A stretch of DNA of 64,000 nt from NCBI GenBank assembly GCA_905234795.1, contig CAJOIQ010000008.1, positions 29,308-93,307 of the forward strand, written 5' to 3'. Source of the DNA: an uncultured Bacteroidales bacterium (lineage in GTDB: Bacteria > Bacteroidota > Bacteroidia > Bacteroidales > UBA932). Positions 1 to 64,000 of this stretch are shown piece after piece; position 1 is the first letter of the stretch; every line of letters begins with the position of its first letter. The notes under the pieces were generated by a model that did no database searches, had not been told where the DNA came from, and saw only the letters and a program-made list of their open reading frames with translations. Made by a program: the position numbers and the translations under genes.

Positions 1-2
1 TG

Positions 3-452
3 GCGCACAAGATGGGCTACCGGGAGCTCCTGTTCCTGGACAGCGCCACGCACAGCCACATCGAGGAATTCGGCTCCTCCAACTTCTTCGGCATCAAGCA
101 CGGCTGCTATGTAACGCCCAACTCCCCCAGCGTACTGCCTTCCATCACCAACAAGTCCCTGCGCAAACTGGCCGAGGAAATGGGCTTGAAGGTTGAACGC
201 CGTACCATCTTCATCGACGAGCTGGAAACCTTCGAGGAAGTGAACTCCTGCGGCACGGCGGTGGTGATTACCCCTATCTCCCGCATCGACGACAAAGTTA
301 CGCTGGAAAGCGGCACCATCACCCGGGAATACAAGTATGCCGACGTGTGCGGTCCCATCTCCGAAAAACTCTATCACCGCATGGTGAACATCCAGAAGGG
401 CGTGGAGGAAGACCCGTACGGCTGGTGCATGTTTGTGAACGACCCTAAATAA
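3..452 (+). CDS. ilvE: Branched-chain amino acid aminotransferase, C-terminal part (runs off window start)
   Basis: Open frame continues upstream of the ATG at 12; motifs FFGIKHGCYVTPNSPSVLPSITNKSL and ELETFEEVNSCGTAVVITPI are typical of the class IV aminotransferase C-terminus. Confidence 0.85.
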   Translation, partial: AHKMGYRELLFLDSATHSHIEEFGSSNFFGIKHGCYVTPNSPSVLPSITNKSLRKLAEEMGLKVERRTIFIDELETFEEVNSCGTAVVITPISRIDDKVTLESGTITREYKYADVCGPISEKLYHRMVNIQKGVEEDPYGWCMFVNDPK

Positions 453-712
453 TGAAAGACAGGATTTCCGCGCTCCTTGCCCGGGACAGGGCCGACGAAG
501 TCATCGCCCTCATGGAAAGCTATGACGGGCCCATGGACGACGCCCTGTACTACCTTCTGGGCAACGCCTGGCGCAAAAAGGGAAACTGGCAGATGGCCAT
601 GAACAACTACCTGGAAGCCGTAAGGATCAATCCGGACAGTCCCGCGGCGCAAGCGTTGGAGATAGCTAACGAAATCCTGGATTTCTACAACAAGGATATG
701 TACAACCAATAA
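452..712 (+). CDS. Small TPR-like protein
   Basis: 86 aa, start overlaps ilvE stop; YYLLGNAWRKKGNWQMAMNNYLEAVRINPDSPAAQ resembles one TPR unit. Confidence 0.7.
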   Translation: MKDRISALLARDRADEVIALMESYDGPMDDALYYLLGNAWRKKGNWQMAMNNYLEAVRINPDSPAAQALEIANEILDFYNKDMYNQ

Positions 713-721
713 TTAATAACT

Positions 722-949
722 ATGGCTAAAATGAAAGGCGCGACAGTAGTCGACACCGAACGTTGCAAAGGCTGCAGCCTTTGTGTGGTGGCCTGTCCCC
801 TTCACGTCCTGGAGCTCTCCAAGACCGTGAACCAGAAAGGCTACAACTATGCCCAGGCCGCCCTGGAGGACACTTGCACGGGATGCGCATCCTGTGCAAT
901 CGTGTGCCCGGACGGATGTATTACCGTTTATCGTAAAAAGGAGGAATAG
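722..949 (+). CDS. 2-oxoacid:ferredoxin oxidoreductase delta subunit (2x[4Fe-4S] ferredoxin)
   Basis: CKGCSLCVVACP and CTGCASCAIVCP cluster motifs; first of four co-directional OFOR subunit genes. Confidence 0.9.
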   Translation: MAKMKGATVVDTERCKGCSLCVVACPLHVLELSKTVNQKGYNYAQAALEDTCTGCASCAIVCPDGCITVYRKKEE

Positions 950-952
950 ACC

Positions 953-2035
953 ATGGCAGAGAAAGAAGTTACCTTGATGAAAGGCAATGAGGCCATTGCC
1001 CATGCCGCCATCCGCTGCGGCTGCGACGGATATTTCGGCTATCCTATCACTCCCCAGAGCGAAGTCCTGGAAACTCTGGCCGCCGAGAAACCCTGGGAAA
1101 CCACCGGCATGGTGGTCCTGCAGGCCGAGAGTGAAGTGGCATCCATCAACATGGTCTACGGCGGTGCCGCCACCGGCAAGCGCGTGATGACCTCCTCCTC
1201 CAGCCCGGGCATTTCCCTGATGCAGGAGGGTATCTCCTATATGGCGGGTGCCGAGCTTCCCGCCCTCATCGTGAACGTTTCCCGCGGCGGCCCCGGCCTG
1301 GGCACCATCCAGCCCAGCCAGGCCGACTATTTCCAGACCGTCAAGGGCGGCGGCCACGGAGACTACCGGCTCATCACCCTGGCCCCGGCATCGGTGCAGG
1401 AAATGGCCGACTTCGTGGACCTGGCCTTTGAACTGGCGTTCAAATACCGTAACCCGGCCATGATCCTTTCCGACGGCGCCATCGGCCAGATGATGGAAAA
1501 AGTGGTGCTCCCGCCTTTCAAGCCGCGCCGCACGGAGGAACAGATTGCCAAGGAATGCCCCTGGGCCACCACCGGCCGCATCGGCATGCGCAAGCCCAAC
1601 ATCATCACTTCCCTGGAACTCCGTTCCGAAGAAATGGAGCAGAACAACCTGCGCATCCAGGCCAAGTACCGCGTGATTGAGGAAAAAGAAGTGCGTTATG
1701 AGGAATACATGACCGACGACGCCGACTTCCTCATTGTGGCCTTCGGCAGCGCCGCCCGCATCTCCAAGAAGGTGATTGCCATTGCCCGCGAACAGGGCAT
1801 CAAGGTGGGTCTGCTCCGTCCCATCACCCTGTGGCCGTTCCCGTACAGGAGAATCGGCGAGCTGGGCAAGAAGATGAAAGGCATCCTTTCCCTGGAAATC
1901 AACGCCGGCCAGATGGTGGAAGACGTCCGCCTGGCCGTGGAATGCAAGGTTCCGGTGCAGTGGTACGGCCGTCTGGGCGGTATTATCCCGGAGCCCGAAG
2001 AAGTGGTTGAACAGATTAAGAAAATGACCCTCTAA
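953..2035 (+). CDS. vorB: 2-oxoacid:ferredoxin oxidoreductase alpha subunit (VorB-like)
   Basis: MKGNEAIAHAAIRCGCDGYFGYPITPQSEV...GISLMQEGISYMAGAELPALIVNVSRGGPGLGTIQPSQADY is a typical OFOR alpha N-terminus. Confidence 0.85.
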   Translation: MAEKEVTLMKGNEAIAHAAIRCGCDGYFGYPITPQSEVLETLAAEKPWETTGMVVLQAESEVASINMVYGGAATGKRVMTSSSSPGISLMQEGISYMAGAELPALIVNVSRGGPGLGTIQPSQADYFQTVKGGGHGDYRLITLAPASVQEMADFVDLAFELAFKYRNPAMILSDGAIGQMMEKVVLPPFKPRRTEEQIAKECPWATTGRIGMRKPNIITSLELRSEEMEQNNLRIQAKYRVIEEKEVRYEEYMTDDADFLIVAFGSAARISKKVIAIAREQGIKVGLLRPITLWPFPYRRIGELGKKMKGILSLEINAGQMVEDVRLAVECKVPVQWYGRLGGIIPEPEEVVEQIKKMTL

Positions 2036-2048
2036 AGTGCAGCGCCTT

Positions 2049-2816
2049 ATGACTAGAGAAGAAATCATCAGACCGGAAAACCTGGTTTACAAGAAACCGG
2101 AACTGCTCAATGACGTGCCCATGCATTACTGCCCGGGCTGCAGCCACGGCGTGGTGCACAAACTGGTTTCCGAGGTTATCATGGAGATGGGCATGGCCGA
2201 AAAGACCATTGCCATCTCTCCCGTAGGATGCGCCGTTTTCGCCTACAAATACATCGATGTGGACTGGCAGGAAGCCGCCCACGGCCGCGCACCGGCACTG
2301 GCCAGCGCCGTCAAGCGCCTGTGGCCGGACCGCCTGGTGTTCACGTATCAGGGAGACGGTGACCTGGCCTGCATCGGCACGGCCGAGACCATCCACGCCC
2401 TCAACCGCGGGGAGAACATCACCATCATCTTCATCAACAACGCCATCTATGGTATGACGGGCGGCCAGATGGCCCCCACCACCCTGCTGGGCATGAAAAC
2501 AGTCACCTGCCCCTATGGCCGTGACCCCAAGCTTCACGGTTACCCGCTCAAGATGGCCGATATCGCCGCCCAGCTGGAAGGTACCTGCTATGTAACGCGT
2601 CAAAGCGTGGAAAATACAGGCGCCATCCTCAAGGCCAAGAAGGCCATCCGCAAGGCGTTCGATTACTCCATGCAAGGCAAGGGTTCCAACCTGGTGGAGA
2701 TTGTGTCCACCTGCAACACCAACTGGAGGATGAGCCCGGACAAAGCCAACAAGTGGATGGAAGAAAACATGGTCCCGTTCTACCCGCTCGGAGACCTCAA
2801 GGACAACGGTAAATAG
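2049..2816 (+). CDS. 2-oxoacid:ferredoxin oxidoreductase beta subunit (TPP-binding)
   Basis: MHYCPGCSHGVVHKLV and YQGDGDLACIGTAETIHALNRGENITIIFINNAIYGMTGGQMAPTT (TPP motif); ATG at 2049 preferred over the GTG at 2037. Confidence 0.88.
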   Translation: MTREEIIRPENLVYKKPELLNDVPMHYCPGCSHGVVHKLVSEVIMEMGMAEKTIAISPVGCAVFAYKYIDVDWQEAAHGRAPALASAVKRLWPDRLVFTYQGDGDLACIGTAETIHALNRGENITIIFINNAIYGMTGGQMAPTTLLGMKTVTCPYGRDPKLHGYPLKMADIAAQLEGTCYVTRQSVENTGAILKAKKAIRKAFDYSMQGKGSNLVEIVSTCNTNWRMSPDKANKWMEENMVPFYPLGDLKDNGK

Positions 2817-2824
2817 GACAGCTT

Positions 2825-3367
2825 ATGACACACGAAATCATTATATCCGGATTCGGAGGACAAGGTGTCCTCTCCATGGGTAAAATCCTGGCCTACAGCG
2901 GCCTGATGGAAGACAAGGAAGTGACCTGGATGCCTGCCTACGGTCCCGAGCAGCGCGGCGGCACGGCCAATGTGACCGTCATCGTGAGCGACGAACCCGT
3001 GTCGTCCCCCATCCTTTCCTCCTACGACACAGCCATCGTCCTGAACCAGCCTTCCCTGGAGAAATTCGAGAAGAAGGTCAAGAAGGGCGGCACCCTCATC
3101 TATGACGGCTACGGCATCACGGTCCCGCCCACGCGCAAGGACATCAACGTGTACCGTATTGACGCCATGGACAAGGCGGCCGAAATGAACATGATCAAGG
3201 TGTTCAATATGGTGGTGCTGGGCGGCTTGCTCAAGGTGCATCCCATCGTGAGCATCGAGAGCGTGCTCAAGGCCCTGCGCAAAACACTTCCCGAACGGCA
3301 TCACCACCTCATTCCCATGAATGAGGAGGCCATCCGCCTGGGAATGGACATCATCCAGAAGCAATAA
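2825..3367 (+). CDS. 2-oxoacid:ferredoxin oxidoreductase gamma subunit
   Basis: EIIISGFGGQGVLSMGKILAYSG...PAYGPEQRGGTANVTVIVSDEPVSSP motif. Confidence 0.88.
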   Translation: MTHEIIISGFGGQGVLSMGKILAYSGLMEDKEVTWMPAYGPEQRGGTANVTVIVSDEPVSSPILSSYDTAIVLNQPSLEKFEKKVKKGGTLIYDGYGITVPPTRKDINVYRIDAMDKAAEMNMIKVFNMVVLGGLLKVHPIVSIESVLKALRKTLPERHHHLIPMNEEAIRLGMDIIQKQ

Positions 3368-3369
3368 GA

Positions 3370-3400
3370 AGAATGCCAGCCACGCGGCTGGCATTCTTTA
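3370..3400. terminator. Bidirectional intrinsic terminator between OFOR gamma and uvrD
   Basis: GAATGCCAGCC-ACGC-GGCTGGCATTC perfect stem between convergent genes, T-rich flank on the + side. Confidence 0.8.
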
Positions 3401-5800
3401 TATATGACGGAGTTTGGCGAACTTCAGAATCAGGAGTTTCTCCCCGTACTGGTCAAAGGCAATCTTGGCCTTGAGGTCCGGAACCTGACCGTAGATTTCC
3501 AGCACCTTACCGGCACCGAAGCGGTTGTGCTCGATGCGGTCCCCTACCTTGAAAGAGGTCATGGGTTCCGGCACAAAGTTGGGGTCTATCACTGCCGGCT
3601 TCTCCGGTATTACTGTACGTTTCACCGGCTCACTTGCAGGGCCAGAGGAGGGAACAGATTTCCCGTCACTAAAATGAGGGCCGATGTTCCGGGAAATCTG
3701 TCCCCCCCTCCCGGCCATTCGACCGGCACCGGGGAAGGGTGAAAGGTTTGTTTTCCCTTCCCAGGTGACGGAAAAACCGTCAGCTTCCCATGGCTCAAAG
3801 GACTCTTTGCGTAAGGGTTTATCTAGGTACTGGGGGGCGAGTTCGCGGAGGAAGCGGCTGGGGCCGTTGGATTCGTGCTTGCCGTTGCGCATGCGCGTTT
3901 CGGCAAAGCTGAGGGAAACGGCCTTTTTGGCACGGGTGATGGCCACGTAGAACAGACGGCGTTCTTCCTCCAGATCCTGCGGAGTGAGCATCCAGCCGCC
4001 GGAGGGAAACAGATTCTCCTCCATGCCGGCCACGAATACATAGGGGAATTCCAGGCCCTTGGCGGTGTGTACGGTCATCAGGGCCACTTTGTTGTTGGTC
4101 TCGTCATCGGCCACGTCCACGTTGGAGAGCAGGGACACGTTCTCCAGATAGTCGGCCAGGGTGACCGTGGGTTTTTGGTCCACGGCGTCGGGGTCTACAT
4201 CGGCCTCCACGTCCTCCACGTATTCCTTGACGCTGTTCAGCAGTTCCTCCACGTTGGCAAAGCGGGACTGGCCTTCGATGGAGGTATCGGCCTTGTAAAA
4301 GAGGTACAGGCCGCTCTCCTGGGCCAGGGACATGGCTACGTCGTAGGCGTCTCCGTGCACGGCATCCTGCGCGGCCTTTTCCATGAAGGTGCAGAAAGCG
4401 CGGATTTTGCCGATGGCCGCTCCCTTGAGGCCATAGTCCTCCAGATTGGGCAGAGCCGCAGCTTTGAACAGGGAAACCATATTTTGCCTGGCGGCTTCTA
4501 AGAGAGCGTCCATGGAGGTGCCGCCTATACCGCGGGCGGGCTTGTTCACCACGCGCTTGAACGATTCATCGTCATTGAGATTCACCGCAAGCTTGAAATA
4601 GGCCATCATGTCCTTCACTTCCAGCCGTTCGAAGAAGGAATTGCCGGAGAAGATCATGTAGGGAATGTTGCGGCGGCGCAGCTGCTCTTCCAGCGCGCGG
4701 GATTGGGAATTAGTGCGGTACAGGATGGCAAAATCCTCATACTCACACTGTTCCGCGCGCATACGGGTGAGGATGGAAGAGGCTATCTGCATGGCTTCTT
4801 CCTGTTCCGTGAAAGTGCGCACCAGGTGGATCTTCTCCCCTTCCTCCCCCATGGACACGCAGTTCTTGGGGATGCGGCCTTCGTTGTGGGCGATGAGGGC
4901 GTTGGCGGCGTTCACGATGGTGGCCGTACTGCGGTAATTGCGTTCCAGGCGGAAGAGCCGGGCCGTGGGGAAATCCTTCTGAAAATTGAGAATATTCTGG
5001 ATTTGAGCGCCGCGGAAACCGTAAATGGATTGGGAATCGTCTCCCACCACACACAGGTTCTTGTGACCTGCCGCCAGCTTGCGCAGGATGAGGTACTGGG
5101 CCATGTTGGTATCCTGGTACTCATCCACCACGATATGGTCGAATCGGCCGGCGATATCGGCCAGGGCATCCTCCGACTTCTTGAGGAGGAGGTTCATGTA
5201 CAGGAGAATGTCATCAAAGTCCATCACCCCCGACTGCTGGCATTTCTGACAGTACAGCTGGTAGATGCGGTAGATTTCCGGCTTCTTGTGCGCATTGTCG
5301 GCCTCCCGGTATCCGCCGGCGCCGTTCATGTAGGGCGTGGGGGTGACGAGGTCGTTCTTGGCCTTGGAGATGCGGGAAAGCACTTCCTTGGGTTTGTACA
5401 GTTTGTCGTCCAGGTTGAGCTGGGCGATGCAGGCCTTGACGGCGCTCACGGAATCCGTGGTATCGTAGATGGTGAAGGTGGCGGGGAAGCCGATGACCCC
5501 GGCGTAATCCCGCAGGAAGCGGATGAAGACGGAGTGGAAGGTGCCCATCCACAGGCGGCGGGCCTTGCGCTCACCCACCATGAGGGCGATGCGTTCCTTC
5601 ATTTCTCCGGCGGCCTTTTTGGTAAAAGTCAGGGCCAGGATGCGCTCTGGGGGCACACCCTGCTCAATCAAATACGCTATCCGTGAGGTAAGTACACGGG
5701 TTTTGCCGGAACCGGCCCCCGCCACTATTAGCATGGGGCCTTGCGTACATGTTACTGCGGCTGATTGTTCCCCGTTCAGGGACGCCAGGATCTCACTCAT
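3398..5800 (-). CDS. uvrD: UvrD/PcrA-family DNA helicase
   Basis: GPMLIVAGAGSGKTRVLTSRIAYLI, DEYQDTNMAQY, VVGDDSQSIYGFRGA, MTVHTAKGLEFPYVFVAGMEE, EERRLFYVAITRAKK; MSEILASLNGEQ start at 5800 preferred. Confidence 0.95.
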   Translation of the reverse strand: MSEILASLNGEQSAAVTCTQGPMLIVAGAGSGKTRVLTSRIAYLIEQGVPPERILALTFTKKAAGEMKERIALMVGERKARRLWMGTFHSVFIRFLRDYAGVIGFPATFTIYDTTDSVSAVKACIAQLNLDDKLYKPKEVLSRISKAKNDLVTPTPYMNGAGGYREADNAHKKPEIYRIYQLYCQKCQQSGVMDFDDILLYMNLLLKKSEDALADIAGRFDHIVVDEYQDTNMAQYLILRKLAAGHKNLCVVGDDSQSIYGFRGAQIQNILNFQKDFPTARLFRLERNYRSTATIVNAANALIAHNEGRIPKNCVSMGEEGEKIHLVRTFTEQEEAMQIASSILTRMRAEQCEYEDFAILYRTNSQSRALEEQLRRRNIPYMIFSGNSFFERLEVKDMMAYFKLAVNLNDDESFKRVVNKPARGIGGTSMDALLEAARQNMVSLFKAAALPNLEDYGLKGAAIGKIRAFCTFMEKAAQDAVHGDAYDVAMSLAQESGLYLFYKADTSIEGQSRFANVEELLNSVKEYVEDVEADVDPDAVDQKPTVTLADYLENVSLLSNVDVADDETNNKVALMTVHTAKGLEFPYVFVAGMEENLFPSGGWMLTPQDLEEERRLFYVAITRAKKAVSLSFAETRMRNGKHESNGPSRFLRELAPQYLDKPLRKESFEPWEADGFSVTWEGKTNLSPFPGAGRMAGRGGQISRNIGPHFSDGKSVPSSGPASEPVKRTVIPEKPAVIDPNFVPEPMTSFKVGDRIEHNRFGAGKVLEIYGQVPDLKAKIAFDQYGEKLLILKFAKLRHI
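3640..3716. repeat. Intragenic palindromic insertion in the uvrD C-terminal linker
   Basis: Imperfect inverted arms ggccagaggagggaacagatttcccg / cgggaaatctgtccccccctcccggcc around core tcactaaaatgagggccgatgttc, which resembles the loop core of the two rmlD elements. Confidence 0.65.
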
Positions 5801-5842
5801 ATCTACCCTCAAATTTATATGCGAAAATAGCGATTTTTTTCG

Positions 5843-5872
5843 TATCTTCGCCGTGTATTTCGGCAAATACAC
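5843..5872 (+). promoter_or_regulatory. Putative nqr promoter -7 box plus adjacent palindrome
   Basis: TATCTTCG (5843-5850) followed by the perfect hairpin GTGTATTT-CGGC-AAATACAC (5853-5872), upstream of nqrA. Confidence 0.5.
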
Positions 5873-5887
5873 AAAACTTTTACAATA

Positions 5888-7213
5888 ATGTCAAACAATC
5901 TCGATTTGAAGAAGGGTCTGAACGTTCCCGTTAAGGGCGTTGCAGCCCCTGTCGTCATCAAAACCGTGACTCCTGACGTTGTTGCCGTGAAGCCCACCGA
6001 CTACTTCGGCCTGGTCCCCAGGCTGCTGGTCAAGGAAGGCGACTCGGTGCAGGCTGGCTCTCCGGTGATGGCCGACAAAATGCATCCCGAGATTCTGTTC
6101 ACCAGTCCCGTCAGCGGTACGGTGCAGGAAATCGTCAGGGGTGCCAAGAGAAAATTGCTGGCAGTTCTGGTAAAGGCCGATGTCAAACAGGTTTATGTAG
6201 ACTTTGGCAAGGAGGCGCCCAAGGACGCCGCCGCCGTCAAGGCTCTCCTCCTCAAGACGGGCCTGTGGGGTACCCTGGTTCAGCGTCCCTACGGCGTCAT
6301 GGCCGGCCTGGATGTCACGCCCAAGGCAATTTTCATTTCCACTTTCAGCACGGCTCCGCTTGCGGCCGATACCGATTACGTCCTGGGAGACGCTCTGGCC
6401 GATTTCCAGGCCGGTGTGAACGCCCTGGCCAAGGTAGCCCCCGTGCACGTTTCCATCCACAAGGGTGAATCGGCCTTTGTCAAGGTGAAGGACGCCACCC
6501 TCCATGTGGTGAGCGGTCCGCACCCCGCCGGCAACGTGGGCGTGCAGATCAGCCACATCTCCCCCATCCAGAAGGGAGACACCGTGTGGACCATGAATCC
6601 GCTCCATGTGGCCGCCCTGGGTCATGTGGTGAACACCGGCAAGCTGGAACTCACCCGCAAGGTGGCCGTCACCGGCCCCGCAGCCGAAAAACTCGGCTAT
6701 GTGGTGGCCCTTCCCGGCACGCCCGTCAAGCAACTCACCAGCGTGGGTGAAGGCGTGCGCGTGGTGGGAGGAGACGTCCTTTCCGGCGAAAACCTGGGAG
6801 CCGACGGATACCTGGGCATGTTCCAGAGCCAGCTCACCCTTCTCAAGGAGGGTTATGAGCGCGAGTGGTTCGGCTGGGCCAAGCCTTTCCGTCCCAAGGT
6901 GCACAGTTCTTCCTGGTGCTACTTCTCCTGGCTCACCCCCAAGAAGGAGTACGACATGAACACCAACCTGCACGGCGGTCCCCGCGCCTTCGTAGAGACC
7001 AAATGCTTCGAGGATGTCACCCCCATGGACATCTTCCCCATCTATCTCATCAAGGCCTGCCTGGCCGGAGACATTGAGAAGATGGAGAAATTCGGCATCT
7101 ACGAAGTCCTGCCCGAGGACCTTGCCCTGTGCGACTATGTAGACCCTTCCAAGAACGAGATCCAGGCCTATATCCAGAAGGGTATCGACCTCATGATCAA
7201 AGAAATGGCATAA
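5888..7213 (+). CDS. nqrA: Na+-translocating NADH:quinone reductase subunit A
   Basis: Full-length NqrA-like protein, first gene of a complete nqrA-F order. Confidence 0.92.
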   Translation: MSNNLDLKKGLNVPVKGVAAPVVIKTVTPDVVAVKPTDYFGLVPRLLVKEGDSVQAGSPVMADKMHPEILFTSPVSGTVQEIVRGAKRKLLAVLVKADVKQVYVDFGKEAPKDAAAVKALLLKTGLWGTLVQRPYGVMAGLDVTPKAIFISTFSTAPLAADTDYVLGDALADFQAGVNALAKVAPVHVSIHKGESAFVKVKDATLHVVSGPHPAGNVGVQISHISPIQKGDTVWTMNPLHVAALGHVVNTGKLELTRKVAVTGPAAEKLGYVVALPGTPVKQLTSVGEGVRVVGGDVLSGENLGADGYLGMFQSQLTLLKEGYEREWFGWAKPFRPKVHSSSWCYFSWLTPKKEYDMNTNLHGGPRAFVETKCFEDVTPMDIFPIYLIKACLAGDIEKMEKFGIYEVLPEDLALCDYVDPSKNEIQAYIQKGIDLMIKEMA

Positions 7214-7216
7214 GCT

Positions 7217-8359
7217 ATGGCAGAAGAAATGAAACCTGGCCTTTTTGAAAAAGGCGGCAAGCTGTACTGGCTGCATTCTTCCATCGACGCTTTCGACACC
7301 TTCCTGCGCGTTCCCGGCACCGTAACGGCCAAGGGAGCACATGTGCGTGACGGTATCGACCTCAAGCGCGTGATGATCATGGTGGTCATCGCCCTGGTGC
7401 CTGCCGCTCTGTTCGGCATGTACAACGTGGGTCTTCAGACCTCTACCCTCTATGGCCTCAACTGGACCTTCTGGCACATGTTCTTCTATGGACTGCTCCG
7501 GATGCTGCCCCTGTTCGTGGTCTCCTACGCCGTGGGTCTCGCCATCGAGTTCGGCAGCGCCCAAATCCGCGGTGAAGAAGTGAACGAAGGTTACCTGGTA
7601 ACCGGTTTCCTCATTCCGCTCATCGTCCCGGTGGATGTTCCGCTGTGGATGCTGGCCCTGGCCGTGGCCTTCTCCGTCATCTTCGTGAAAGAAGTCTTCG
7701 GCGGCACCGGCATGAATATCTGGAACCCCGCTCTGGTGGCCCGCGCCTTCCTGTTCTTCTCCTATCCTTCCAGCATGTCCGGCTCCTCCGTGTGGGTCTC
7801 CAAGACCTGGGCCGGTCTGGGTGACGTGGATGCCATTTCGGCCGCCACTCCCCTGGCCATCGCCCACGACGCCGGCATCGAAGGCCTCACTTCCCAGTAT
7901 TCCTTCATGGACATGTTCTACGGCTTCATCCCCGGTTCCACCGGTGAGACTTCCGTGATCGCCATCCTCCTGGGCGCCATCCTCCTGGTTTGGACGGGCG
8001 TGGCCTCCTGGAAGATCATGGTGAGCTCGGTGGCCGGCGGCCTGCTCATCGGCTGGCTGGGCCAGCTGGGCGGCGCCACTCAGCTTCCCTGCTACTATCA
8101 GCTGGTCATGGGCGGCTTCCTCTTCGGCTCCGTCTTCATGGCTACAGACCCTGTCACCGCCGCACAGACCGAAACCGGCAAATGGATTTACGGTTTCCTG
8201 GTGGGTGCCCTGGCCGTGATCGTGCGTCTGTGGAACCCCGGCTACATGGAAGGTATGATGCTGGCCATCCTGCTCATGAACACCATGGCCCCGCTCATCG
8301 ACCACTGCGTGGTTTCCGTGCACACCTCCCGTCGTGCCAAAAAAGCCCTAACCGTTTAA
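7217..8359 (+). CDS. nqrB: Na+-NQR subunit B
   Basis: Polytopic protein with GVASWKIMVSSVAGG, FFMATDPVTAAQTETGKWIYG-type region; operon position. Confidence 0.92.
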   Translation: MAEEMKPGLFEKGGKLYWLHSSIDAFDTFLRVPGTVTAKGAHVRDGIDLKRVMIMVVIALVPAALFGMYNVGLQTSTLYGLNWTFWHMFFYGLLRMLPLFVVSYAVGLAIEFGSAQIRGEEVNEGYLVTGFLIPLIVPVDVPLWMLALAVAFSVIFVKEVFGGTGMNIWNPALVARAFLFFSYPSSMSGSSVWVSKTWAGLGDVDAISAATPLAIAHDAGIEGLTSQYSFMDMFYGFIPGSTGETSVIAILLGAILLVWTGVASWKIMVSSVAGGLLIGWLGQLGGATQLPCYYQLVMGGFLFGSVFMATDPVTAAQTETGKWIYGFLVGALAVIVRLWNPGYMEGMMLAILLMNTMAPLIDHCVVSVHTSRRAKKALTV

Positions 8360-8371
8360 AGGAATTGCGCC

Positions 8372-9241
8372 ATGAATACCAACAGTAACGTATATACCAT
8401 TATTTATACTACAGTCATTGTAGTGGTGGTGGCCGCACTCCTTGCCTTCGTGTCCCAGAGCCTCAAGACCAAGCAGGACGCCAACGAAAAGGCCGAAACC
8501 ATCTCCCAGATGCTCACCAGCGCCCAGTACGGCACCAAGGCCGAGCTGGACAAGCTGGGCAACGAGGCCAAGCTGGACAAATATGCCGAGGAAATCGCCG
8601 AGGCCTTTGTCATCAACCTGGAGGGAGAGCGCGTAAGTGACCTGGGCATCGCCCGTGACAACATCGAGGTGTACAGTCCCAAGGCTCTCAAGCGCCAGAA
8701 CTACAACATCAAGGGCGGCGCCAACAAAACCGGCGAAGCCCAGATTCCCGTCTTCATCTTCAAGAACGGCCGCACGGTGGTTCCCATCTACGGTGCCGGT
8801 CTGTGGGGTCCCATCTGGGGATACATCTCCTTCAATGGCGGCAGCGCCACCATCGGCGGAGCCTACTTCGACCACGAATCCGAGACCGCCGGTCTGGGTG
8901 CCAAAATCAAGGACGACCCTTCCTTCCAGCAGGAATTCGTAGGTGAGGTGGCCGATTTCTCCAGCGCCAACGTCTTCGATATCGTGAAGGGCGGAGCCCC
9001 CAAGGATGCCGAAGGAAAATCGGTGGTGGACAACAAGATTGACGCCATCTCCGGCGCAACCATGACCTCCCAGGGCCTGGATGCCGCCATCGACACCTGG
9101 CTGGGTGCCTATGCCAAGTACTTCCAGGGCGTAACTCCCGCCAAGCAGCACTGCGGCAAGCACCAGCACCAGGGTGAGTGCGAAGGCGAGCATGAAGGCT
9201 GCGACGGCAATTGCGAACACCATAACCATATGGAGGAATAA
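8372..9241 (+). CDS. nqrC: Na+-NQR subunit C with His/Cys-rich C-terminal extension
   Basis: NqrC FMN motif region DAISGATMTSQGLDAAIDTWL; tail KQHCGKHQHQGECEGEHEGCDGNCEHHNHMEE. Confidence 0.92.
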   Translation: MNTNSNVYTIIYTTVIVVVVAALLAFVSQSLKTKQDANEKAETISQMLTSAQYGTKAELDKLGNEAKLDKYAEEIAEAFVINLEGERVSDLGIARDNIEVYSPKALKRQNYNIKGGANKTGEAQIPVFIFKNGRTVVPIYGAGLWGPIWGYISFNGGSATIGGAYFDHESETAGLGAKIKDDPSFQQEFVGEVADFSSANVFDIVKGGAPKDAEGKSVVDNKIDAISGATMTSQGLDAAIDTWLGAYAKYFQGVTPAKQHCGKHQHQGECEGEHEGCDGNCEHHNHMEE

Positions 9242-9244
9242 GCC

Positions 9245-9859
9245 ATGGATGCAAAACTGAAAGAAACCATTCTGAACCCCATCTTCAAGGGCAACCCCAT
9301 TACCGTGCTGGTGCTGGGTATCTGCTCTTCCCTGGCGGTTACCGTTACCCTTAAGGGTGCGCTGGTCATGGCCCTCTCCGTGATTGTGGTGTGCGGCATT
9401 TCCAGCCTCATCCTGTCGCTGCTGCGCAACACCATTCCCGGCCGCGTACGTATCATCGTGCAGCTGGTGGTGGTGGCCATGATGGTTATCCTGGTGGACC
9501 AGGTGCTCAAGAGCTTCGAAGCCACCTATGCCATCGACAAACAGCTGTCCGTGTACATCGGCCTAATCATCACCAACTGCATTGTGATGGGCCGAATCGA
9601 GGCTTTCGCCCTGGGCAACAAGCCCTGGCCCAGCTTCCTGGACGGCGTGGCCAACGGCGCCGGCTACGGCCTCATCCTCCTCATCGTTGCCTTCTTCCGT
9701 GAGCTTCTGGGCTCCGGTACTCTGTTCGGCATCGATATCCTCAACCGCTTCGGCTATGTTCCCAACAACCTGGTCATCCTGCCGCCCTTCGCCCTCATCC
9801 TCCTGGGATGCATCGTGTGGGTGCAGCGCAGTATCCAGAAAGATCTCCAGGAAAAATAA
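9245..9859 (+). CDS. nqrD: Na+-NQR subunit D
   Basis: Polytopic; VYIGLIITNCIVMGRIEAFAL...DGVANGAGYGLILLIVAFFRELLGSG. Confidence 0.92.
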   Translation: MDAKLKETILNPIFKGNPITVLVLGICSSLAVTVTLKGALVMALSVIVVCGISSLILSLLRNTIPGRVRIIVQLVVVAMMVILVDQVLKSFEATYAIDKQLSVYIGLIITNCIVMGRIEAFALGNKPWPSFLDGVANGAGYGLILLIVAFFRELLGSGTLFGIDILNRFGYVPNNLVILPPFALILLGCIVWVQRSIQKDLQEK

Positions 9860-9872
9860 ACTGTAACGCCTT

Positions 9873-10457
9873 ATGGAATATCTTAGCTTATTCACCAAGT
9901 CCATCTTTGTGGACAATATGATCTTCGCATACTTCCTGGGAATGTGCTCATTCCTGGCAGTATCGAAGAACGTGAAGACGGCTGCGGGCCTGGGTGTCGC
10001 AGTTATCTTCGTGCTCCTGGTCACTCTCCCGGTGAACTACCTGCTCAACACCTATGTACTGGCTCCCGATGCCCTCATCAAAGGCGTGGACCTGAGCTTC
10101 CTCAGCTTCATCGTCTTCATTGCCGTCATCGCCGCCATCGTGCAGATTGTGGAGATGGTGGTAGAGAAATTCTCTCCGGAGCTGTACTCTTCCCTGGGTA
10201 TCTTCCTGCCGCTGATTGCCGTGAACTGCGCCATCCTGGGCGGTTCCCTGTTCATGCAGCAGAAAGACTTCCTCAATATTGGATACTCCCTGGGCTCCGG
10301 TCTGGGCTGGTTCCTGGCCATCGTATCGCTGGCCGCCATCCGTGAGAAGATGAGCTACTCCAATGTTCCCCCGGCACTCAAGGGCCTGGGCATCACGTTC
10401 ATCACCGTGGGTCTGATGGGCATCGCCTTCATGACCTTTATGGGCATTTCACTGTAG
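9873..10457 (+). CDS. nqrE: Na+-NQR subunit E
   Basis: [40 protein letters not shown]. Confidence 0.92.
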
Positions 10458-10469
10458 GAGGACGCAGAT

Positions 10470-11712
10470 ATGGGTAATACAATTTTAGCTTCTATCGCAG
10501 TCATCGTAGTGGTGACCCTCATCCTGGTGGCGCTGCTGCTCTGGATCAAGACCGCCCTCACTCCTTCCGGCACCGTGAAGATCAACATCAACAACGGCAC
10601 CAAGGAGCTGGAGGTCACCCCCGGCGGAGACGTCATGCACACCCTGGCCGACAACGGCATCTTCCTCCCCTCCGCCTGCGGCGGCAAGGCCAACTGCGGC
10701 CAGTGCAAACTGCAGGTGCTGGAAGGCGGCGGAACCATCCTTCCCACCGAGACCGGATTCTTCTCCCGCAAGCAGATCAAGGAAGGCTGGCGCCTGGGCT
10801 GCCAGGTAAAGGTGAAGGACAACATTGCCATCGCCGTTCCGGAAAGCGCCCTCAGCGTGAAGAAACTGGAATGCGAGGTCATCTCCAACGAGAACGTGGC
10901 CACCTTCATCAAGGAATTCACCGTGAAACTCCCCGAAGGAGAGCACATCGACTTCAAGTCCGGTGAGTACATCCAGATCGACATCCCCGAATACGAGGCC
11001 GACTTCTCCGACATGGGCGTGGCCGATATCTACAAGGGAGATTGGGAGAAATACGGTATCACTTCCCTCAAGTTCAAGAACACCGTTCCCACCATCCGTG
11101 CCTACTCCATGGCCAGCTATCCCGCCGAGAAAGACCTCATCAAGCTGAATGTGCGTATCGCAACGCCTCCGTTCGACCGCACCCAGCCCAAGGGCGTGTT
11201 CAAGTTCGTGCCCGGTGTGCCTCCGGGAATCGCCTCCACCTATGTGTTCTCCCGCAAGCCGGGTGACAAAGTGTGGATTTCCGGTCCTTACGGAGAATTC
11301 CTCCTGCCTAAGGACGATCCCGATTCCCAGGAATACATCTTTGTGGGCGGCGGCGCCGGCATGGCTCCCCTCCGCAGCCACATCATGCACCTGTTCAAGA
11401 CCCTCAAGACCAAGAAGGAAGTGCACTTCTTCTATGGCGCCCGCGCCCTGGTGGAAGCCGGATTTCCCCAACTTCCACTTCCATCTGGCCCTGGACCGTC
11501 CGGATCCCGCAGCCGATGCCGCCGGCGTCAAGTACACCGCTGGCTTCGTGCACAACGTGATGAACGAGACCTACCTCAAGAACCACGAGGCTCCCGAGGA
11601 CATCAAGTACTTCATGTGCGGTCCGCCCATGATGACCAAGTGCGTGTGCGACCTCCTGGATTCCCTGGGCGTTGCACCCGAGAGCATCCTCTTCGACAAC
11701 TTCGGAGGTTAA
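10470..11712 (+). pseudogene. nqrF: Na+-NQR subunit F, apparent frameshift with small deletion near 11460
   Basis: Frame 1 encodes the ferredoxin/FAD domains to HFFYGARALVEA (codon ends 11459); the remainder DFPNFHFHLALDRPDP...MCGPPMMTK...LFDNFGG lies in the +1 frame from 11461 to 11712. Confidence 0.8.
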
Positions 11713-11718
11713 TCGTTG

Positions 11719-11748
11719 AAAGCCTGGCGGTTTCGCCAGGCTTTTTTT
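11719..11748 (+). terminator. Rho-independent terminator after nqrF
   Basis: GCCTGGCG-GTTT-CGCCAGGC followed by TTTTTTT. Confidence 0.92.
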
Positions 11749-11793
11749 GATGGGGTTTCCGGCCGATGGTTGGCCGATAATTGATTGGTTATC

Positions 11794-11850
11794 AATAGTT
11801 TAAGTTTTTCTCTTGATACCAAATGGGATCAAGAGAAAAACTTAACTATT
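11794..11850. repeat. Palindromic element, copy 1
   Basis: AATAGTTTAAGTTTTTCTCTTGA-taccaaatggga-TCAAGAGAAAAACTTAACTATT; near-identical copy at 15158-15214. Confidence 0.85.
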
Positions 11851-11895
11851 TAAAATTCAATATGTTATAGAAAAAACGCACCGTAAGTACAGGTA

Positions 11896-12201
11896 CTAGT
11901 ATATATTAAAATGGAGAGAATAATCCATTCTCTCATGGAGTACTCTCGCAATTAGAACTCGACCGTCTTGCTGAATGAAATAAAAAACCATATGACGACG
12001 AAAATGAAATGCTCTAAGGCCTGGAAGTATCTCATCAAAAGGCTTTCCGTTTAGCAATGGTGCAGAAGCTATTTTTGAAATAGCTGTTTCGAGGCCGTCA
12101 TAATATTGGTCAGCTTGCTCTTCAGACCATGTATCTACGGTATAATTCCAGATGTTATAGAGGTCCTCTACGGCCTCTTTTGTTATGTTATATTTTACCA
12201 T
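11896..12201 (-). CDS. parE: RelE/ParE-family toxin
   Basis: MVKYNITKEAVEDLYNIWNYTVDTWSEEQADQYYDGL...FHFRRHMVFYFIQQDGRVLIARVLHERMD. Confidence 0.88.
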   Translation of the reverse strand: MVKYNITKEAVEDLYNIWNYTVDTWSEEQADQYYDGLETAISKIASAPLLNGKPFDEILPGLRAFHFRRHMVFYFIQQDGRVLIARVLHERMDYSLHFNIY

Positions 12202-12442
12202 GCTTACGATCCTTCATCTTTTGCAGGTATCCCTGCGAGTCGAAATCTTCCACGATTCCACTATCAAGGCCTGCTTCAATTGCGGAGCGTAATGCAGCCA
12301 TTTTCTGTTCCTGCTCTTCTAGAAGACGAAGGGAGGAACGAACTACTTCGCTGGCGTTGTTATACCGCCCACTTTGGATGCAACTCTGAATGAAGTCCTC
12401 GAAATGCGAACCTAGTGCAACTGATGTGGTTTTCATAAGCAT
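12188..12442 (-). CDS. parD: ParD-family antitoxin
   Basis: SVALGSHFEDFIQSCIQSGRYNNASEVVRSSLRLLEEQE; overlaps the toxin start. Confidence 0.88.
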   Translation of the reverse strand: MLMKTTSVALGSHFEDFIQSCIQSGRYNNASEVVRSSLRLLEEQEQKMAALRSAIEAGLDSGIVEDFDSQGYLQKMKDRKHGKI

Positions 12443-12455
12443 AAAAATAACACCA

Positions 12456-12463
12456 CAAAGTTA
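12456..12463 (-). promoter_or_regulatory. Putative -7 box for parDE
   Basis: TAACTTTG on the minus strand (TAnnTTTG consensus) just upstream of parD. Confidence 0.5.
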
Positions 12464-12493
12464 CCAATATTTCATAAAATTCCAATACATTTT

Positions 12494-13339
12494 TTAAATA
12501 CTGGACACTGATACAATGATAGGATATACCGTATTCCTCCTCACTTCCCCCAGGGGAACGCGGTAAGTGAGGGGCTCGCCGGGGGTGGTGTGGTAATCCG
12601 GGGAGTGGTACTGGGCCTTGATTTCAAGAAAGCTCTCGTGCGTGGGGTTGACATTCTCCAGGAGGTACAGACTCACGGTGCCGCTGAGGGCATCGGCAGA
12701 ATCCCGGTTCAGGGCGTCCACCTCGGCATCTTTGAGGGTAAAACCTTGCTGGAAGGTCTGGGAGGCGGTTTCTACGCCGCTACCGGGGAATAGGGAAACA
12801 GAAGAAGGACAGTTGCCGATAGAGACCTCCGTCACTTTGAGAAGGACATCGGCCTCCAACTCCCGTCGGTCCATGCGAAGGTCCATGCGGGCCATCAGGC
12901 GCTCCAGCTGCAGGGACATCTGCTCCGTTACAAGAACTTCTTCCAGCACCACAGCCATGGGGATTCCCTGCCGGTAATCGTCGGGCCGAACCAGCCGATA
13001 GCGGTACTCCAGGGCATCGGAGAGGCAGTGGATGGGCAGCTGATAACCCAGGTTGGCCGTAGCTATAATGGTATAAGGAACCTCCCGCAGCAGACGCGTT
13101 GTGTGACTAAGGCTGTACCCGGCGTGAGATGGCACATAGACATGTTCCTCCAGGTCTCCGAATGCGTTGAATATAAGGAGGTTCCAATCGGTCGTTTTAA
13201 CCTCGTCCGGCATGTCTGCACGCGTGGGGATATCATCGGCCAGTCCAAGGATGAGAGTGGTATCCACATACGGGGACGGCGCTGTTTCACGCGTGCAGGC
13301 TGCCAGAACAACCATAACAATAAGAACCAACGGTTTCAT
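12494..13339 (-). CDS. FimB/Mfa2-family fimbrial anchor-like lipoprotein
   Basis: Lipobox MKPLVLIVMVVLAAC; WNLLIFNAFGDLEEHVYVPSHAG...YTIIATANLGYQLP resembles FimB/Mfa2 family. Confidence 0.65.
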   Translation of the reverse strand: MKPLVLIVMVVLAACTRETAPSPYVDTTLILGLADDIPTRADMPDEVKTTDWNLLIFNAFGDLEEHVYVPSHAGYSLSHTTRLLREVPYTIIATANLGYQLPIHCLSDALEYRYRLVRPDDYRQGIPMAVVLEEVLVTEQMSLQLERLMARMDLRMDRRELEADVLLKVTEVSIGNCPSSVSLFPGSGVETASQTFQQGFTLKDAEVDALNRDSADALSGTVSLYLLENVNPTHESFLEIKAQYHSPDYHTTPGEPLTYRVPLGEVRRNTVYPIIVSVSSI

Positions 13340-14325
13340 AAGTAAAAGGTTTGCGTTTCTTCCCTCATCCAAGGGACGGTGATGCTTTCTATCACCACGG
13401 TGCCGCTTTCCACCGGCATGTCCGGTTCGGGCGCCCCCTTGCGCAGAATGGTCAGGTCCAGCCGAAAAGAGCAGCCGGCCTTCATGTTACGGAGGGGAAT
13501 GGGATAGTAGCAGATATCGGCCCCTACCCGTCCTTCCAGTACCAGGCAAGTGTTGAGGCCGGGATAACAGTAGAAATCCCGGTTCAGGTTGAGTCTTGAC
13601 GGGCCGATTTCCCCGCACCCCTCCTGTAGCACCATCTCCGGCCGGGGCAGGCACATTACCGCAGTGCTGTCCAGGTAACCGGGATTCAGCCAGGAAAGGG
13701 ATTCCGGAGCGTCTCCTGCGCCCAGCGGGCGACACTCGGCACCCGCATAGGTCAGATATATCAGCTTATTGAAAAAAGAGCCATTGGAATAAGGTTGAGT
13801 GCTATAGTCGCAGGAGACAGACCGGAGTTGGATATGGACAAGCAAGGGATTCAAAGGCAAGGAAACTTCCCGCGAAGCGCCGTCTTCTACCAGGATTTCC
13901 CCGTATTGCATAGGGGCCGATGGAGAATCTTTCTCCAGCTGGAAACTCAGTTTGCAAAGGTCGGCATAACCGCGAATCCCGTACCAGGTTTCGGCAGTGG
14001 CGGGATATCGCGACAAAGCGACCAGCCGTTTGGGGCCACTGCGGGAAAGGCCCATTATCGGAACTCCCTCTTTTGACGACAACTGCTGGTAGGCATCTAG
14101 CAATTGCGTCCCGGTGGTGTCGAAAAAGAACAAATCCACAGGGTATTGTATTGGATATTTGGCGCTTTGTAAGTAAATTTGCCTTTCAATTCGCGCGCGC
14201 AGGGTATCACAGGAATTAAAAAAGGCCGGAAACTGCAAGACGGCAGCAAGTGTTATCACAGAGGCGTGACGGGCGGCGAAGCGCGAACAGAAAATTGGAA
14301 TAAAGTTTTTTTTCCGGCCTTTCAT
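13336..14325 (-). CDS. Hypothetical exported protein coupled to FimB/Mfa2-like gene
   Basis: 330-codon ORF with N-terminal hydrophobic segment, 4-bp ATGA overlap with the next gene. Confidence 0.6.
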   Translation of the reverse strand: MKGRKKNFIPIFCSRFAARHASVITLAAVLQFPAFFNSCDTLRARIERQIYLQSAKYPIQYPVDLFFFDTTGTQLLDAYQQLSSKEGVPIMGLSRSGPKRLVALSRYPATAETWYGIRGYADLCKLSFQLEKDSPSAPMQYGEILVEDGASREVSLPLNPLLVHIQLRSVSCDYSTQPYSNGSFFNKLIYLTYAGAECRPLGAGDAPESLSWLNPGYLDSTAVMCLPRPEMVLQEGCGEIGPSRLNLNRDFYCYPGLNTCLVLEGRVGADICYYPIPLRNMKAGCSFRLDLTILRKGAPEPDMPVESGTVVIESITVPWMREETQTFYL

Positions 14326-14383
14326 GGTTTTGGCGTGTTGTGGTCCGGAGGCAAAACTAAAGAAGAAGGATTGTTTGCGCAAT

Positions 14384-14460
14384 AACCCGCTAAAAAGTTT
14401 TTAAGTTTTAGCCGGATTAGAGAAAGATTTTTAAGTTTTAGCTGGAAAACCCGCTAAAAA
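14384..14460. repeat. Short direct repeats upstream of DUF47 gene
   Basis: TTTTTAAGTTTTAGC(C/T)GGA at 14398-14416 and 14428-14446; AACCCGCTAAAAA at 14384-14396 and 14448-14460. Confidence 0.75.
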
Positions 14461-14473
14461 AATATTGTTTTAT

Positions 14474-15112
14474 ATGAAATTTTGGCGTCTGTTTCACCCC
14501 ACACAGGATCTGATTCCCATTCTGGAACGTCAGTCGGCCCTGCTTTGCAAGAGCGCTTCCCAGTTCTGCGAGATGCAGAATAGCCTGGATCCCGAAACCT
14601 GGAAGAGCTGCTTTAAGGAGATGAGAAACCTGGAGCATCAGGGTGATGCCTTGCTCACGGAATTCCGGGAGCAGATTGCCCGCGTGGCCCTGGGCCCCGG
14701 CGTCCGCAGGGAACTCACCACCATCTCCATGGCCATGGACGACTGCCTGGACGTCCTCAAGGACTGCTCCAACGCCCTCAACATCTACAAACCCGCCAAA
14801 ATTGACGAGCAGCTCAAGGAACTCACCCGTATCAACCTGGACGAGACCAAGGCCATCCGGCAACTGATGCCCCTGCTTGCCGACATCAAGAAAAACGCCA
14901 CCGCCATCACCCTGCAGGCCGACCGCGTAACGGAACTGGAACACGACGCCGACGAAACCTATGAGAACTACGTGGGCTACATCTTCTCCCAGGAACCCGA
15001 CATGCGGGAAATGACCAAATACAAGAACCTGGCTGAACTCTATGAAAAGGCCACGGACTCCGGGAAGCACGTGGCCGATTGTGTCAGGATTCTGCTGATG
15101 CGGTTCATGTAG
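14474..15112 (+). CDS. DUF47/PhoU-like protein
   Basis: MKFWRLFHPTQDLIPILERQSALL...MRNLEHQGDALLTEF...LEHDADETYENYVGYIF. Confidence 0.75.
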   Translation: MKFWRLFHPTQDLIPILERQSALLCKSASQFCEMQNSLDPETWKSCFKEMRNLEHQGDALLTEFREQIARVALGPGVRRELTTISMAMDDCLDVLKDCSNALNIYKPAKIDEQLKELTRINLDETKAIRQLMPLLADIKKNATAITLQADRVTELEHDADETYENYVGYIFSQEPDMREMTKYKNLAELYEKATDSGKHVADCVRILLMRFM

Positions 15113-15157
15113 GGTTACTGCCGTTCAGGCGCTTGTTGGTTAATTACCTGATTTTTA

Positions 15158-15214
15158 AATAGTTAAGTTTCTCTCTTGACACCAAATGGGGTCAAGAGAA
15201 AAACTTAAGTTATT
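15158..15214. repeat. Palindromic element, copy 2
   Basis: AATAGTTAAGTTTCTCTCTTGAC-accaaatggg-GTCAAGAGAAAAACTTAAGTTATT. Confidence 0.85.
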
Positions 15215-15251
15215 ATTAATCAATCGATTAGAACTCCTGCACAAAAACCGC

Positions 15252-18200
15252 CTACTGCGCATCCTCCACCGTCCAGCCGGAAGGGATGCCGCTGGCGCCG
15301 GTGGGCCAGTCGTTCATTTGAGGCGATTTCACGAAGGTGCCGTTGGAGGAAACATTCATGAGCCATGAACTCACGCAAGACGAGGCACTAATATCCGTTG
15401 CCAAACATTCCAGATAGGAAAGATTACTGCAGCCGGAAAACATTCCGGCATAACTGGAGTCAGAGAGTTTGCTGGCAGGAAGAACAGGAGCCGTAGTAAG
15501 GCTGGTGCAATCTCCGAACATGATATAATAACAGTTGGAGCGTACGGTGGTAGCTGGTAATTCCGGTGCATCCGTAAGGTTGGTACAACCATAGAACATC
15601 CAGGCATAACAATACTCGGCCAAAGAAGTGGAAGACAATACCGGTGCTTTTGTAAGAGACGTACACCCCCTAAACATATCGGCATAGCAGGCTGTGGCCA
15701 TGTCAGTTGCAGGGAGTTCCGGCGCTTCTGTTAGAGAAGTACAGTCATAGAACATACTCATGTAACATCTGGACTCAAGGTTCATGGCTGGGAGGACAGG
15801 CGTTGAAGTAAGTGAAGAGCACCCCATAAACAATCGATTATAACAATAGGGGGTCAAGATCGTCGCCGGCAATTCAGGTGCCGATGTCAGGAGTCCGCAC
15901 TGATAGAAAAGGGAATAGAAACAATACTTCGATGGTATTTCCAAGAGAGCCTCGTCCTTGTTAATCAACGACATGATATCTCCGGAGATGGAAAACTTAT
16001 CCCCCGTTGCAACAAAATTGCAGTAATGGCTTTCGTCCGATCCAATTCCATTAGGGTTGTCACCACAAATATACACGGGGACATCTTTTGTCAAGGTAAT
16101 CTCACTGAAATCCCAAATAGACCAGTTAGTTTTATCGATTGAGTAATACAATACAGGCGTTTTTGAATGTGTGGACAATGAGATAGAAGTAGTCCCCTCC
16201 GAAGTAAATGTCAAATATCTGGAAGCACTTATACTCTCGGCACCATCATCCAGCACGACCCATCCGCCAGGAATGGCATCTGTACCACGACTCCATCCTG
16301 TCATTTCTGGTGCCTTTACAAAGATTCCCAGGGATGATACATTTGTCGTCCAGTTTAATGTACAATATGTAGCACTGATATCCGTGGCCAAGCACTTAAT
16401 ATAGGAAAGACTGGTGCAGCCATATAACATATGGTAATAACTGTAGTCGGCCAATATGGGAGCAGGCAATTCCGGTGCACTCGTCAGTGACGTACATCCA
16501 AAAAACATATGCCCATAGCAATAAGGTGCTAAAGATGTAGCCGGCAACACTTCTGGAACCGACGTCAGACCAGAACAGTAAACAAACATTGATTCGTAGC
16601 AATGTTCTGTCAAAACCATTGCAGGAAGCGAAGGCGCAGAAGTAAGAATGTCGCAATTGCCGAAGAGCTGGAAGAAGCAATAATTGTTAGGAATTATTGT
16701 TACGTCTTCTGTTCCGTTAATCAAGGACATAACACTGCCGGAAACAGCAAACTTATCCCCTTCAGCTTTGAAATTATGGAAGTTAGAGCCTCCATAACTG
16801 AATCCATCCGGATTATTCCCATAGATATACAGAGGAGAGCCGTTCGTAAATGTAAGCCGGCTGTAATTCCACTTTGTCCAGTTCTTGGCGTCGGTGGAAT
16901 AGTACAAAACCGGCGCGTAATCAGGATTATAGGATAAATAGATGGTGGTAGTCCCCTCCGAAGTGAAAGTAAGGTACTTGCTGACTGGAAGAACCTCTGG
17001 AATCGCCTGAATCCTATCGGCATAGGCACTCCAGTACTGGGCGGTCTTGTAAGCCTCCACGGATTCGGCAGGGACGTAGAATGGGCCGTCGCCCTGTAAA
17101 TCGGCAAACGTATCTTCCTTGATAACGGGCGGCGTAACGGGCAGGAAAGTGATGTTGTAAAGCCCGCCATAATCCTTTCCAGCTTGGCCGAAGGCCCTGC
17201 TGCCGATGGACTCCACCTCTTCCGGAACCGTGAGGCTGATGAGGCCGTACATAGCATAGAAAGCCTCGTCCCTGATCTCCTTCAAATGGGCAGGCAAGCC
17301 AAGGGTGTCTATCTGTGACTGCCCAAATGCCTGTCTGCCGATATAGGTGGCCGATTCAGGCAGAATGAGCCTGCCAATCTGACTGAAACCATTGTATAAG
17401 GCATAATTCCCCACCCCGGTGATAGGGTCCGTTACCACATAGCTGGTAAGGCCTTCCGGAGCGATGGCCCTAAGTTCGCCATCGATGATGACGCAGCGAT
17501 GGTCCTCACTTGTCTGGGGGCCGTAAAATGCTTCCAGATGATACAGGCTGGGGAAACCGTATTCGGTATCCTTCAACCCCTCCGGAAGCGTAATGCTCCT
17601 GTAATGGCATTGCTCGAAAACGCCCCGCTCCACTTTTGTCACGCCCTCCGGAATCACAAAGTCCAGATCCTCGTTCATACGGGCAACGGCCGACAGCGTT
17701 CCGCCGATAACCAGCGAAAGATGGTCCTGAGAGGCTCCCTTGCCATAAAACGCCTCCAGTGTTCTCTCGCTGCCATTCTGGTTAAAAGCGCCCTCCCCCA
17801 CCTCCTCAACGGATGAAGGGAGCGTAACCGTTACCAGCCGAGACTGATAGAAAGCCGATTCCGGAATCCTCGTCACCGGGCCGTCAAAAGCGATGACACC
17901 CTTCCCGTCCTCATTGGTATTGGATACGATGCGGGCGCCGAAACCATCCTTTACAGTGGGATTGACCACCACTCCGTCCACGGAAGTATACCAGATTTCA
18001 CTGTTGGGCTGTGAAGGGTCCTTCATCTCCAGATTAAACGGTATACGGCTGTAGCCCGTACCGTCTTTGTCGTCCTCGGCATAAGCTATCACGTAGTACG
18101 TTCCATAGCCCACCTCACCCAGCGGCAGCGTGAACGTCTTTCTATCCTCGTTCAGGGTGCCGACATAGCGTTTTTCCCGCTTCAGGGCCTTGCGCTCGTT

Positions 18201-18689
18201 GCTGGTGCCCCACATAAAGCCCACTTCCTCAATAGAACGGCCTCCGTTATCCTCGATTGTGGCCACCAGGAAATTGTCACGGACAGTCACATCGGAAATG
18301 GAGGCCACGGAGGTCTCTGGCGTCTGCTGAGTGATGGTGGAAGAATACATCTTGCTGTAGCCGTTGCCAATAAAAGCCCGCAGGAAATACGTGTTGTTGG
18401 ACTTGAGGTCCGTCACGCCAAGGGAAAAACTGATCCCGGTCACCTGAGGCGTCAGTGTCTTATAGGTCTTTCCGGCCTCAAAAAGCGTCTCTGATATCTC
18501 TACACCATAGGCCGTAATGTCGGTCATGTTTTTGCCGAAGCTACCGTTCACCAGCATGGACACACGCGTGACGGAGGTTTCGTCCACCGACAACGCGGGA
18601 GCGTCCGGAAGGTTAGACGGAGCGTCGGGGTCCTGGACACAGGACACGGCCGTCAAAGCCATCAGGAGATAAGTGTAGAGACGCTTCAT
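15252..18689 (-). CDS. BspA-like (DUF285 and LRR_5 type) surface lipoprotein
   Basis: Lipobox LTAVSC; many CYxxMFxGCTSLTxAPELPATxL repeats plus LRR_5-like SITLPEGLKDT/GSRAFGQAG units. Confidence 0.88.
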   Translation of the reverse strand: MKRLYTYLLMALTAVSCVQDPDAPSNLPDAPALSVDETSVTRVSMLVNGSFGKNMTDITAYGVEISETLFEAGKTYKTLTPQVTGISFSLGVTDLKSNNTYFLRAFIGNGYSKMYSSTITQQTPETSVASISDVTVRDNFLVATIEDNGGRSIEEVGFMWGTSNERKALKREKRYVGTLNEDRKTFTLPLGEVGYGTYYVIAYAEDDKDGTGYSRIPFNLEMKDPSQPNSEIWYTSVDGVVVNPTVKDGFGARIVSNTNEDGKGVIAFDGPVTRIPESAFYQSRLVTVTLPSSVEEVGEGAFNQNGSERTLEAFYGKGASQDHLSLVIGGTLSAVARMNEDLDFVIPEGVTKVERGVFEQCHYRSITLPEGLKDTEYGFPSLYHLEAFYGPQTSEDHRCVIIDGELRAIAPEGLTSYVVTDPITGVGNYALYNGFSQIGRLILPESATYIGRQAFGQSQIDTLGLPAHLKEIRDEAFYAMYGLISLTVPEEVESIGSRAFGQAGKDYGGLYNITFLPVTPPVIKEDTFADLQGDGPFYVPAESVEAYKTAQYWSAYADRIQAIPEVLPVSKYLTFTSEGTTTIYLSYNPDYAPVLYYSTDAKNWTKWNYSRLTFTNGSPLYIYGNNPDGFSYGGSNFHNFKAEGDKFAVSGSVMSLINGTEDVTIIPNNYCFFQLFGNCDILTSAPSLPAMVLTEHCYESMFVYCSGLTSVPEVLPATSLAPYCYGHMFFGCTSLTSAPELPAPILADYSYYHMLYGCTSLSYIKCLATDISATYCTLNWTTNVSSLGIFVKAPEMTGWSRGTDAIPGGWVVLDDGAESISASRYLTFTSEGTTSISLSTHSKTPVLYYSIDKTNWSIWDFSEITLTKDVPVYICGDNPNGIGSDESHYCNFVATGDKFSISGDIMSLINKDEALLEIPSKYCFYSLFYQCGLLTSAPELPATILTPYCYNRLFMGCSSLTSTPVLPAMNLESRCYMSMFYDCTSLTEAPELPATDMATACYADMFRGCTSLTKAPVLSSTSLAEYCYAWMFYGCTNLTDAPELPATTVRSNCYYIMFGDCTSLTTAPVLPASKLSDSSYAGMFSGCSNLSYLECLATDISASSCVSSWLMNVSSNGTFVKSPQMNDWPTGASGIPSGWTVEDAQ

Positions 18690-18691
18690 GA

Positions 18692-19804
18692 TTAATTAAC
18701 TTTGCGGAAAACCAGATCGTCAATGCCGAAGAGCGCACTGGTAGCAGTGTTGTTATCCTGCCTGATAAAACTGAACTGAGCCAGATCCTCCTTGTAACCG
18801 GACAGATCCTCCTCATTCATGTGATACCATTCATAACCCTCGCCCAGCTGGAGGGTTGTGGGGTCCAGATTTCCAGCCGCCCACGAATGGGAGACCATAT
18901 TGCCTTCCTGGTCATAGGAGACATCGGTATAGGCCTGCTGGGCCGACTCAATATCGTATGTGATGACTCCATCGGCATAAGAATAACGGCCCAGATAATG
19001 CTGTCCCCATGCAATGATGTACAGATCCAGATGTTCACCGTCGAACAAGGCCACGAAGGCCGTGGAACCGGGCTCATTTTCATGGCGCAGCGCGTCCCAG
19101 CGGCCGTCCAGGCTGCCGTATTCTTCCTCTCCCAGTGCCAGTTCCAGAGGGATACGGCTGTAACCCGTGCCGTCCCGGTCGTCCTCGGCATAGGCCAGGA
19201 CGTAATACGTCCCCTGCCCTACCTCGGCAAGCGGCAGCGTGAACGTCTTCCCGTCCTCGCTCAGGGTGCCCGGGTAGCGTTTCTCCCGCTTGATGTCCTT
19301 GCGCTGGGAACTGGTGCCCCACATGAATCCCACTTCCTCCACGGTACGGCCGCCGTTGTCCTCGATGGTGGCCACCAGGTAGTGGTTGTCCCTTACCGTT
19401 ACGTCGGACAAGGACGCCACGGAGGTTTCCGGCGTCTGCTGCGTAATGACAGAGGAGTACATCTTGCTGTAGCCGTTGGAAATGAACGTGCGCAGGAAGT
19501 ACGTACTGTTGGTCTTGAGGTCCGTCACGCCCAGGGAGAAGCCGTTATTACCTACTTCCTGGGGAATCAGGGTCTTATAAGTTCCGCCAGTCTCGAACAG
19601 GGTCTCCGATATCTCTACGCCATAGGACGTGACATCGGTCATATTCTTGCCGAAGCTGCCGTCCACCACCATCGACACGCGCGTGACAGAAGTCTCGTCC
19701 ACCGACAACTTGGGAGCGTCCGGCAGATTGGTGGGGCATTCGCGGTCCTGGATGCAGGACGCGGCCGCCAGGGCGAATAATAATATAGAGTAGAAACGTT
19801 TCAT
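18692..19804 (-). CDS. Lipoprotein sharing the BspA-paralogue N-terminal module but with a different C-terminal domain
   Basis: MKRFYSILLFALAAASC; SVDETSVTRVSMVVDGSFGKNMTDVTSYGVEISETLF module as in 15252 and 26904 ORFs; C-term LDGRWDALRHENEPG...LGRYSYADGVITYDIE, no LRR. Confidence 0.8.
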   Translation of the reverse strand: MKRFYSILLFALAAASCIQDRECPTNLPDAPKLSVDETSVTRVSMVVDGSFGKNMTDVTSYGVEISETLFETGGTYKTLIPQEVGNNGFSLGVTDLKTNSTYFLRTFISNGYSKMYSSVITQQTPETSVASLSDVTVRDNHYLVATIEDNGGRTVEEVGFMWGTSSQRKDIKREKRYPGTLSEDGKTFTLPLAEVGQGTYYVLAYAEDDRDGTGYSRIPLELALGEEEYGSLDGRWDALRHENEPGSTAFVALFDGEHLDLYIIAWGQHYLGRYSYADGVITYDIESAQQAYTDVSYDQEGNMVSHSWAAGNLDPTTLQLGEGYEWYHMNEEDLSGYKEDLAQFSFIRQDNNTATSALFGIDDLVFRKVN

Positions 19805-19817
19805 AGCTACTTATACT

Positions 19818-22800
19818 TTAATTGGAGACGCTAATCAGTGTGGCATCTTTCAGTTGAACCGTATTATTATATGTTGTCCGTTTCCCCAAAACCGTTATAA
19901 CGCTATTCTCCGAGATACCAAAACCATCCCAACCGCCAACGGTATCCTTCGGGTATAGCCCATTCAGATTATAAAGTCCGTAAACGTACAGTTGGGAATC
20001 GGATGAATTATCGGTCAGGTATAGATTGCCATAGTTAGTGTTGGCAATTTGTGAAACCGTGGCCGTTACCTTATAGAACATATCATCGGCTCCATCCAAT
20101 ACTTCTTGAACAGAAGCGTCCGTGTAAGGGGCATCAGCTTCGTAAAGATTGGCTATCAATAAATTATGAAGACCGTTGTTGGATTGTTCAGCCTCGTTAC
20201 GGAACAGCCAGAATCCCTCCACTTCAACAAATTGGCCATTATAGTTGAAATACTGTGAATCGGGCCAATACAGGTACATATGAGGATACTGGATGGTCAA
20301 GGACGCATTGGTGGCATTCTCTTCCATAGCCAACAGATAATTAAAGGTATACACGCTGTTGCTACGCTGGAATACCGTGCCGGAAACCCGTACCGGGGTC
20401 ACCTTGTCATACTGGCCGATTTCGGGCGAGTAGGCCACTTCCGGCAGATTATTGTCGGAAGAAAGAATCTCCACCGTCTTGATATTGTTGATTTCGGCTA
20501 CACCCATGAAGGTAATCTTGCTGGCTGAAATGGTAACCCGGTCACCCGCATTTACGCCGAAAGGCATATCGTCCCCGTAATAGACGTTGATGAAGTTCTC
20601 GGCAGCGTCGTCTCCCACCACAAAACTGCGGCTGCCCACGGCATAGACCAGAGCATCGGAGAGCGTCAGGGACCATCCGTCGGGAAGGTCGTATACTTCG
20701 GCAACAGATACGGGGCCATCATCTTTCACTGTCCAACCTTCGGGAATTCCGCTGGCACCTGTGGGCCACTGGACGTTGGGTGCCTTGACAAAGGTGCCCT
20801 GGGAAGAAACATTGCCCAACCAGTTGTACAGGCAGTCGGAAGCAGTGATATCCGTGGCCAGGCATTTAACAGAACTAAGGTTGGTGCAACCGTTGAACAT
20901 CTGTCCGTAGCATCCGGGGCTCAAGGTAACAGCAGGCAGTTCCGGAGCGGTCGTCAACTCCGTACAGCCACTGAACATATCCCAGTAGCATTGGTGGCTT
21001 AACGTGGTTGCCGGCAATGCGGGTGCCTGTGTCAGAGACGTGCAGCTGCTGAACATCATATTATAACAGCCATCAGCCAACTCCGTAGCAGGCAGTTCCG
21101 GGGCCGACGTCAAGCTATAACAATAGGCAAACATCAACTGGTAGCAATGATAAGCCAATTCAGTGGCGGGAAGAGCCGGTGCCGACGTCAAACCAGATGC
21201 CGAGAACATATTGTCATAGCAATAGTCTGCCATTATAGTTGCCGGCAATTCCGGGGCAACGGTCAAAGATGTGCATCCGGAAAACATAAACGTATAGCAG
21301 GACTCACTTAGCACAGTGGCCGGCAATGAAGGGGCTGATGTCAATCCGGAACAGTTACTGAACATCTCAGAATAACACTCGGATGCAAGAACGGTTGCCG
21401 GAAGGGCAGGTGCTGTTTCAAGGGCCGTGCAATCCTCAAACATTTGCGCGTAACACACATTGGTCATTGTCATTGCCGGCAATTCAGGGGCCTCGGTCAA
21501 ACTGGAACAGCCGCGGAACATGGCAGTATAACAATTTGTCGCCAGGGTTTCGGCAGGCAGCTCGGGGGCGGACACCAGTCCGGAGCACCCGTAAAACATA
21601 CCAAAATAGCACTTGTCCGTGAGGGTTGTCGCCGGGAGTGAAGGCCCGGACGTGAGCCCAGCGCATTCTCTGAAAAGTTCCCCGAAACAATTTGTACTGG
21701 GAATGACCAGAAGGTCTGTTTCCCTGTCCAGGAGGGACATGATGTCTCCGGAAACGGAGAAAGAGTCCCCTCCAGTTTTGAACTGGCTGTATATTTCCGT
21801 TCCTATACTGAATCCATCCGGATTGTCACCGCAAATGTACAGCGGAGCGGTGTCCGTAAAGGAGAGTTCGCTATAGTCCCACAGTGTCCAGATTTGGGCA
21901 TCGGTAGAATAATACAGTACAGGCGCGTTGTCACCTTCGTTCAATAAGAAGACCGTGCTGGTGCCCGTAGAGGAGAAGGTCAGGTACTTGCTGGCCGAAA
22001 TAGGCGTATTGTCCACATCGGCACTGGCCACCCGGCGCCAGATGGAACGCTTGAGCTCCACGGACGCGGTGCGCTCGCGCGTGGCCACCACGGCGTCGTC
22101 CTTGTCATAGAAAGTCATGGTGTAGCCGGCCGACAAGGTAGCCGGGAGGGATACAATGTAGTACCATTTCCCCACCTCAAAACCGTTGGCGTTTGGAGCA
22201 TCCAACCGGAGTTCGGTGGCATAGGTATCATATCCTGTCACCTGCGGTTTTCCGTTGTCGTCAAATGCGGCCATAACCGTACCCGCCAGTTTTTCTCCAT
22301 CATTACCCTTGAAGGTAACATACTGGATTCCAGGGTTTTCCACAGAGAATTTGACACCGCCGCAAAGGTTATAGAAAGACAGGGTATAATCCGTACTCCG
22401 GGCCATGGAAATGAACAGGTCTTTGGCAAAGGTGCCGGCCATGCCGGTCTGTGTGGAAGGTAGCGAGACCATTGCCTCCGTGCCGTCATACCGGTTTCCT
22501 ACATCATATGGATAAATGGCCAGGAAATAGTCCGTTCCGTTGGGGATATGGCTATCCAGCGTACCGGAGAAAGTGGTGGTCTCCGTGGTGTCTTTGCTGT
22601 CCGACGTGAGCTGGATTGACCCCAAATCTCCAAAGAACAGGTTAATGGCATCGTTGGGTGTCCAATATACAGAGCCGTCTTCCATGAGGGTTGTTTTGCT
22701 GGAAGGGGCGTCTCCATAGACTGCACGGAAGGTAACCCGTTCCGGCACAACTTCCTCACTCCGGATGCAGGAAAGCGCACCGCCGCAAACGGCAATGGCC

Positions 22801-22823
22801 AGAATGATTAATTTGCTTCTCAT
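19818..22823 (-). CDS. Fimbrillin-like N-terminus + DUF285 repeats + C-terminal beta domain lipoprotein
   Basis: RVTFRAVYGDAPSSKTTLMEDGSVYWTPNDAINLFFGD; MFSGCTSLTVAPELPATIM repeats; C-term OB-like segments. Confidence 0.85.
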   Translation of the reverse strand: MRSKLIILAIAVCGGALSCIRSEEVVPERVTFRAVYGDAPSSKTTLMEDGSVYWTPNDAINLFFGDLGSIQLTSDSKDTTETTTFSGTLDSHIPNGTDYFLAIYPYDVGNRYDGTEAMVSLPSTQTGMAGTFAKDLFISMARSTDYTLSFYNLCGGVKFSVENPGIQYVTFKGNDGEKLAGTVMAAFDDNGKPQVTGYDTYATELRLDAPNANGFEVGKWYYIVSLPATLSAGYTMTFYDKDDAVVATRERTASVELKRSIWRRVASADVDNTPISASKYLTFSSTGTSTVFLLNEGDNAPVLYYSTDAQIWTLWDYSELSFTDTAPLYICGDNPDGFSIGTEIYSQFKTGGDSFSVSGDIMSLLDRETDLLVIPSTNCFGELFRECAGLTSGPSLPATTLTDKCYFGMFYGCSGLVSAPELPAETLATNCYTAMFRGCSSLTEAPELPAMTMTNVCYAQMFEDCTALETAPALPATVLASECYSEMFSNCSGLTSAPSLPATVLSESCYTFMFSGCTSLTVAPELPATIMADYCYDNMFSASGLTSAPALPATELAYHCYQLMFAYCYSLTSAPELPATELADGCYNMMFSSCTSLTQAPALPATTLSHQCYWDMFSGCTELTTAPELPAVTLSPGCYGQMFNGCTNLSSVKCLATDITASDCLYNWLGNVSSQGTFVKAPNVQWPTGASGIPEGWTVKDDGPVSVAEVYDLPDGWSLTLSDALVYAVGSRSFVVGDDAAENFINVYYGDDMPFGVNAGDRVTISASKITFMGVAEINNIKTVEILSSDNNLPEVAYSPEIGQYDKVTPVRVSGTVFQRSNSVYTFNYLLAMEENATNASLTIQYPHMYLYWPDSQYFNYNGQFVEVEGFWLFRNEAEQSNNGLHNLLIANLYEADAPYTDASVQEVLDGADDMFYKVTATVSQIANTNYGNLYLTDNSSDSQLYVYGLYNLNGLYPKDTVGGWDGFGISENSVITVLGKRTTYNNTVQLKDATLISVSN

Positions 22824-22835
22824 AGGCCTTGTCTT

Positions 22836-25800
22836 TTAATCCATGTCTTCGTCACCGGTACCTTCGTTGCCGCCGCCGGGAACGTCTCCGTCGTTCATCA
22901 CCGTCCAGCCCTCCGGGATACCGTTGATACCTGTAGGCCACTGGGAATTGGCTGCCTTGACAAAGAGGCCGGTAGAAGAAACACTATTCATCCAACTCAG
23001 TGTGCACTCACTGGCACTGATATCCGTTGCCAGGCACTTTACATAACTCAGATTGCTACAGCCCGCGAACATAGCCGCATAGCAGCTAAACTCCAGTGTA
23101 GGGGCGGAAAGGATCGGAGCCGTCGTAAGGCTGGTGCAACGCTCGAACATATTGTAGTAACACGACCCCGCAAGGGTTGTGGCCGGTAATTCGGGAGCGG
23201 TTTCCAGAGCGGAGCATCCCCCGAACATACCCCAGTAGCAACTGGGGGCAAGCGTTGTTGCGGGAAGTTCAGGAGCAGTAGTGAGACTGGTACAGTTCAA
23301 GAACATGGTGTAATAGCACTGCTCGGCCAGCGTGGTCGCGGGAAGCGAAGGCGCCGTGACCAGAGAACTGCATTCCTGGAACATCCCGTAATAACAACGG
23401 TATTCCAGGTCCGTCACCGGGAGGCTCGGAGCTACAGTAAGGCCTGAACAACCATTAAACATATTGGCATAGCAGGAAGGGGCGAGCGTTGTTGCAGAAA
23501 GCTCCGGAGCCGCCGTGAGGCCCGTACAACCGTAGAACATATTGGCATAGCAGTTCTCGGCCAGGGTTTCGGCAGGAAGTGAAGGAGTCGATGTGAGACC
23601 AGAATTACTCTGGAACATGCCATAATAGCAGCCGGTGGTGAGGGTAGTTGCCGGAAGGTCCGGTCCGGAAACCAGGCTGCTGCCGCCAAAGAGGAAGGCA
23701 AAACAGTAGGGATTGGGAATCTCAGTCAGTTCATCATCCTTATCCAGCAGCGACATCACGTCTCCGGAAACAGAGCAATTGTCTCCATAAATGCCCAGGG
23801 TACTGTATGCAGAAACGTCGAAGCTGAACCCGCCGGGGTTGCTGCCGCAAAGGTAAAGCGGAGCATCGGCGGTAAAAGTGAGAGTGCTGTAATCCCACAG
23901 TTCCCAGGACACGGTGTCATAAGAGTAGTACAGAACGGGCTGGTCGGCGCCTCCGGAACTGCTCAGATACACCATCGAGGATCCCGTGGAGGAGAACGTA
24001 AGGTACTTGCTGGCCGAAATACCATTGGGTATGGCCTGGATGCGGCTGGCATATTTGCTCCAGTTCTCGGCCGACTTATAAACATCCACAGATTCGGCCG
24101 GAACATAAATCGGGCAATCGGACACCATCTCATCAAAGGTGTCGGACATAATAGCCGGAGGCGTTGTGGAAAGGAACGTTACATCCGACAATCCGGTGCC
24201 ACTGCCATCATACTTGTAACCAGCGGCTTGAAACACCGTGCTTCCTAAGGACTCGACCGAAGCCGGAACAGTAAGCCGAGTGAGATTATAGGCGGCGAAA
24301 AACGCCTCATCCCCAATAACCTTAAGCGACGAAGGCAATTGAATGGTCTCAATACCGGTAAGCCCAATGATACTATTTTCTATGGTTTCAACGGTTTCCG
24401 GAAGAATCAATTCCTTGAGGGTACTGTTATTCTGGTTATAAAACGCCCCACGTCCAATAACTTTCACAGGCTCGGCAAGCGTATATTTACTGGCACCCAG
24501 ATTGTAATGGGCAAAATAAACCAGTTTATCACCAAGGATCAGACAACGGTTATCTGCCGAGACATGACTTCCATAAAAAGCAGACAAACGTTGGGGACTA
24601 GAAAAACCGTTATAGGTATCATCCGTCTCTTCAAAACTGTCCGGGATGGTAATACTCCTATAGTAGCAAGAATAATCGAAAACAGAACCACCGAAAGACT
24701 TAACGCCATCAGGGACGATGAAATCCAATTCCTCAGACTTATGGGTAATACCAATCAGGCAGCCGTCCCAAACCAGGCAAGAATGATCTTCGGATGCACC
24801 TTTACCATAGAATGCTTTCATCGGAGTGCGTTCTCCGAAAACGCCATGGGGGGAAATATATGTCACCGACTCCGGAATGGTAATTTCCTCTAATGCGGTA
24901 TTCTCGAATGCGTAATGATCGATTTTGTCTAAGGAATCCGGCAATTTGACGGACACCAGGTTGCTGCAGGACAGGAAAGCTCCCCAATTAATACTGGTAA
25001 CGGTATTACTAATATACGTCACCGTTTCCAGTGTAGTGCAGTCACGGAACGCCGATGTGGCTATTTTGGTAATAGGTCCGTCAAACGAAATCACACCCTT
25101 CCCATTTTCATAGGTGTTTGAAACCAAAGTAGCCCCAAACTCATTGATGTACGTTTCGTTCAATGGCACCACATCCCCATCCGTAGAGGTATACCATATC
25201 TCATTATTGGGGAGACCATCAGTCTCAACCGTCCACCCTTCGGGGATACCACTGTTTCCGGTGGACCACTGCGCGTCAAACATCTTGACAAAGGTGCCGG
25301 TGGTAGCGACACCGTACACCCAGTCTGTAAGGCAGTCGGAAGCACTGAAATCTGTAGCAAGACACTTTATATAGGACAACTTGCCGCTGGAATAGAACAT
25401 GCCCCTGTAGCACTCTTCGGCAAGAGTGGCTGCAGAAAGGCTGGGGGCTGCTTCCAGAGAGCCGCAGTCATAGAACATATATGCATAGCAACCCTTGGCC
25501 AGTTGGGCAGCCGGAAGATCCGGCACCTCCGCAAGGCTGGAGCAATGGGCAAACATACTATGGTAGCAACTCTCTGCTAACGTGGTTGCAGGAAGAGCGG
25601 GAGCCTCCACCAAGTTGGAACAGGCACCGAACATACTCTTATAGCAGCCCTCCGTGAGCGTGGTAGCAGGCAGCGTTGGAGCCGAAATAAGTTTCTCGTT
25701 GGTTCCGAACAGATTATAGAAGCAATAGGGATTGGGAATCTCCAGAACGTCCGATTCCATATTGATGAGAGACATGATGTCTCCGCTTACAGAATACATA

Positions 25801-26888
25801 TCACTGGAGAAACTTGCTCCCGAGGTAAGAAACGTGCTGTTCCTGTTTTCTGCAAAGCTGAATCCATCGGGATTGTCACCGCAAATGTACAGCGGAGCAT
25901 CGGCAGTGAAAGTAAGCTCACTGTAATCCCAAAGCGTCCAGTTTTGGGCGTCGGTGGAGTAGTATAGTACAGGAGCGTTATCCCCCGAATTGGACAGGAA
26001 AATCGTGGTGGCTTCCGTAGAAGTGAATGTAAGGTATTTACTGGGCGAAATAGATTCCGCCACATAATCGGCCTCGGTCAACTTTCCCCATACTGCACGC
26101 TTGATGGTAACGGGATCCTCGGAGATGCGTTCGGCCACCATTTCGCCGTCCTGGCCATAGAAAGTCATCCTATAGCCATTGGTCAGTTCGGCCGGGAGGG
26201 AAACCATGTAGTACCACTTACCTACCTCGAATTCCTTGCCGTCGGGGGCATTCAGGAGAATCATGTTCACGTACTTGACCGGTTCCTGTACAACGGGTTT
26301 TCCCTCGGCATTGAAGGTAACTTTTACCTGGCCGGAAAGGACCTCATCATTCAGGCCCTGGAAGGTCACGGACTGGATTCCCGGATTGGCTACGCTGAAC
26401 TTGATGCCGCCGCACAGGTTGTAGAAACTCAGTTCATAGCCCGTGCTGCGGGCCAGGGAAATGAACAGGTCGTCGGAAAAAGTACCTTCTACCGCTGTCT
26501 GGACTTCGGGCAAGGAAAGGGTGACGGTACTGCCATCGAAGCTGTTGTCCTTGCTATAAGGATACACTGCCCAGAAATTGTCTGTTCCGCTGGGAGAGAA
26601 CCCGGCGGGCAAAGCCCCTGCAAACGAGGCCTGGGCAACTGCGGCAGTAGCCGAACTGTCAAACACCATCTTGGTGGACACGGCGTCCCCGTAAAACAGG
26701 TTGATGGCATCACCGGGGCTCCAGAACACGGATCCGTCGGACTGAAGGACTGTCTTGGTGGGCGGGACATCGGCCATGACGGCCTTGAAAGCCGTCTTCT
26801 GGGACAGCGGTAAAACATCCTCCCGCACGTTGCAGGAAACAATGATGGCAAGGGCCGATGCGGCCAGGACAATACTTTTCTTATTCAT
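22836..26888 (-). CDS. Fimbrillin-like N-terminus + DUF285/LRR_5/DUF285 lipoprotein
   Basis: KTAFKAVMADVPPTKTVLQSDGSVFWSPGDAINLFYGD; two DUF285 blocks around an LRR_5 block. Confidence 0.87.
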   Translation of the reverse strand: MNKKSIVLAASALAIIVSCNVREDVLPLSQKTAFKAVMADVPPTKTVLQSDGSVFWSPGDAINLFYGDAVSTKMVFDSSATAAVAQASFAGALPAGFSPSGTDNFWAVYPYSKDNSFDGSTVTLSLPEVQTAVEGTFSDDLFISLARSTGYELSFYNLCGGIKFSVANPGIQSVTFQGLNDEVLSGQVKVTFNAEGKPVVQEPVKYVNMILLNAPDGKEFEVGKWYYMVSLPAELTNGYRMTFYGQDGEMVAERISEDPVTIKRAVWGKLTEADYVAESISPSKYLTFTSTEATTIFLSNSGDNAPVLYYSTDAQNWTLWDYSELTFTADAPLYICGDNPDGFSFAENRNSTFLTSGASFSSDMYSVSGDIMSLINMESDVLEIPNPYCFYNLFGTNEKLISAPTLPATTLTEGCYKSMFGACSNLVEAPALPATTLAESCYHSMFAHCSSLAEVPDLPAAQLAKGCYAYMFYDCGSLEAAPSLSAATLAEECYRGMFYSSGKLSYIKCLATDFSASDCLTDWVYGVATTGTFVKMFDAQWSTGNSGIPEGWTVETDGLPNNEIWYTSTDGDVVPLNETYINEFGATLVSNTYENGKGVISFDGPITKIATSAFRDCTTLETVTYISNTVTSINWGAFLSCSNLVSVKLPDSLDKIDHYAFENTALEEITIPESVTYISPHGVFGERTPMKAFYGKGASEDHSCLVWDGCLIGITHKSEELDFIVPDGVKSFGGSVFDYSCYYRSITIPDSFEETDDTYNGFSSPQRLSAFYGSHVSADNRCLILGDKLVYFAHYNLGASKYTLAEPVKVIGRGAFYNQNNSTLKELILPETVETIENSIIGLTGIETIQLPSSLKVIGDEAFFAAYNLTRLTVPASVESLGSTVFQAAGYKYDGSGTGLSDVTFLSTTPPAIMSDTFDEMVSDCPIYVPAESVDVYKSAENWSKYASRIQAIPNGISASKYLTFSSTGSSMVYLSSSGGADQPVLYYSYDTVSWELWDYSTLTFTADAPLYLCGSNPGGFSFDVSAYSTLGIYGDNCSVSGDVMSLLDKDDELTEIPNPYCFAFLFGGSSLVSGPDLPATTLTTGCYYGMFQSNSGLTSTPSLPAETLAENCYANMFYGCTGLTAAPELSATTLAPSCYANMFNGCSGLTVAPSLPVTDLEYRCYYGMFQECSSLVTAPSLPATTLAEQCYYTMFLNCTSLTTAPELPATTLAPSCYWGMFGGCSALETAPELPATTLAGSCYYNMFERCTSLTTAPILSAPTLEFSCYAAMFAGCSNLSYVKCLATDISASECTLSWMNSVSSTGLFVKAANSQWPTGINGIPEGWTVMNDGDVPGGGNEGTGDEDMD

Positions 26889-26903
26889 AAGCCGTACCCT
26901 TTA

Positions 26904-29900
26904 TTAATTCCACTCCTCTTCACTAGTCCCTTCGTTGCCGCCGGAGGCAGTGTCTCCACCTATCGGCTGAATCCTGTCGGCATAGGCGCTCCAGGAATTC
27001 TTGTAGGAAGCAAGGCTTGCCGAAGGAACATAGATGGTGAGGTTGTCGTCCTGGTTAAAAGCATTCTCTCCCAAGGTGGGAGGGGTATCGGCCACAACCT
27101 TAAACTCCACGAGGCTGGTACAATCGGCAAAGGCATATCGGCCGATGGACATGATCGAGGAAGAAAGCTCTATGGATGGCAAGGAATTGCAATATCTGAA
27201 CGCCTCACTGCCGATTTCCTGTACATTCATGCCTCCCATAACCATTTCGAGACCCATGCAGCGGAAGAACGCCCCATCATTAATACTATATACACTTTCC
27301 GGCAGGAAGATTTCCTTCAGTTCGGTGCAATAGAAAAAAGCAGAACCGATTGTGTTTACTCCGTCGGGAACGGAATAAGCGGTAAGGCCGGCCGGAGCAA
27401 ATGCAATCAATTTATTAAGTGCACCTTCCATCACCAGGCAACGGTGGTCGTCTGATGCAAACTTCCCGGTAAAACGCTCCAATGCATTACAATGGGAGAA
27501 CATGTTGCCTCCAAAATATGTAACCGTACTGGGAACGTGGAAAGAAGTGAGAGAAGAGCAATACGTAAAAGCATAATCCCCCAAATAGGTAACTCCTTCC
27601 GGAACAGTCAGTGATGTGAGTTTGGAGCAGTAGTAGAATGCAGCATCATCTATGCGCTCCACGCCTTCCGGTACCGAATATGACGTAAGACCGGCCGGAG
27701 CAAAAGCACGGACACCATTGTCAACAATCACACAACGGCCATCGTCAGAAGCAAATTTTCCGTAAAAATGTTCCAATTTATCACACTGCATAAAAACGCC
27801 TGTCCCAAGCGCAGTAAAGCCTTCCGGGAAAGTAACGGAAGTAATTGCGCAGCCCGAAAAAGCAGAATCCTCAATAGTTTCCAGCGATTGGGGCAGTTCA
27901 ATATCCCAGAACCGGGTACAGTTTCCAAAAGCAAACTCCCCAATGACGGTCAAGCCCTCTTGAACATCCAGCTTTTCCAACAAATTGCAGGACTGGAAAG
28001 CCGCAGAACCAATGCTGGTTACCGTGGAGGGAAGCCACATGGCCGTGAGCTGTTTACAATCGTTGAAAGCAAATTCTCCCACCGACGTCACATTCCCGTC
28101 AAAAAGGATGATTCCCTTACCGTTAGAATAAGTATTGGACACAATATTGGCCCCAAAAACATCGGTTTTATACGGTTCTACCACATTTCCATCCCGGGAC
28201 GTATACCAAATCTCATTATTGGGCTGTTCCCCATCCATCGACTGAATCCTGTCGGCATAATTGCTCCAGTATTCGGCAGTCTTGTAGGCTTGAACAGACT
28301 CGGCGGGAACATACACAGGGAAATTGAAATCCTTCAAATACTGCGTCTCGAACATAAGTCCCGATGCCGTTGGAGGGGTGGTCGAGAGGAAAGTCAGTTT
28401 GTCAAAACCGGCGGCAAAAGCGTCGGCCCCAATGGAAGTCAACGATGCCGGAAGCGTGAGTGTGTCGGCTCCGCACATGACAAAAGAACCTTCTCCTACG
28501 GATTCCAAGTTACTCCCGAAATCTATAGACTTGATATAATATGCATAAGCAAACGCTTCTTTCTCTACGCTGATCAGAGAGCCGGCAAAACTGAGGGCAC
28601 CATTATAAGCGCTATTACGCAAAGCATTTGCTCCTACGACGGAAACATTCTGAGGGAAAACATACTCCTCCCCAAGCCCGGCATAAGCAAACGCGTTGAG
28701 GACGCCGTTCACGATGAGGCACCGGTTGTCGGCCGAAGCAAAACGGCTTGTAATGGATGCCAGATTAGGACAAGTCTGAAAAATAGAATAGCCGAACTCG
28801 GTCACGGTTTCGGGTATCGCCACCCGGGTGAAGGCTTCACAACCAAAAAACGCACTGTCCCCAATCCTGGTAACAGATTCCGGAATATCGGGCCATGCCA
28901 AAGCGGAACAGTTGGTGAAGGCGCCTTCATCTATGACAGTCACACTTCCGGGAATGGAAATGGTGGCCAAAGTAGATTTTCCGGCAAATGCATAATAACC
29001 AATGCGCGTAACCGGCTGATTAAATGTTATAACACCCTTTCCGTCTTCGTATTTGTTGGATACGATTTCGGCACCAAATCCGATATTGTAGATGTCGGGG
29101 TCCACCACTTTCCCGTCGGTAGTAGTATACCAAATCTCGGTATTGGGCTGCCCCTGCGGTTCGTCCGGCTTGTCCACATACACAATCCGGCAACCCTGGG
29201 GATAACGGAGCTCGTTGAACTTCTGGTAATAGGACAGGTACAGGGTTTCCATGGGATTACCCTCGCAGTTCAGGTACTCCAGGTCCGGAATCATGCTGGC
29301 ATCCAGTTCCTTGAGCTGGTTGTTGCTGCAGTCCATGAACCTTACCAGGGTGTCCTTCTTCACAATCAGGGATGTGAGCTTGCCGCTCCCCTCCTGCATA
29401 CCGCTCACCATCAAGGAGCGCAGCGGCATCTGCTCAATCTCACGCACGGAACGGATGTTGTCCGTGTGCACGTCGATGGTCTCTATCTGCTTGATTTCGG
29501 CATAGGATATCTTCCCGTCCTGGTTGAGGTCGTGGTACATCACCAGGTATTTCTTGAACTCGGGGTCCTCGATCTGGGCTTCGTCCTCTCCCTTGAGCAC
29601 AAACTCATACGGGATACGGCTGTAACCCGTGCCGTCTTTGTCGTCCTCGGCATAGGCCATGATATAGTGCGTACCCTCTCCTACCTCGCTCAGCGGCAGC
29701 GTGAACGTCTTCCCGTCCTCGCTCAGGGTGCCCGGGTAACGCTTCTCTCGCTTAATGCTCTTGCGCTCACTGCTGGTGCCCCACATGAAACCCACGTCCT
29801 CGATGGAACGGCCGCCGTTGTCCTCGATGGTGGCTACAAGGTAGTAGTTATCCCTCACCGTCACATCCGAGATGGACGCCACGGAGGTCTCAGGAGTCTT

Positions 29901-30269
29901 CTGGGTGATGGTGGAGGAATACATCTTGCTGTGCCCGTTGGAAATAAAAGCACGCAGGAAGTACGTCCCGTTGGACTTGAGGTTGCTCACGCCCACGGAG
30001 AATCCGCTGGCACTCACATCCTGGGGAACCAGGGTGGTATACGTGCCGCCGTCCTCGAACAGCGTCTCCGACACCTCTACGCCATAGGCGGTGACGTCGG
30101 TCATATTCTTGCCGAAACTGCCGTTCACCACCATGGACACGCGAGTGACGGAGGTTTCATCCACCGTCAGCTTGGGGGCGTCGGGAAGGTTGGACGGAGC
30201 TTCGGGGTCCTGGATACAGGCCATGGCTATGATGGCCAGAGTACCCAAAGATAAGTACCTGGCTTTCAT
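26904..30269 (-). CDS. BspA-like LRR_5 surface lipoprotein
   Basis: N-terminal module as in 15252/18692 ORFs; repeats such as VTSIGSAAFQSCNLLEKLDVQEGLTVIGEFAFGNC. Confidence 0.87.
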   Translation of the reverse strand: MKARYLSLGTLAIIAMACIQDPEAPSNLPDAPKLTVDETSVTRVSMVVNGSFGKNMTDVTAYGVEVSETLFEDGGTYTTLVPQDVSASGFSVGVSNLKSNGTYFLRAFISNGHSKMYSSTITQKTPETSVASISDVTVRDNYYLVATIEDNGGRSIEDVGFMWGTSSERKSIKREKRYPGTLSEDGKTFTLPLSEVGEGTHYIMAYAEDDKDGTGYSRIPYEFVLKGEDEAQIEDPEFKKYLVMYHDLNQDGKISYAEIKQIETIDVHTDNIRSVREIEQMPLRSLMVSGMQEGSGKLTSLIVKKDTLVRFMDCSNNQLKELDASMIPDLEYLNCEGNPMETLYLSYYQKFNELRYPQGCRIVYVDKPDEPQGQPNTEIWYTTTDGKVVDPDIYNIGFGAEIVSNKYEDGKGVITFNQPVTRIGYYAFAGKSTLATISIPGSVTVIDEGAFTNCSALAWPDIPESVTRIGDSAFFGCEAFTRVAIPETVTEFGYSIFQTCPNLASITSRFASADNRCLIVNGVLNAFAYAGLGEEYVFPQNVSVVGANALRNSAYNGALSFAGSLISVEKEAFAYAYYIKSIDFGSNLESVGEGSFVMCGADTLTLPASLTSIGADAFAAGFDKLTFLSTTPPTASGLMFETQYLKDFNFPVYVPAESVQAYKTAEYWSNYADRIQSMDGEQPNNEIWYTSRDGNVVEPYKTDVFGANIVSNTYSNGKGIILFDGNVTSVGEFAFNDCKQLTAMWLPSTVTSIGSAAFQSCNLLEKLDVQEGLTVIGEFAFGNCTRFWDIELPQSLETIEDSAFSGCAITSVTFPEGFTALGTGVFMQCDKLEHFYGKFASDDGRCVIVDNGVRAFAPAGLTSYSVPEGVERIDDAAFYYCSKLTSLTVPEGVTYLGDYAFTYCSSLTSFHVPSTVTYFGGNMFSHCNALERFTGKFASDDHRCLVMEGALNKLIAFAPAGLTAYSVPDGVNTIGSAFFYCTELKEIFLPESVYSINDGAFFRCMGLEMVMGGMNVQEIGSEAFRYCNSLPSIELSSSIMSIGRYAFADCTSLVEFKVVADTPPTLGENAFNQDDNLTIYVPSASLASYKNSWSAYADRIQPIGGDTASGGNEGTSEEEWN

Positions 30270-30272
30270 AGC

Positions 30273-31163
30273 TTAGAACATTACGCCAATACCTACATTG
30301 GCTTCGTAAAACTTAAAGGAATTGGTCTGGACACCGGCCGACAGCACCACGCCTCCAAAACGGAATACCAAACCGGTTTCGGCCTCTATTCCGCTGAAGG
30401 AAGAGGGAACCACCTTGGCATACTCATAATCCCCTTCGGAGCCGTACATCTGCCAGGCCACGGTGCGGGTGCCATAACCGCCACCCACATAGGCATACAT
30501 AGAACCGTTGTCTCCCAGGTCTGTGAGATGACGCATATAACCGCCGGTGACGGCGAAGCGGCTCTTCTTGGTTTCTCCGGTGAACCAGCCCTTCACGCCG
30601 TCTATCATCCCCTCGGCGTCGGTATCGGCCGTAGTCTTGAGGCCGAAAGTGAAGTCCGTCTTGATACGGAAATAACCGCCATTCAACTTGCAGAAGCCCA
30701 CCATAATGCCGTAGCTCATGTGCATGGGCTTGGCAAAGCCGGTGCTCAGCGTGGGCATGATGAGGGTGCGCATCTTCACGGCCTCCTCAATGTCCAGGTC
30801 CATCAGGTACACCATACCGGACTCGATGGCCAGATTGGCGGGGATGGTGAACTCCACGGGTTTGGCGTCTTCCATGGAAATCTTGATGCGCGTGGTGCCC
30901 TCGGGAACATGGATGAGCCATTCACCGGGGTACTGCACGGGGTCTCCCACCGCGCCCTCGAACACAAGGTTGGCGTCGGAAGCGGCGAAGGTGATGTCGA
31001 TGAGCGCCGCAAGCTTTTTGTTATTGTCGAAAACGGGCGATGTCCTGGCACGCATATCCCCAATGTCAGACTTGGAGAAATTGCGAACAATGAGCTTGCT
31101 GTTCTGCGCGCTGGCGCAAACGGCCAGCGAGGCCAGGATAAGGAGGGTAATAATACGTTTCAT
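30273..31163 (-). CDS. Hypothetical exported protein
   Basis: Signal peptide MKRIITLLILASLAVCASAQ; 4-bp overlap with upstream gene. Confidence 0.75.
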   Translation of the reverse strand: MKRIITLLILASLAVCASAQNSKLIVRNFSKSDIGDMRARTSPVFDNNKKLAALIDITFAASDANLVFEGAVGDPVQYPGEWLIHVPEGTTRIKISMEDAKPVEFTIPANLAIESGMVYLMDLDIEEAVKMRTLIMPTLSTGFAKPMHMSYGIMVGFCKLNGGYFRIKTDFTFGLKTTADTDAEGMIDGVKGWFTGETKKSRFAVTGGYMRHLTDLGDNGSMYAYVGGGYGTRTVAWQMYGSEGDYEYAKVVPSSFSGIEAETGLVFRFGGVVLSAGVQTNSFKFYEANVGIGVMF

Positions 31164-32137
31164 CGGATGGTGAAGCTATTGATGTTAAACACTTTATCTT
31201 CGGAGAGTTTCTGGGTCTTTTTGTCGTCCAGCCAGTAGGGCTGCCAGGTTCTTACGTGAATCTGGGGATGGGCTTCATCCCTGAAGTCCCAGAGCATGAA
31301 CAGGTATCCGTCGTCGGAATAGGTGGACGACTTGTACCCCTGGCGCAGCATCACGCCATAGTATCCGTCCACGGACGGGTGTTTGGACACCTTGATGTCC
31401 GTAAACGTAACCTGGATGTATTTGTTGTTGGGGAACACCCGGGTGCGCAGCTTTTCAATATACTCGTGCTTGCGCTGTTGGGTGTACTCGATCTGGGTAT
31501 CCTCCTTGAGCACGGCCATGCGGTCCCCTTTCTTGCGGCGGACCACCTTGCCGGTGATGATGAGGGCGTCGTCGCTGAACACATTCTCCAGGAAGTCGAT
31601 GTCCTTACGGTTGTAGGCCGTACGGAACTGCTCCACATAGTCCAGGATCATCTGGCGACAGCGGAGGTCGGTAACCTCGGAGCCGTCGGACATCACCTTG
31701 CGGTACAGGTGGTTCTGCAAGGCCAGGTTCACGCGGGAAACCGTTCCGTCGGGTTCCAGGTCAATGACCAGCTCCTGGTAATCGGTCCTTCCGTCATCGG
31801 CCCTGAGTTCGATGGGAACATTTCTCACCTGGTAACCGGAATAGGTTTTGGCAATCCTTTCCACAATCTCCGGTTCTTCACAGTGGAAGGGCATATTGCC
31901 CCACAGCATGCTAAGGGCGTCGGCGGCGTCCGGAGTGATGAACACACCGGAGAGGTTGAGGCCGGAGCCATCGTCAAAGCAATCGTTGAAGCTGGTGAGC
32001 AGGTTGGTCAGGTTGTTGTCAATCTTCTGCCTCAGCGGCCCGTTGGCCAGGCCTTCGCTGATGGAGAAGGTTACGGACTGCGCCTGGGCCGCCGTCCATG
32101 CGGCCAGCGCTAACAGGGTTATAATGAGTCGTTTCAT
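31160..32137 (-). CDS. Hypothetical exported protein, NTF2-like segment
   Basis: Signal peptide MKRLIITLLALAAWTAAQAQ; VEQFRTAYNRKDIDFLENVFSDDALIITGKVV resembles SnoaL/NTF2-like. Confidence 0.75.
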   Translation of the reverse strand: MKRLIITLLALAAWTAAQAQSVTFSISEGLANGPLRQKIDNNLTNLLTSFNDCFDDGSGLNLSGVFITPDAADALSMLWGNMPFHCEEPEIVERIAKTYSGYQVRNVPIELRADDGRTDYQELVIDLEPDGTVSRVNLALQNHLYRKVMSDGSEVTDLRCRQMILDYVEQFRTAYNRKDIDFLENVFSDDALIITGKVVRRKKGDRMAVLKEDTQIEYTQQRKHEYIEKLRTRVFPNNKYIQVTFTDIKVSKHPSVDGYYGVMLRQGYKSSTYSDDGYLFMLWDFRDEAHPQIHVRTWQPYWLDDKKTQKLSEDKVFNINSFTIR

Positions 32138-32841
32138 AAAACGTTACTGTTTTTCAAGCCTTCTACATACACCCAGAGCGGGGCGTTTTTATATCTCATG
32201 GGTTGCGCAGGTTCTCCGGTCTTGGCGTTCTTGCGCTGGTAATTGTCGTCCATGGGCGTCATCACTTCCAGGATCTTCTTGTTGCGGGCGTCGAAGAATA
32301 CCAGGATGCCGTCGTTGGCATATTGCTGGGTATCGGCATCAATCTTCTGGGCGGCACGGATTTCGGCCGATAAGGGGCTGGCGGAAATCAGGTCCAGGAC
32401 CTGGTTGATGGTAACGGCCGAAAGGATGCCGTCCACCAGCGCCTTAAGGTCTTCCTTGCGGGTGTCGCTGCCCAGCTCCTGAGCCAGGGACTGTTCCACC
32501 TCCAGCAGGCGCGCCTTCTCCACATACACAATGCTGCGGTAAGTGTCGGGACGCATCAGGCACACGATGCTCTCTACCAGTTCGTCGGGAATGGTTTTCT
32601 TCTCTTTCAGATACACAAAGTCGTCGGAGTCCAGGAAAGCTTCCACCTGGATCATCAGTTCCTTCCGGGCCTGTTCCCGGGACACTTCGGGGTTGGGCTC
32701 GGCAGGAACCGTGGACAGCCCGTAAAGGTAACGGTCCGTGTCTTTCTTGATCTGGTTGATCTGCCTCAACAGCGCATCCTTGTCCTGCGACAGCACGGGC
32801 AGGGACACCAGCAGAAGTGCGAGGGTGAATAGTTTTTTCAT
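32134..32841 (-). CDS. Hypothetical exported protein
   Basis: Signal peptide MKKLFTLALLLVSLPVLSQ; 4-bp overlaps with both neighbours. Confidence 0.75.
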   Translation of the reverse strand: MKKLFTLALLLVSLPVLSQDKDALLRQINQIKKDTDRYLYGLSTVPAEPNPEVSREQARKELMIQVEAFLDSDDFVYLKEKKTIPDELVESIVCLMRPDTYRSIVYVEKARLLEVEQSLAQELGSDTRKEDLKALVDGILSAVTINQVLDLISASPLSAEIRAAQKIDADTQQYANDGILVFFDARNKKILEVMTPMDDNYQRKNAKTGEPAQPMRYKNAPLWVYVEGLKNSNVL

Positions 32842-33455
32842 CGGGCAAGATTATGAATGGGGGTAAAGGTATAGGCTTCGGCCTGCAGGAGGCCTTCTTC
32901 CTTTTCCAGAATCCCCGGGTCAATGTCAAAAATGAAGGTATGGCTGTATCCCAGCTTTTCGTTCACCAGGAAGAGCGTGGCCTTGACATGGTCTTCCTGG
33001 GCCTTTTCTATTCCCACGAAAGGGACGAAGGCGCATTCCATGATGCAGAAGCCCAGCAGGCGGTTCAGCGGCACATCCACTTCCTCCATGGCGTAGTTGT
33101 AACGGTGCTGCTTGAGGGCCACGGTGTAGTTGGTACTGCCGGTGTACCCGGAAAGCAGGGTGAGAATGGATTCCACGGGACGGTCCTTGTCCCTCAAGGG
33201 AGTATAGTTTCCTTTTTTATCCCGCAGAAAATAGGATACGGCGCGCACGGATTCGGTCTCATAGTGGCCGTAATCGGACACATAGAGGTCTTTGTCTACA
33301 CGCTGCAGGCTGTCGGGGAGAGGTCTTTCCAGCCCCCCTTCATAAAGGGAAAGGCCGTCCATGAAAAACTTTTCCATGGCCGGCTTGTCGGGTTCCTGGG
33401 CGAAGGCGGCGAGTGAAACCGCCAGACACAGGAGTATGGTTATTTCTTTACGCAT
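32838..33455 (-). CDS. Hypothetical exported protein
   Basis: Signal peptide MRKEITILLCLAVSLAAFAQ; 4-bp overlap. Confidence 0.75.
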   Translation of the reverse strand: MRKEITILLCLAVSLAAFAQEPDKPAMEKFFMDGLSLYEGGLERPLPDSLQRVDKDLYVSDYGHYETESVRAVSYFLRDKKGNYTPLRDKDRPVESILTLLSGYTGSTNYTVALKQHRYNYAMEEVDVPLNRLLGFCIMECAFVPFVGIEKAQEDHVKATLFLVNEKLGYSHTFIFDIDPGILEKEEGLLQAEAYTFTPIHNLAR

Positions 33456-34606
33456 TTTCCAAGGTTTTGATCGGCTGCGTTATCCGGGTTGTCTCCCAGA
33501 CGGATGAAAGCTTTCTTCACGCCATCGGACCCGTACCATTCACCGTAGTTCAGGTGGCCTTCCCGCCAGTCTCCTTTGATGTAGTCTCCAGCCTCGGCGA
33601 ATCTTTCCTCGGGATCATGCATGTCGATGCGCCGGCGCTTCTTGAAGGTGTAGGTGCCGAAGCCGTCGGGATAGCCGTCCTTGACGGTTCCGCTGAAGGT
33701 GTCAGCCTTGAGGTCCACCTTGACCTTCTGGGGAGGCGCTTCCTCCTTGGGTTTGCGCATGACGGTTGACGACTGAGAGGTGGACGAACCGGCCGACTGG
33801 GTAGAAGTCTTCTGGGTAGTGGTCTTAGGCTGTTCCTGGACCTTGGGTTGCTCCTGGGTTTTGGGCTGCTCCTGAACCACGGCCGCCTGATCCTTGGCCT
33901 GTTCTTCCTTCACCGGCTCCGTCACGGGCTGTTCGGCAGGCTGTCCGGCAGGCTGTCCGGCGGGTTTTTCGGCCACGGCAGTCTGTTCGGCGGCTGGCCG
34001 GGCCGGCTTCCTGAGGAGGAAGAAGGCGCCTCCGCCACCCAGCAGGAGGACGGCGGCCACGATGCCGATCACCAGCCCCCCCTTCTTTTTGCCGCCAGCA
34101 GGTGCGGGTGCGGGAGTGGCTGTAGCCACAGGGGTCACAGGAGCCACGGGGGCCGATGTTACCGGCTGCTGCACCGGAGTAGGCTGCTGGACAGGAGCCA
34201 CGGGGGCAGGTTCGGCCGGTTCCCCGCGGTAATCCCGGATGAACTTCTCTATGAGGGCGAAGTCCTTTTCCTGGCTGTCTCGGGTTTTGATATGCTGCTT
34301 GAGCGACAGGAAATACTCCATGTCGTCGTCGTAGGGATTGTCCTCCAGCAGATAAGGGATGATGTGCTTGTGCTTGTTGAAGGCCAGCGTAACCTCGTTT
34401 TTCACGTGTTCCGACCGGCATGACTCCTTGCTGCACACCACCACCATGATGTCGGAATTGCGCAGCGCACGCGTAATTTCTCCGGAGAAATTCCCGGATG
34501 TGATGTCCCTGAAAGCAATCCAGCACTTGATGCCCCTGTTTTCCAGGTAATTGAGCAGAGCCTCGGCAACTATTCTGTCGCAACTGCTATAGCTGATGAA
34601 AACCAT
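33440..34606 (-). CDS. TIR domain - TM - MORN-like protein
   Basis: VFISYSSCDRIVAEALLNYLENRGIKCWIAFRDITSGNFSGEITRALRNSDIMVVVCS (TIR); P/Q-rich linker; TM GGLVIGIVAAVLLLGGGGAFFLL; C-term FSGTVKDGYPDGFGTYTFKKR...GDYIKGDWREGHLNYGEWYGSDG (MORN-like). Confidence 0.88.
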   Translation of the reverse strand: MVFISYSSCDRIVAEALLNYLENRGIKCWIAFRDITSGNFSGEITRALRNSDIMVVVCSKESCRSEHVKNEVTLAFNKHKHIIPYLLEDNPYDDDMEYFLSLKQHIKTRDSQEKDFALIEKFIRDYRGEPAEPAPVAPVQQPTPVQQPVTSAPVAPVTPVATATPAPAPAGGKKKGGLVIGIVAAVLLLGGGGAFFLLRKPARPAAEQTAVAEKPAGQPAGQPAEQPVTEPVKEEQAKDQAAVVQEQPKTQEQPKVQEQPKTTTQKTSTQSAGSSTSQSSTVMRKPKEEAPPQKVKVDLKADTFSGTVKDGYPDGFGTYTFKKRRRIDMHDPEERFAEAGDYIKGDWREGHLNYGEWYGSDGVKKAFIRLGDNPDNAADQNLGKCVKK

Positions 34607-34611
34607 TGTAA

Positions 34612-34696
34612 TTTGTCCTAATTATGTGTGTGGCTTTTATTCCTTGGAATAAACTTTATTAGGACAAAGTTATTTAAAAAAAGTGGAAATTACAAA
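34612..34696 (-). promoter_or_regulatory. Promoter and nested palindromes of the TIR operon
   Basis: Minus strand TTTG (34693-34696), 20 nt spacer, TAACTTTG (34665-34672); IR TTTGTCCTAAT/ATTAGGACAAA (34612-34622 / 34658-34668) and inner TTTATTCC-TT-GGAATAAA (34636-34653). Confidence 0.7.
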
Positions 34697-34713
34697 CCAT
34701 TATAAATGGTTTT

Positions 34714-35703
34714 TTACGGAAGCAGTTCTTCCAGGCACTTTTTGAGGGCGTCACGCCAGTGAGGAATGTTTATTCCCAACTCCCGTTTGATACGGGTTTT
34801 ATCCAGGACGGAATAGGCGGGCCGATGCACCTTGGAGGGGAATTCGTCGCTGCTGCACGGCTGGATGTTGCAGTTTATATGACCCGCATAACCGGCTATG
34901 GCACAAGCAAATTCGTACCACGTGCATTCCCCTTCATCGGTAAAATGGTAGATGTTGGCCGATGGCGTTCCCGCCGGGGAAGGACCCACCTCTTCGGTCG
35001 CGAATTTGATGGCCGATGCTCCCTCAGAGGTGGGGGTCCTTCCCCCGGCTAAAAGGCGCACAATCACATCGGCAAGATCGGCGGCAAAAGTGGGCGTGCC
35101 GCGCTGGTCGTCCACCACCTTGAGCGAGGGCTTTTCCGCAGTGAGGCGAAGCATGGTCTTGACGAAGTTCTTTCCGTAGGGGCTGTACAGCCAGGCCGTA
35201 CGGATGATGATGTGCCGGCAACCGACTCGTTGGATGGCCTGTTCTCCATGCAGTTTTGTAACGGCATACACGCCCTGCGGAGCCGGTTTCTGATCCTCCT
35301 TTATAGGCGAGTTAAGAGGCTCTGCACCAAATACATAGTCTGTTGAAATATGCACCAGCAGGCCGTTCACTTCCTTCATGGCCACCGCCAGATTTTCCAC
35401 AGCCTTGGCATTGAGCAGTTCGGCCAGTTCCGGCTGGTCCTCGGCCCCCTCCACATTGGTATATCCCGCACAGTTCACAATGGTATCTATCCCCTCCTTC
35501 CTCACCATCTCCCGTATAGCCTCCAAGTCCGTGATATCCAACTCGTTAAGATCAGTGAAAACCGCATCTGGCAGTAACGCCCCTTCGGTCGCTGATTTGA
35601 TGGCCGATGCTCCCTCAGGGGCGTCACTACCAGAAGCGTCTGCCCAGATGCTTCTGAGAGACATTCCAAGCTGCCCGTTGGCACCGGTTACCAGGACTTT
35701 CAT
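34714..35703 (-). CDS. rmlD: dTDP-4-dehydrorhamnose reductase with two in-frame repeat insertions
   Basis: MKVLVTGANGQLGMSLR, STDYVFGAEPLNSPIKEDQKPAPQGVYAVTKLHGEQAI; insertions encode EGASAIKSATEGALLP and SEGASAIKFATEEVGPSPAG. Confidence 0.9.
   Translation of the reverse strand: MKVLVTGANGQLGMSLRSIWADASGSDAPEGASAIKSATEGALLPDAVFTDLNELDITDLEAIREMVRKEGIDTIVNCAGYTNVEGAEDQPELAELLNAKAVENLAVAMKEVNGLLVHISTDYVFGAEPLNSPIKEDQKPAPQGVYAVTKLHGEQAIQRVGCRHIIIRTAWLYSPYGKNFVKTMLRLTAEKPSLKVVDDQRGTPTFAADLADVIVRLLAGGRTPTSEGASAIKFATEEVGPSPAGTPSANIYHFTDEGECTWYEFACAIAGYAGHINCNIQPCSSDEFPSKVHRPAYSVLDKTRIKRELGINIPHWRDALKKCLEELLP
34973..35049. repeat. Intragenic palindromic insertion, rmlD copy A
   Basis: Arms gccggggaaggacccacctct / agaggtgggggtccttcccccggc around core tcggtcgcgaatttgatggccgatgctccctc. 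Confidence 0.85.
35567..35634. repeat. Intragenic palindromic insertion, rmlD copy B
   Basis: Arms tctggcagtaacgcccct / aggggcgtcactaccaga around core tcggtcgctgatttgatggccgatgctccctc (edges +/- 1 nt). Confidence 0.85.
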
Positions 35704-36260
35704 AGGCCGTACTCAAAGAGGTAAGGGCAGTCCTTGAGAAGGGGGTTGTGAAGGTCCTTTTGGGAGAGGATGATATCCTCTGTGGGAAGGCCCCAGTCGA
35801 TACCCAGAGAGGGGTCGTTCCAGGCAATGCCGGCCTCCTGCTCAGGGTCATAAAAACGGTCACATTTGTACTGGAAAACAGCCTCCTCACTGAGCACGGC
35901 GAATCCATGCGCAAAACCATGAGGTACAAAGAATTGCCTGTGGTTATCTCCAGTAAGTTCACAACTGACATGCTGGCCGAACCAGGGGGACCCGCGACGG
36001 ATGTCAACGGCAATGTCCAGCACCCTTCCGGAGACCACTCTCACTAGCTTGGCCTGGGCATGTTCTCCCCGCTGGAAATGGAGCCCGCGAACCACGCCGT
36101 ACCGGCTCTTGCTCTCATTGTCCTGGACAAAGCGGACGGAGCCCACAGCCTGGTCAAAAACCCGCTGGTTCCAGCTCTCGAAGAAATAGCCCCGGTTATC
36201 CCCGAAAACACGCGGTTCCAGGATAAAGACTCCGGGTATGGCAGTTTCAATGACGTTCAT
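35700..36260 (-). CDS. rmlC: dTDP-4-dehydrorhamnose 3,5-epimerase
   Basis: MNVIETAIPGVFILEPRVFGDNRGYFFESWNQRVF...GVVRGLHFQRG...FVPHGFAHGFAVLSEEAVFQYKCDRFYDP. Confidence 0.93.
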   Translation of the reverse strand: MNVIETAIPGVFILEPRVFGDNRGYFFESWNQRVFDQAVGSVRFVQDNESKSRYGVVRGLHFQRGEHAQAKLVRVVSGRVLDIAVDIRRGSPWFGQHVSCELTGDNHRQFFVPHGFAHGFAVLSEEAVFQYKCDRFYDPEQEAGIAWNDPSLGIDWGLPTEDIILSQKDLHNPLLKDCPYLFEYGL

Positions 36261-36309
36261 CGGCACAAAGATACAAATAAAATTTATGGGATTTTTCCTT
36301 TTTTTTGCA

Positions 36310-36317
36310 TAATTTTG
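36310..36317 (+). promoter_or_regulatory. Putative -7 box of nonulosonate operon
   Basis: TAATTTTG (TAnnTTTG) 28 nt upstream of the ATG at 36345. Confidence 0.45.
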
Positions 36318-36344
36318 TAGACTTATATATAAACGAGAGTACTT

Positions 36345-37553
36345 ATGTTCAGTATAGAGAGTTTTATTGCAGAGAGCGTCACCGGCCGCAAGGAAAGTTT
36401 CTTTGCCCGGGACCTGGAGGAGCATAAGGAGGAAATCCGCGCCCAGATAGCCGGGAAAAAGGTGTGCGTCATTGGCGGCGCCGGTTCCATCGGCAGCGCC
36501 TACATCAAGGAACTGGTCAAATTCGGCCCCGCTTCCCTTACAGTGGTGGACCTGAGCGAGAACGGCCTGGCCGAGCTCACGCGGGACCTCCGTTCCACCC
36601 AGGGCATCCCCATGCCGGAGGTTTACCGCACCTACGCCCTCAATTTTGCCGATCCCATTTTCGAGCGCATCTTCCGGGAGGAGGAAGGCTTCGACATTGT
36701 AGCCAATTTTAGCGCCCACAAGCATGTGAGGAGCGAAAAAGACAAATACGCCGTGCAGGCCCTCATGGAGAACAACGACATCAAGGCCGCCGGCCTGATG
36801 GACCTGCTGTGCGAATATCCCCCTCAGCATTTCTTCTGCGTGAGCACGGACAAGGCCGCCAATCCCGTGAACGTGATGGGCGCCAGCAAGCGCATCATGG
36901 AGGACCTTATCATGGCCTACAAGGACCGTTTCAAGGTAACCACCGCGCGTTTTGCCAACGTGGCCTTCAGCAACGGTTCCCTGCCCGACGCCTGGATTCA
37001 GCGCCTACGCCGCCGTCAGCCCCTGGCCGCCCCCAAGGACGTCCTCCGCTACTTCGTCTCCCCCGCCGAGAGCGGCCAGATTTGCCTGATGGCCTGCATC
37101 CTGGGCCACAGCGGAGAAATCTTCTTCCCGCGCCTGCAGGAGAACCAGATGAAGACATTCTCCCAGATTTGCGACGCTTTCCTGGAGGCCAACGGCCTGG
37201 TCAAGAAGGAATTCAGCAACGACGCCGATGCCCGCGCCTTCGCTGCCGCCATGCCGGAAGGAAGCAAGGAATATCCCGTGGTGTACAGCCTGAGCGATAC
37301 CACCGGAGAGAAGAGTTTCGAGGAATTCTATGTCCCCGGAGAAAAACTGGACATGGACCGGTTCTCCTCCCTGGGCGTCATCCTGGAAAGCCCCCGAAAA
37401 ACGGCCGCCGAGGTACGTGCCTTCCTGAATGGACTGGAAGCCCTCTTTGCCAACCCGGATTTTACCAAAGAAGAGGTTGTGCAGGCCATCAAGCGCTTTA
37501 TCCCTAACTTCGAACATGAGGAAAAGGGGAAGAACCTGGATCAAAAGATGTAA
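36345..37553 (+). CDS. legB: NAD-dependent nucleotide-sugar 4,6-dehydratase (LegB-like, Polysacc_synt_2)
   Basis: GKKVCVIGGAGSIGSAYIKELVKFGPASLTVVDLSENGLAELTRDL; HKHVRSEKD; first gene of nonulosonate cluster. Confidence 0.75.
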   Translation: MFSIESFIAESVTGRKESFFARDLEEHKEEIRAQIAGKKVCVIGGAGSIGSAYIKELVKFGPASLTVVDLSENGLAELTRDLRSTQGIPMPEVYRTYALNFADPIFERIFREEEGFDIVANFSAHKHVRSEKDKYAVQALMENNDIKAAGLMDLLCEYPPQHFFCVSTDKAANPVNVMGASKRIMEDLIMAYKDRFKVTTARFANVAFSNGSLPDAWIQRLRRRQPLAAPKDVLRYFVSPAESGQICLMACILGHSGEIFFPRLQENQMKTFSQICDAFLEANGLVKKEFSNDADARAFAAAMPEGSKEYPVVYSLSDTTGEKSFEEFYVPGEKLDMDRFSSLGVILESPRKTAAEVRAFLNGLEALFANPDFTKEEVVQAIKRFIPNFEHEEKGKNLDQKM

Positions 37554-37554
37554 G

Positions 37555-38700
37555 ATGCAATACAAGGAAATTACCGATTTCGTACATGAACTGTACGGCA
37601 CAAAGGAGTTTGTTCCCCTGAGTGTCCCGCAGTTCGCCGGAAATGAGAAAAAATACCTAGAGGAGTGCATAGACACCACCTTCGTTTCCAGCGTGGGCCC
37701 CTTCGTGGACCGTTTCGAGAAAGAGATTGCCGCCTATACCGGCGCCGCCCGCGCCGTGGTGTGCGTGAGCGGAACCAACGCCCTGCACATGTCCCTGATG
37801 CTGACCGGGGTTCAGCGGGACGACGAAGTCCTCACCCAGGCCCTCACCTTCATCGCCACCTGCAACGCCATCAGCTATATCGGCGCACATCCCGTATTCC
37901 TGGATGTGGACAAGAGTACCCTGGGCCTTTCTCCCGACGCCGTGAAGGCGTGGCTGGAGGCCAACGCCGAACTGCGCGCCGACGGCTGCTACAACCGCCG
38001 CACCGGTCGCCGCGTAAAAGCCTGCGTGCCCATGCACACTTTCGGCCATCCCGTGCGCATCAGGGAAATCGTGGACGTCTGCCGGAAATGGCAGGTTGAG
38101 GTGGTGGAAGACGCCGCCGAGAGCATCGGCAGCCTCTATAAAGGGCAGCACACCGGCACCTTTGCCAAGATCGGCGCCCTCAGCTTCAACGGCAACAAGA
38201 CCATCACCACCGGCGGCGGCGGCATGCTGCTGTTCCAGGATCCCGCCGTGGGAGAACACGCCAAGCACCTCACCACCCAGGCCAAGGTGCCGCACCGCTG
38301 GGAATTCCGCCACGACGAAATAGGATACAACTACCGCATGCCCAATATCAATGCAGCCCTGGGATGCGCCCAGCTGGAGAATCTGGACCGCTTTATCGAA
38401 AGCAAGCGCCAGATAGCATCGGCCTATGCCGCCTTCTTCAAGGACATCCCCGGCGTGCAGTTCTTCACGGAACCCGAAGGCTGCCGCTCCAATTACTGGC
38501 TCAACGCCATCATCCTGGAAAACCGCGAGGCCCGCGACGCTTTTCTGGAATACAGCAACGACAACGGCGTGATGACGCGTCCCGTGTGGGAGCTCATGAA
38601 CCGCCTTCCCATGTTCGAGAACTGCGAGACCGACGGCCTGGCCAATACCGTCTGGCTGGCCGACCGCATTGTGAATATCCCCAGCAGCGCCAAGGTATGA
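37555..38700 (+). CDS. legC: LegC-family aminotransferase (DegT/DnrJ/EryC1)
   Basis: FVPLSVPQFAGNEKKYLEECIDTTFVSSVGPFVDRFEKEIAAYTGAARAV; VVEDAAESIGSLYKGQHTGTFAKIGALSFNGNKTITTGGGGM. Confidence 0.87.
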   Translation: MQYKEITDFVHELYGTKEFVPLSVPQFAGNEKKYLEECIDTTFVSSVGPFVDRFEKEIAAYTGAARAVVCVSGTNALHMSLMLTGVQRDDEVLTQALTFIATCNAISYIGAHPVFLDVDKSTLGLSPDAVKAWLEANAELRADGCYNRRTGRRVKACVPMHTFGHPVRIREIVDVCRKWQVEVVEDAAESIGSLYKGQHTGTFAKIGALSFNGNKTITTGGGGMLLFQDPAVGEHAKHLTTQAKVPHRWEFRHDEIGYNYRMPNINAALGCAQLENLDRFIESKRQIASAYAAFFKDIPGVQFFTEPEGCRSNYWLNAIILENREARDAFLEYSNDNGVMTRPVWELMNRLPMFENCETDGLANTVWLADRIVNIPSSAKV

Positions 38701-39797
38701 AAAGAAGGATAGCCGTGGTTACCGCCACCCGGGCCGAATACGGCCTCCTGCGCCGGACTGTAGAAGCCCTGCGCGCAGAAGCCTGCTTCGACGTGAAGCT
38801 GGTGGTGACCGGCACGCATCTGAGCCCGGACTTCGGGGAAACCTGGAAGCAGATAGCCGAGGACGGCGTCCGCATAGACTGCAAGGTGGATTACCTGTCC
38901 AAGGACCGTTCCCCTGCAGGCATTGCGCGGGAAGCGGGCCGATGCGCCGAACTTTTTGCCGATACCTTCGCGGCCATGAAGCCGGACCTGGTGCTGGTAC
39001 TGGGAGACCGGTATGAGCTCCTGCCCATCTGCTCAAGCGCCCTGGTGCTGGGTATCCCCGTAGCCCATATTGCCGGCGGAGAACGCACGGAAGGAGCTAT
39101 TGACGACGCCGTGCGCAATGCCGTCACCATGCTCTCCACCGTCCATTTTCCCAACAGCCCGGAGGCCGCCGAAGCCATCATCCAGATGCGCGGCAGCGCC
39201 CAGAACGTCTTCGAGGTGGGAGAACCCGGAGCCGAGAACATCCTCAAGGCCACCCTCCCTTCCCGCGAAGAGCTGGCCTCCCGGCTGGGCCTGGACGCTG
39301 CCAAGCCCTGGGTCCTGGCCACCCTGCATCCCGAAACCCGGGAATCCGAAGCATACAACCTGGACATGGCCCGCGCCATGCTGGAGGTGCTGGGGCAGCT
39401 TAAGGGCCATGAGGTGGTGCTCACCAAAGCCAATGCCGATCCCTGCGGGGAAAAGATGAACGCCCTCTATACCACCGCCAAGGGCCTGCATATGTACGCG
39501 TCCCTGGGCCAGAACGGCTATCTGGGCCTGATGAAAGAGGCCGTCTTCGTCATCGGCAATTCCAGCAGCGGAGTCATCGAAGCCCCGCTCTTCGGCACGC
39601 CCGTGGTGAACATCGGCCACCGGCAGACCGGCCGCCGCATGAGCCCCTGCGTCATCCCCTGCGAAGCCACCGCAACCGACATCCAACGGGCCGTGAACGC
39701 CATCCATGGCCGTTTCCAACCCGACATCCTTCCCGGCACCGGCCACACGTCGGAGCTCATCGTCAAGTATCTTAAAGCCTATTTCCATGAAAGCTAA
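38697..39797 (+). CDS. legG: UDP-N-acetylglucosamine 2-epimerase (hydrolysing), NeuC/LegG-like
   Basis: KRRIAVVTATRAEYGLLRRTVEAL; IAHIAGGERTEGAIDDAVRNAVTMLS-type motif. Confidence 0.87.
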   Translation: MKRRIAVVTATRAEYGLLRRTVEALRAEACFDVKLVVTGTHLSPDFGETWKQIAEDGVRIDCKVDYLSKDRSPAGIAREAGRCAELFADTFAAMKPDLVLVLGDRYELLPICSSALVLGIPVAHIAGGERTEGAIDDAVRNAVTMLSTVHFPNSPEAAEAIIQMRGSAQNVFEVGEPGAENILKATLPSREELASRLGLDAAKPWVLATLHPETRESEAYNLDMARAMLEVLGQLKGHEVVLTKANADPCGEKMNALYTTAKGLHMYASLGQNGYLGLMKEAVFVIGNSSSGVIEAPLFGTPVVNIGHRQTGRRMSPCVIPCEATATDIQRAVNAIHGRFQPDILPGTGHTSELIVKYLKAYFHES

Positions 39798-40926
39798 CGA
39801 GCTCCGCACCCCCTGTTTTATCCTGGACGCCGATGTCCTTCGCGGGCTGTATCGCGGCTTCCGGGACGCCCTGGGCGCCCGCTTTGCGGCTTCCGAAGTG
39901 GCCTATTCCGTCAAGACCAATTCCAATCCCGCCCTGCTGCAGGTGCTGCTGGAAGAGGGAGCGGCGGCCGAGGTAGTATCGGATACCGAATATGACCTGG
40001 CCGCCTCGCTGGGATTCAAACGGATTGTGTTCAACGGCCCCGTCAAAGGCAAGGAACACTTCTTTAGGGCCCTGCAGGACGGACAAACGGTGAATATAGA
40101 CAGCAAGCGGGAACTGGACTGGCTGGAAGAGCTTCCCTCCGGCGTGCAGGCTTCCGTGGGCCTTCGCGTGAACGTGCCGCTTCCCGAAGACGAGACCTTC
40201 AGCCGTTTCGGCTTCGGTGAGGAGGAACTCTCGCAGGCCATCGGCCGCATCCGCGCCCTTCCCAACGTACAGCTGAGCGGCCTGCACCTGCACCGCACCT
40301 CCCACACCCGCAGCCTGGAAGTTTACGCCGCCATCGCCGCCAAAGCAGCCAAGGTACTGAAAACCTATGACTTGCAGCCCGACTACATTGACATCGGCGG
40401 CGGCTACTTCGGTTCCATGCCCGGCAAACCCACGTTTGAGGACTATGCCGCCACGCTGGCCGAATGGCTCAAGGATTTCCCCGGAGCCCGCATCATCGTG
40501 GAGCCTGGAAACGCCCTCTGTGCCGGCGCGTTTTCGTTCCTGTCCAGCGTGCTGGATGTGAAGACCATCGGCACAGAAACCGTAGTGGTGTGCGACGGCA
40601 GCCGCAACGACGTGGATCCCTTCTTCCGCAAATCCGACTATTTTAAAACCTTCCCCACGGTGGAGTCCGGCAGGCCCCTTGCCCCCAGCCAGACGGTGGT
40701 GGGCGGCACCTGCCTGGAAAACGACCGCCTCTTCACCCTGGAGAACGGTCCGGCACTGCGTCCCGGAGACCGCATTGCCTTTGCCAACACAGGGGCCTAT
40801 ACCATGGCCCTCAGTCCCCTGTTCATCCGCTATTTCCCGCGGGTATATGTCCTGGAAGACGGAGAATACCGCCTGGCCAGCGAACAGTGGAAAGCCCAAG
40901 ATTACTTAAATGCCTATGGAATATAA
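39787..40926 (+). CDS. Group-IV (LysA-like) PLP-dependent decarboxylase
   Basis: ELRTPCFILDADVLRG...VAYSVKTNSNPALLQVLLEEGAAAEVVSDTEYDLA; DIGGGYFGSMPGKPTFEDY; VVEPGNALCAGAF-type motif. Confidence 0.82.
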   Translation: MKANELRTPCFILDADVLRGLYRGFRDALGARFAASEVAYSVKTNSNPALLQVLLEEGAAAEVVSDTEYDLAASLGFKRIVFNGPVKGKEHFFRALQDGQTVNIDSKRELDWLEELPSGVQASVGLRVNVPLPEDETFSRFGFGEEELSQAIGRIRALPNVQLSGLHLHRTSHTRSLEVYAAIAAKAAKVLKTYDLQPDYIDIGGGYFGSMPGKPTFEDYAATLAEWLKDFPGARIIVEPGNALCAGAFSFLSSVLDVKTIGTETVVVCDGSRNDVDPFFRKSDYFKTFPTVESGRPLAPSQTVVGGTCLENDRLFTLENGPALRPGDRIAFANTGAYTMALSPLFIRYFPRVYVLEDGEYRLASEQWKAQDYLNAYGI

Positions 40927-41914
40927 CCTGCTTTGCTGCAATGTGGGCCGTCGAGGCCGCCTGATGAAGGATTTCCGGCAATCGCTTGCCGGGAAAGGTC
41001 TGGTGGTAGGAACCGACAACTGGAGCGTGGCCCCCGCCATCTTCCTGGCCGACAAAATGTACGTGACGCCCAAGATTACAGACCCGCACTATATGGAAGA
41101 GGTCTTCTCCATCTGTGAGAAGGAGAAGATCCGGGCCGTGGGCACGTTCATCGACCCCGAGATCGAGGTACTGGCCGCCCACCGGGAGGAATTCCTGGCC
41201 AAGGGCATCCTGCCCCTGTGCCCTTCCCTTCATACGGCGCAGCTGTGCATGGACAAGTACCTGATGTTCAAGCATCTTCGTGAACATGGCGTGAGAACGG
41301 TACTCACCTACCGCACGCTGGCCGACTTCCAGGCCGGCCTGGGCGCCGGGGAAATCGACTTCCCCGTGTTCATCAAGCCCGTGAAAGGCAGCGGCAGCGT
41401 GGGCGCCCGCAAGGTGAACGATATGGAAACCCTCAAGGATCTCTTTGCCGAAGGGGCCCACGACTACATTATCCAGGAACTCATGACCCAGGGAGACTGC
41501 GACGCCGACGTTTACGTGGACTGCATCTCCCATGAGGTGGTTTCCGTCTTCAGCAAGCGCAAGATCGAGACCCGCATCGGCGGCGCCTCCAAGACCATCA
41601 GCTTCAAGGACCCGTCCCTCTTTGCCTTTGTGCAGGAAGTGGCGGCCGTGCTGGAGCTCAGCGGCCCCAACGACATGGACTTCTTCTACAAGGACGGCCA
41701 GTGGTATCTGTCAGAGATCAATCCCCGCTTCGGAGGAGCCTATCTGCACGCCTACGGCGCAGGGGTGGACTTTGTGAAATACATCCTGCAGAACATGGAC
41801 GGAAAGGCCTGCACGCCCGAAATCGGCCAGTACGACGAAGGCGTCCTCATGCTCATGTACGACGACGTGGTCATTGCCCGGGAGGCCGATTTATTAAGGG
41901 ACTACCATGACTAA
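40917..41914 (+). CDS. ATP-grasp domain protein (carbamoyl-phosphate synthase-like fold)
   Basis: DFPVFIKPVKGSGSVGARKVND, YIIQELMTQGDCDADVYVD, SGPNDMDFFYKDGQWYLSEINPRFGG. Confidence 0.87.
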
Positions 41915-42905
41915 GACCTTCATCATAGCCGAAGCCGGAGTGAACCACAACGGCCGCCTGGACCTGGCGTTGAAGCTTTGCGACGCCGCCAGGGCCGCCG
42001 GGGCCGATGCCGTCAAGTTCCAGACATGGGTAACGGAGAAAATCATTGTCCCCGATACCCAGAAGGCCGATTACCAGAAAGCCAACAGCGGCGCCGGAGA
42101 GTCTCAGTTCCAGATGCTCAAGGCGCTGGAGCTGGGCTACGACCAGTTTGCCCAGATCAAGGCCTACTGCGATTCCATCGGCATCACCTTCCTTTCCACC
42201 GGAGACAATCCGGAGGACGTGGACTTCCTGCTGGGGCTGGGCATGCCGCTGGTAAAGATAGGCTCCGGAGACATCACCAACATTCCCCTGCTGCGCCACA
42301 TAGGTGCCTGCGGGAAGCCCGTCATTCTGTCCACGGGAATGGCCGATATGGCCATGGTCCGCAAAGCTTATCAGACGCTGCAAGACGCTGGAGCCAAGGA
42401 GATTACGGTGCTGCACTGCACCACCAACTACCCTTGCCCGCCGCAGGAGGTGAACCTCAAGGCCATGCTCACCATGCAGGCCGAACTGGGCTGCCCGGTG
42501 GGCTATTCGGACCACACGCTGGGAACCGAGGTTCCCGTGGCCGCCGTGGCCCTGGGCGCCACCGTCATTGAGAAACACCTTACCCTGGACCACAAGATGG
42601 ACGGCCCGGACCACGCCGCCTCCATGGAACCCGGGGACTTCAAGGAAATGTGCCGCCAGATTCGCGCCATCGAGGTGGCGCTGGGCAGCGGTGTCAAGGA
42701 ACCCAATGCCAGCGAGAAAGCCATCTCCGGCGTGGTGCTCAAACGCATCGTGGCCGCCAGGGACATCGCGGCAGGAGAAGTATTATCGGCCCAAAACCTG
42801 GCCCTGAAACGCGCTCCTGAAGGCCTGAGTGTGGACCATTGGGACGAAGTATGCGGGAAGAAAGCCCCGCGGGACTATCATAAAGACCAAGCCATCGAGC
42901 TATGA
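41907..42905 (+). CDS. legI: Nonulosonate synthase (NeuB/LegI family)
   Basis: TFIIAEAGVNHNGRLDLALKLCDAARAAGADAVKFQT; LHCTTNYPCPPQEVNL; VGYSDHTLGTEVPVAAVALGATVIEKHLTLD; C-terminal SAF-like domain. Confidence 0.92.
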   Translation: MTKTFIIAEAGVNHNGRLDLALKLCDAARAAGADAVKFQTWVTEKIIVPDTQKADYQKANSGAGESQFQMLKALELGYDQFAQIKAYCDSIGITFLSTGDNPEDVDFLLGLGMPLVKIGSGDITNIPLLRHIGACGKPVILSTGMADMAMVRKAYQTLQDAGAKEITVLHCTTNYPCPPQEVNLKAMLTMQAELGCPVGYSDHTLGTEVPVAAVALGATVIEKHLTLDHKMDGPDHAASMEPGDFKEMCRQIRAIEVALGSGVKEPNASEKAISGVVLKRIVAARDIAAGEVLSAQNLALKRAPEGLSVDHWDEVCGKKAPRDYHKDQAIEL

Positions 42906-43618
42906 AGACGCTCATTACCATCTGCGCCCGCGGAGGTTCCAAAGGAATCCCGGGCAAGAACATCAAGACCATCGCCGGAAAACCGCTGATGGCCTATACC
43001 GTTGACTGCGCCCGCAAGGTACAGCAGGCCATCGGCGCCGATATCATCGTATCCACGGACTCGGAAGAGATCCTGGCCGTAGCGGCCTCCCTGGGGCTGG
43101 AAACCCCTTACCGCCGTCCCGCCGAACTGGCCAATGACACCTGCGGCAAGCTGGACGCCATAGACCATGCCTGGCGCTGGGCCGAGGATCATTTTGGCTG
43201 CCGTTACGACTATGTGCTGGACCTGGACTGCACCGCCCCTCTGCGCACGCTGGAGGATGTCCTGGAAGGGTTCAAGCTCTTGGAGGCCGATCCCAAGGCC
43301 CTGGACCTTTTCTCCGTGAGCCCCGCCGGCCGCAACCCCTACTTCAATATGGTGGAGCAGAAGGAGAGCGGGTATTTTGACCTGGTGTGCGACGGCAGCG
43401 CCTTCACCAGCCGACAGAGCGCGCCCAAGGTGTACGACATGAATGCGTCATACTATATCTATCGGCGCAAGTTCTTCGAGGAAGGACGCCGGGATCCCAA
43501 CACTCCCCTTTCGCTGGTCTATGTGATGCCGCACCGCTGCTTCGACCTGGACGAGCCCGCCGACTTCGACTACCTGGAGTATCTGCTGGAAAACGGCAAA
43601 CTGGGATTTGCATTATGA
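42902..43618 (+). CDS. legF: CMP-nonulosonate cytidylyltransferase (NeuA/LegF family)
   Basis: LITICARGGSKGIPGKNIKTIAGKPLMAYTVDCAR; VLDLDCTAPLRTLEDV. Confidence 0.9.
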   Translation: MKTLITICARGGSKGIPGKNIKTIAGKPLMAYTVDCARKVQQAIGADIIVSTDSEEILAVAASLGLETPYRRPAELANDTCGKLDAIDHAWRWAEDHFGCRYDYVLDLDCTAPLRTLEDVLEGFKLLEADPKALDLFSVSPAGRNPYFNMVEQKESGYFDLVCDGSAFTSRQSAPKVYDMNASYYIYRRKFFEEGRRDPNTPLSLVYVMPHRCFDLDEPADFDYLEYLLENGKLGFAL

Positions 43619-44520
43619 AAGTATTAATGGTAGGACTGGGCTCCATCGCCCGTAAACATATCGCCGCCCTGCGGCAGATAGACCCTGCGGTGCAGCTGGT
43701 GGCGTGGCGCAGTTCCCGCTCCGGCGCTTCCGTAGAGGGCGTAGCCGATGTCTACAGCCTGCCGGTGGGAGAAACCTTCGACTTTGCCATCGTATCCAAC
43801 CCCACCTCCTGCCACGCCAATACCGTGCGGGAACTGCTGGCGCTGAACATTCCACTCTTCATTGAGAAACCGCTCTTTTCCAGCCTAGGACAGGAGAAAC
43901 TGCTGGAAGAAATCCGCCGGCGCGGCGTACTCACGTACGTGGCCTGCAACATGCGCTTCATGGATACGCTGCAGTACCTGCACGCCCACGTGGGAGAATT
44001 GAAAGTGAACGAGGTCAATGTGTACTGCGGCTCGTATCTGCCGGATTGGCGTCCTGGCACCGACTGGCGGGGCAGTTACAGCGCCCGCCCGGAACTGGGC
44101 GGCGGCGTGCACTTAGACCTCATCCACGAGCTGGATTACGTGTGTTGGATCTTCGGCCGGCCGGACTCCTGCCACAAGCGGCTCCGCAGCCGGTCCACCC
44201 TGGGCATTCCGGCGGTGGACTATGCCAACTACTGCCTGGAATATCCGCATTTCGCCGTTTCCGTGGTCCTCAACTATTACCGAAAGGATTACAAGCGCAC
44301 GATGGAGATAGTGGCCGACGGAACCACCTGGACGGCCAATCTGGAAAACGGAGACATCACCGACGAAACGGGCCGGGTACTCTTCCGGACCGCCCAGAAG
44401 CCCAATGAGGATTATCTGGCGCAGATGCGCTGGTTCGTCTCTATGGTAGAGGCCCGTTCCACGCACTGTGACAACGATGTTTTTGAAGCTTACGAAGTAT
44501 TGAAATTATGCTTGGAATAA
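43615..44520 (+). CDS. Gfo/Idh/MocA-family oxidoreductase
   Basis: MKVLMVGLGSIARKHIAALRQ; FIEKPLFSSLGQEKLLEEIRRRG; GGGVHLDLIHELDYVCW. Confidence 0.85.
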   Translation: MKVLMVGLGSIARKHIAALRQIDPAVQLVAWRSSRSGASVEGVADVYSLPVGETFDFAIVSNPTSCHANTVRELLALNIPLFIEKPLFSSLGQEKLLEEIRRRGVLTYVACNMRFMDTLQYLHAHVGELKVNEVNVYCGSYLPDWRPGTDWRGSYSARPELGGGVHLDLIHELDYVCWIFGRPDSCHKRLRSRSTLGIPAVDYANYCLEYPHFAVSVVLNYYRKDYKRTMEIVADGTTWTANLENGDITDETGRVLFRTAQKPNEDYLAQMRWFVSMVEARSTHCDNDVFEAYEVLKLCLE

Positions 44521-45263
44521 AAGACAAAACCGTGATTGTGACCGGAGGCTGTGGTCTCATCGGCCGGGAAATCGTGAAAGAACTCAAGGAAGCCGGTGCC
44601 CGCGTGATCAACGCCGACATTGCCCTGGAGACGTCCCCGGAGGCCCTCACCTACAAGCTGGACCTTTCCTCCAACGCCTCCATCGACGGTCTGGTGGCCT
44701 TCGCCAGGGAGCATTGCGGCCGTATTGACGCCCTCATCAACAGCGCCTATCCCCACACCCGGGACTGGAGCGACTATTTCTTTGAGGAAGAGCCCTTCGA
44801 GCACTTCAAAAAGAACGTGGAGCTGCAGCTGGACAGCGTGTTTTACCTGGACCAGCAGGTAGCCAAAGTGATGATGGACCAGAAAAGCGGCTCCATCGTA
44901 AACTTCGGCTCCATCTACGGCATTGTGGGCAACGACTTCACCATCTACGAGGAGTACGGCGGCACCTCCACCGGAGCCTACTGCGCCATCAAGGGCGGCA
45001 TCATCAATTTCACGCGCTACCTGGCCAGTTACCTGGGCAAGTGGAACATCCGCGTGAACTGCGTATCCCCCGGCGGCGTCTTCGACCGCAACAGCAAAGA
45101 GCAGAACCAGATTTTCCTGCGCAACTATACCCATAAATGTCCCATGAAACGCATGGCCGAGCCCGAGGATATCGCCCCCGTGGCCATCTTCCTGGCCTCC
45201 GACATGGCCCGTTACGTTACCGGACAGAACATTGCCGCCGACGGCGGCTGGACAGCCATTTAA
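44508..45263 (+). CDS. ptmA: SDR oxidoreductase (PtmA-like)
   Basis: DKTVIVTGGCGLIGREIVKELKEAGARVI; NFGSIYGIVGNDFTIYEEYGGTSTGAYCAIKGGIINFTRYLASYLG. Confidence 0.8.
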   Translation: MLGIKDKTVIVTGGCGLIGREIVKELKEAGARVINADIALETSPEALTYKLDLSSNASIDGLVAFAREHCGRIDALINSAYPHTRDWSDYFFEEEPFEHFKKNVELQLDSVFYLDQQVAKVMMDQKSGSIVNFGSIYGIVGNDFTIYEEYGGTSTGAYCAIKGGIINFTRYLASYLGKWNIRVNCVSPGGVFDRNSKEQNQIFLRNYTHKCPMKRMAEPEDIAPVAIFLASDMARYVTGQNIAADGGWTAI

Positions 45264-45265
45264 GT

Positions 45266-46276
45266 ATGAACAACACCATTTCCATCCACACCAGCGTCCA
45301 GGAAGCCCTGGCCAAACTGGAAGACCTGAACTTCCAGACCCTGTTCGTACTCGCCGATGACGGCCGTATGATGGGCACCCTTACCGACGGTGACATCCGC
45401 CGCGGCATCATGGCCGGAAAAGGCGTGAACCAGACCGTAGAGGCCTTCATGCACCGCAGCTTCCGTTCCGTCATGGAGGGAGAACTGGACGTCGAATTCC
45501 TCAAAGCCTGCCGGGATAAATTCATCTACATCATCCCGGTACTGGATGCCGACGGAAAGCTCAAGGACACCATCAACCTCAAGGAGAAAAAGAGCATCCT
45601 CCCCGTAGACGCCGTACTGATGGCCGGCGGACAGGGAAAACGGCTTCGCCCTCTTACGGAAACCACCCCCAAGCCCCTGCTGAAAGTGGGCGGAAAGGCC
45701 ATCATCGACCACACCGTCGGGCGCTTGAAAGAGTACGGTATCGACCGTATCTGTGTAACCGTCAATTACCTGGCCGACCAGATGATTGCCCATTTCAAGG
45801 ACTGCCCCGGAGTAGAATGCGTCCAGGAGCAGGAATTCCTGGGCACCATCGGGTCCCTGCGCTTTGTCAAGGACCTGGCCGACGAAATCCTGGTGATGAA
45901 TTCCGACATCTTCACCCAGATAGATTTTGAAGCCTTCTACCTGCAGTTCCGTCACAGCGGGGCCGACATGTGCATAGCCACCACCCCCTACGACGTTACC
46001 ATCCCTTACGGCATCATGGACTTCCGCAACGGCCAGGTCAAGGGAATCAAGGAGAAGCCCGTTTTCAACTACTACGCCAATGCGGGCATCTACCTCATAA
46101 AGAAATCGGCCCTGAACCTTATCCCGGAAGGACGCGTATTCGATGCCACCGACCTGGTGAACGCCCTGGCGGCCAACGGCGGCAAGGTGGTCCACTTCCC
46201 CATCAACGGCATCTGGATTGATATCGGCAGCTTTGAGGAATACCAGAAGGCCTGCGAGCTGGTAGCCAGAGGATAA
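45266..46276 (+). CDS. ptmE: CBS-domain sugar nucleotidyltransferase (PtmE-like, predicted GDP-GlcN forming)
   Basis: CBS-like N-term GTLTDGDIRRGIMAGKGVNQTVEAFM; LPVDAVLMAGGQGKRLRPLTETTPKPLLKVGGKAIIDHTVGRL. Confidence 0.82.
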   Translation: MNNTISIHTSVQEALAKLEDLNFQTLFVLADDGRMMGTLTDGDIRRGIMAGKGVNQTVEAFMHRSFRSVMEGELDVEFLKACRDKFIYIIPVLDADGKLKDTINLKEKKSILPVDAVLMAGGQGKRLRPLTETTPKPLLKVGGKAIIDHTVGRLKEYGIDRICVTVNYLADQMIAHFKDCPGVECVQEQEFLGTIGSLRFVKDLADEILVMNSDIFTQIDFEAFYLQFRHSGADMCIATTPYDVTIPYGIMDFRNGQVKGIKEKPVFNYYANAGIYLIKKSALNLIPEGRVFDATDLVNALAANGGKVVHFPINGIWIDIGSFEEYQKACELVARG

Positions 46277-46279
46277 GTT

Positions 46280-47452
46280 ATGAACTGGGAGAAGACCAAG
46301 AAGTTGATCAATGGCCGAAAAGGCCTGCTGGAGCGGCTGGAAGCGGCTTGCGGCGGCATAGACGGCATCATCTGGTTCCACGTGGCGTCACTGGGAGAGT
46401 TCGAAGAAGCCCGTCCCGTAATTGAAGCCACCCGGGAGCGTTTTCCCCAGGGGAAAATCCTGCTCACCTTCTTTTCTCCCAACGGATACGAAGCCCGCTG
46501 CCTTTGGCCGGTAGTGAACTGGGTGTTCTATCTTCCCTTCGACACCCGCCGGAATATGCGGCGCTTCTTCGATATCGTACGCCCTTCCAAGGCCATTTTC
46601 ACCATCGGCGAACTCTGGCCCAACATGATGCGGGAAATCCGCAGGCGCGGAATTGACGCCTCCATCATGTCGGTTCGCACGGAGGAAGGGGCCTCCCTAT
46701 TCGGGCTGTTCGGTATGGGCCGGCGCAAGACCTTCCGCACCTGCTTCTCCCACGTACTGGTGCAGAATGAGGTGAGCCTGAAACTGCTGCAGGGCATCGG
46801 CGTCCCCAACGTGCAAAAGGTGGGTGACGCCCGCGTGGACCGCGTGCTCAAGATTGCGGCCGAGCCCTGGAGCAACGCCCTGGTGGAGCAGTGGTGCGGC
46901 GGAGAAAAAGTGCTGGTGGCCGGATGCACCTCCTCCCTGCAGGACGACGACCTGGTCATTGCCATCGCCAACGCCCACCCGGACAAAAAGATCATGGTGG
47001 TGCCCAAGGAGATGAATCCGGAGCCGATGCAAAGGATGATTTCGGCCGTGGGTGGCCGCGGTGCCCTTTACTCCAGCTTCGAGAACGGTGAAAAGGGCAT
47101 TGAGCAGGTTCAGGTACTCATTGTGGACAAAGTGGGCATGCTGGCCCAGCTGTACCGCTACGGCTATGCCGCCGTGGTGGGCGGCGGTTTTGCCTATATG
47201 CCGCACAGCGTCATAGAACCGGCCGTGTATGGCCTTCCGGTTCTGGTGGGACCCGTCTATTCGCGGGAAGTCCATTTCGTGAATCTGCTGGCCCTGGGTG
47301 CCGGCACTTCGGTGCATACCCCCGAAGAAGCCGTAGCCTGGTTTGACAGTCTCCCGGACAAGTTGGAGACGATGTCACAAAAAGCATCGTCGTACTGCCA
47401 GGCCAATGCCGGCGCCACCGATGCCATCATGCAAATCCTCTTTGGTAAATAA
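46280..47452 (+). CDS. waaA: 3-deoxy-D-manno-octulosonate transferase family (KdtA/WaaA-like)
   Basis: IWFHVASLGEFEEARPVIEATRERFPQGKILLTFFSPNGYE; VVGGGFAYMPHSVIEPAVYGLPVLVGPVY. Confidence 0.85.
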   Translation: MNWEKTKKLINGRKGLLERLEAACGGIDGIIWFHVASLGEFEEARPVIEATRERFPQGKILLTFFSPNGYEARCLWPVVNWVFYLPFDTRRNMRRFFDIVRPSKAIFTIGELWPNMMREIRRRGIDASIMSVRTEEGASLFGLFGMGRRKTFRTCFSHVLVQNEVSLKLLQGIGVPNVQKVGDARVDRVLKIAAEPWSNALVEQWCGGEKVLVAGCTSSLQDDDLVIAIANAHPDKKIMVVPKEMNPEPMQRMISAVGGRGALYSSFENGEKGIEQVQVLIVDKVGMLAQLYRYGYAAVVGGGFAYMPHSVIEPAVYGLPVLVGPVYSREVHFVNLLALGAGTSVHTPEEAVAWFDSLPDKLETMSQKASSYCQANAGATDAIMQILFGK

Positions 47453-47453
47453 T

Positions 47454-47549
47454 GCAACCCATTACGCGAAAATCGCCAAAAACGCGTAATACATTACATT
47501 AGAATGTAACCTTTTACGCAAAAATTACAAAATACGTGTAATACGTTGC
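47454..47549. repeat. Nested/tandem palindromic intergenic element
   Basis: ATTACGCG...CGCGTAAT (47461-47490), TTACATT-AG-AATGTAA (47494-47509), TTTTACGC...ACGTGTAAT (47512-47542), enclosed by GCAAC...GTTGC. Confidence 0.75.
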
Positions 47550-47558
47550 GGGGGTAGC

Positions 47559-50495
47559 CTAAAAAGCACTCAAATATTTCGCCGTAAAAGTGCCGCCGCG
47601 GGCGACCAAGTCTTCCGGCGTACCGGCGAAGACCACTTCGCCGCCCTTGTCGCCGGCATCGGGGCCCAGGTCTATCACCCAGTCGGCACTGCGGATGACG
47701 TCCAGGTTGTGCTCCACCACAATCACGGTGTGGCCCTTGGAAAGAAGAACGTCGAAGGCTTTGAGGAGTTTCTCCACATCGTAGAAATGCAGGCCCGTGG
47801 TGGGTTCGTCAAAGATGAACATGATCTTTTCCCGCCCGTTGGACGCCAGGGACAGGAAGTAGGCCAGTTTGATGCGCTGGCTTTCACCGCCGGAAAGCGT
47901 GCTGGAAGGCTGTCCCAGCTTGATATAGCCCAGTCCCACGTCCATCAGCGGCTGCAGTTTCTGGGCAATATCCTTGGCCGTACTCTCCTTTTGTGCGCCA
48001 AAGAAGGTGATAGCCTGTTCTACGCTCATATTAAGGATGTCGTCCACATTCAGGCCCTGATAGCGCACTTCCAGGATTTCCGGCTTGAAGCGCTTGCCGC
48101 CGCAACTTTCGCACACCATGGTCACATCGGCCATGAACTGCATGCCAATCTTCACGAAGCCGTCTCCCTGGCATTCCGGGCACCGGCCGCCCTCCTGGTT
48201 GAAGGAGAAGTAGCTGGGCGTGAAGCCGTTGATGCGGGCAAACTGCTGGTCGCTCAGGAGCTTGCGGATATCGTCGTAAACCTTGAGATAAGTGACGGCG
48301 TTGGAACGGGAACTCTTGCCGATGGGATTCTGGTCCACATACTCCACCCGCGTGATGCGGGACAAGTCTCCTGAGAGGCCCTTGAACGTGCCCGGAAGGT
48401 CTCCGGTCTCGTTCAGACGCCGGTGCAGGGCCGGGTACAGGATATCTCCCACCAGGGAACTCTTGCCGCTGCCCGAAACGCCGCTCACCACCGTGAACGC
48501 GTTCAGCGGGAACTGTACGTCAATGTCCTTGAGGTTATTCTGCATGGCTCCCTCCACGGTAATACTGTACCGCCAGGGATTCTTCTCCCGCACATACGGC
48601 TTCCGGATGCCGGAAAGGTACTGCAACGTGAGAGATTTCCCGACTACGCCTTCGGCTCCGCTCGAAATGGCAGGAAGGCCTTCGAACACCACTTCCCCAC
48701 CATTCACGCCGGCTCGGGGGCCCAGGTCGATGAGGTGGTCGGCCGCCCGGATAATCTCCGCATCGTGCTCTACCACCACCACGGTGTTGCCAATGTCCCG
48801 CAGGCGCTTAAGGACCGCAATGAGCCGGTCCGTGTCCCTGGGATGCAGGCCGATGGAAGGCTCGTCCAGGATGTACAGGGAACCCACCAGGGAGCTTCCC
48901 AGCGCCGTTACCAGATTCACCCGCTGGCTCTCTCCGCCGGACAACGTATTCATGGTCCGGCTCAGAGTCAGATACCCCAGACCCACGTCCTGAATGCACC
49001 GCAGCCGGTACAGAATCTCCTCGATGGCATTTCCTGCTATGGCCTTTTCGTTCCCGGTCAAAAGACAGGTACCAAACCAAGTAAGGAGTTCATCCACCGT
49101 CATGCTCAGCAGGTCGTGGATGGTCTTCCCCGCCACCTTCACATACAAGGCCTCCTTCCGCAGGCGGCTGCCGCCGCAGGCGTGGCAGGTGGTGCGGCCA
49201 CTGTACCGGGACAGCATATATTTGTATTGGATCTTGTACCGGTTGCCCTCGACCCATTCAAAGAACTGGTCCAGGCCGCAGAAGTCGTCGGGGTTCTCAT
49301 AATCTCCCCTGTATGTCCAGATAATGTGTTTCTGCTCCTCCGTGAGCTTGGCATAAGGCTCGAAGATGGGAATCCCGAAGCGTTCGGCATTCTTGATGAG
49401 CTGGTCCTTGAACCATCCCATCTTGTCCCCTCTCCAGCACGCGATGGCCCCGTCGTAGATACTCTTGGTCTTGTCCGGCACCACCAGGTCCTCACTCACT
49501 CCCACAATCTTTCCCAATCCCCCGCACACCGGGCACGCCCCCAGCGGACTGTTGAAACTGAACAGATACTCGTCCGGTTTCCTGAACACAATCCCGTCCC
49601 TTTCAAAGCGACTGCAGAACCTGTGCAAGCCGGACGGGGCAGACGCCCCAGAATCGTCGCTTCGCGACCCCTCCCATGCGCCGTGCTCTTCGAGCACTGG
49701 CTTCGGGCCCCACCCTCTTACGGGACCGAGGGTGGTCACGGATTCTGGGGCGTCTGCCCCGTCCGGCTTTTCCCATAGGGCCATGTCGCCGCCACCTTTG
49801 TCGAAGGCAGTTTGGATGGAGGAATGCAGACGGGTGCGCAGGTCTTCGTCCAGGTCACCGGAGGTTTTCACGCGGTCCACCAGGAGCCACAGACCGGCGG
49901 GATAGGCGCCGTCCATCCGCAGGACGTCTTCTATCTGGTACACGGTACCGTCGGCCGGGGAGAAAAGGCGGCCGTAACCCTCCTCCTTGAGGGAGAGCAT
50001 CAGCTCCACTTTGTCATCCCGGGTGTCCCAACGGACATCGGAGAGGATGTACCACGCATGAGTTCCGGCCATGACGGAGAGGACATCGGCCACGGTGTGG
50101 GCCTTCACCTCCTGGCCGGAAACCGGCGAATACGTGCGGCCGATACGGGCAAAGAGGATGCGCAGGTAGTCGTAGATTTCGGTGGTGGTGGCAACGGTGG
50201 AGCGCGGGTTCTTGATGTTCACCTTCTGCTCGATGGCGATGGCCGGCGGAATGCCCTCGATGATGTCCACGTCGGGCTTGGACATGCGGCCCAGAAACTG
50301 CCGGGCATAGGAGGAAAGGCTCTCGGCAAAACGGCGCTGACCCTCGGCAAAGAGGGTATCAAAGGCCAGGGAACTCTTGCCGCTGCCGCTCACACCCGTA
50401 ATTACGACCAGGCGGTTACGGGGAATCTCCACCGTAATCTCCTTGAGGTTGTTCACCCGAGCCTTCTTCACTATGATATTTCCCTCGGCCGGCAT
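47559..50495 (-). CDS. uvrA: Excinuclease ABC subunit A with in-frame structured insertion
   Basis: RLVVITGVSGSGKSSLAFDTLFAEGQRRFAESLSSYARQFLGRM; LSGGESQRVNLVTALGSSLVGSLYILDEPSIGLHPRD; LSGGESQRIKLAYFLS. Confidence 0.96.
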   Translation of the reverse strand: MPAEGNIIVKKARVNNLKEITVEIPRNRLVVITGVSGSGKSSLAFDTLFAEGQRRFAESLSSYARQFLGRMSKPDVDIIEGIPPAIAIEQKVNIKNPRSTVATTTEIYDYLRILFARIGRTYSPVSGQEVKAHTVADVLSVMAGTHAWYILSDVRWDTRDDKVELMLSLKEEGYGRLFSPADGTVYQIEDVLRMDGAYPAGLWLLVDRVKTSGDLDEDLRTRLHSSIQTAFDKGGGDMALWEKPDGADAPESVTTLGPVRGWGPKPVLEEHGAWEGSRSDDSGASAPSGLHRFCSRFERDGIVFRKPDEYLFSFNSPLGACPVCGGLGKIVGVSEDLVVPDKTKSIYDGAIACWRGDKMGWFKDQLIKNAERFGIPIFEPYAKLTEEQKHIIWTYRGDYENPDDFCGLDQFFEWVEGNRYKIQYKYMLSRYSGRTTCHACGGSRLRKEALYVKVAGKTIHDLLSMTVDELLTWFGTCLLTGNEKAIAGNAIEEILYRLRCIQDVGLGYLTLSRTMNTLSGGESQRVNLVTALGSSLVGSLYILDEPSIGLHPRDTDRLIAVLKRLRDIGNTVVVVEHDAEIIRAADHLIDLGPRAGVNGGEVVFEGLPAISSGAEGVVGKSLTLQYLSGIRKPYVREKNPWRYSITVEGAMQNNLKDIDVQFPLNAFTVVSGVSGSGKSSLVGDILYPALHRRLNETGDLPGTFKGLSGDLSRITRVEYVDQNPIGKSSRSNAVTYLKVYDDIRKLLSDQQFARINGFTPSYFSFNQEGGRCPECQGDGFVKIGMQFMADVTMVCESCGGKRFKPEILEVRYQGLNVDDILNMSVEQAITFFGAQKESTAKDIAQKLQPLMDVGLGYIKLGQPSSTLSGGESQRIKLAYFLSLASNGREKIMFIFDEPTTGLHFYDVEKLLKAFDVLLSKGHTVIVVEHNLDVIRSADWVIDLGPDAGDKGGEVVFAGTPEDLVARGGTFTAKYLSAF
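49627..49769. repeat. Intragenic multi-hairpin element with perfect 29-bp inverted terminal repeats inside uvrA
   Basis: AAGCCGGACGGGGCAGACGCCCCAGAATC (49627-49655) exactly reverse-complementary to 49741-49769; internal hairpins GTCGC-TTC-GCGAC, GTGCTC-TTC-GAGCAC, CCACCCTC...GAGGGTGG. Confidence 0.93.
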
Positions 50496-50568
50496 CTTTT
50501 ACTATCGAGTCTGCTAATTTACGAATTTTCTGCGCAAAGCACAAAATACGTGAAAGAGCACAAACACA

Positions 50569-50600
50569 TTTGGAGAATAACCTAAAAAAAGTTATTTTTG
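50569..50600 (+). promoter_or_regulatory. Bacteroidetes-type promoter for the CHAT operon
   Basis: TTTG (50569-50572), 20 nt spacer, TATTTTTG (50593-50600), 24 nt before the ATG at 50625. Confidence 0.65.
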
Positions 50601-50624
50601 CTATTTAGGCTTAGAAATCACAAC

Positions 50625-51152
50625 ATGCACAACAATAATCCCTTTTCCCAGGACAGCCGTCAGCAGACGCTTCAGTCTCCCCAACAGATTGGAAGCACGC
50701 TCCGGGTTACGGCGCTGCCCACTTACCTGCTGGCCTTCACTGCCCTGCTGCTCATACTGGCCTTCTTTGTACGGGGATTCCTGGGAACGGTCTCGGACAA
50801 AGTCTATTACAGCGGCGTCGTGTTCCCGCAGGAAGGCACCACGGACGTAACGCTGCCCAACCGCGGAATGGTCCGGACCATCTTTGTCCATAGCGGAGAC
50901 CGCGTGAACAAGGGACAGACCGTGGCCCTCATCTCCATGGAAGACAGCTACAGCATCCTCACCAGCACGGTGGAGGGAATGGTCATCAGCACCAAGGTGG
51001 ACAATGAGCCTTTCGAGGCCTTCGAGCCCATCATCAGCGTGGTGAGCGGCAACCAGGTCCAGACGCAGCGGTCCATGCTCATCGCCTACATCGACAATGC
51101 CGGCCAGCGGGACCTGCGGGAAGGAATGACCGCCATCGTAACGATGAAATAG
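50625..51152 (+). CDS. Single-TM biotinyl/lipoyl-like (HlyD/NHLM-type) membrane protein
   Basis: YLLAFTALLLILAFFVRGFLGTVSDKVYYSGVVFPQEGTTDVTLPNRGMVRTIFVHSGDRVNKGQTVALIS. Confidence 0.65.
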   Translation: MHNNNPFSQDSRQQTLQSPQQIGSTLRVTALPTYLLAFTALLLILAFFVRGFLGTVSDKVYYSGVVFPQEGTTDVTLPNRGMVRTIFVHSGDRVNKGQTVALISMEDSYSILTSTVEGMVISTKVDNEPFEAFEPIISVVSGNQVQTQRSMLIAYIDNAGQRDLREGMTAIVTMK

Positions 51153-51156
51153 CCAT

Positions 51157-52077
51157 ATGACAATAAGACGATCCATAAAGGTTTACTGGCGCGCTTTCCA
51201 GATTTGGCAGAATCTGGGGTATCTGCCCTGGAATAAGCCCAAGGAGAAAAAAAGCAAAAAAAGGAAAGGGGACTTCTTCAAAGGAGCCTTCGACAGCATT
51301 CCCTTCCTGAACGAGGACGCCAAGCGCACCTTTTCCCACTTGCTGCTCCGGCCAGGCTATATGATCCGGGATTATATCCGCGGAGACCACGAACGCTATC
51401 TGGCCCCCCTCACCGCCCTCATTATCTTCTACGCTTTCTTTGCGCTGGTATCGGCCGTTTTACAGCCCGTGCAGCACGAGAGCCGGGCCAGGAAAGCCCT
51501 GGATGAGCTGGCCACAGCCGGCCAGAAATTGGACCTTGAGATGAATGACATCCATGTCACTTCCTCCGACTCACTTTCCAGACGGCAAGTGGGAGGAATC
51601 GTCCAGAATACGATAGAACTGGTGAGAACCGGCTACATCTACCTGCACCTGGACCAGTTCCCTGAGGAGGTGGATACCCAGCACGAATCCTCCATCGCCG
51701 CGTTTGAAAACACTATGCGCAGCCAGGGCATTCCCCTGTTCCTGGGAAAGTTCTTCGTGCTGTGGCTTGCACTGGGAATGGCCCTGCACCGTCACAAAGT
51801 GGGAATGGCGGCCTGCGCCACCATATCGGCCTACGTCCTGTGTCAGTTCAGCTTCTTCATGCTCTTTGTAGTACTGTTCACCTGGGGGCAAAGCACCTCC
51901 ATCGGAATCCTTCTCATGGGCGCGCTGTTGGCCTACGACTTCAAGCAGCTGCTGGGCCTCAGTGTCAAGAAAAGCATCCGCCGCGCCATCTCCGTGGGAA
52001 TCAACTACGCAGTGGTCTATGTCCTGGTGTTCCTGCTGGTGAGTATCATCGTCCTCACCGTTGCCTATTTCAAGTAA
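51157..52077 (+). CDS. DUF3667-like membrane protein
   Basis: TFSHLLLRPGYMIRDYIRGDHERYLAPLTALIIFYAFFALV plus multiple TM segments. Confidence 0.65.
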   Translation: MTIRRSIKVYWRAFQIWQNLGYLPWNKPKEKKSKKRKGDFFKGAFDSIPFLNEDAKRTFSHLLLRPGYMIRDYIRGDHERYLAPLTALIIFYAFFALVSAVLQPVQHESRARKALDELATAGQKLDLEMNDIHVTSSDSLSRRQVGGIVQNTIELVRTGYIYLHLDQFPEEVDTQHESSIAAFENTMRSQGIPLFLGKFFVLWLALGMALHRHKVGMAACATISAYVLCQFSFFMLFVVLFTWGQSTSIGILLMGALLAYDFKQLLGLSVKKSIRRAISVGINYAVVYVLVFLLVSIIVLTVAYFK

Positions 52078-52086
52078 AAAAAGAGG

Positions 52087-53193
52087 ATGAAAAAAGCACT
52101 TCGGTATATCCTCACCATCGTTGTGGTCACCGCCACGGCGTTCGTCCTGTCCCACACCGCCATCAACAAGCTGCTCAGCCTCTCCACCTATTCCGGCCGG
52201 AACGAGTCTTTCTCCTTTCTGGATTTCTACGTGAGGACCGCCTCGCACGGGGTAGCCCGGATGAGCCAGGAGATTGCGGTGGTGGATATCGGGGACCTCT
52301 CCCGCGCCGGCATCGCCCAGTTGCTGGATTCCTTGTCGGTGATGGAGCCCAAGGCCGTGGCGATAGACGTGTTTTTCCGCTATCCCGGCCAGGAGGGCGA
52401 CGATGCGCTCACCGACGCCGTGTGCCTGGCCGACGGAATGGTACTTCCCCTGGACGTCACCCGTCCGGACCTGGTCTCGTTTTTTTATGACCAGGCCCGG
52501 GAAGCCCGCTTCGGCGCCGTGAATCTGGCGGCCGGAGGAGCGCGAGACGTCGTGAGGACCTTCCGTCCCGTGTTTGAGACGGAGGACGGTCCGGTGGAAG
52601 CCATGGCCCTGGTAGTGGCCGGACAGTTGCGGCCGGAAAAGGCCGAAGAAGTGCGCCAGCGGGGCTCTGCCAGCGGATTCATCCGCTACGACGGCGTGGA
52701 ATTCCCGCTCTTTGATGCCGATGAAATCCTGTCGGGAGACCCATCGGTGGCCGATGCCGTCCGCGGAAAGGGCGTATTTGTGGGAGACCTCAACAACTTG
52801 CAGGACCTGCACGTGACGCCGGCCGACCCTGATATGCCGGGCCTGCTGATTCACGCGAAAATAGCCCAGACCATTCTCTCCGGCAAACCCATCCGCCAGC
52901 TGCCCCGCTGGGTGGTGGTGCTCATTGCTGCGCTGGTCTGCGCCCTGTTTGTGTGGCTGCTGCTGTTCATCCGGGACAACAAATGGGGCCCTTCCGCCAA
53001 ACTGCTGGTGCGCGGCAGCCAGTTCCTGCTGATGTATGCCTTCTTCAATATCGGCTACTGGCTGTATGCCGGTCCGGGCTGGCTGATGGACTTTTCCCTG
53101 CCGATGCTGATGCTGGGCCTGGGCGCCCTGGCCTACGACATCGTCTTCGGCTTGTTTGACCTCATTACCCTTGCGCTAAAAAAGAAGAAATGA
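52087..53193 (+). CDS. CHASE2-domain membrane protein
   Basis: IAVVDIGDLSRAGIAQLLDSLSVMEPKAVAIDVFFRYPGQEGDDALTDAV; C-terminal TM helices. Confidence 0.75.
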   Translation: MKKALRYILTIVVVTATAFVLSHTAINKLLSLSTYSGRNESFSFLDFYVRTASHGVARMSQEIAVVDIGDLSRAGIAQLLDSLSVMEPKAVAIDVFFRYPGQEGDDALTDAVCLADGMVLPLDVTRPDLVSFFYDQAREARFGAVNLAAGGARDVVRTFRPVFETEDGPVEAMALVVAGQLRPEKAEEVRQRGSASGFIRYDGVEFPLFDADEILSGDPSVADAVRGKGVFVGDLNNLQDLHVTPADPDMPGLLIHAKIAQTILSGKPIRQLPRWVVVLIAALVCALFVWLLLFIRDNKWGPSAKLLVRGSQFLLMYAFFNIGYWLYAGPGWLMDFSLPMLMLGLGALAYDIVFGLFDLITLALKKKK

Positions 53194-53981
53194 AAAAGAG
53201 CCTTCTGATTCTGCTGACAACGATGCTGGCGCTGCCCCTGGGGGCGCAGAGCCGCTATTCCGTGTACAAGACACAAGGGTCGGTACAGGTCTGCCCCAAG
53301 ACGGGAAGCACCTGGGCCGATGCCGTGCGCAAGCAGGAGCTGCAGCTGGGAGACCGCCTGCAGCTGGGCCAACAGGCGGCCGTCACCATCTTCGACAACA
53401 GCAACAACCTGCTGTACACCTACGAGAAAGCGGGCGAATGCACCGTGATGGAGGCCGTGCGCAGTGTGCGCAACAAGGCCGGTGCCCGTACCGGAGCCGT
53501 GAATGCCGAGATGAAAAGGAGCATCCAGAGCCATGGGGCCAATCCCGGCTACGGGGTGCTGGGCGCGTCCTTCCGGGGCCAGGGAGAAGCCTCCTACACA
53601 GATTCGCTGGCCGTACGGCTGCGCAGGCTGGCCTTTACAGAAAAACAGAACCGGCAGCTTTCCCTCACCCTGCTGCCCGATAACGATGCAGCCGTGTTCC
53701 AGCTGCAAAACAAGTCCGATATCCCGCTGTATGTGAACGTGCTGCGTGTCAACGGGCAGGAAATCACCGTGTGCCTGGAATTCGACGGCAAGGAAGAGTC
53801 CGAGGGCGTGCTGCTGGACGCCGGCAGCCAAACCCGGCTGGACCAGTATCCCTTTGTGGTGATGGAAGGAGCCCGATACCTGGTCTTTGGCACCGTACGC
53901 AGTTACGATACCCGTTCCCTCCAGCGCGCCCTCAAGCGCGGGGACGGAGAGGATGCACTCACCGCCGGCTTTATCTATTAA
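53190..53981 (+). CDS. Exported FecR-like protein
   Basis: Signal peptide; VYKTQGSVQVCPKTGSTWADAVRKQELQLGDRLQLGQQAAVTIFD resembles FecR-type module. Confidence 0.5.
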   Translation: MKKSLLILLTTMLALPLGAQSRYSVYKTQGSVQVCPKTGSTWADAVRKQELQLGDRLQLGQQAAVTIFDNSNNLLYTYEKAGECTVMEAVRSVRNKAGARTGAVNAEMKRSIQSHGANPGYGVLGASFRGQGEASYTDSLAVRLRRLAFTEKQNRQLSLTLLPDNDAAVFQLQNKSDIPLYVNVLRVNGQEITVCLEFDGKEESEGVLLDAGSQTRLDQYPFVVMEGARYLVFGTVRSYDTRSLQRALKRGDGEDALTAGFIY

Positions 53982-53984
53982 AAG

Positions 53985-56942
53985 ATGAAAAGAGCGCTGC
54001 TGATAGCTTGTTCCCTGCTTGCGGCCTGTCTGCTGCATGCGCAGGAAGCGGAACACACACGGGTGAAGGCCCTGCTGGACCAGGCCAACGACCTGGTCCT
54101 GGACGGGAAATGGGACCAGGCCAAACAGTCCCTGACCAGCACCGCACAGCGCTGCCGGGAGCTGGGGGAAGACTTCCTTCCGGAAGAGATGGACGCCCTG
54201 TTCTCCCTGGTGGGCCTGACGGAGGACATCGCCGATAAAAAGGCCCTCTTCCTGCAGATGCAGGAGCGGGTAGCCGGGGCGCAGCATCCCCCGCGTCCGG
54301 CATTCATACTGGCTTATCTTGCCCTGGCCGAAGCCAACATTAATGCGCAGGGAAACCACCTGGACCAGTCCCTGGACCCCATTCTCAATGCCTACAAGGC
54401 CTTGCGGCAGGACGGGTCCGACGACGGGGAGGCTCGGCAGCTCCGGGCCACCCTCTTTATGATGACGGCCCAGTCGGCCTTTGAACTGGGGGCCTATCAG
54501 AATGCCCTGGACCTGTACAAGGGCGCCGAGAAAGAACTGGGCCAGCCTTCCACGCGAATGGAGATGGTCACGCTGGGAAGCATCCTCACCCTCCAGGGCG
54601 GCTCCCAGAAGGAGCTGGTGCGGCTTGCCGAGGCCAGGCAGTGTTTCGACCGCGCCGAGGCTGTGCTCCGGCAAGCCCGGGCCGAGCAGTCCGTTTACTT
54701 TGCCCAGCTGCTCATCTATGTAGGTTCCCTGCAGGCCAGCCAGAAGAACTACAAACAGGCCATCAGGAATGTCAAACGGGCATTGGATCTGTATCCGCCC
54801 GTTTCCACGGAACGCACCGAAGTCCTGCTGCTGTATGTGACCTATGCCTTGAGCACGCAGGATATGTCCCAGGCCGACGCCGGCCTGCAGGAGGCCGAAC
54901 GGATGGCCGGTCAGCTGCAGATGCGGCCGCAATGGTGGCTGTCCTATTACCAGTGCCTGGCGTCCCGCCACCTCATTGCCGGGCAGGTGAAAAACGCCAT
55001 CGAAGCCACCGACAAAGCCATCGAAGTGGTGGAAAAGGAACACCTCTTCAACCCCAAGCTGGTATCCAGCCTGTACAATCAGCTGGCGGCCGATTACCAG
55101 ATGCTGGGAGATGCCAGGATGGCCAAGGCCTATAAGGAGTTGTCGGAATCCGTGCTCTCGGAGAATTACGGGCAGGAGTATATCGACAAGGAAAATGCGC
55201 GCCGGTCCAAGGAGGCGCAGGGCGTCTATGCCCAGGCCGGGAAGCTGATGGACCAGGTAGACAAGGACTTGTCGGCCGGAAGGACGGAGGCCGGCCTCAA
55301 AAAGATGGATGAAATCCTTTCCCTATACAGGCAGAACGGAGTTTCCGGAATGATTTACCTCACGGTGGAATCCACCAAACTGCCCGTCCTGGAAAGCATC
55401 GGCGACGAAAAACGGCTGAAAAAAGCCGCCGAGGAATACCTGACCGACCTGCGCGCCGACGTACGCCTGAACCTTTCCTATATGACCGAGCAGGAGCGGG
55501 AAACCTATTATGCCAACGTGATGCCTTACATCGGCTATGCTTATATGGCCGAGAAAAAGACCTCGCTGGCCGCGCCGGCCTACAACGCGGTCCTCTTAAG
55601 AAAGAATTTCATCCTGGGTGCCGGACTCAGCCTGGAAAAGCTCATCGCCGACTCCGGCGACGCTTCCCTGCAGGGCATCCTGGCCGAGATGAAAGCCCTC
55701 CGCAGCGGCCCCGCCGCCGATGAAAGCCTGCCTTCCCAGGAGCGGGAGGCTGCCATCAAACGGGCCACCGAGCTGGAAAACCTGCTGGTGAAGCAGTCGC
55801 ACGGCTACGGGGATTTCCTGGCCCTCTCCGACATCCGCTGGGAGGACGTACGGGACGCCCTGGGACCGGACGAAGTGGCCGTGGAGTATATCCAGGCGGG
55901 GTCGCAGAAAGTTCCCGTCTACTGCGCCCTGTTGCTGCGCTCCGGCTGGAAACAGCCCCAGTGCGTCATCCTCTCGGCAGATGAGGACCATATGATGGCC
56001 ACCCTGGCCGATCCACAGTACAACCAGCTGGTGTACGGCCAGTCAAATCTCTATACCATCTTCTGGACTCCCCTGGAAAGCCACATAAAGCCCGGGGATA
56101 AGGTCTATTTTGCGATGGACGGATTCCTGAACGCCTTTGCATTCGAGCACTTCCTCACGGAGAAGGGAGACCGGGCGATGGACCGTTTCCAACTGCACCG
56201 CGTATCGTCCACGCGTGAACTGATCGGGCGCAAAAAGCCCGTACAGGAGCACACCGCGGCACTGTTCGGCGGTTTCGACTACAACCTGAGCGGAGAAGAA
56301 GTATCCTATTACGCCTCTACCAGCCGCAGCGGTTCCTCGGCCGAAGACTGGGGCTACCTGCCCGGCTCGCTGGCCGAAGTCGAGGCGGCCGACGCCATCC
56401 TCAAAGGCAAACTGGATGTAGCCCTGTACACGGCCGAAGAAGGGCTTGAATCCCGTTTCAAATCCCTGTCCGGAGCTGCGCCGGACCTGATTCACGTGGC
56501 CACCCACGGCTATTATTATGAAGGGAAGGATGACCCGATGGACCGTTCCGGCCTAGTGTTCTCCGGCGCCAATGCGCTACGGGAAGAAGGCCCCGCGGAA
56601 TCGGGCGAAGACGGATTGCTGAAAGCGTCGGAGATTGCGCTGCTGGATTTGCGCGGAACCCACCTCATTGTGCTGTCGGCCTGCCAGAGCGGCGTGGGCA
56701 GCATCTCCTCCGACGGCGTCTACGGCCTCCAGCGTGCCTTCAAAAAAGCCGGCGTCCGTTCCATCCTGATGTCGTTGTGGAAGGTGGACGACCGGGTTAC
56801 CGCAGAGATGATGCGGCTCTTCTATTCGGGTTTGTCTTCCGGCCAGACCAGCCGGGAATCCTTCCAGGCAGCACGGGAAGCCCTGCGGAAAACCTATCCG
56901 AATCCCCTGCTGTGGGCTCCGTTCGTGCTGCTGGAAAGTTAA
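53985..56942 (+). CDS. TPR-CHAT domain protein (caspase-like fold)
   Basis: TPR-like N-term; HVATHGYYYEGKDDPMDRSGLVFSGAN and LIVLSACQSGVGSISSDGVYGLQRAFKKAGVRSILMSLWKVDDRVTAEMMRLFY (CHAT His/Cys regions). Confidence 0.9.
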   Translation: MKRALLIACSLLAACLLHAQEAEHTRVKALLDQANDLVLDGKWDQAKQSLTSTAQRCRELGEDFLPEEMDALFSLVGLTEDIADKKALFLQMQERVAGAQHPPRPAFILAYLALAEANINAQGNHLDQSLDPILNAYKALRQDGSDDGEARQLRATLFMMTAQSAFELGAYQNALDLYKGAEKELGQPSTRMEMVTLGSILTLQGGSQKELVRLAEARQCFDRAEAVLRQARAEQSVYFAQLLIYVGSLQASQKNYKQAIRNVKRALDLYPPVSTERTEVLLLYVTYALSTQDMSQADAGLQEAERMAGQLQMRPQWWLSYYQCLASRHLIAGQVKNAIEATDKAIEVVEKEHLFNPKLVSSLYNQLAADYQMLGDARMAKAYKELSESVLSENYGQEYIDKENARRSKEAQGVYAQAGKLMDQVDKDLSAGRTEAGLKKMDEILSLYRQNGVSGMIYLTVESTKLPVLESIGDEKRLKKAAEEYLTDLRADVRLNLSYMTEQERETYYANVMPYIGYAYMAEKKTSLAAPAYNAVLLRKNFILGAGLSLEKLIADSGDASLQGILAEMKALRSGPAADESLPSQEREAAIKRATELENLLVKQSHGYGDFLALSDIRWEDVRDALGPDEVAVEYIQAGSQKVPVYCALLLRSGWKQPQCVILSADEDHMMATLADPQYNQLVYGQSNLYTIFWTPLESHIKPGDKVYFAMDGFLNAFAFEHFLTEKGDRAMDRFQLHRVSSTRELIGRKKPVQEHTAALFGGFDYNLSGEEVSYYASTSRSGSSAEDWGYLPGSLAEVEAADAILKGKLDVALYTAEEGLESRFKSLSGAAPDLIHVATHGYYYEGKDDPMDRSGLVFSGANALREEGPAESGEDGLLKASEIALLDLRGTHLIVLSACQSGVGSISSDGVYGLQRAFKKAGVRSILMSLWKVDDRVTAEMMRLFYSGLSSGQTSRESFQAAREALRKTYPNPLLWAPFVLLES

Positions 56943-57084
56943 AATGGCCATCCACCAGCCATATGAAGACGTTCTTAACCATCTGATGTACGCTAAAATA
57001 ATGTAAGAAATAGCGCGGGATTATTCCCAAAATCAGCAAGAAATTTTTATCTTCGTGGATTTGGTAATCGAATTGAGAAGAATA

Positions 57085-57240
57085 ATGAGATTGAGAGAAT
57101 TGTTGATGGCTGTTGTCCTTTTCGCCAGCTGCTTCGCGGGCAGGGCACAGGAAGAGGCCCTTGTTTTCACGCCCCAGTGGACGGCGGCATTTCCCTGGTG
57201 AACATCCTTGTGATTGCGGTAGCCTATTTCAAACAATAAC
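57085..57240 (+). pseudogene. Truncated chimeric duplicate of the NMT1-like binding-protein gene at 61018
   Basis: 57143-57185 identical to 61076-61118 and 57180-57208 identical to 61291-61319, joined at GACGGC; ORF stops after 38 aa. Confidence 0.88.
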
Positions 57241-57243
57241 AGA

Positions 57244-58566
57244 ATGAAAACAATCCTCATCATCGCCACGATACTCCTGCTGTCTGCAGAGAACGTTTTT
57301 GCGCAGAATGATACACTCAAGAACAATTTCAGCGTCGGTCTGGAATTCGTGACGCATGGCGAGATTTGCGGAGGAGGCTTGCCCCGGGCAGCCGAATCCA
57401 CAGAAAACAGGTCGGCCTTTCTCTTCGGCCGTGCGCGCATCAAAGCAGACTATGAGAGAAAAGGCCTTCAAGCCCACGCCGTTATCCAGAACAGCGCGGT
57501 CTGGGGCATGTCCGGTAATATGAATCTGGGGCTCTATGAGGGCTGGGTCAAGATGACCTCCAGGCACGGACTGTTCGCCCAGGTGGGCCGGGTGGCGCTG
57601 TCCTACGACGACGAGCGCGTCATCGGCACCAACGACTTTGCCACTGCCGCCCTTTCCCACGACGTACTGCGGGCAGGCTATGAAGGCCACGGCCACAAGG
57701 TGCACGCCATCCTGGCTTTCAACCAAAATGGGAAAAATGTCTATTTTGGCACCTATTACGATGGCGGAGCGCAGTTTTACAAGACCATGCAGACACTGTG
57801 GTACCATTACGACTTCTCCAAGTTTCCGCTGGGGGCTTCCCTGCTTTTTATGAACCTGGGCCTGCAAGCAGGCGTGGAAGGAAATGAAGACAATCCGGTA
57901 CGGGTGGAATACCAGCAGATGTTTGGCGGCTATGTGAAATACCACCCCAAATACTTCTCCCTGGAAGGCTCATATTACCGGCAAAGCGGCAAACTGGTGG
58001 ACGAGAACCATTTCTCCAAGCCCATCAAGGCCTGGATGGCCAGTGTAAAGGCCAACATCAATCCCAGTGACAAATATGGCTTTGTACTGGGCTATGACTA
58101 CCTGAGCGGAGACGACTTTGTTCCCGTACCCTACGGCGGCGCCTTCGGCATGCCCCGGCATGCAGTAGAAGGCGGATTTACGCCCTTGTACGGTTCTCGC
58201 AACCAGTTCTACGGTATAATGGATTATTTCTACGAGAGTGCCTACATCAACGGTTTTACGCCCGGTTTACAGAATGCATTCATCGGCGTTTCCGGCAAGC
58301 CTTTCAAGGATTTTTCCTGTGGAATCACCTATCATTATCTGGCCGTCGCCACACGTCTCAGCGACCTTGGCAGTACGCTGGGCCACAGCATTGAACTCAC
58401 GGCCGGTTATCAATTCTCCAAGGATATCATGCTACTGGCAGGCTATACCCAGATGATGGGCACGGAAACCATGGCCCGGCTTAAGCAGGAGGGCAGCGGC
58501 AACCGTGCCCACTGGGGCTGGTTTTCCTTGGTCATTTCCCCCAGCCTGTTCAATGCCAAATGGTAA
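57244..58566 (+). CDS. Outer-membrane beta-barrel protein (porin-like)
   Basis: Signal peptide; alternating aromatic beta-strand pattern, YEGWVKMTSRHGLFAQVGRVALSYDDERVIGTNDF. Confidence 0.65.
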   Translation: MKTILIIATILLLSAENVFAQNDTLKNNFSVGLEFVTHGEICGGGLPRAAESTENRSAFLFGRARIKADYERKGLQAHAVIQNSAVWGMSGNMNLGLYEGWVKMTSRHGLFAQVGRVALSYDDERVIGTNDFATAALSHDVLRAGYEGHGHKVHAILAFNQNGKNVYFGTYYDGGAQFYKTMQTLWYHYDFSKFPLGASLLFMNLGLQAGVEGNEDNPVRVEYQQMFGGYVKYHPKYFSLEGSYYRQSGKLVDENHFSKPIKAWMASVKANINPSDKYGFVLGYDYLSGDDFVPVPYGGAFGMPRHAVEGGFTPLYGSRNQFYGIMDYFYESAYINGFTPGLQNAFIGVSGKPFKDFSCGITYHYLAVATRLSDLGSTLGHSIELTAGYQFSKDIMLLAGYTQMMGTETMARLKQEGSGNRAHWGWFSLVISPSLFNAKW

Positions 58567-58577
58567 TTTTATCGCTT

Positions 58578-59708
58578 ATGCATATACGACATTTCTTCAT
58601 TATTTCCCTTCTGACGGCCTTTTCGGCCTGCCAGCACAGTGAATACGATACCTCCAGAGGAATCGACAAAGAAATCACGGTGTTCACAGACCAGGTGAGT
58701 CTCCCGCTGGGAGACATCGGCCCATTGACGCCCAAATCGCTGCTGGGCAACGGGCTGCCCGACATGATCAAAAGTTTTATCCAGGAAGATGAGCAGGGAT
58801 ATCTGGTGTGCCAGGCAACCGGGCCGTTATCTTCCAATTATGTGGCGATGATTTCCATGGGCTTGCCGGATCCCTCATCGCCGGCCGATTTTTCCATTCC
58901 GGACAATACGGGAGAGATAGATGCCAACGCCGGGATGTTGGGGGCGTTGGGTTTTGCCGTGTCTCCCCAGATTTTCACCCTTCAGGCCAATAATCCCCTT
59001 ACGGAAGGGGTTTGCGTTTCAGGAAAACTGACCATCCTGGGAGAAGAGGATAAAACGCTGGCCACAGAGGAGTTTTCCAAGGTCCCGATGGAGGCAAGCA
59101 CATCCAACGAGGTTTTCCGCTTGGAAAAAACCGATGAAGATACCTTCACTAAATTCAAAGTGGAGAATACCGTCTTGCATCTGCCTGCCTCTATTCTGGA
59201 GAAGGATCCCCTGAACGGATTCGGCAGTTTCTCGCTGGATTACCAATACAAGGCTTATATCTATCTGAGCGCCGATTTCCCCATGCCCCTAAACTTCGAT
59301 GTCGACCTGAACGCTCCTCTGGGACAGTTCAAGGTGCAGGAAGCCAGGATTTGCACGGAAGTATCCAATGAGATTCCCCTTTCTCTGGAAGTTTCCAGTG
59401 TAATGATTCTGGTGAAACAGTTAGATGAAGAGGGAAAAGAATCCCTTGTCCCGTATGAGGACGTAAGCGTCACTCCAGGGCTCACGGTTGCTTCCGGATG
59501 TTCCGGGAACCCGGTCATTTCTCCTCTGGAAATGGTTATCAAGGCCAAAGAGGGAACCACCATTCCGGATATTGCCGGCCTGGAACTGGAGCTTAAACTC
59601 CTGGCACCTGCGGGAGTGGCCGACAAAAGAATCAATTTGAACCAGTCTGTTTCTTTCAATAACCTCCGCGCTACGGTTTCCGGCGGCATAACCATTCCCA
59701 GCCTATGA
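58578..59708 (+). CDS. Hypothetical lipoprotein
   Basis: Lipobox FSAC after hydrophobic MHIRHFFIISLLTA. Confidence 0.7.
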   Translation: MHIRHFFIISLLTAFSACQHSEYDTSRGIDKEITVFTDQVSLPLGDIGPLTPKSLLGNGLPDMIKSFIQEDEQGYLVCQATGPLSSNYVAMISMGLPDPSSPADFSIPDNTGEIDANAGMLGALGFAVSPQIFTLQANNPLTEGVCVSGKLTILGEEDKTLATEEFSKVPMEASTSNEVFRLEKTDEDTFTKFKVENTVLHLPASILEKDPLNGFGSFSLDYQYKAYIYLSADFPMPLNFDVDLNAPLGQFKVQEARICTEVSNEIPLSLEVSSVMILVKQLDEEGKESLVPYEDVSVTPGLTVASGCSGNPVISPLEMVIKAKEGTTIPDIAGLELELKLLAPAGVADKRINLNQSVSFNNLRATVSGGITIPSL

Positions 59709-61021
59709 AAAAGACAGTGATAACCTTGGCCATGCTGGCCTTCGGCGTAGCCCTATGGGCACAGGACAAGAATCCAGCCGGGAACGCTTCGCTGGAGAAC
59801 GGATTCGTGCGCATCGGCGAATTCCAACGCTTCAGCCGCAACAATGTGGGAGCTTCGGCCTTCCTCTTCCCCTCCGGTGACAAATTGGTAACCGGTCTTC
59901 ATTCTTCCGTATCGGCCGATGACTTCCTGGGTGGCCTCAAGGCGGTGAACAGCCTTTACACCCAGGACGACTACAATCTGGTTTCCTATGGATGGAAGGA
60001 TGCCACCCGGGGATTCCACACGGTGGAAGTGGGCGCCAAGGTCAACTACGGCCTTTCTGTCCCCAAGGAAATTTTCCACATCCTGAAGACGGGGACGGCC
60101 CAGTCCCCGTATGATCTGTCGGCCCTGCAGTCGTTCGGCAACCTGTACGCCGAGATTGCCTACGGTTACGCCCTCCCCATCAGCGAGACCTTCTCTGTGG
60201 GCGCACGCGCCAAACTGCTGGTGGGCATGAACAGCGTGGGGATTTCGGCCCGCAACTTCACCCTCACTACCACGGAAGATCAGTACCGGCTGGACATGGA
60301 CGCCGACATAGACCTCACCAACCGCAACAAAAAGGTAGGAACAGACCCGGACGGGTACCTGGACTATACCAGCTTCTCCGGCAAGGGGAAACTGGGCATC
60401 CCTACGGGTGCCGGGCTGGCCCTGGATCTGGGCCTTGTGTGGAAACCCTTCGACGGATTTACGGTATCGGCCTCCGTCCTGGATTTAGGCGGTATCCTCT
60501 GGTATTACGGAAACGCCGGTAAATCGTCGGGCTCTTACACCTTCGACGGCCTCAAGGTCCTTTCCACGGAAGAAATGACACAGGACAAGCTGGTTTCCAA
60601 GCTGAAGGATGTGGGAGAAGAAGTGCTGGGCGTCATTAAACCCAAAGCCGTGGACAAGTGCTTCAAGTGGAAAGCCGTCCCGCTCAACGCCAATATGAAC
60701 GTGAGTTATGCCCTGCCCTTCTGGCAAAAGCTTTCCGTGGACGCCTCCTGCCTGTATACCGGTTACAGTTTCTGCGCACCCTATTGGGAAGCGCGGGGCG
60801 GAGTCTCCCTGGACTTCCCCGGCCTGCTCCACCTGGGGCTTAGCGCCGGCAGCGGAGCACACGGTTTTGTTTACGCCTTTAACGGAAGCGTGGAATTCCT
60901 TAACTTCAAACTGTATGCGGCGTTTGAAAACGGCATCGGCGGTGTCATCCCCTATGAAAGCACTCCGCTCAAAGCCAATAACAAGTCACTTTGCATCGGT
61001 TTAGTCTATTTAATCAAATGA
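59705..61021 (+). CDS. Outer-membrane beta-barrel protein (DUF5723-like)
   Basis: Signal peptide; RFSRNNVGASAFLFPSGDKLVTGLHSS...VGAKVNYGLSVPKEIF. Confidence 0.6.
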   Translation: MKKTVITLAMLAFGVALWAQDKNPAGNASLENGFVRIGEFQRFSRNNVGASAFLFPSGDKLVTGLHSSVSADDFLGGLKAVNSLYTQDDYNLVSYGWKDATRGFHTVEVGAKVNYGLSVPKEIFHILKTGTAQSPYDLSALQSFGNLYAEIAYGYALPISETFSVGARAKLLVGMNSVGISARNFTLTTTEDQYRLDMDADIDLTNRNKKVGTDPDGYLDYTSFSGKGKLGIPTGAGLALDLGLVWKPFDGFTVSASVLDLGGILWYYGNAGKSSGSYTFDGLKVLSTEEMTQDKLVSKLKDVGEEVLGVIKPKAVDKCFKWKAVPLNANMNVSYALPFWQKLSVDASCLYTGYSFCAPYWEARGGVSLDFPGLLHLGLSAGSGAHGFVYAFNGSVEFLNFKLYAAFENGIGGVIPYESTPLKANNKSLCIGLVYLIK

Positions 61022-61965
61022 AAATGAGAGCGTTGTCGCTGACGGTTGCCCTGATTGTCAACTGCAGCATGGTTTGGGCACAGGAAGAGGCCCTTGTTTT
61101 CACGCCCCAGTGGACGGCCCAGGCCCAGTTCGCCGGCTACTATGTGGCCGAAGCCATGGGGTTTTATCGTGAGAACGGAGTGAATGTACGGATTGAACAT
61201 CCGTCGGCCACACAGCCCGCAATGACCCGTCTGCGCAAGAATGAATGCCAGGCCACCACGCTGCAACTTTGTCAGGCTATGGAGATTGTCGACGGCGGCA
61301 TTTCCCTGGTGAACATCCTGCAGACATCCATGAACAACGCGATGGTCATCGTATCGGCCCGCGGCAAGGACCCGCTCACCCAGAAAGGGGCCCGTGTGGG
61401 CATTTGGAGCGTGGGCTTCGGCCAGCTGGCCATCTGCATGAGCATCCAGGATCAGCTGGACTATGAATGGGTGCGTTTTGCCCAGAACACCAACCTGTTT
61501 GTGGCCGGTGCCCTGGACGCCACCCTGGCCATGAGCTACAACGAGTATTACCAGCTGGTACAGGCGGGCATCCAGATGACCGACAAAAATGTGTACCGTT
61601 TCTGCGACCACGGCTACAACGTGCAGGAGGATGGCGTCTACATGACCCGGGATTACTATGAAAAACACAAGGACCAGGCGCAACGCTTTGCCCAGGCCAG
61701 CCGGAAAGGCTGGGAATGGGCGGCCGAACACCCCGAAGAAACGCTGGAAATTGTGATGCAGTATGTGACCCGGGAACACATCGCCACCAACGAAGTCATG
61801 CAGCGGCTCATGCTGCAGGAAGTGCTTCGGCTTCAGGTGGACCGGGAATCCGGAGAACGCGAGTTCCGGCTTCGTCCCGACATGGTGCAGCTGGCCAGCC
61901 GGCTGATGGTGGAAAACCAGATGCTGGGACGTGAAATAACCTATGAAGAACTGAGCCATGAATAG
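61018..61965 (+). CDS. NMT1/THI5-like periplasmic substrate-binding protein
   Basis: ALVFTPQWTAQAQFAGYYVAEAMGFYRENGVNVRIEHPSATQPAMTRLRKNECQATTLQL. Confidence 0.85.
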   Translation: MKMRALSLTVALIVNCSMVWAQEEALVFTPQWTAQAQFAGYYVAEAMGFYRENGVNVRIEHPSATQPAMTRLRKNECQATTLQLCQAMEIVDGGISLVNILQTSMNNAMVIVSARGKDPLTQKGARVGIWSVGFGQLAICMSIQDQLDYEWVRFAQNTNLFVAGALDATLAMSYNEYYQLVQAGIQMTDKNVYRFCDHGYNVQEDGVYMTRDYYEKHKDQAQRFAQASRKGWEWAAEHPEETLEIVMQYVTREHIATNEVMQRLMLQEVLRLQVDRESGEREFRLRPDMVQLASRLMVENQMLGREITYEELSHE

Positions 61966-63901
61966 AATCCTCACCTATATCCGTCGCAAGCTCTCCGTAC
62001 GCGTGAGCCTGTGGGTGGTGATTTTTGCCGCCCTCATCTTCATCGGCGCCCTCAGCTTCCTGTTCTATCAGTCCAGAGAGGCTGTGCGTCAGGAGGCCGT
62101 GAGCCGCGCCACCCAAATCCTGGATAAGACGTCCCTGCGGGTCGAGACCATCCTCAACCGCGTGGAAGTAGCTTCCGAAATGACCGAATGGCTGGTCCTG
62201 CGGCATTTAAATAAACCGGATTCCATGTTTGTGTACAGCCGGGGCATGCTGCAGAACAATCCCGACTTCTACAACTGTTCCATCGCCTTCGAGCCCTATT
62301 ACTTCAAAAAATGGGGCCGTTATTTCTCGGCCTATTCCAAGCACGACGGCTCCTCCATCCGTACCATCCAGGGAGGAAGCGACAACTATCAGTACTTCTA
62401 TACGGACTGGTATCTCATGCCCAAACTGCTGGAAAAGCCCTGCTGGACCGAGCCTTATATGGACCTTGACGTGCCCACCAACACCAGCGAGATGGTAACC
62501 AGCTACTGCCAGGCCATGAAGGACGAAGAGGGAACCGTGATAGGTGTCATCAATACCAGCCTTTCTCTGAACTGGCTCTCGCACACCATCTCGTCCGTCA
62601 AACCCTATCCCAACTCCTACAGCATCATGATCGGGCGCGGCGGTACCTATTTCGTCCATCCGGATTCAACCAAGATTACCCGCCAGACCATCTTCACCCA
62701 GACCATCGAGCACCCCGACACCTCCCTCACCGCCCTGGGACACGCCATGACACGGGGAGAAGAGGGCATGAAACAGATGCGGCTGAACGGGGAAAAATCC
62801 TATGTCTTCTACAAGCCCCTGGGTCAGACAGGCTGTTCAATGGCCATTGTTTGCCCGGAGAGCGACATTTTCGGCGGATTTGACCGCCTGCGCCGCACCG
62901 TTATGATTATCGTTCTGGCGGGCCTGCTGCTCATGCTGTACTTCTTTATCCGCATCATCACGCGCGAGCTCAGTCCCCTGAGGAGGTTGGCCGATGAGGC
63001 CGAGACCATCGCCTCGGGCCAGTTCGACGCCGAGCTTCCGGACTTCCGGCGCATCGACGAAATCGGCCAGCTGAGCCACTCGTTCGGCAATATGCAGCAG
63101 TCACTGGTGCGGTACATCGGCCAGCTCAAGGATACCACCGCACAGAAAGCCTCCATCGAGCGCGACCTGCACATCGCCAACCAAATCCAGATGGGAATGC
63201 TGCCCAAGGTGTTCCCCACCTACCCCGACCGCGAAGACGTCCAGATTTACGCTTCGCTGACGCCGGCCAAGGAAGTGGGAGGAGACCTCTTCGACTTCTA
63301 TTTCCGGGACGGAAAGCTCTTCTTCTGCATTGGCGACGTGTCCGGCAAGGGCGTCCCCGCCTCCCTGTTCATGGCGGTGACCCGCTCCGTTTTCCGCACC
63401 GTGTCGGCCCACGAGGACCTGCCGGACCGCATCATGAACAGCATCAATAAAACTATCGGGGAGATGAATGACTCTCTCATGTTCGTCACGCTGTTCGTGG
63501 GCGTACTGGACCTGAAAACCGGGCACATGCAGTATTGCAACGCCGGTCACGACGAGCCCTTGCTGGTGGGCGCCGGCGTGGGCACCCTCCCCTGCGACGC
63601 CAACATTCCCGTGGGTATAGATCCCACATGGAACTACACCCTGCAGGAAGCCGAAATCTATACCGGCACCACCATCTTCCTGTTCACCGACGGTCTCACC
63701 GAAGCCGAGAACATCAACCACGAACTCTTCAATATGGAGCGTGTGAAAGAGGTGGCCGAAAAAGCCCTCTCGAACCGGGAGCAGGCCCCCCGCCAGCTCA
63801 TCGCCACCATGACCGACGCCGTCCATCAGTATGTGGGAGAGGCCGAGCAGAGCGACGACCTCACCATGATGGGCATCCAGTTCCAGCCGGGAAATATTTA
63901 G
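61958..63901 (+). CDS. Sensor (Cache-like)-HAMP-PP2C/SpoIIE phosphatase
   Basis: N-term TM, periplasmic region, second TM + HAMP (LADEAETIASGQFDAELPDFRRIDEIGQLSHSFGNMQQSL), then IERDLHIANQIQMGMLPK...KEVGGDLFDFYFRDGKLFFCIGDVSGKGVPASLFM. Confidence 0.92.
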   Translation: MNRILTYIRRKLSVRVSLWVVIFAALIFIGALSFLFYQSREAVRQEAVSRATQILDKTSLRVETILNRVEVASEMTEWLVLRHLNKPDSMFVYSRGMLQNNPDFYNCSIAFEPYYFKKWGRYFSAYSKHDGSSIRTIQGGSDNYQYFYTDWYLMPKLLEKPCWTEPYMDLDVPTNTSEMVTSYCQAMKDEEGTVIGVINTSLSLNWLSHTISSVKPYPNSYSIMIGRGGTYFVHPDSTKITRQTIFTQTIEHPDTSLTALGHAMTRGEEGMKQMRLNGEKSYVFYKPLGQTGCSMAIVCPESDIFGGFDRLRRTVMIIVLAGLLLMLYFFIRIITRELSPLRRLADEAETIASGQFDAELPDFRRIDEIGQLSHSFGNMQQSLVRYIGQLKDTTAQKASIERDLHIANQIQMGMLPKVFPTYPDREDVQIYASLTPAKEVGGDLFDFYFRDGKLFFCIGDVSGKGVPASLFMAVTRSVFRTVSAHEDLPDRIMNSINKTIGEMNDSLMFVTLFVGVLDLKTGHMQYCNAGHDEPLLVGAGVGTLPCDANIPVGIDPTWNYTLQEAEIYTGTTIFLFTDGLTEAENINHELFNMERVKEVAEKALSNREQAPRQLIATMTDAVHQYVGEAEQSDDLTMMGIQFQPGNI

Positions 63902-64000
63902 CTTTAGTTCACGGCAAAAGTAGCACTACAACGGTCAAGCCGCGAGGCTGCTTCTGCTAATTTGTTGATTTATAGTAAATTTTTTTGTAAATATTGTTGT

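Follow-up and report, generated by a model that had tools for sequence, protein, structure and literature searches.

It is mainly in Rickettsia that small palindromic elements within genes are known, and the hairpin family described here is compared below with these and with three further systems. The RPE families (Ogata et al. 2000, 2002, cited in PMC10969869) are, in the summary given there, short palindromic repeats that lie in frame within metabolic genes of unrelated kinds, a genome having many of them. Compared by description, the present element resembles them in its in-frame insertion in protein genes, its absence from orthologs and its fusion to host proteins, whereas RPE families are given as units of about 150 bp, conserved along their whole length in a family, and the present element measures about 65-90 nt, has stems that are 0.41-0.43 identical between loci of one species against about 0.80 for the loops, and resides in an uncultured Bacteroidales host. 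RPEs are furthermore summarised (PMC6649704) as losing their repeat identity over time, while in the present family the loop is the conserved part and the stem varies by compensated changes.

The stems of REPINs show compensatory changes (PMC3116915), and the TnpA-REP and IS200/IS605 transposases recognise, on one strand, the loop or irregularities in the stem (PMC8266576). With REPs and REPINs as described in these two papers the element shares the character of an apparently non-autonomous hairpin in many dispersed copies, with compensatory stem changes and single-strand-specific features. It differs in that REPs have conserved stem ends and an adjacent tetranucleotide, whereas here the loop is conserved and no such tag was found, and in that REPs are mostly extragenic, whereas here the copies lie mostly in genes and no RAYT could be assigned to them among the loci compared. 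Two mitochondrial systems are treated in PMC6649704, and are compared here as far as its passages drawn on describe them. In Nematomorpha, near-perfect inverted repeats occur within translated genes and are gained and lost between species, as in the present family, but those palindromes have both arms in conserved protein sequence with no common loop described, whereas here an added segment carries a common loop. The Byp elements of Magnusiomyces, which are mentioned there, are likewise short palindromic inserts within protein genes but are skipped by the ribosome, whereas here the host frames are open through the inserts, and the insert lengths would fit in-frame translation. The element works most like RPEs (in frame, in genes) and REPINs (hairpin, compensatory stems), yet fails defining features of each, and our search of open-licence papers found no description of this hairpin family.

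Copies in the window and in related genomes

The window, i.e., the whole stretch of 64,000 nucleotides that was analysed, contains three element copies in total, two in rmlD and one in uvrD:

34714-35703, minus strand: rmlD (dTDP-4-dehydrorhamnose reductase), 329 aa, frame open across both inserts
34973-35049, plus strand: copy rmlD2, full hairpin; antisense reading SEGASAIKFATEE; empty in sister genomes G172 and G165; net gain 69 nt
34997-35022, plus strand: conserved 26-nt core (loop) of rmlD2, 0 mismatches to the core pattern
35563-35638, plus strand: copy rmlD1, full hairpin; antisense reading PEGASAIKSATEG; empty in sister genomes G028 and G157
35588-35613, plus strand: conserved 26-nt core (loop) of rmlD1, 0 mismatches to the core pattern
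35563-35574, plus strand: outer part of one arm of rmlD1, encoding LPDA, which is native, being present in insert-free relatives
3398-5872, minus strand: gene for a uvrD/pcrA-type helicase, 824 aa, host of the third copy, frame open through the insert
3645-3710, plus strand: uvrD copy, 21-nt arms, core GTCACTAAAATGAGGGCCGATGTTCC; antisense reading RNIGPHFSD

The names rmlD and uvrD, which had been assigned in a preliminary description of this DNA, proved right, with domain matches of the products to RmlD_sub_bind (E=3e-88) and UvrD-helicase (E=1e-86), and solved RmlD relatives align on either side of each insert and skip the inserts themselves. The two rmlD elements with a common core reported in that description are real, as the 32-nt cores at 34994-35025 and 35585-35616 had 0 matches in dinucleotide shuffles of the window, and each arm does pair with its own partner, 34973-34993 with 35026-35049 in rmlD2 and 35563-35584 with 35617-35638 in rmlD1. 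The statement that the arms are unrelated between copies is correct for the outer stems, but it does not extend up to the core, since the two copies have 42 nt in common at 90% and only the outer stem is copy-specific. The third relative in uvrD was also found, with its 21-nt arms surrounding tcactaaaatgagggccgatgttc.

A scan of the window for strong hairpins returned the three copies and a few intergenic or weak hairpins, in comparison to about one in shuffled sequence. A general palindrome-forming process in the genome was ruled out for the window, because its strong coding hairpins are core copies, with the remainder either intergenic or weak. Directly adjoining the uvrD copy is a weaker hairpin that lacks the core (3723-3771) and is possibly the remnant of an older insertion. 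Beside rmlD1, at 35617-35655, there are apparently two diverged tandem versions of the copied arm (GCTTCTGG and GCATCTGGGCAG, gene sense), which the simple hairpin does not include.

The host is a member of an uncultured rumen Bacteroidales genus. When its own genome was searched for the 26-nt core GTCGCNNANNNGATGGCCGATGCTCC with at most three mismatches, as the preliminary description had proposed, 35 matches were obtained in comparison to 0 for the reversed pattern, and a covariance model of loop plus stem, built from 37 copies with 12 stem pairs and the 26-nt core, gave 66 matches at E<=0.01. The description had allowed that the genome might hold no additional copies, or copies whose flanks are self-complementary no more often than chance; many other copies are present, and their pairing far exceeds that of shuffled sequence (see below). 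The same model and threshold were applied to 151 genomes of the genus, with at most 39 candidates scored per genome. Among these candidates there were at least 39 copies in G000, 38 in G157, 37 in G172, 22 in G165, 19 in G101, 10 in G028 and 9 in G164, and a few copies each in ten further genomes, while 134 of the 151 congeners had no match at E<=0.01 among the candidates scored. Several sister species carry about 10 to 40 copies each and most of the genus none; the sister genomes compared are uncultured rumen Bacteroidales MAGs. The exact 26-nt core had no match in a collection of named genomes, in which the own genome is possibly not included, and in 24 further families of the order that were searched there was a single match, which was chance-like.

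Stem covariation and the folded strand

The element is a hairpin with a stem of about 18-24 bp and a loop of about 20-26 nt, in which the pattern GC..A...GATGGCCGATGC is conserved. In the alignment of 37 copies all stem column pairs vary in both of their columns; pairing is kept in 84.9% of the cells in comparison to 52.4% in shuffles, and it falls to 45-50% if the partner column is slid by one. The covariation score, a check already suggested in the preliminary description, is 0.829 in comparison to 0.236 in shuffles, and this covarying pairing supports the selection on structure which had been surmised there. Among 85 copies from several species the loops are species-specific, e.g., GCGAAAAAKATAGCCGATGC in G172 in comparison to GCTAAAATGATGGCCGATGC in the own genome.

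The purine or pyrimidine class is kept at each stem position: pyrimidines make up 93-100% at positions 6-8 of the 5' arm and purines 92-96% at positions 17 and 20, although the identity of the base there is only 0.45-0.75. This pattern, common to the stems, could instead reflect direct sequence or codon constraint. Transitions account for 56% of the stem pair changes in comparison to 33% expected, an excess that would be seen if G-C and A-T pairs interconvert through G.T on the complementary strand. The strand- and transition-biased stem mismatches are likewise as expected from stepwise compensation. The stem in the own L015 gene is identical to that in cysS of G101 at 36 of 36 compared nucleotides, including two mismatches, which indicates that whole hairpins are copied.

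The strand that folds was read from the non-Watson-Crick stem pairs of 85 elements from several species, which are related by ancestry. On the printed strand A.C pairs number 55 in comparison to 13 G.T pairs, the others are mostly C.T, and purine-purine pairs are nearly absent; on the complementary strand the mismatches therefore read G.T and G.A, whichever way the host gene runs. G.T and G.A mismatches are better tolerated than A.C and C.T. The bias has the same direction in both gene orientations, with 23 A.C and 4 G.T in sense copies and 15 A.C and 4 G.T in antisense copies. Collapsed by stem cluster, A.C against G.T was 36:9 (p=7e-5) and pyrimidine-pyrimidine against purine-purine was 30:3 (p=1e-6); with position 14 left out the collapsed count was 30:9 (p=0.001), and under the loosest stem clustering the mismatch bias was weaker (p=0.009). 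The complementary strand is also the more stable fold in 75 of the 85 elements with RNA parameters and in 70 of the 85 with DNA parameters, and random window segments had no such difference between strands. Selection on the host mRNA is unlikely, since the mismatch bias follows the orientation of the element and not that of the gene; selection thus sees a folded single strand tied to the element, and the structure under selection lies on one strand, the complement of the printed strand.

Empty sites, filled sites and RAYT genes

The copies are open in frame within host genes in either orientation, and nearly all of the own copies examined lie in open frames; one copy at L283 is apparently intergenic. 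The host genes include those for UvrD, MiaA, Fmt, CysS and ATP synthase gamma, and also RmlD. Orthologs were located in five sister genomes with a concatenated protein query and then aligned, the species compared having about 60-87% protein identity in the segments concerned. The miaA site is empty in G028 (AKAL-R-AEILS), and in G157, where the hairpin has 25 pairs and measures 64 nt, the gene has gained 63 nt; rmlD2 amounts to 69 nt for a 70-nt hairpin over the empty relatives, and the L005 gene has 78 nt more than its empty relatives, four of which were found. The site in rsmE is also empty in four relatives, and two A2M sites are empty in G101. Because the gain at clean empty sites matches the whole hairpin, both arms appear to arrive together. 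The empty-site comparison envisaged in the preliminary description thus yielded gains close to a whole hairpin in miaA and rmlD2, and the mobility that it had offered as one explanation is supported, in comparisons between species, by the empty and filled orthologous sites together with the identical stem found in different genes of two species. No target-site duplication of the kind that marks MITEs was seen where miaA is empty, this being one site, with the other relatives too diverged for a general comparison, and no target-site rule was found among the insertions compared.

Same-site copies were also compared. At the rmlD1 linker G101 has a sense copy and the own genome an antisense one, so that this linker was hit independently in the two genomes, and some host linkers contain tandem arrays. 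Stems at orthologous sites resemble each other scarcely more than unrelated stems do (0.47/0.43 in comparison to 0.41/0.38), which makes separate insertion, or complete turnover of the stem, the likely history of most same-site copies. By the same values, locus-inherited stems with converted loops were rejected.

In 73 named MAGs the fmt linker mostly has a short empty form (25-residue stretch, ...TELVKDGQATQLKVF), and the non-empty ones carry hairpins with at least three loop types. In L188-L191 and L193 a second loop type, GTCGCTTCGCGACCCTGTNCGGGCAAATG, read as SLRDPVRANAPE, occurs in the same kind of stem. In L196, L198, L213, L218, L219, L223-L226, L230 and others, the linker holds REP-like repeats read as CHSERSEESP, or as VMPGxDRxSP or VIPGSDRESP, which in these other species would make it a general landing site for small palindromic DNA. 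In L207 only one arm (GGAAGGGGATACCCTTTCCGGAACG) is found where L191 carries a full hairpin, which is probably an in-frame deletion of the core and one arm (57 nt).

RAYT (Y1) genes are common in the element-carrying genomes, and the RAYT loci fetched are mostly flanked by their own, different REP hairpins. No autonomous partner linked to the element was found among 20 RAYT loci and the orthologs of one of them, and relatives of one RAYT occur in many genomes that lack the element. A pairing of the element with these RAYTs is not favored, since most of the 20 loci carry their own REPs and the presence of the gene does not track the element. At L283 (G000:C24:16800-20800) an apparently frameshifted RAYT with its own REPs is bracketed by element copies, which lie outside the REPs at 1255-1303 and 3206-3271 and both contain the segment CTGAAAACCCTTCCGCTTTTCTTCTGCCTGG, and the RAYT at L299 has two element copies nearby; the 18 other RAYT loci fetched have none. 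Beside the hairpin we found no conserved tetranucleotide (GTAG-like), and on either side no strongly conserved positions beyond stem position 23. The window itself holds two 18-bp inverted repeats at 11800-11845 and 15163-15208 (TTAAGTTTTTCTCTTGAT..ATCAAGAGAAAAACTTAA), and hairpins nearly identical to them lie on either side of a Y1/RAYT gene in this genome (L281, 968-1005 and 2736-2771), so that the window repeats look like REPs of the L281 RAYT.

Origin of the copies

Whole hairpins are present or absent at host-gene linkers, with the frame kept, in both orientations and with covarying stems. From these sequence comparisons we consider it probable that the copies belong to a small mobile hairpin of a REP- or RPE-like, non-autonomous kind, which moves as single-stranded DNA in its folded form, with an enzyme of the Y1/HUH type as the candidate. 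The whole element would be one hairpin, its conserved loop closed by the stem, and the mobile form would be the folded GGAGCATCGGCCATC DNA strand. A putative enzyme would read the loop sequence and, in some copies, two tandem G.A internal mismatches, and would otherwise need only a paired stem, so that compensatory changes, with G.T as the intermediate, could gradually alter the stem sequence, and the loop would stay unchanged in any one species. The likeliest enzyme would be a Y1/HUH-type transposase (RAYT/TnpA-REP class), a kind that is abundant in these genomes. Copies would survive at places that tolerate the 20-26 or so residues they encode, i.e., in linkers, and the same linkers would thus be filled repeatedly in different species.

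The preliminary description had also offered a templating mechanism, in which one arm is copied as the inverse of the other; this is not supported in general, as whole hairpins are extra at miaA and rmlD2, although it possibly applies to the outer arm of rmlD1. There, the outer 12 bp or so (12 nt of one arm) correspond to LPDA, and the insert-free genes of G157 and G028 read LLPDA and, closely, LLPSA, which suggests that this arm may have grown by copying local host sequence, or else that the match is due to chance. This native LPDA is what would favor templating at insertion, with the core inserted into a gene and the flanking target sequence copied inversely into one arm, but target-templated arms as a general rule are ruled out by the whole-hairpin gains at the clean empty sites of miaA, rmlD2 and the L005 gene, and identical stems in two different genes also argue against it, so that we give this origin next to no credence. 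Templating from arm to arm, in which template switching (quasipalindrome correction) at replication copies every mutation from one arm to the other, would keep stems perfect without selection and would need no transposition enzyme for their variability. It agrees with the near-perfect Watson-Crick stems and their few mismatches, and with the rmlD1 outer arm as the inverse of native host sequence, and such a mechanism has been proposed for the perfect coding palindromes of Nematomorpha mitochondria (PMC6649704). In its simple form, however, it predicts neither the one-strand G.T/G.A bias nor the kept purine/pyrimidine class, and it leaves the whole-hairpin gain at empty sites and the conserved loop unexplained, and we regard it as rather unlikely.

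A folded RNA would also fit, as the complementary strand tolerates wobbles of the G.U type as well as G.A pairs and the fold difference is larger with RNA than with DNA parameters; it could be a mobile complementary-strand transcript of a master copy, retrotransposed by means of a reverse transcriptase, or else an RNA structure with a regulatory role. Host mRNA is an unlikely target, however, as the 37 sense copies carry the "wrong" strand and have the same bias as the 24 antisense copies, and no Rfam family is matched in the window (Rfam 15, 0 matches above the gathering score); an RNA form appears quite improbable to us. Host-useful linker cassettes, kept for a benefit of their peptide (VAxxMADAP or GASAIxxAT) or of the linker length and spread by recombination, would account for the single reading frame of 35 of the 37 sense copies and for the tandem arrays, but both orientations and several frames give unrelated peptides, insert-free orthologs are common, and DNA pairing is conserved while the peptides vary, all of which makes this origin very unlikely. 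Within the preferred reading of a mobile DNA hairpin, a bolder version would be a mobile element of a new class, sequence-specific only in a loop of about 20 nt and recognised in its stem by shape alone, which moves as one defined single strand with an enzyme of a new kind and continually inserts into coding sequence, with species-specific loops; this we put forward tentatively, as possible and still doubtful.

As a natural dataset the family is large, one genome having about 66 copies and several related species contributing further ones; the empty sites are clean and the folded strand is fixed, and both this strand and the recognised features may be read through the mutation patterns. For annotation, the element explains where segments inserted into the linkers of rumen Bacteroidales proteins come from. 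Mobile DNA repeatedly adds linkers of about 20 residues to RmlD and to ordinary essential proteins (UvrD, MiaA, Fmt, CysS, ATP synthase gamma) and, if the bolder version above is true, several species of one genus have protein linkers rewritten by hairpins with species-specific loops.
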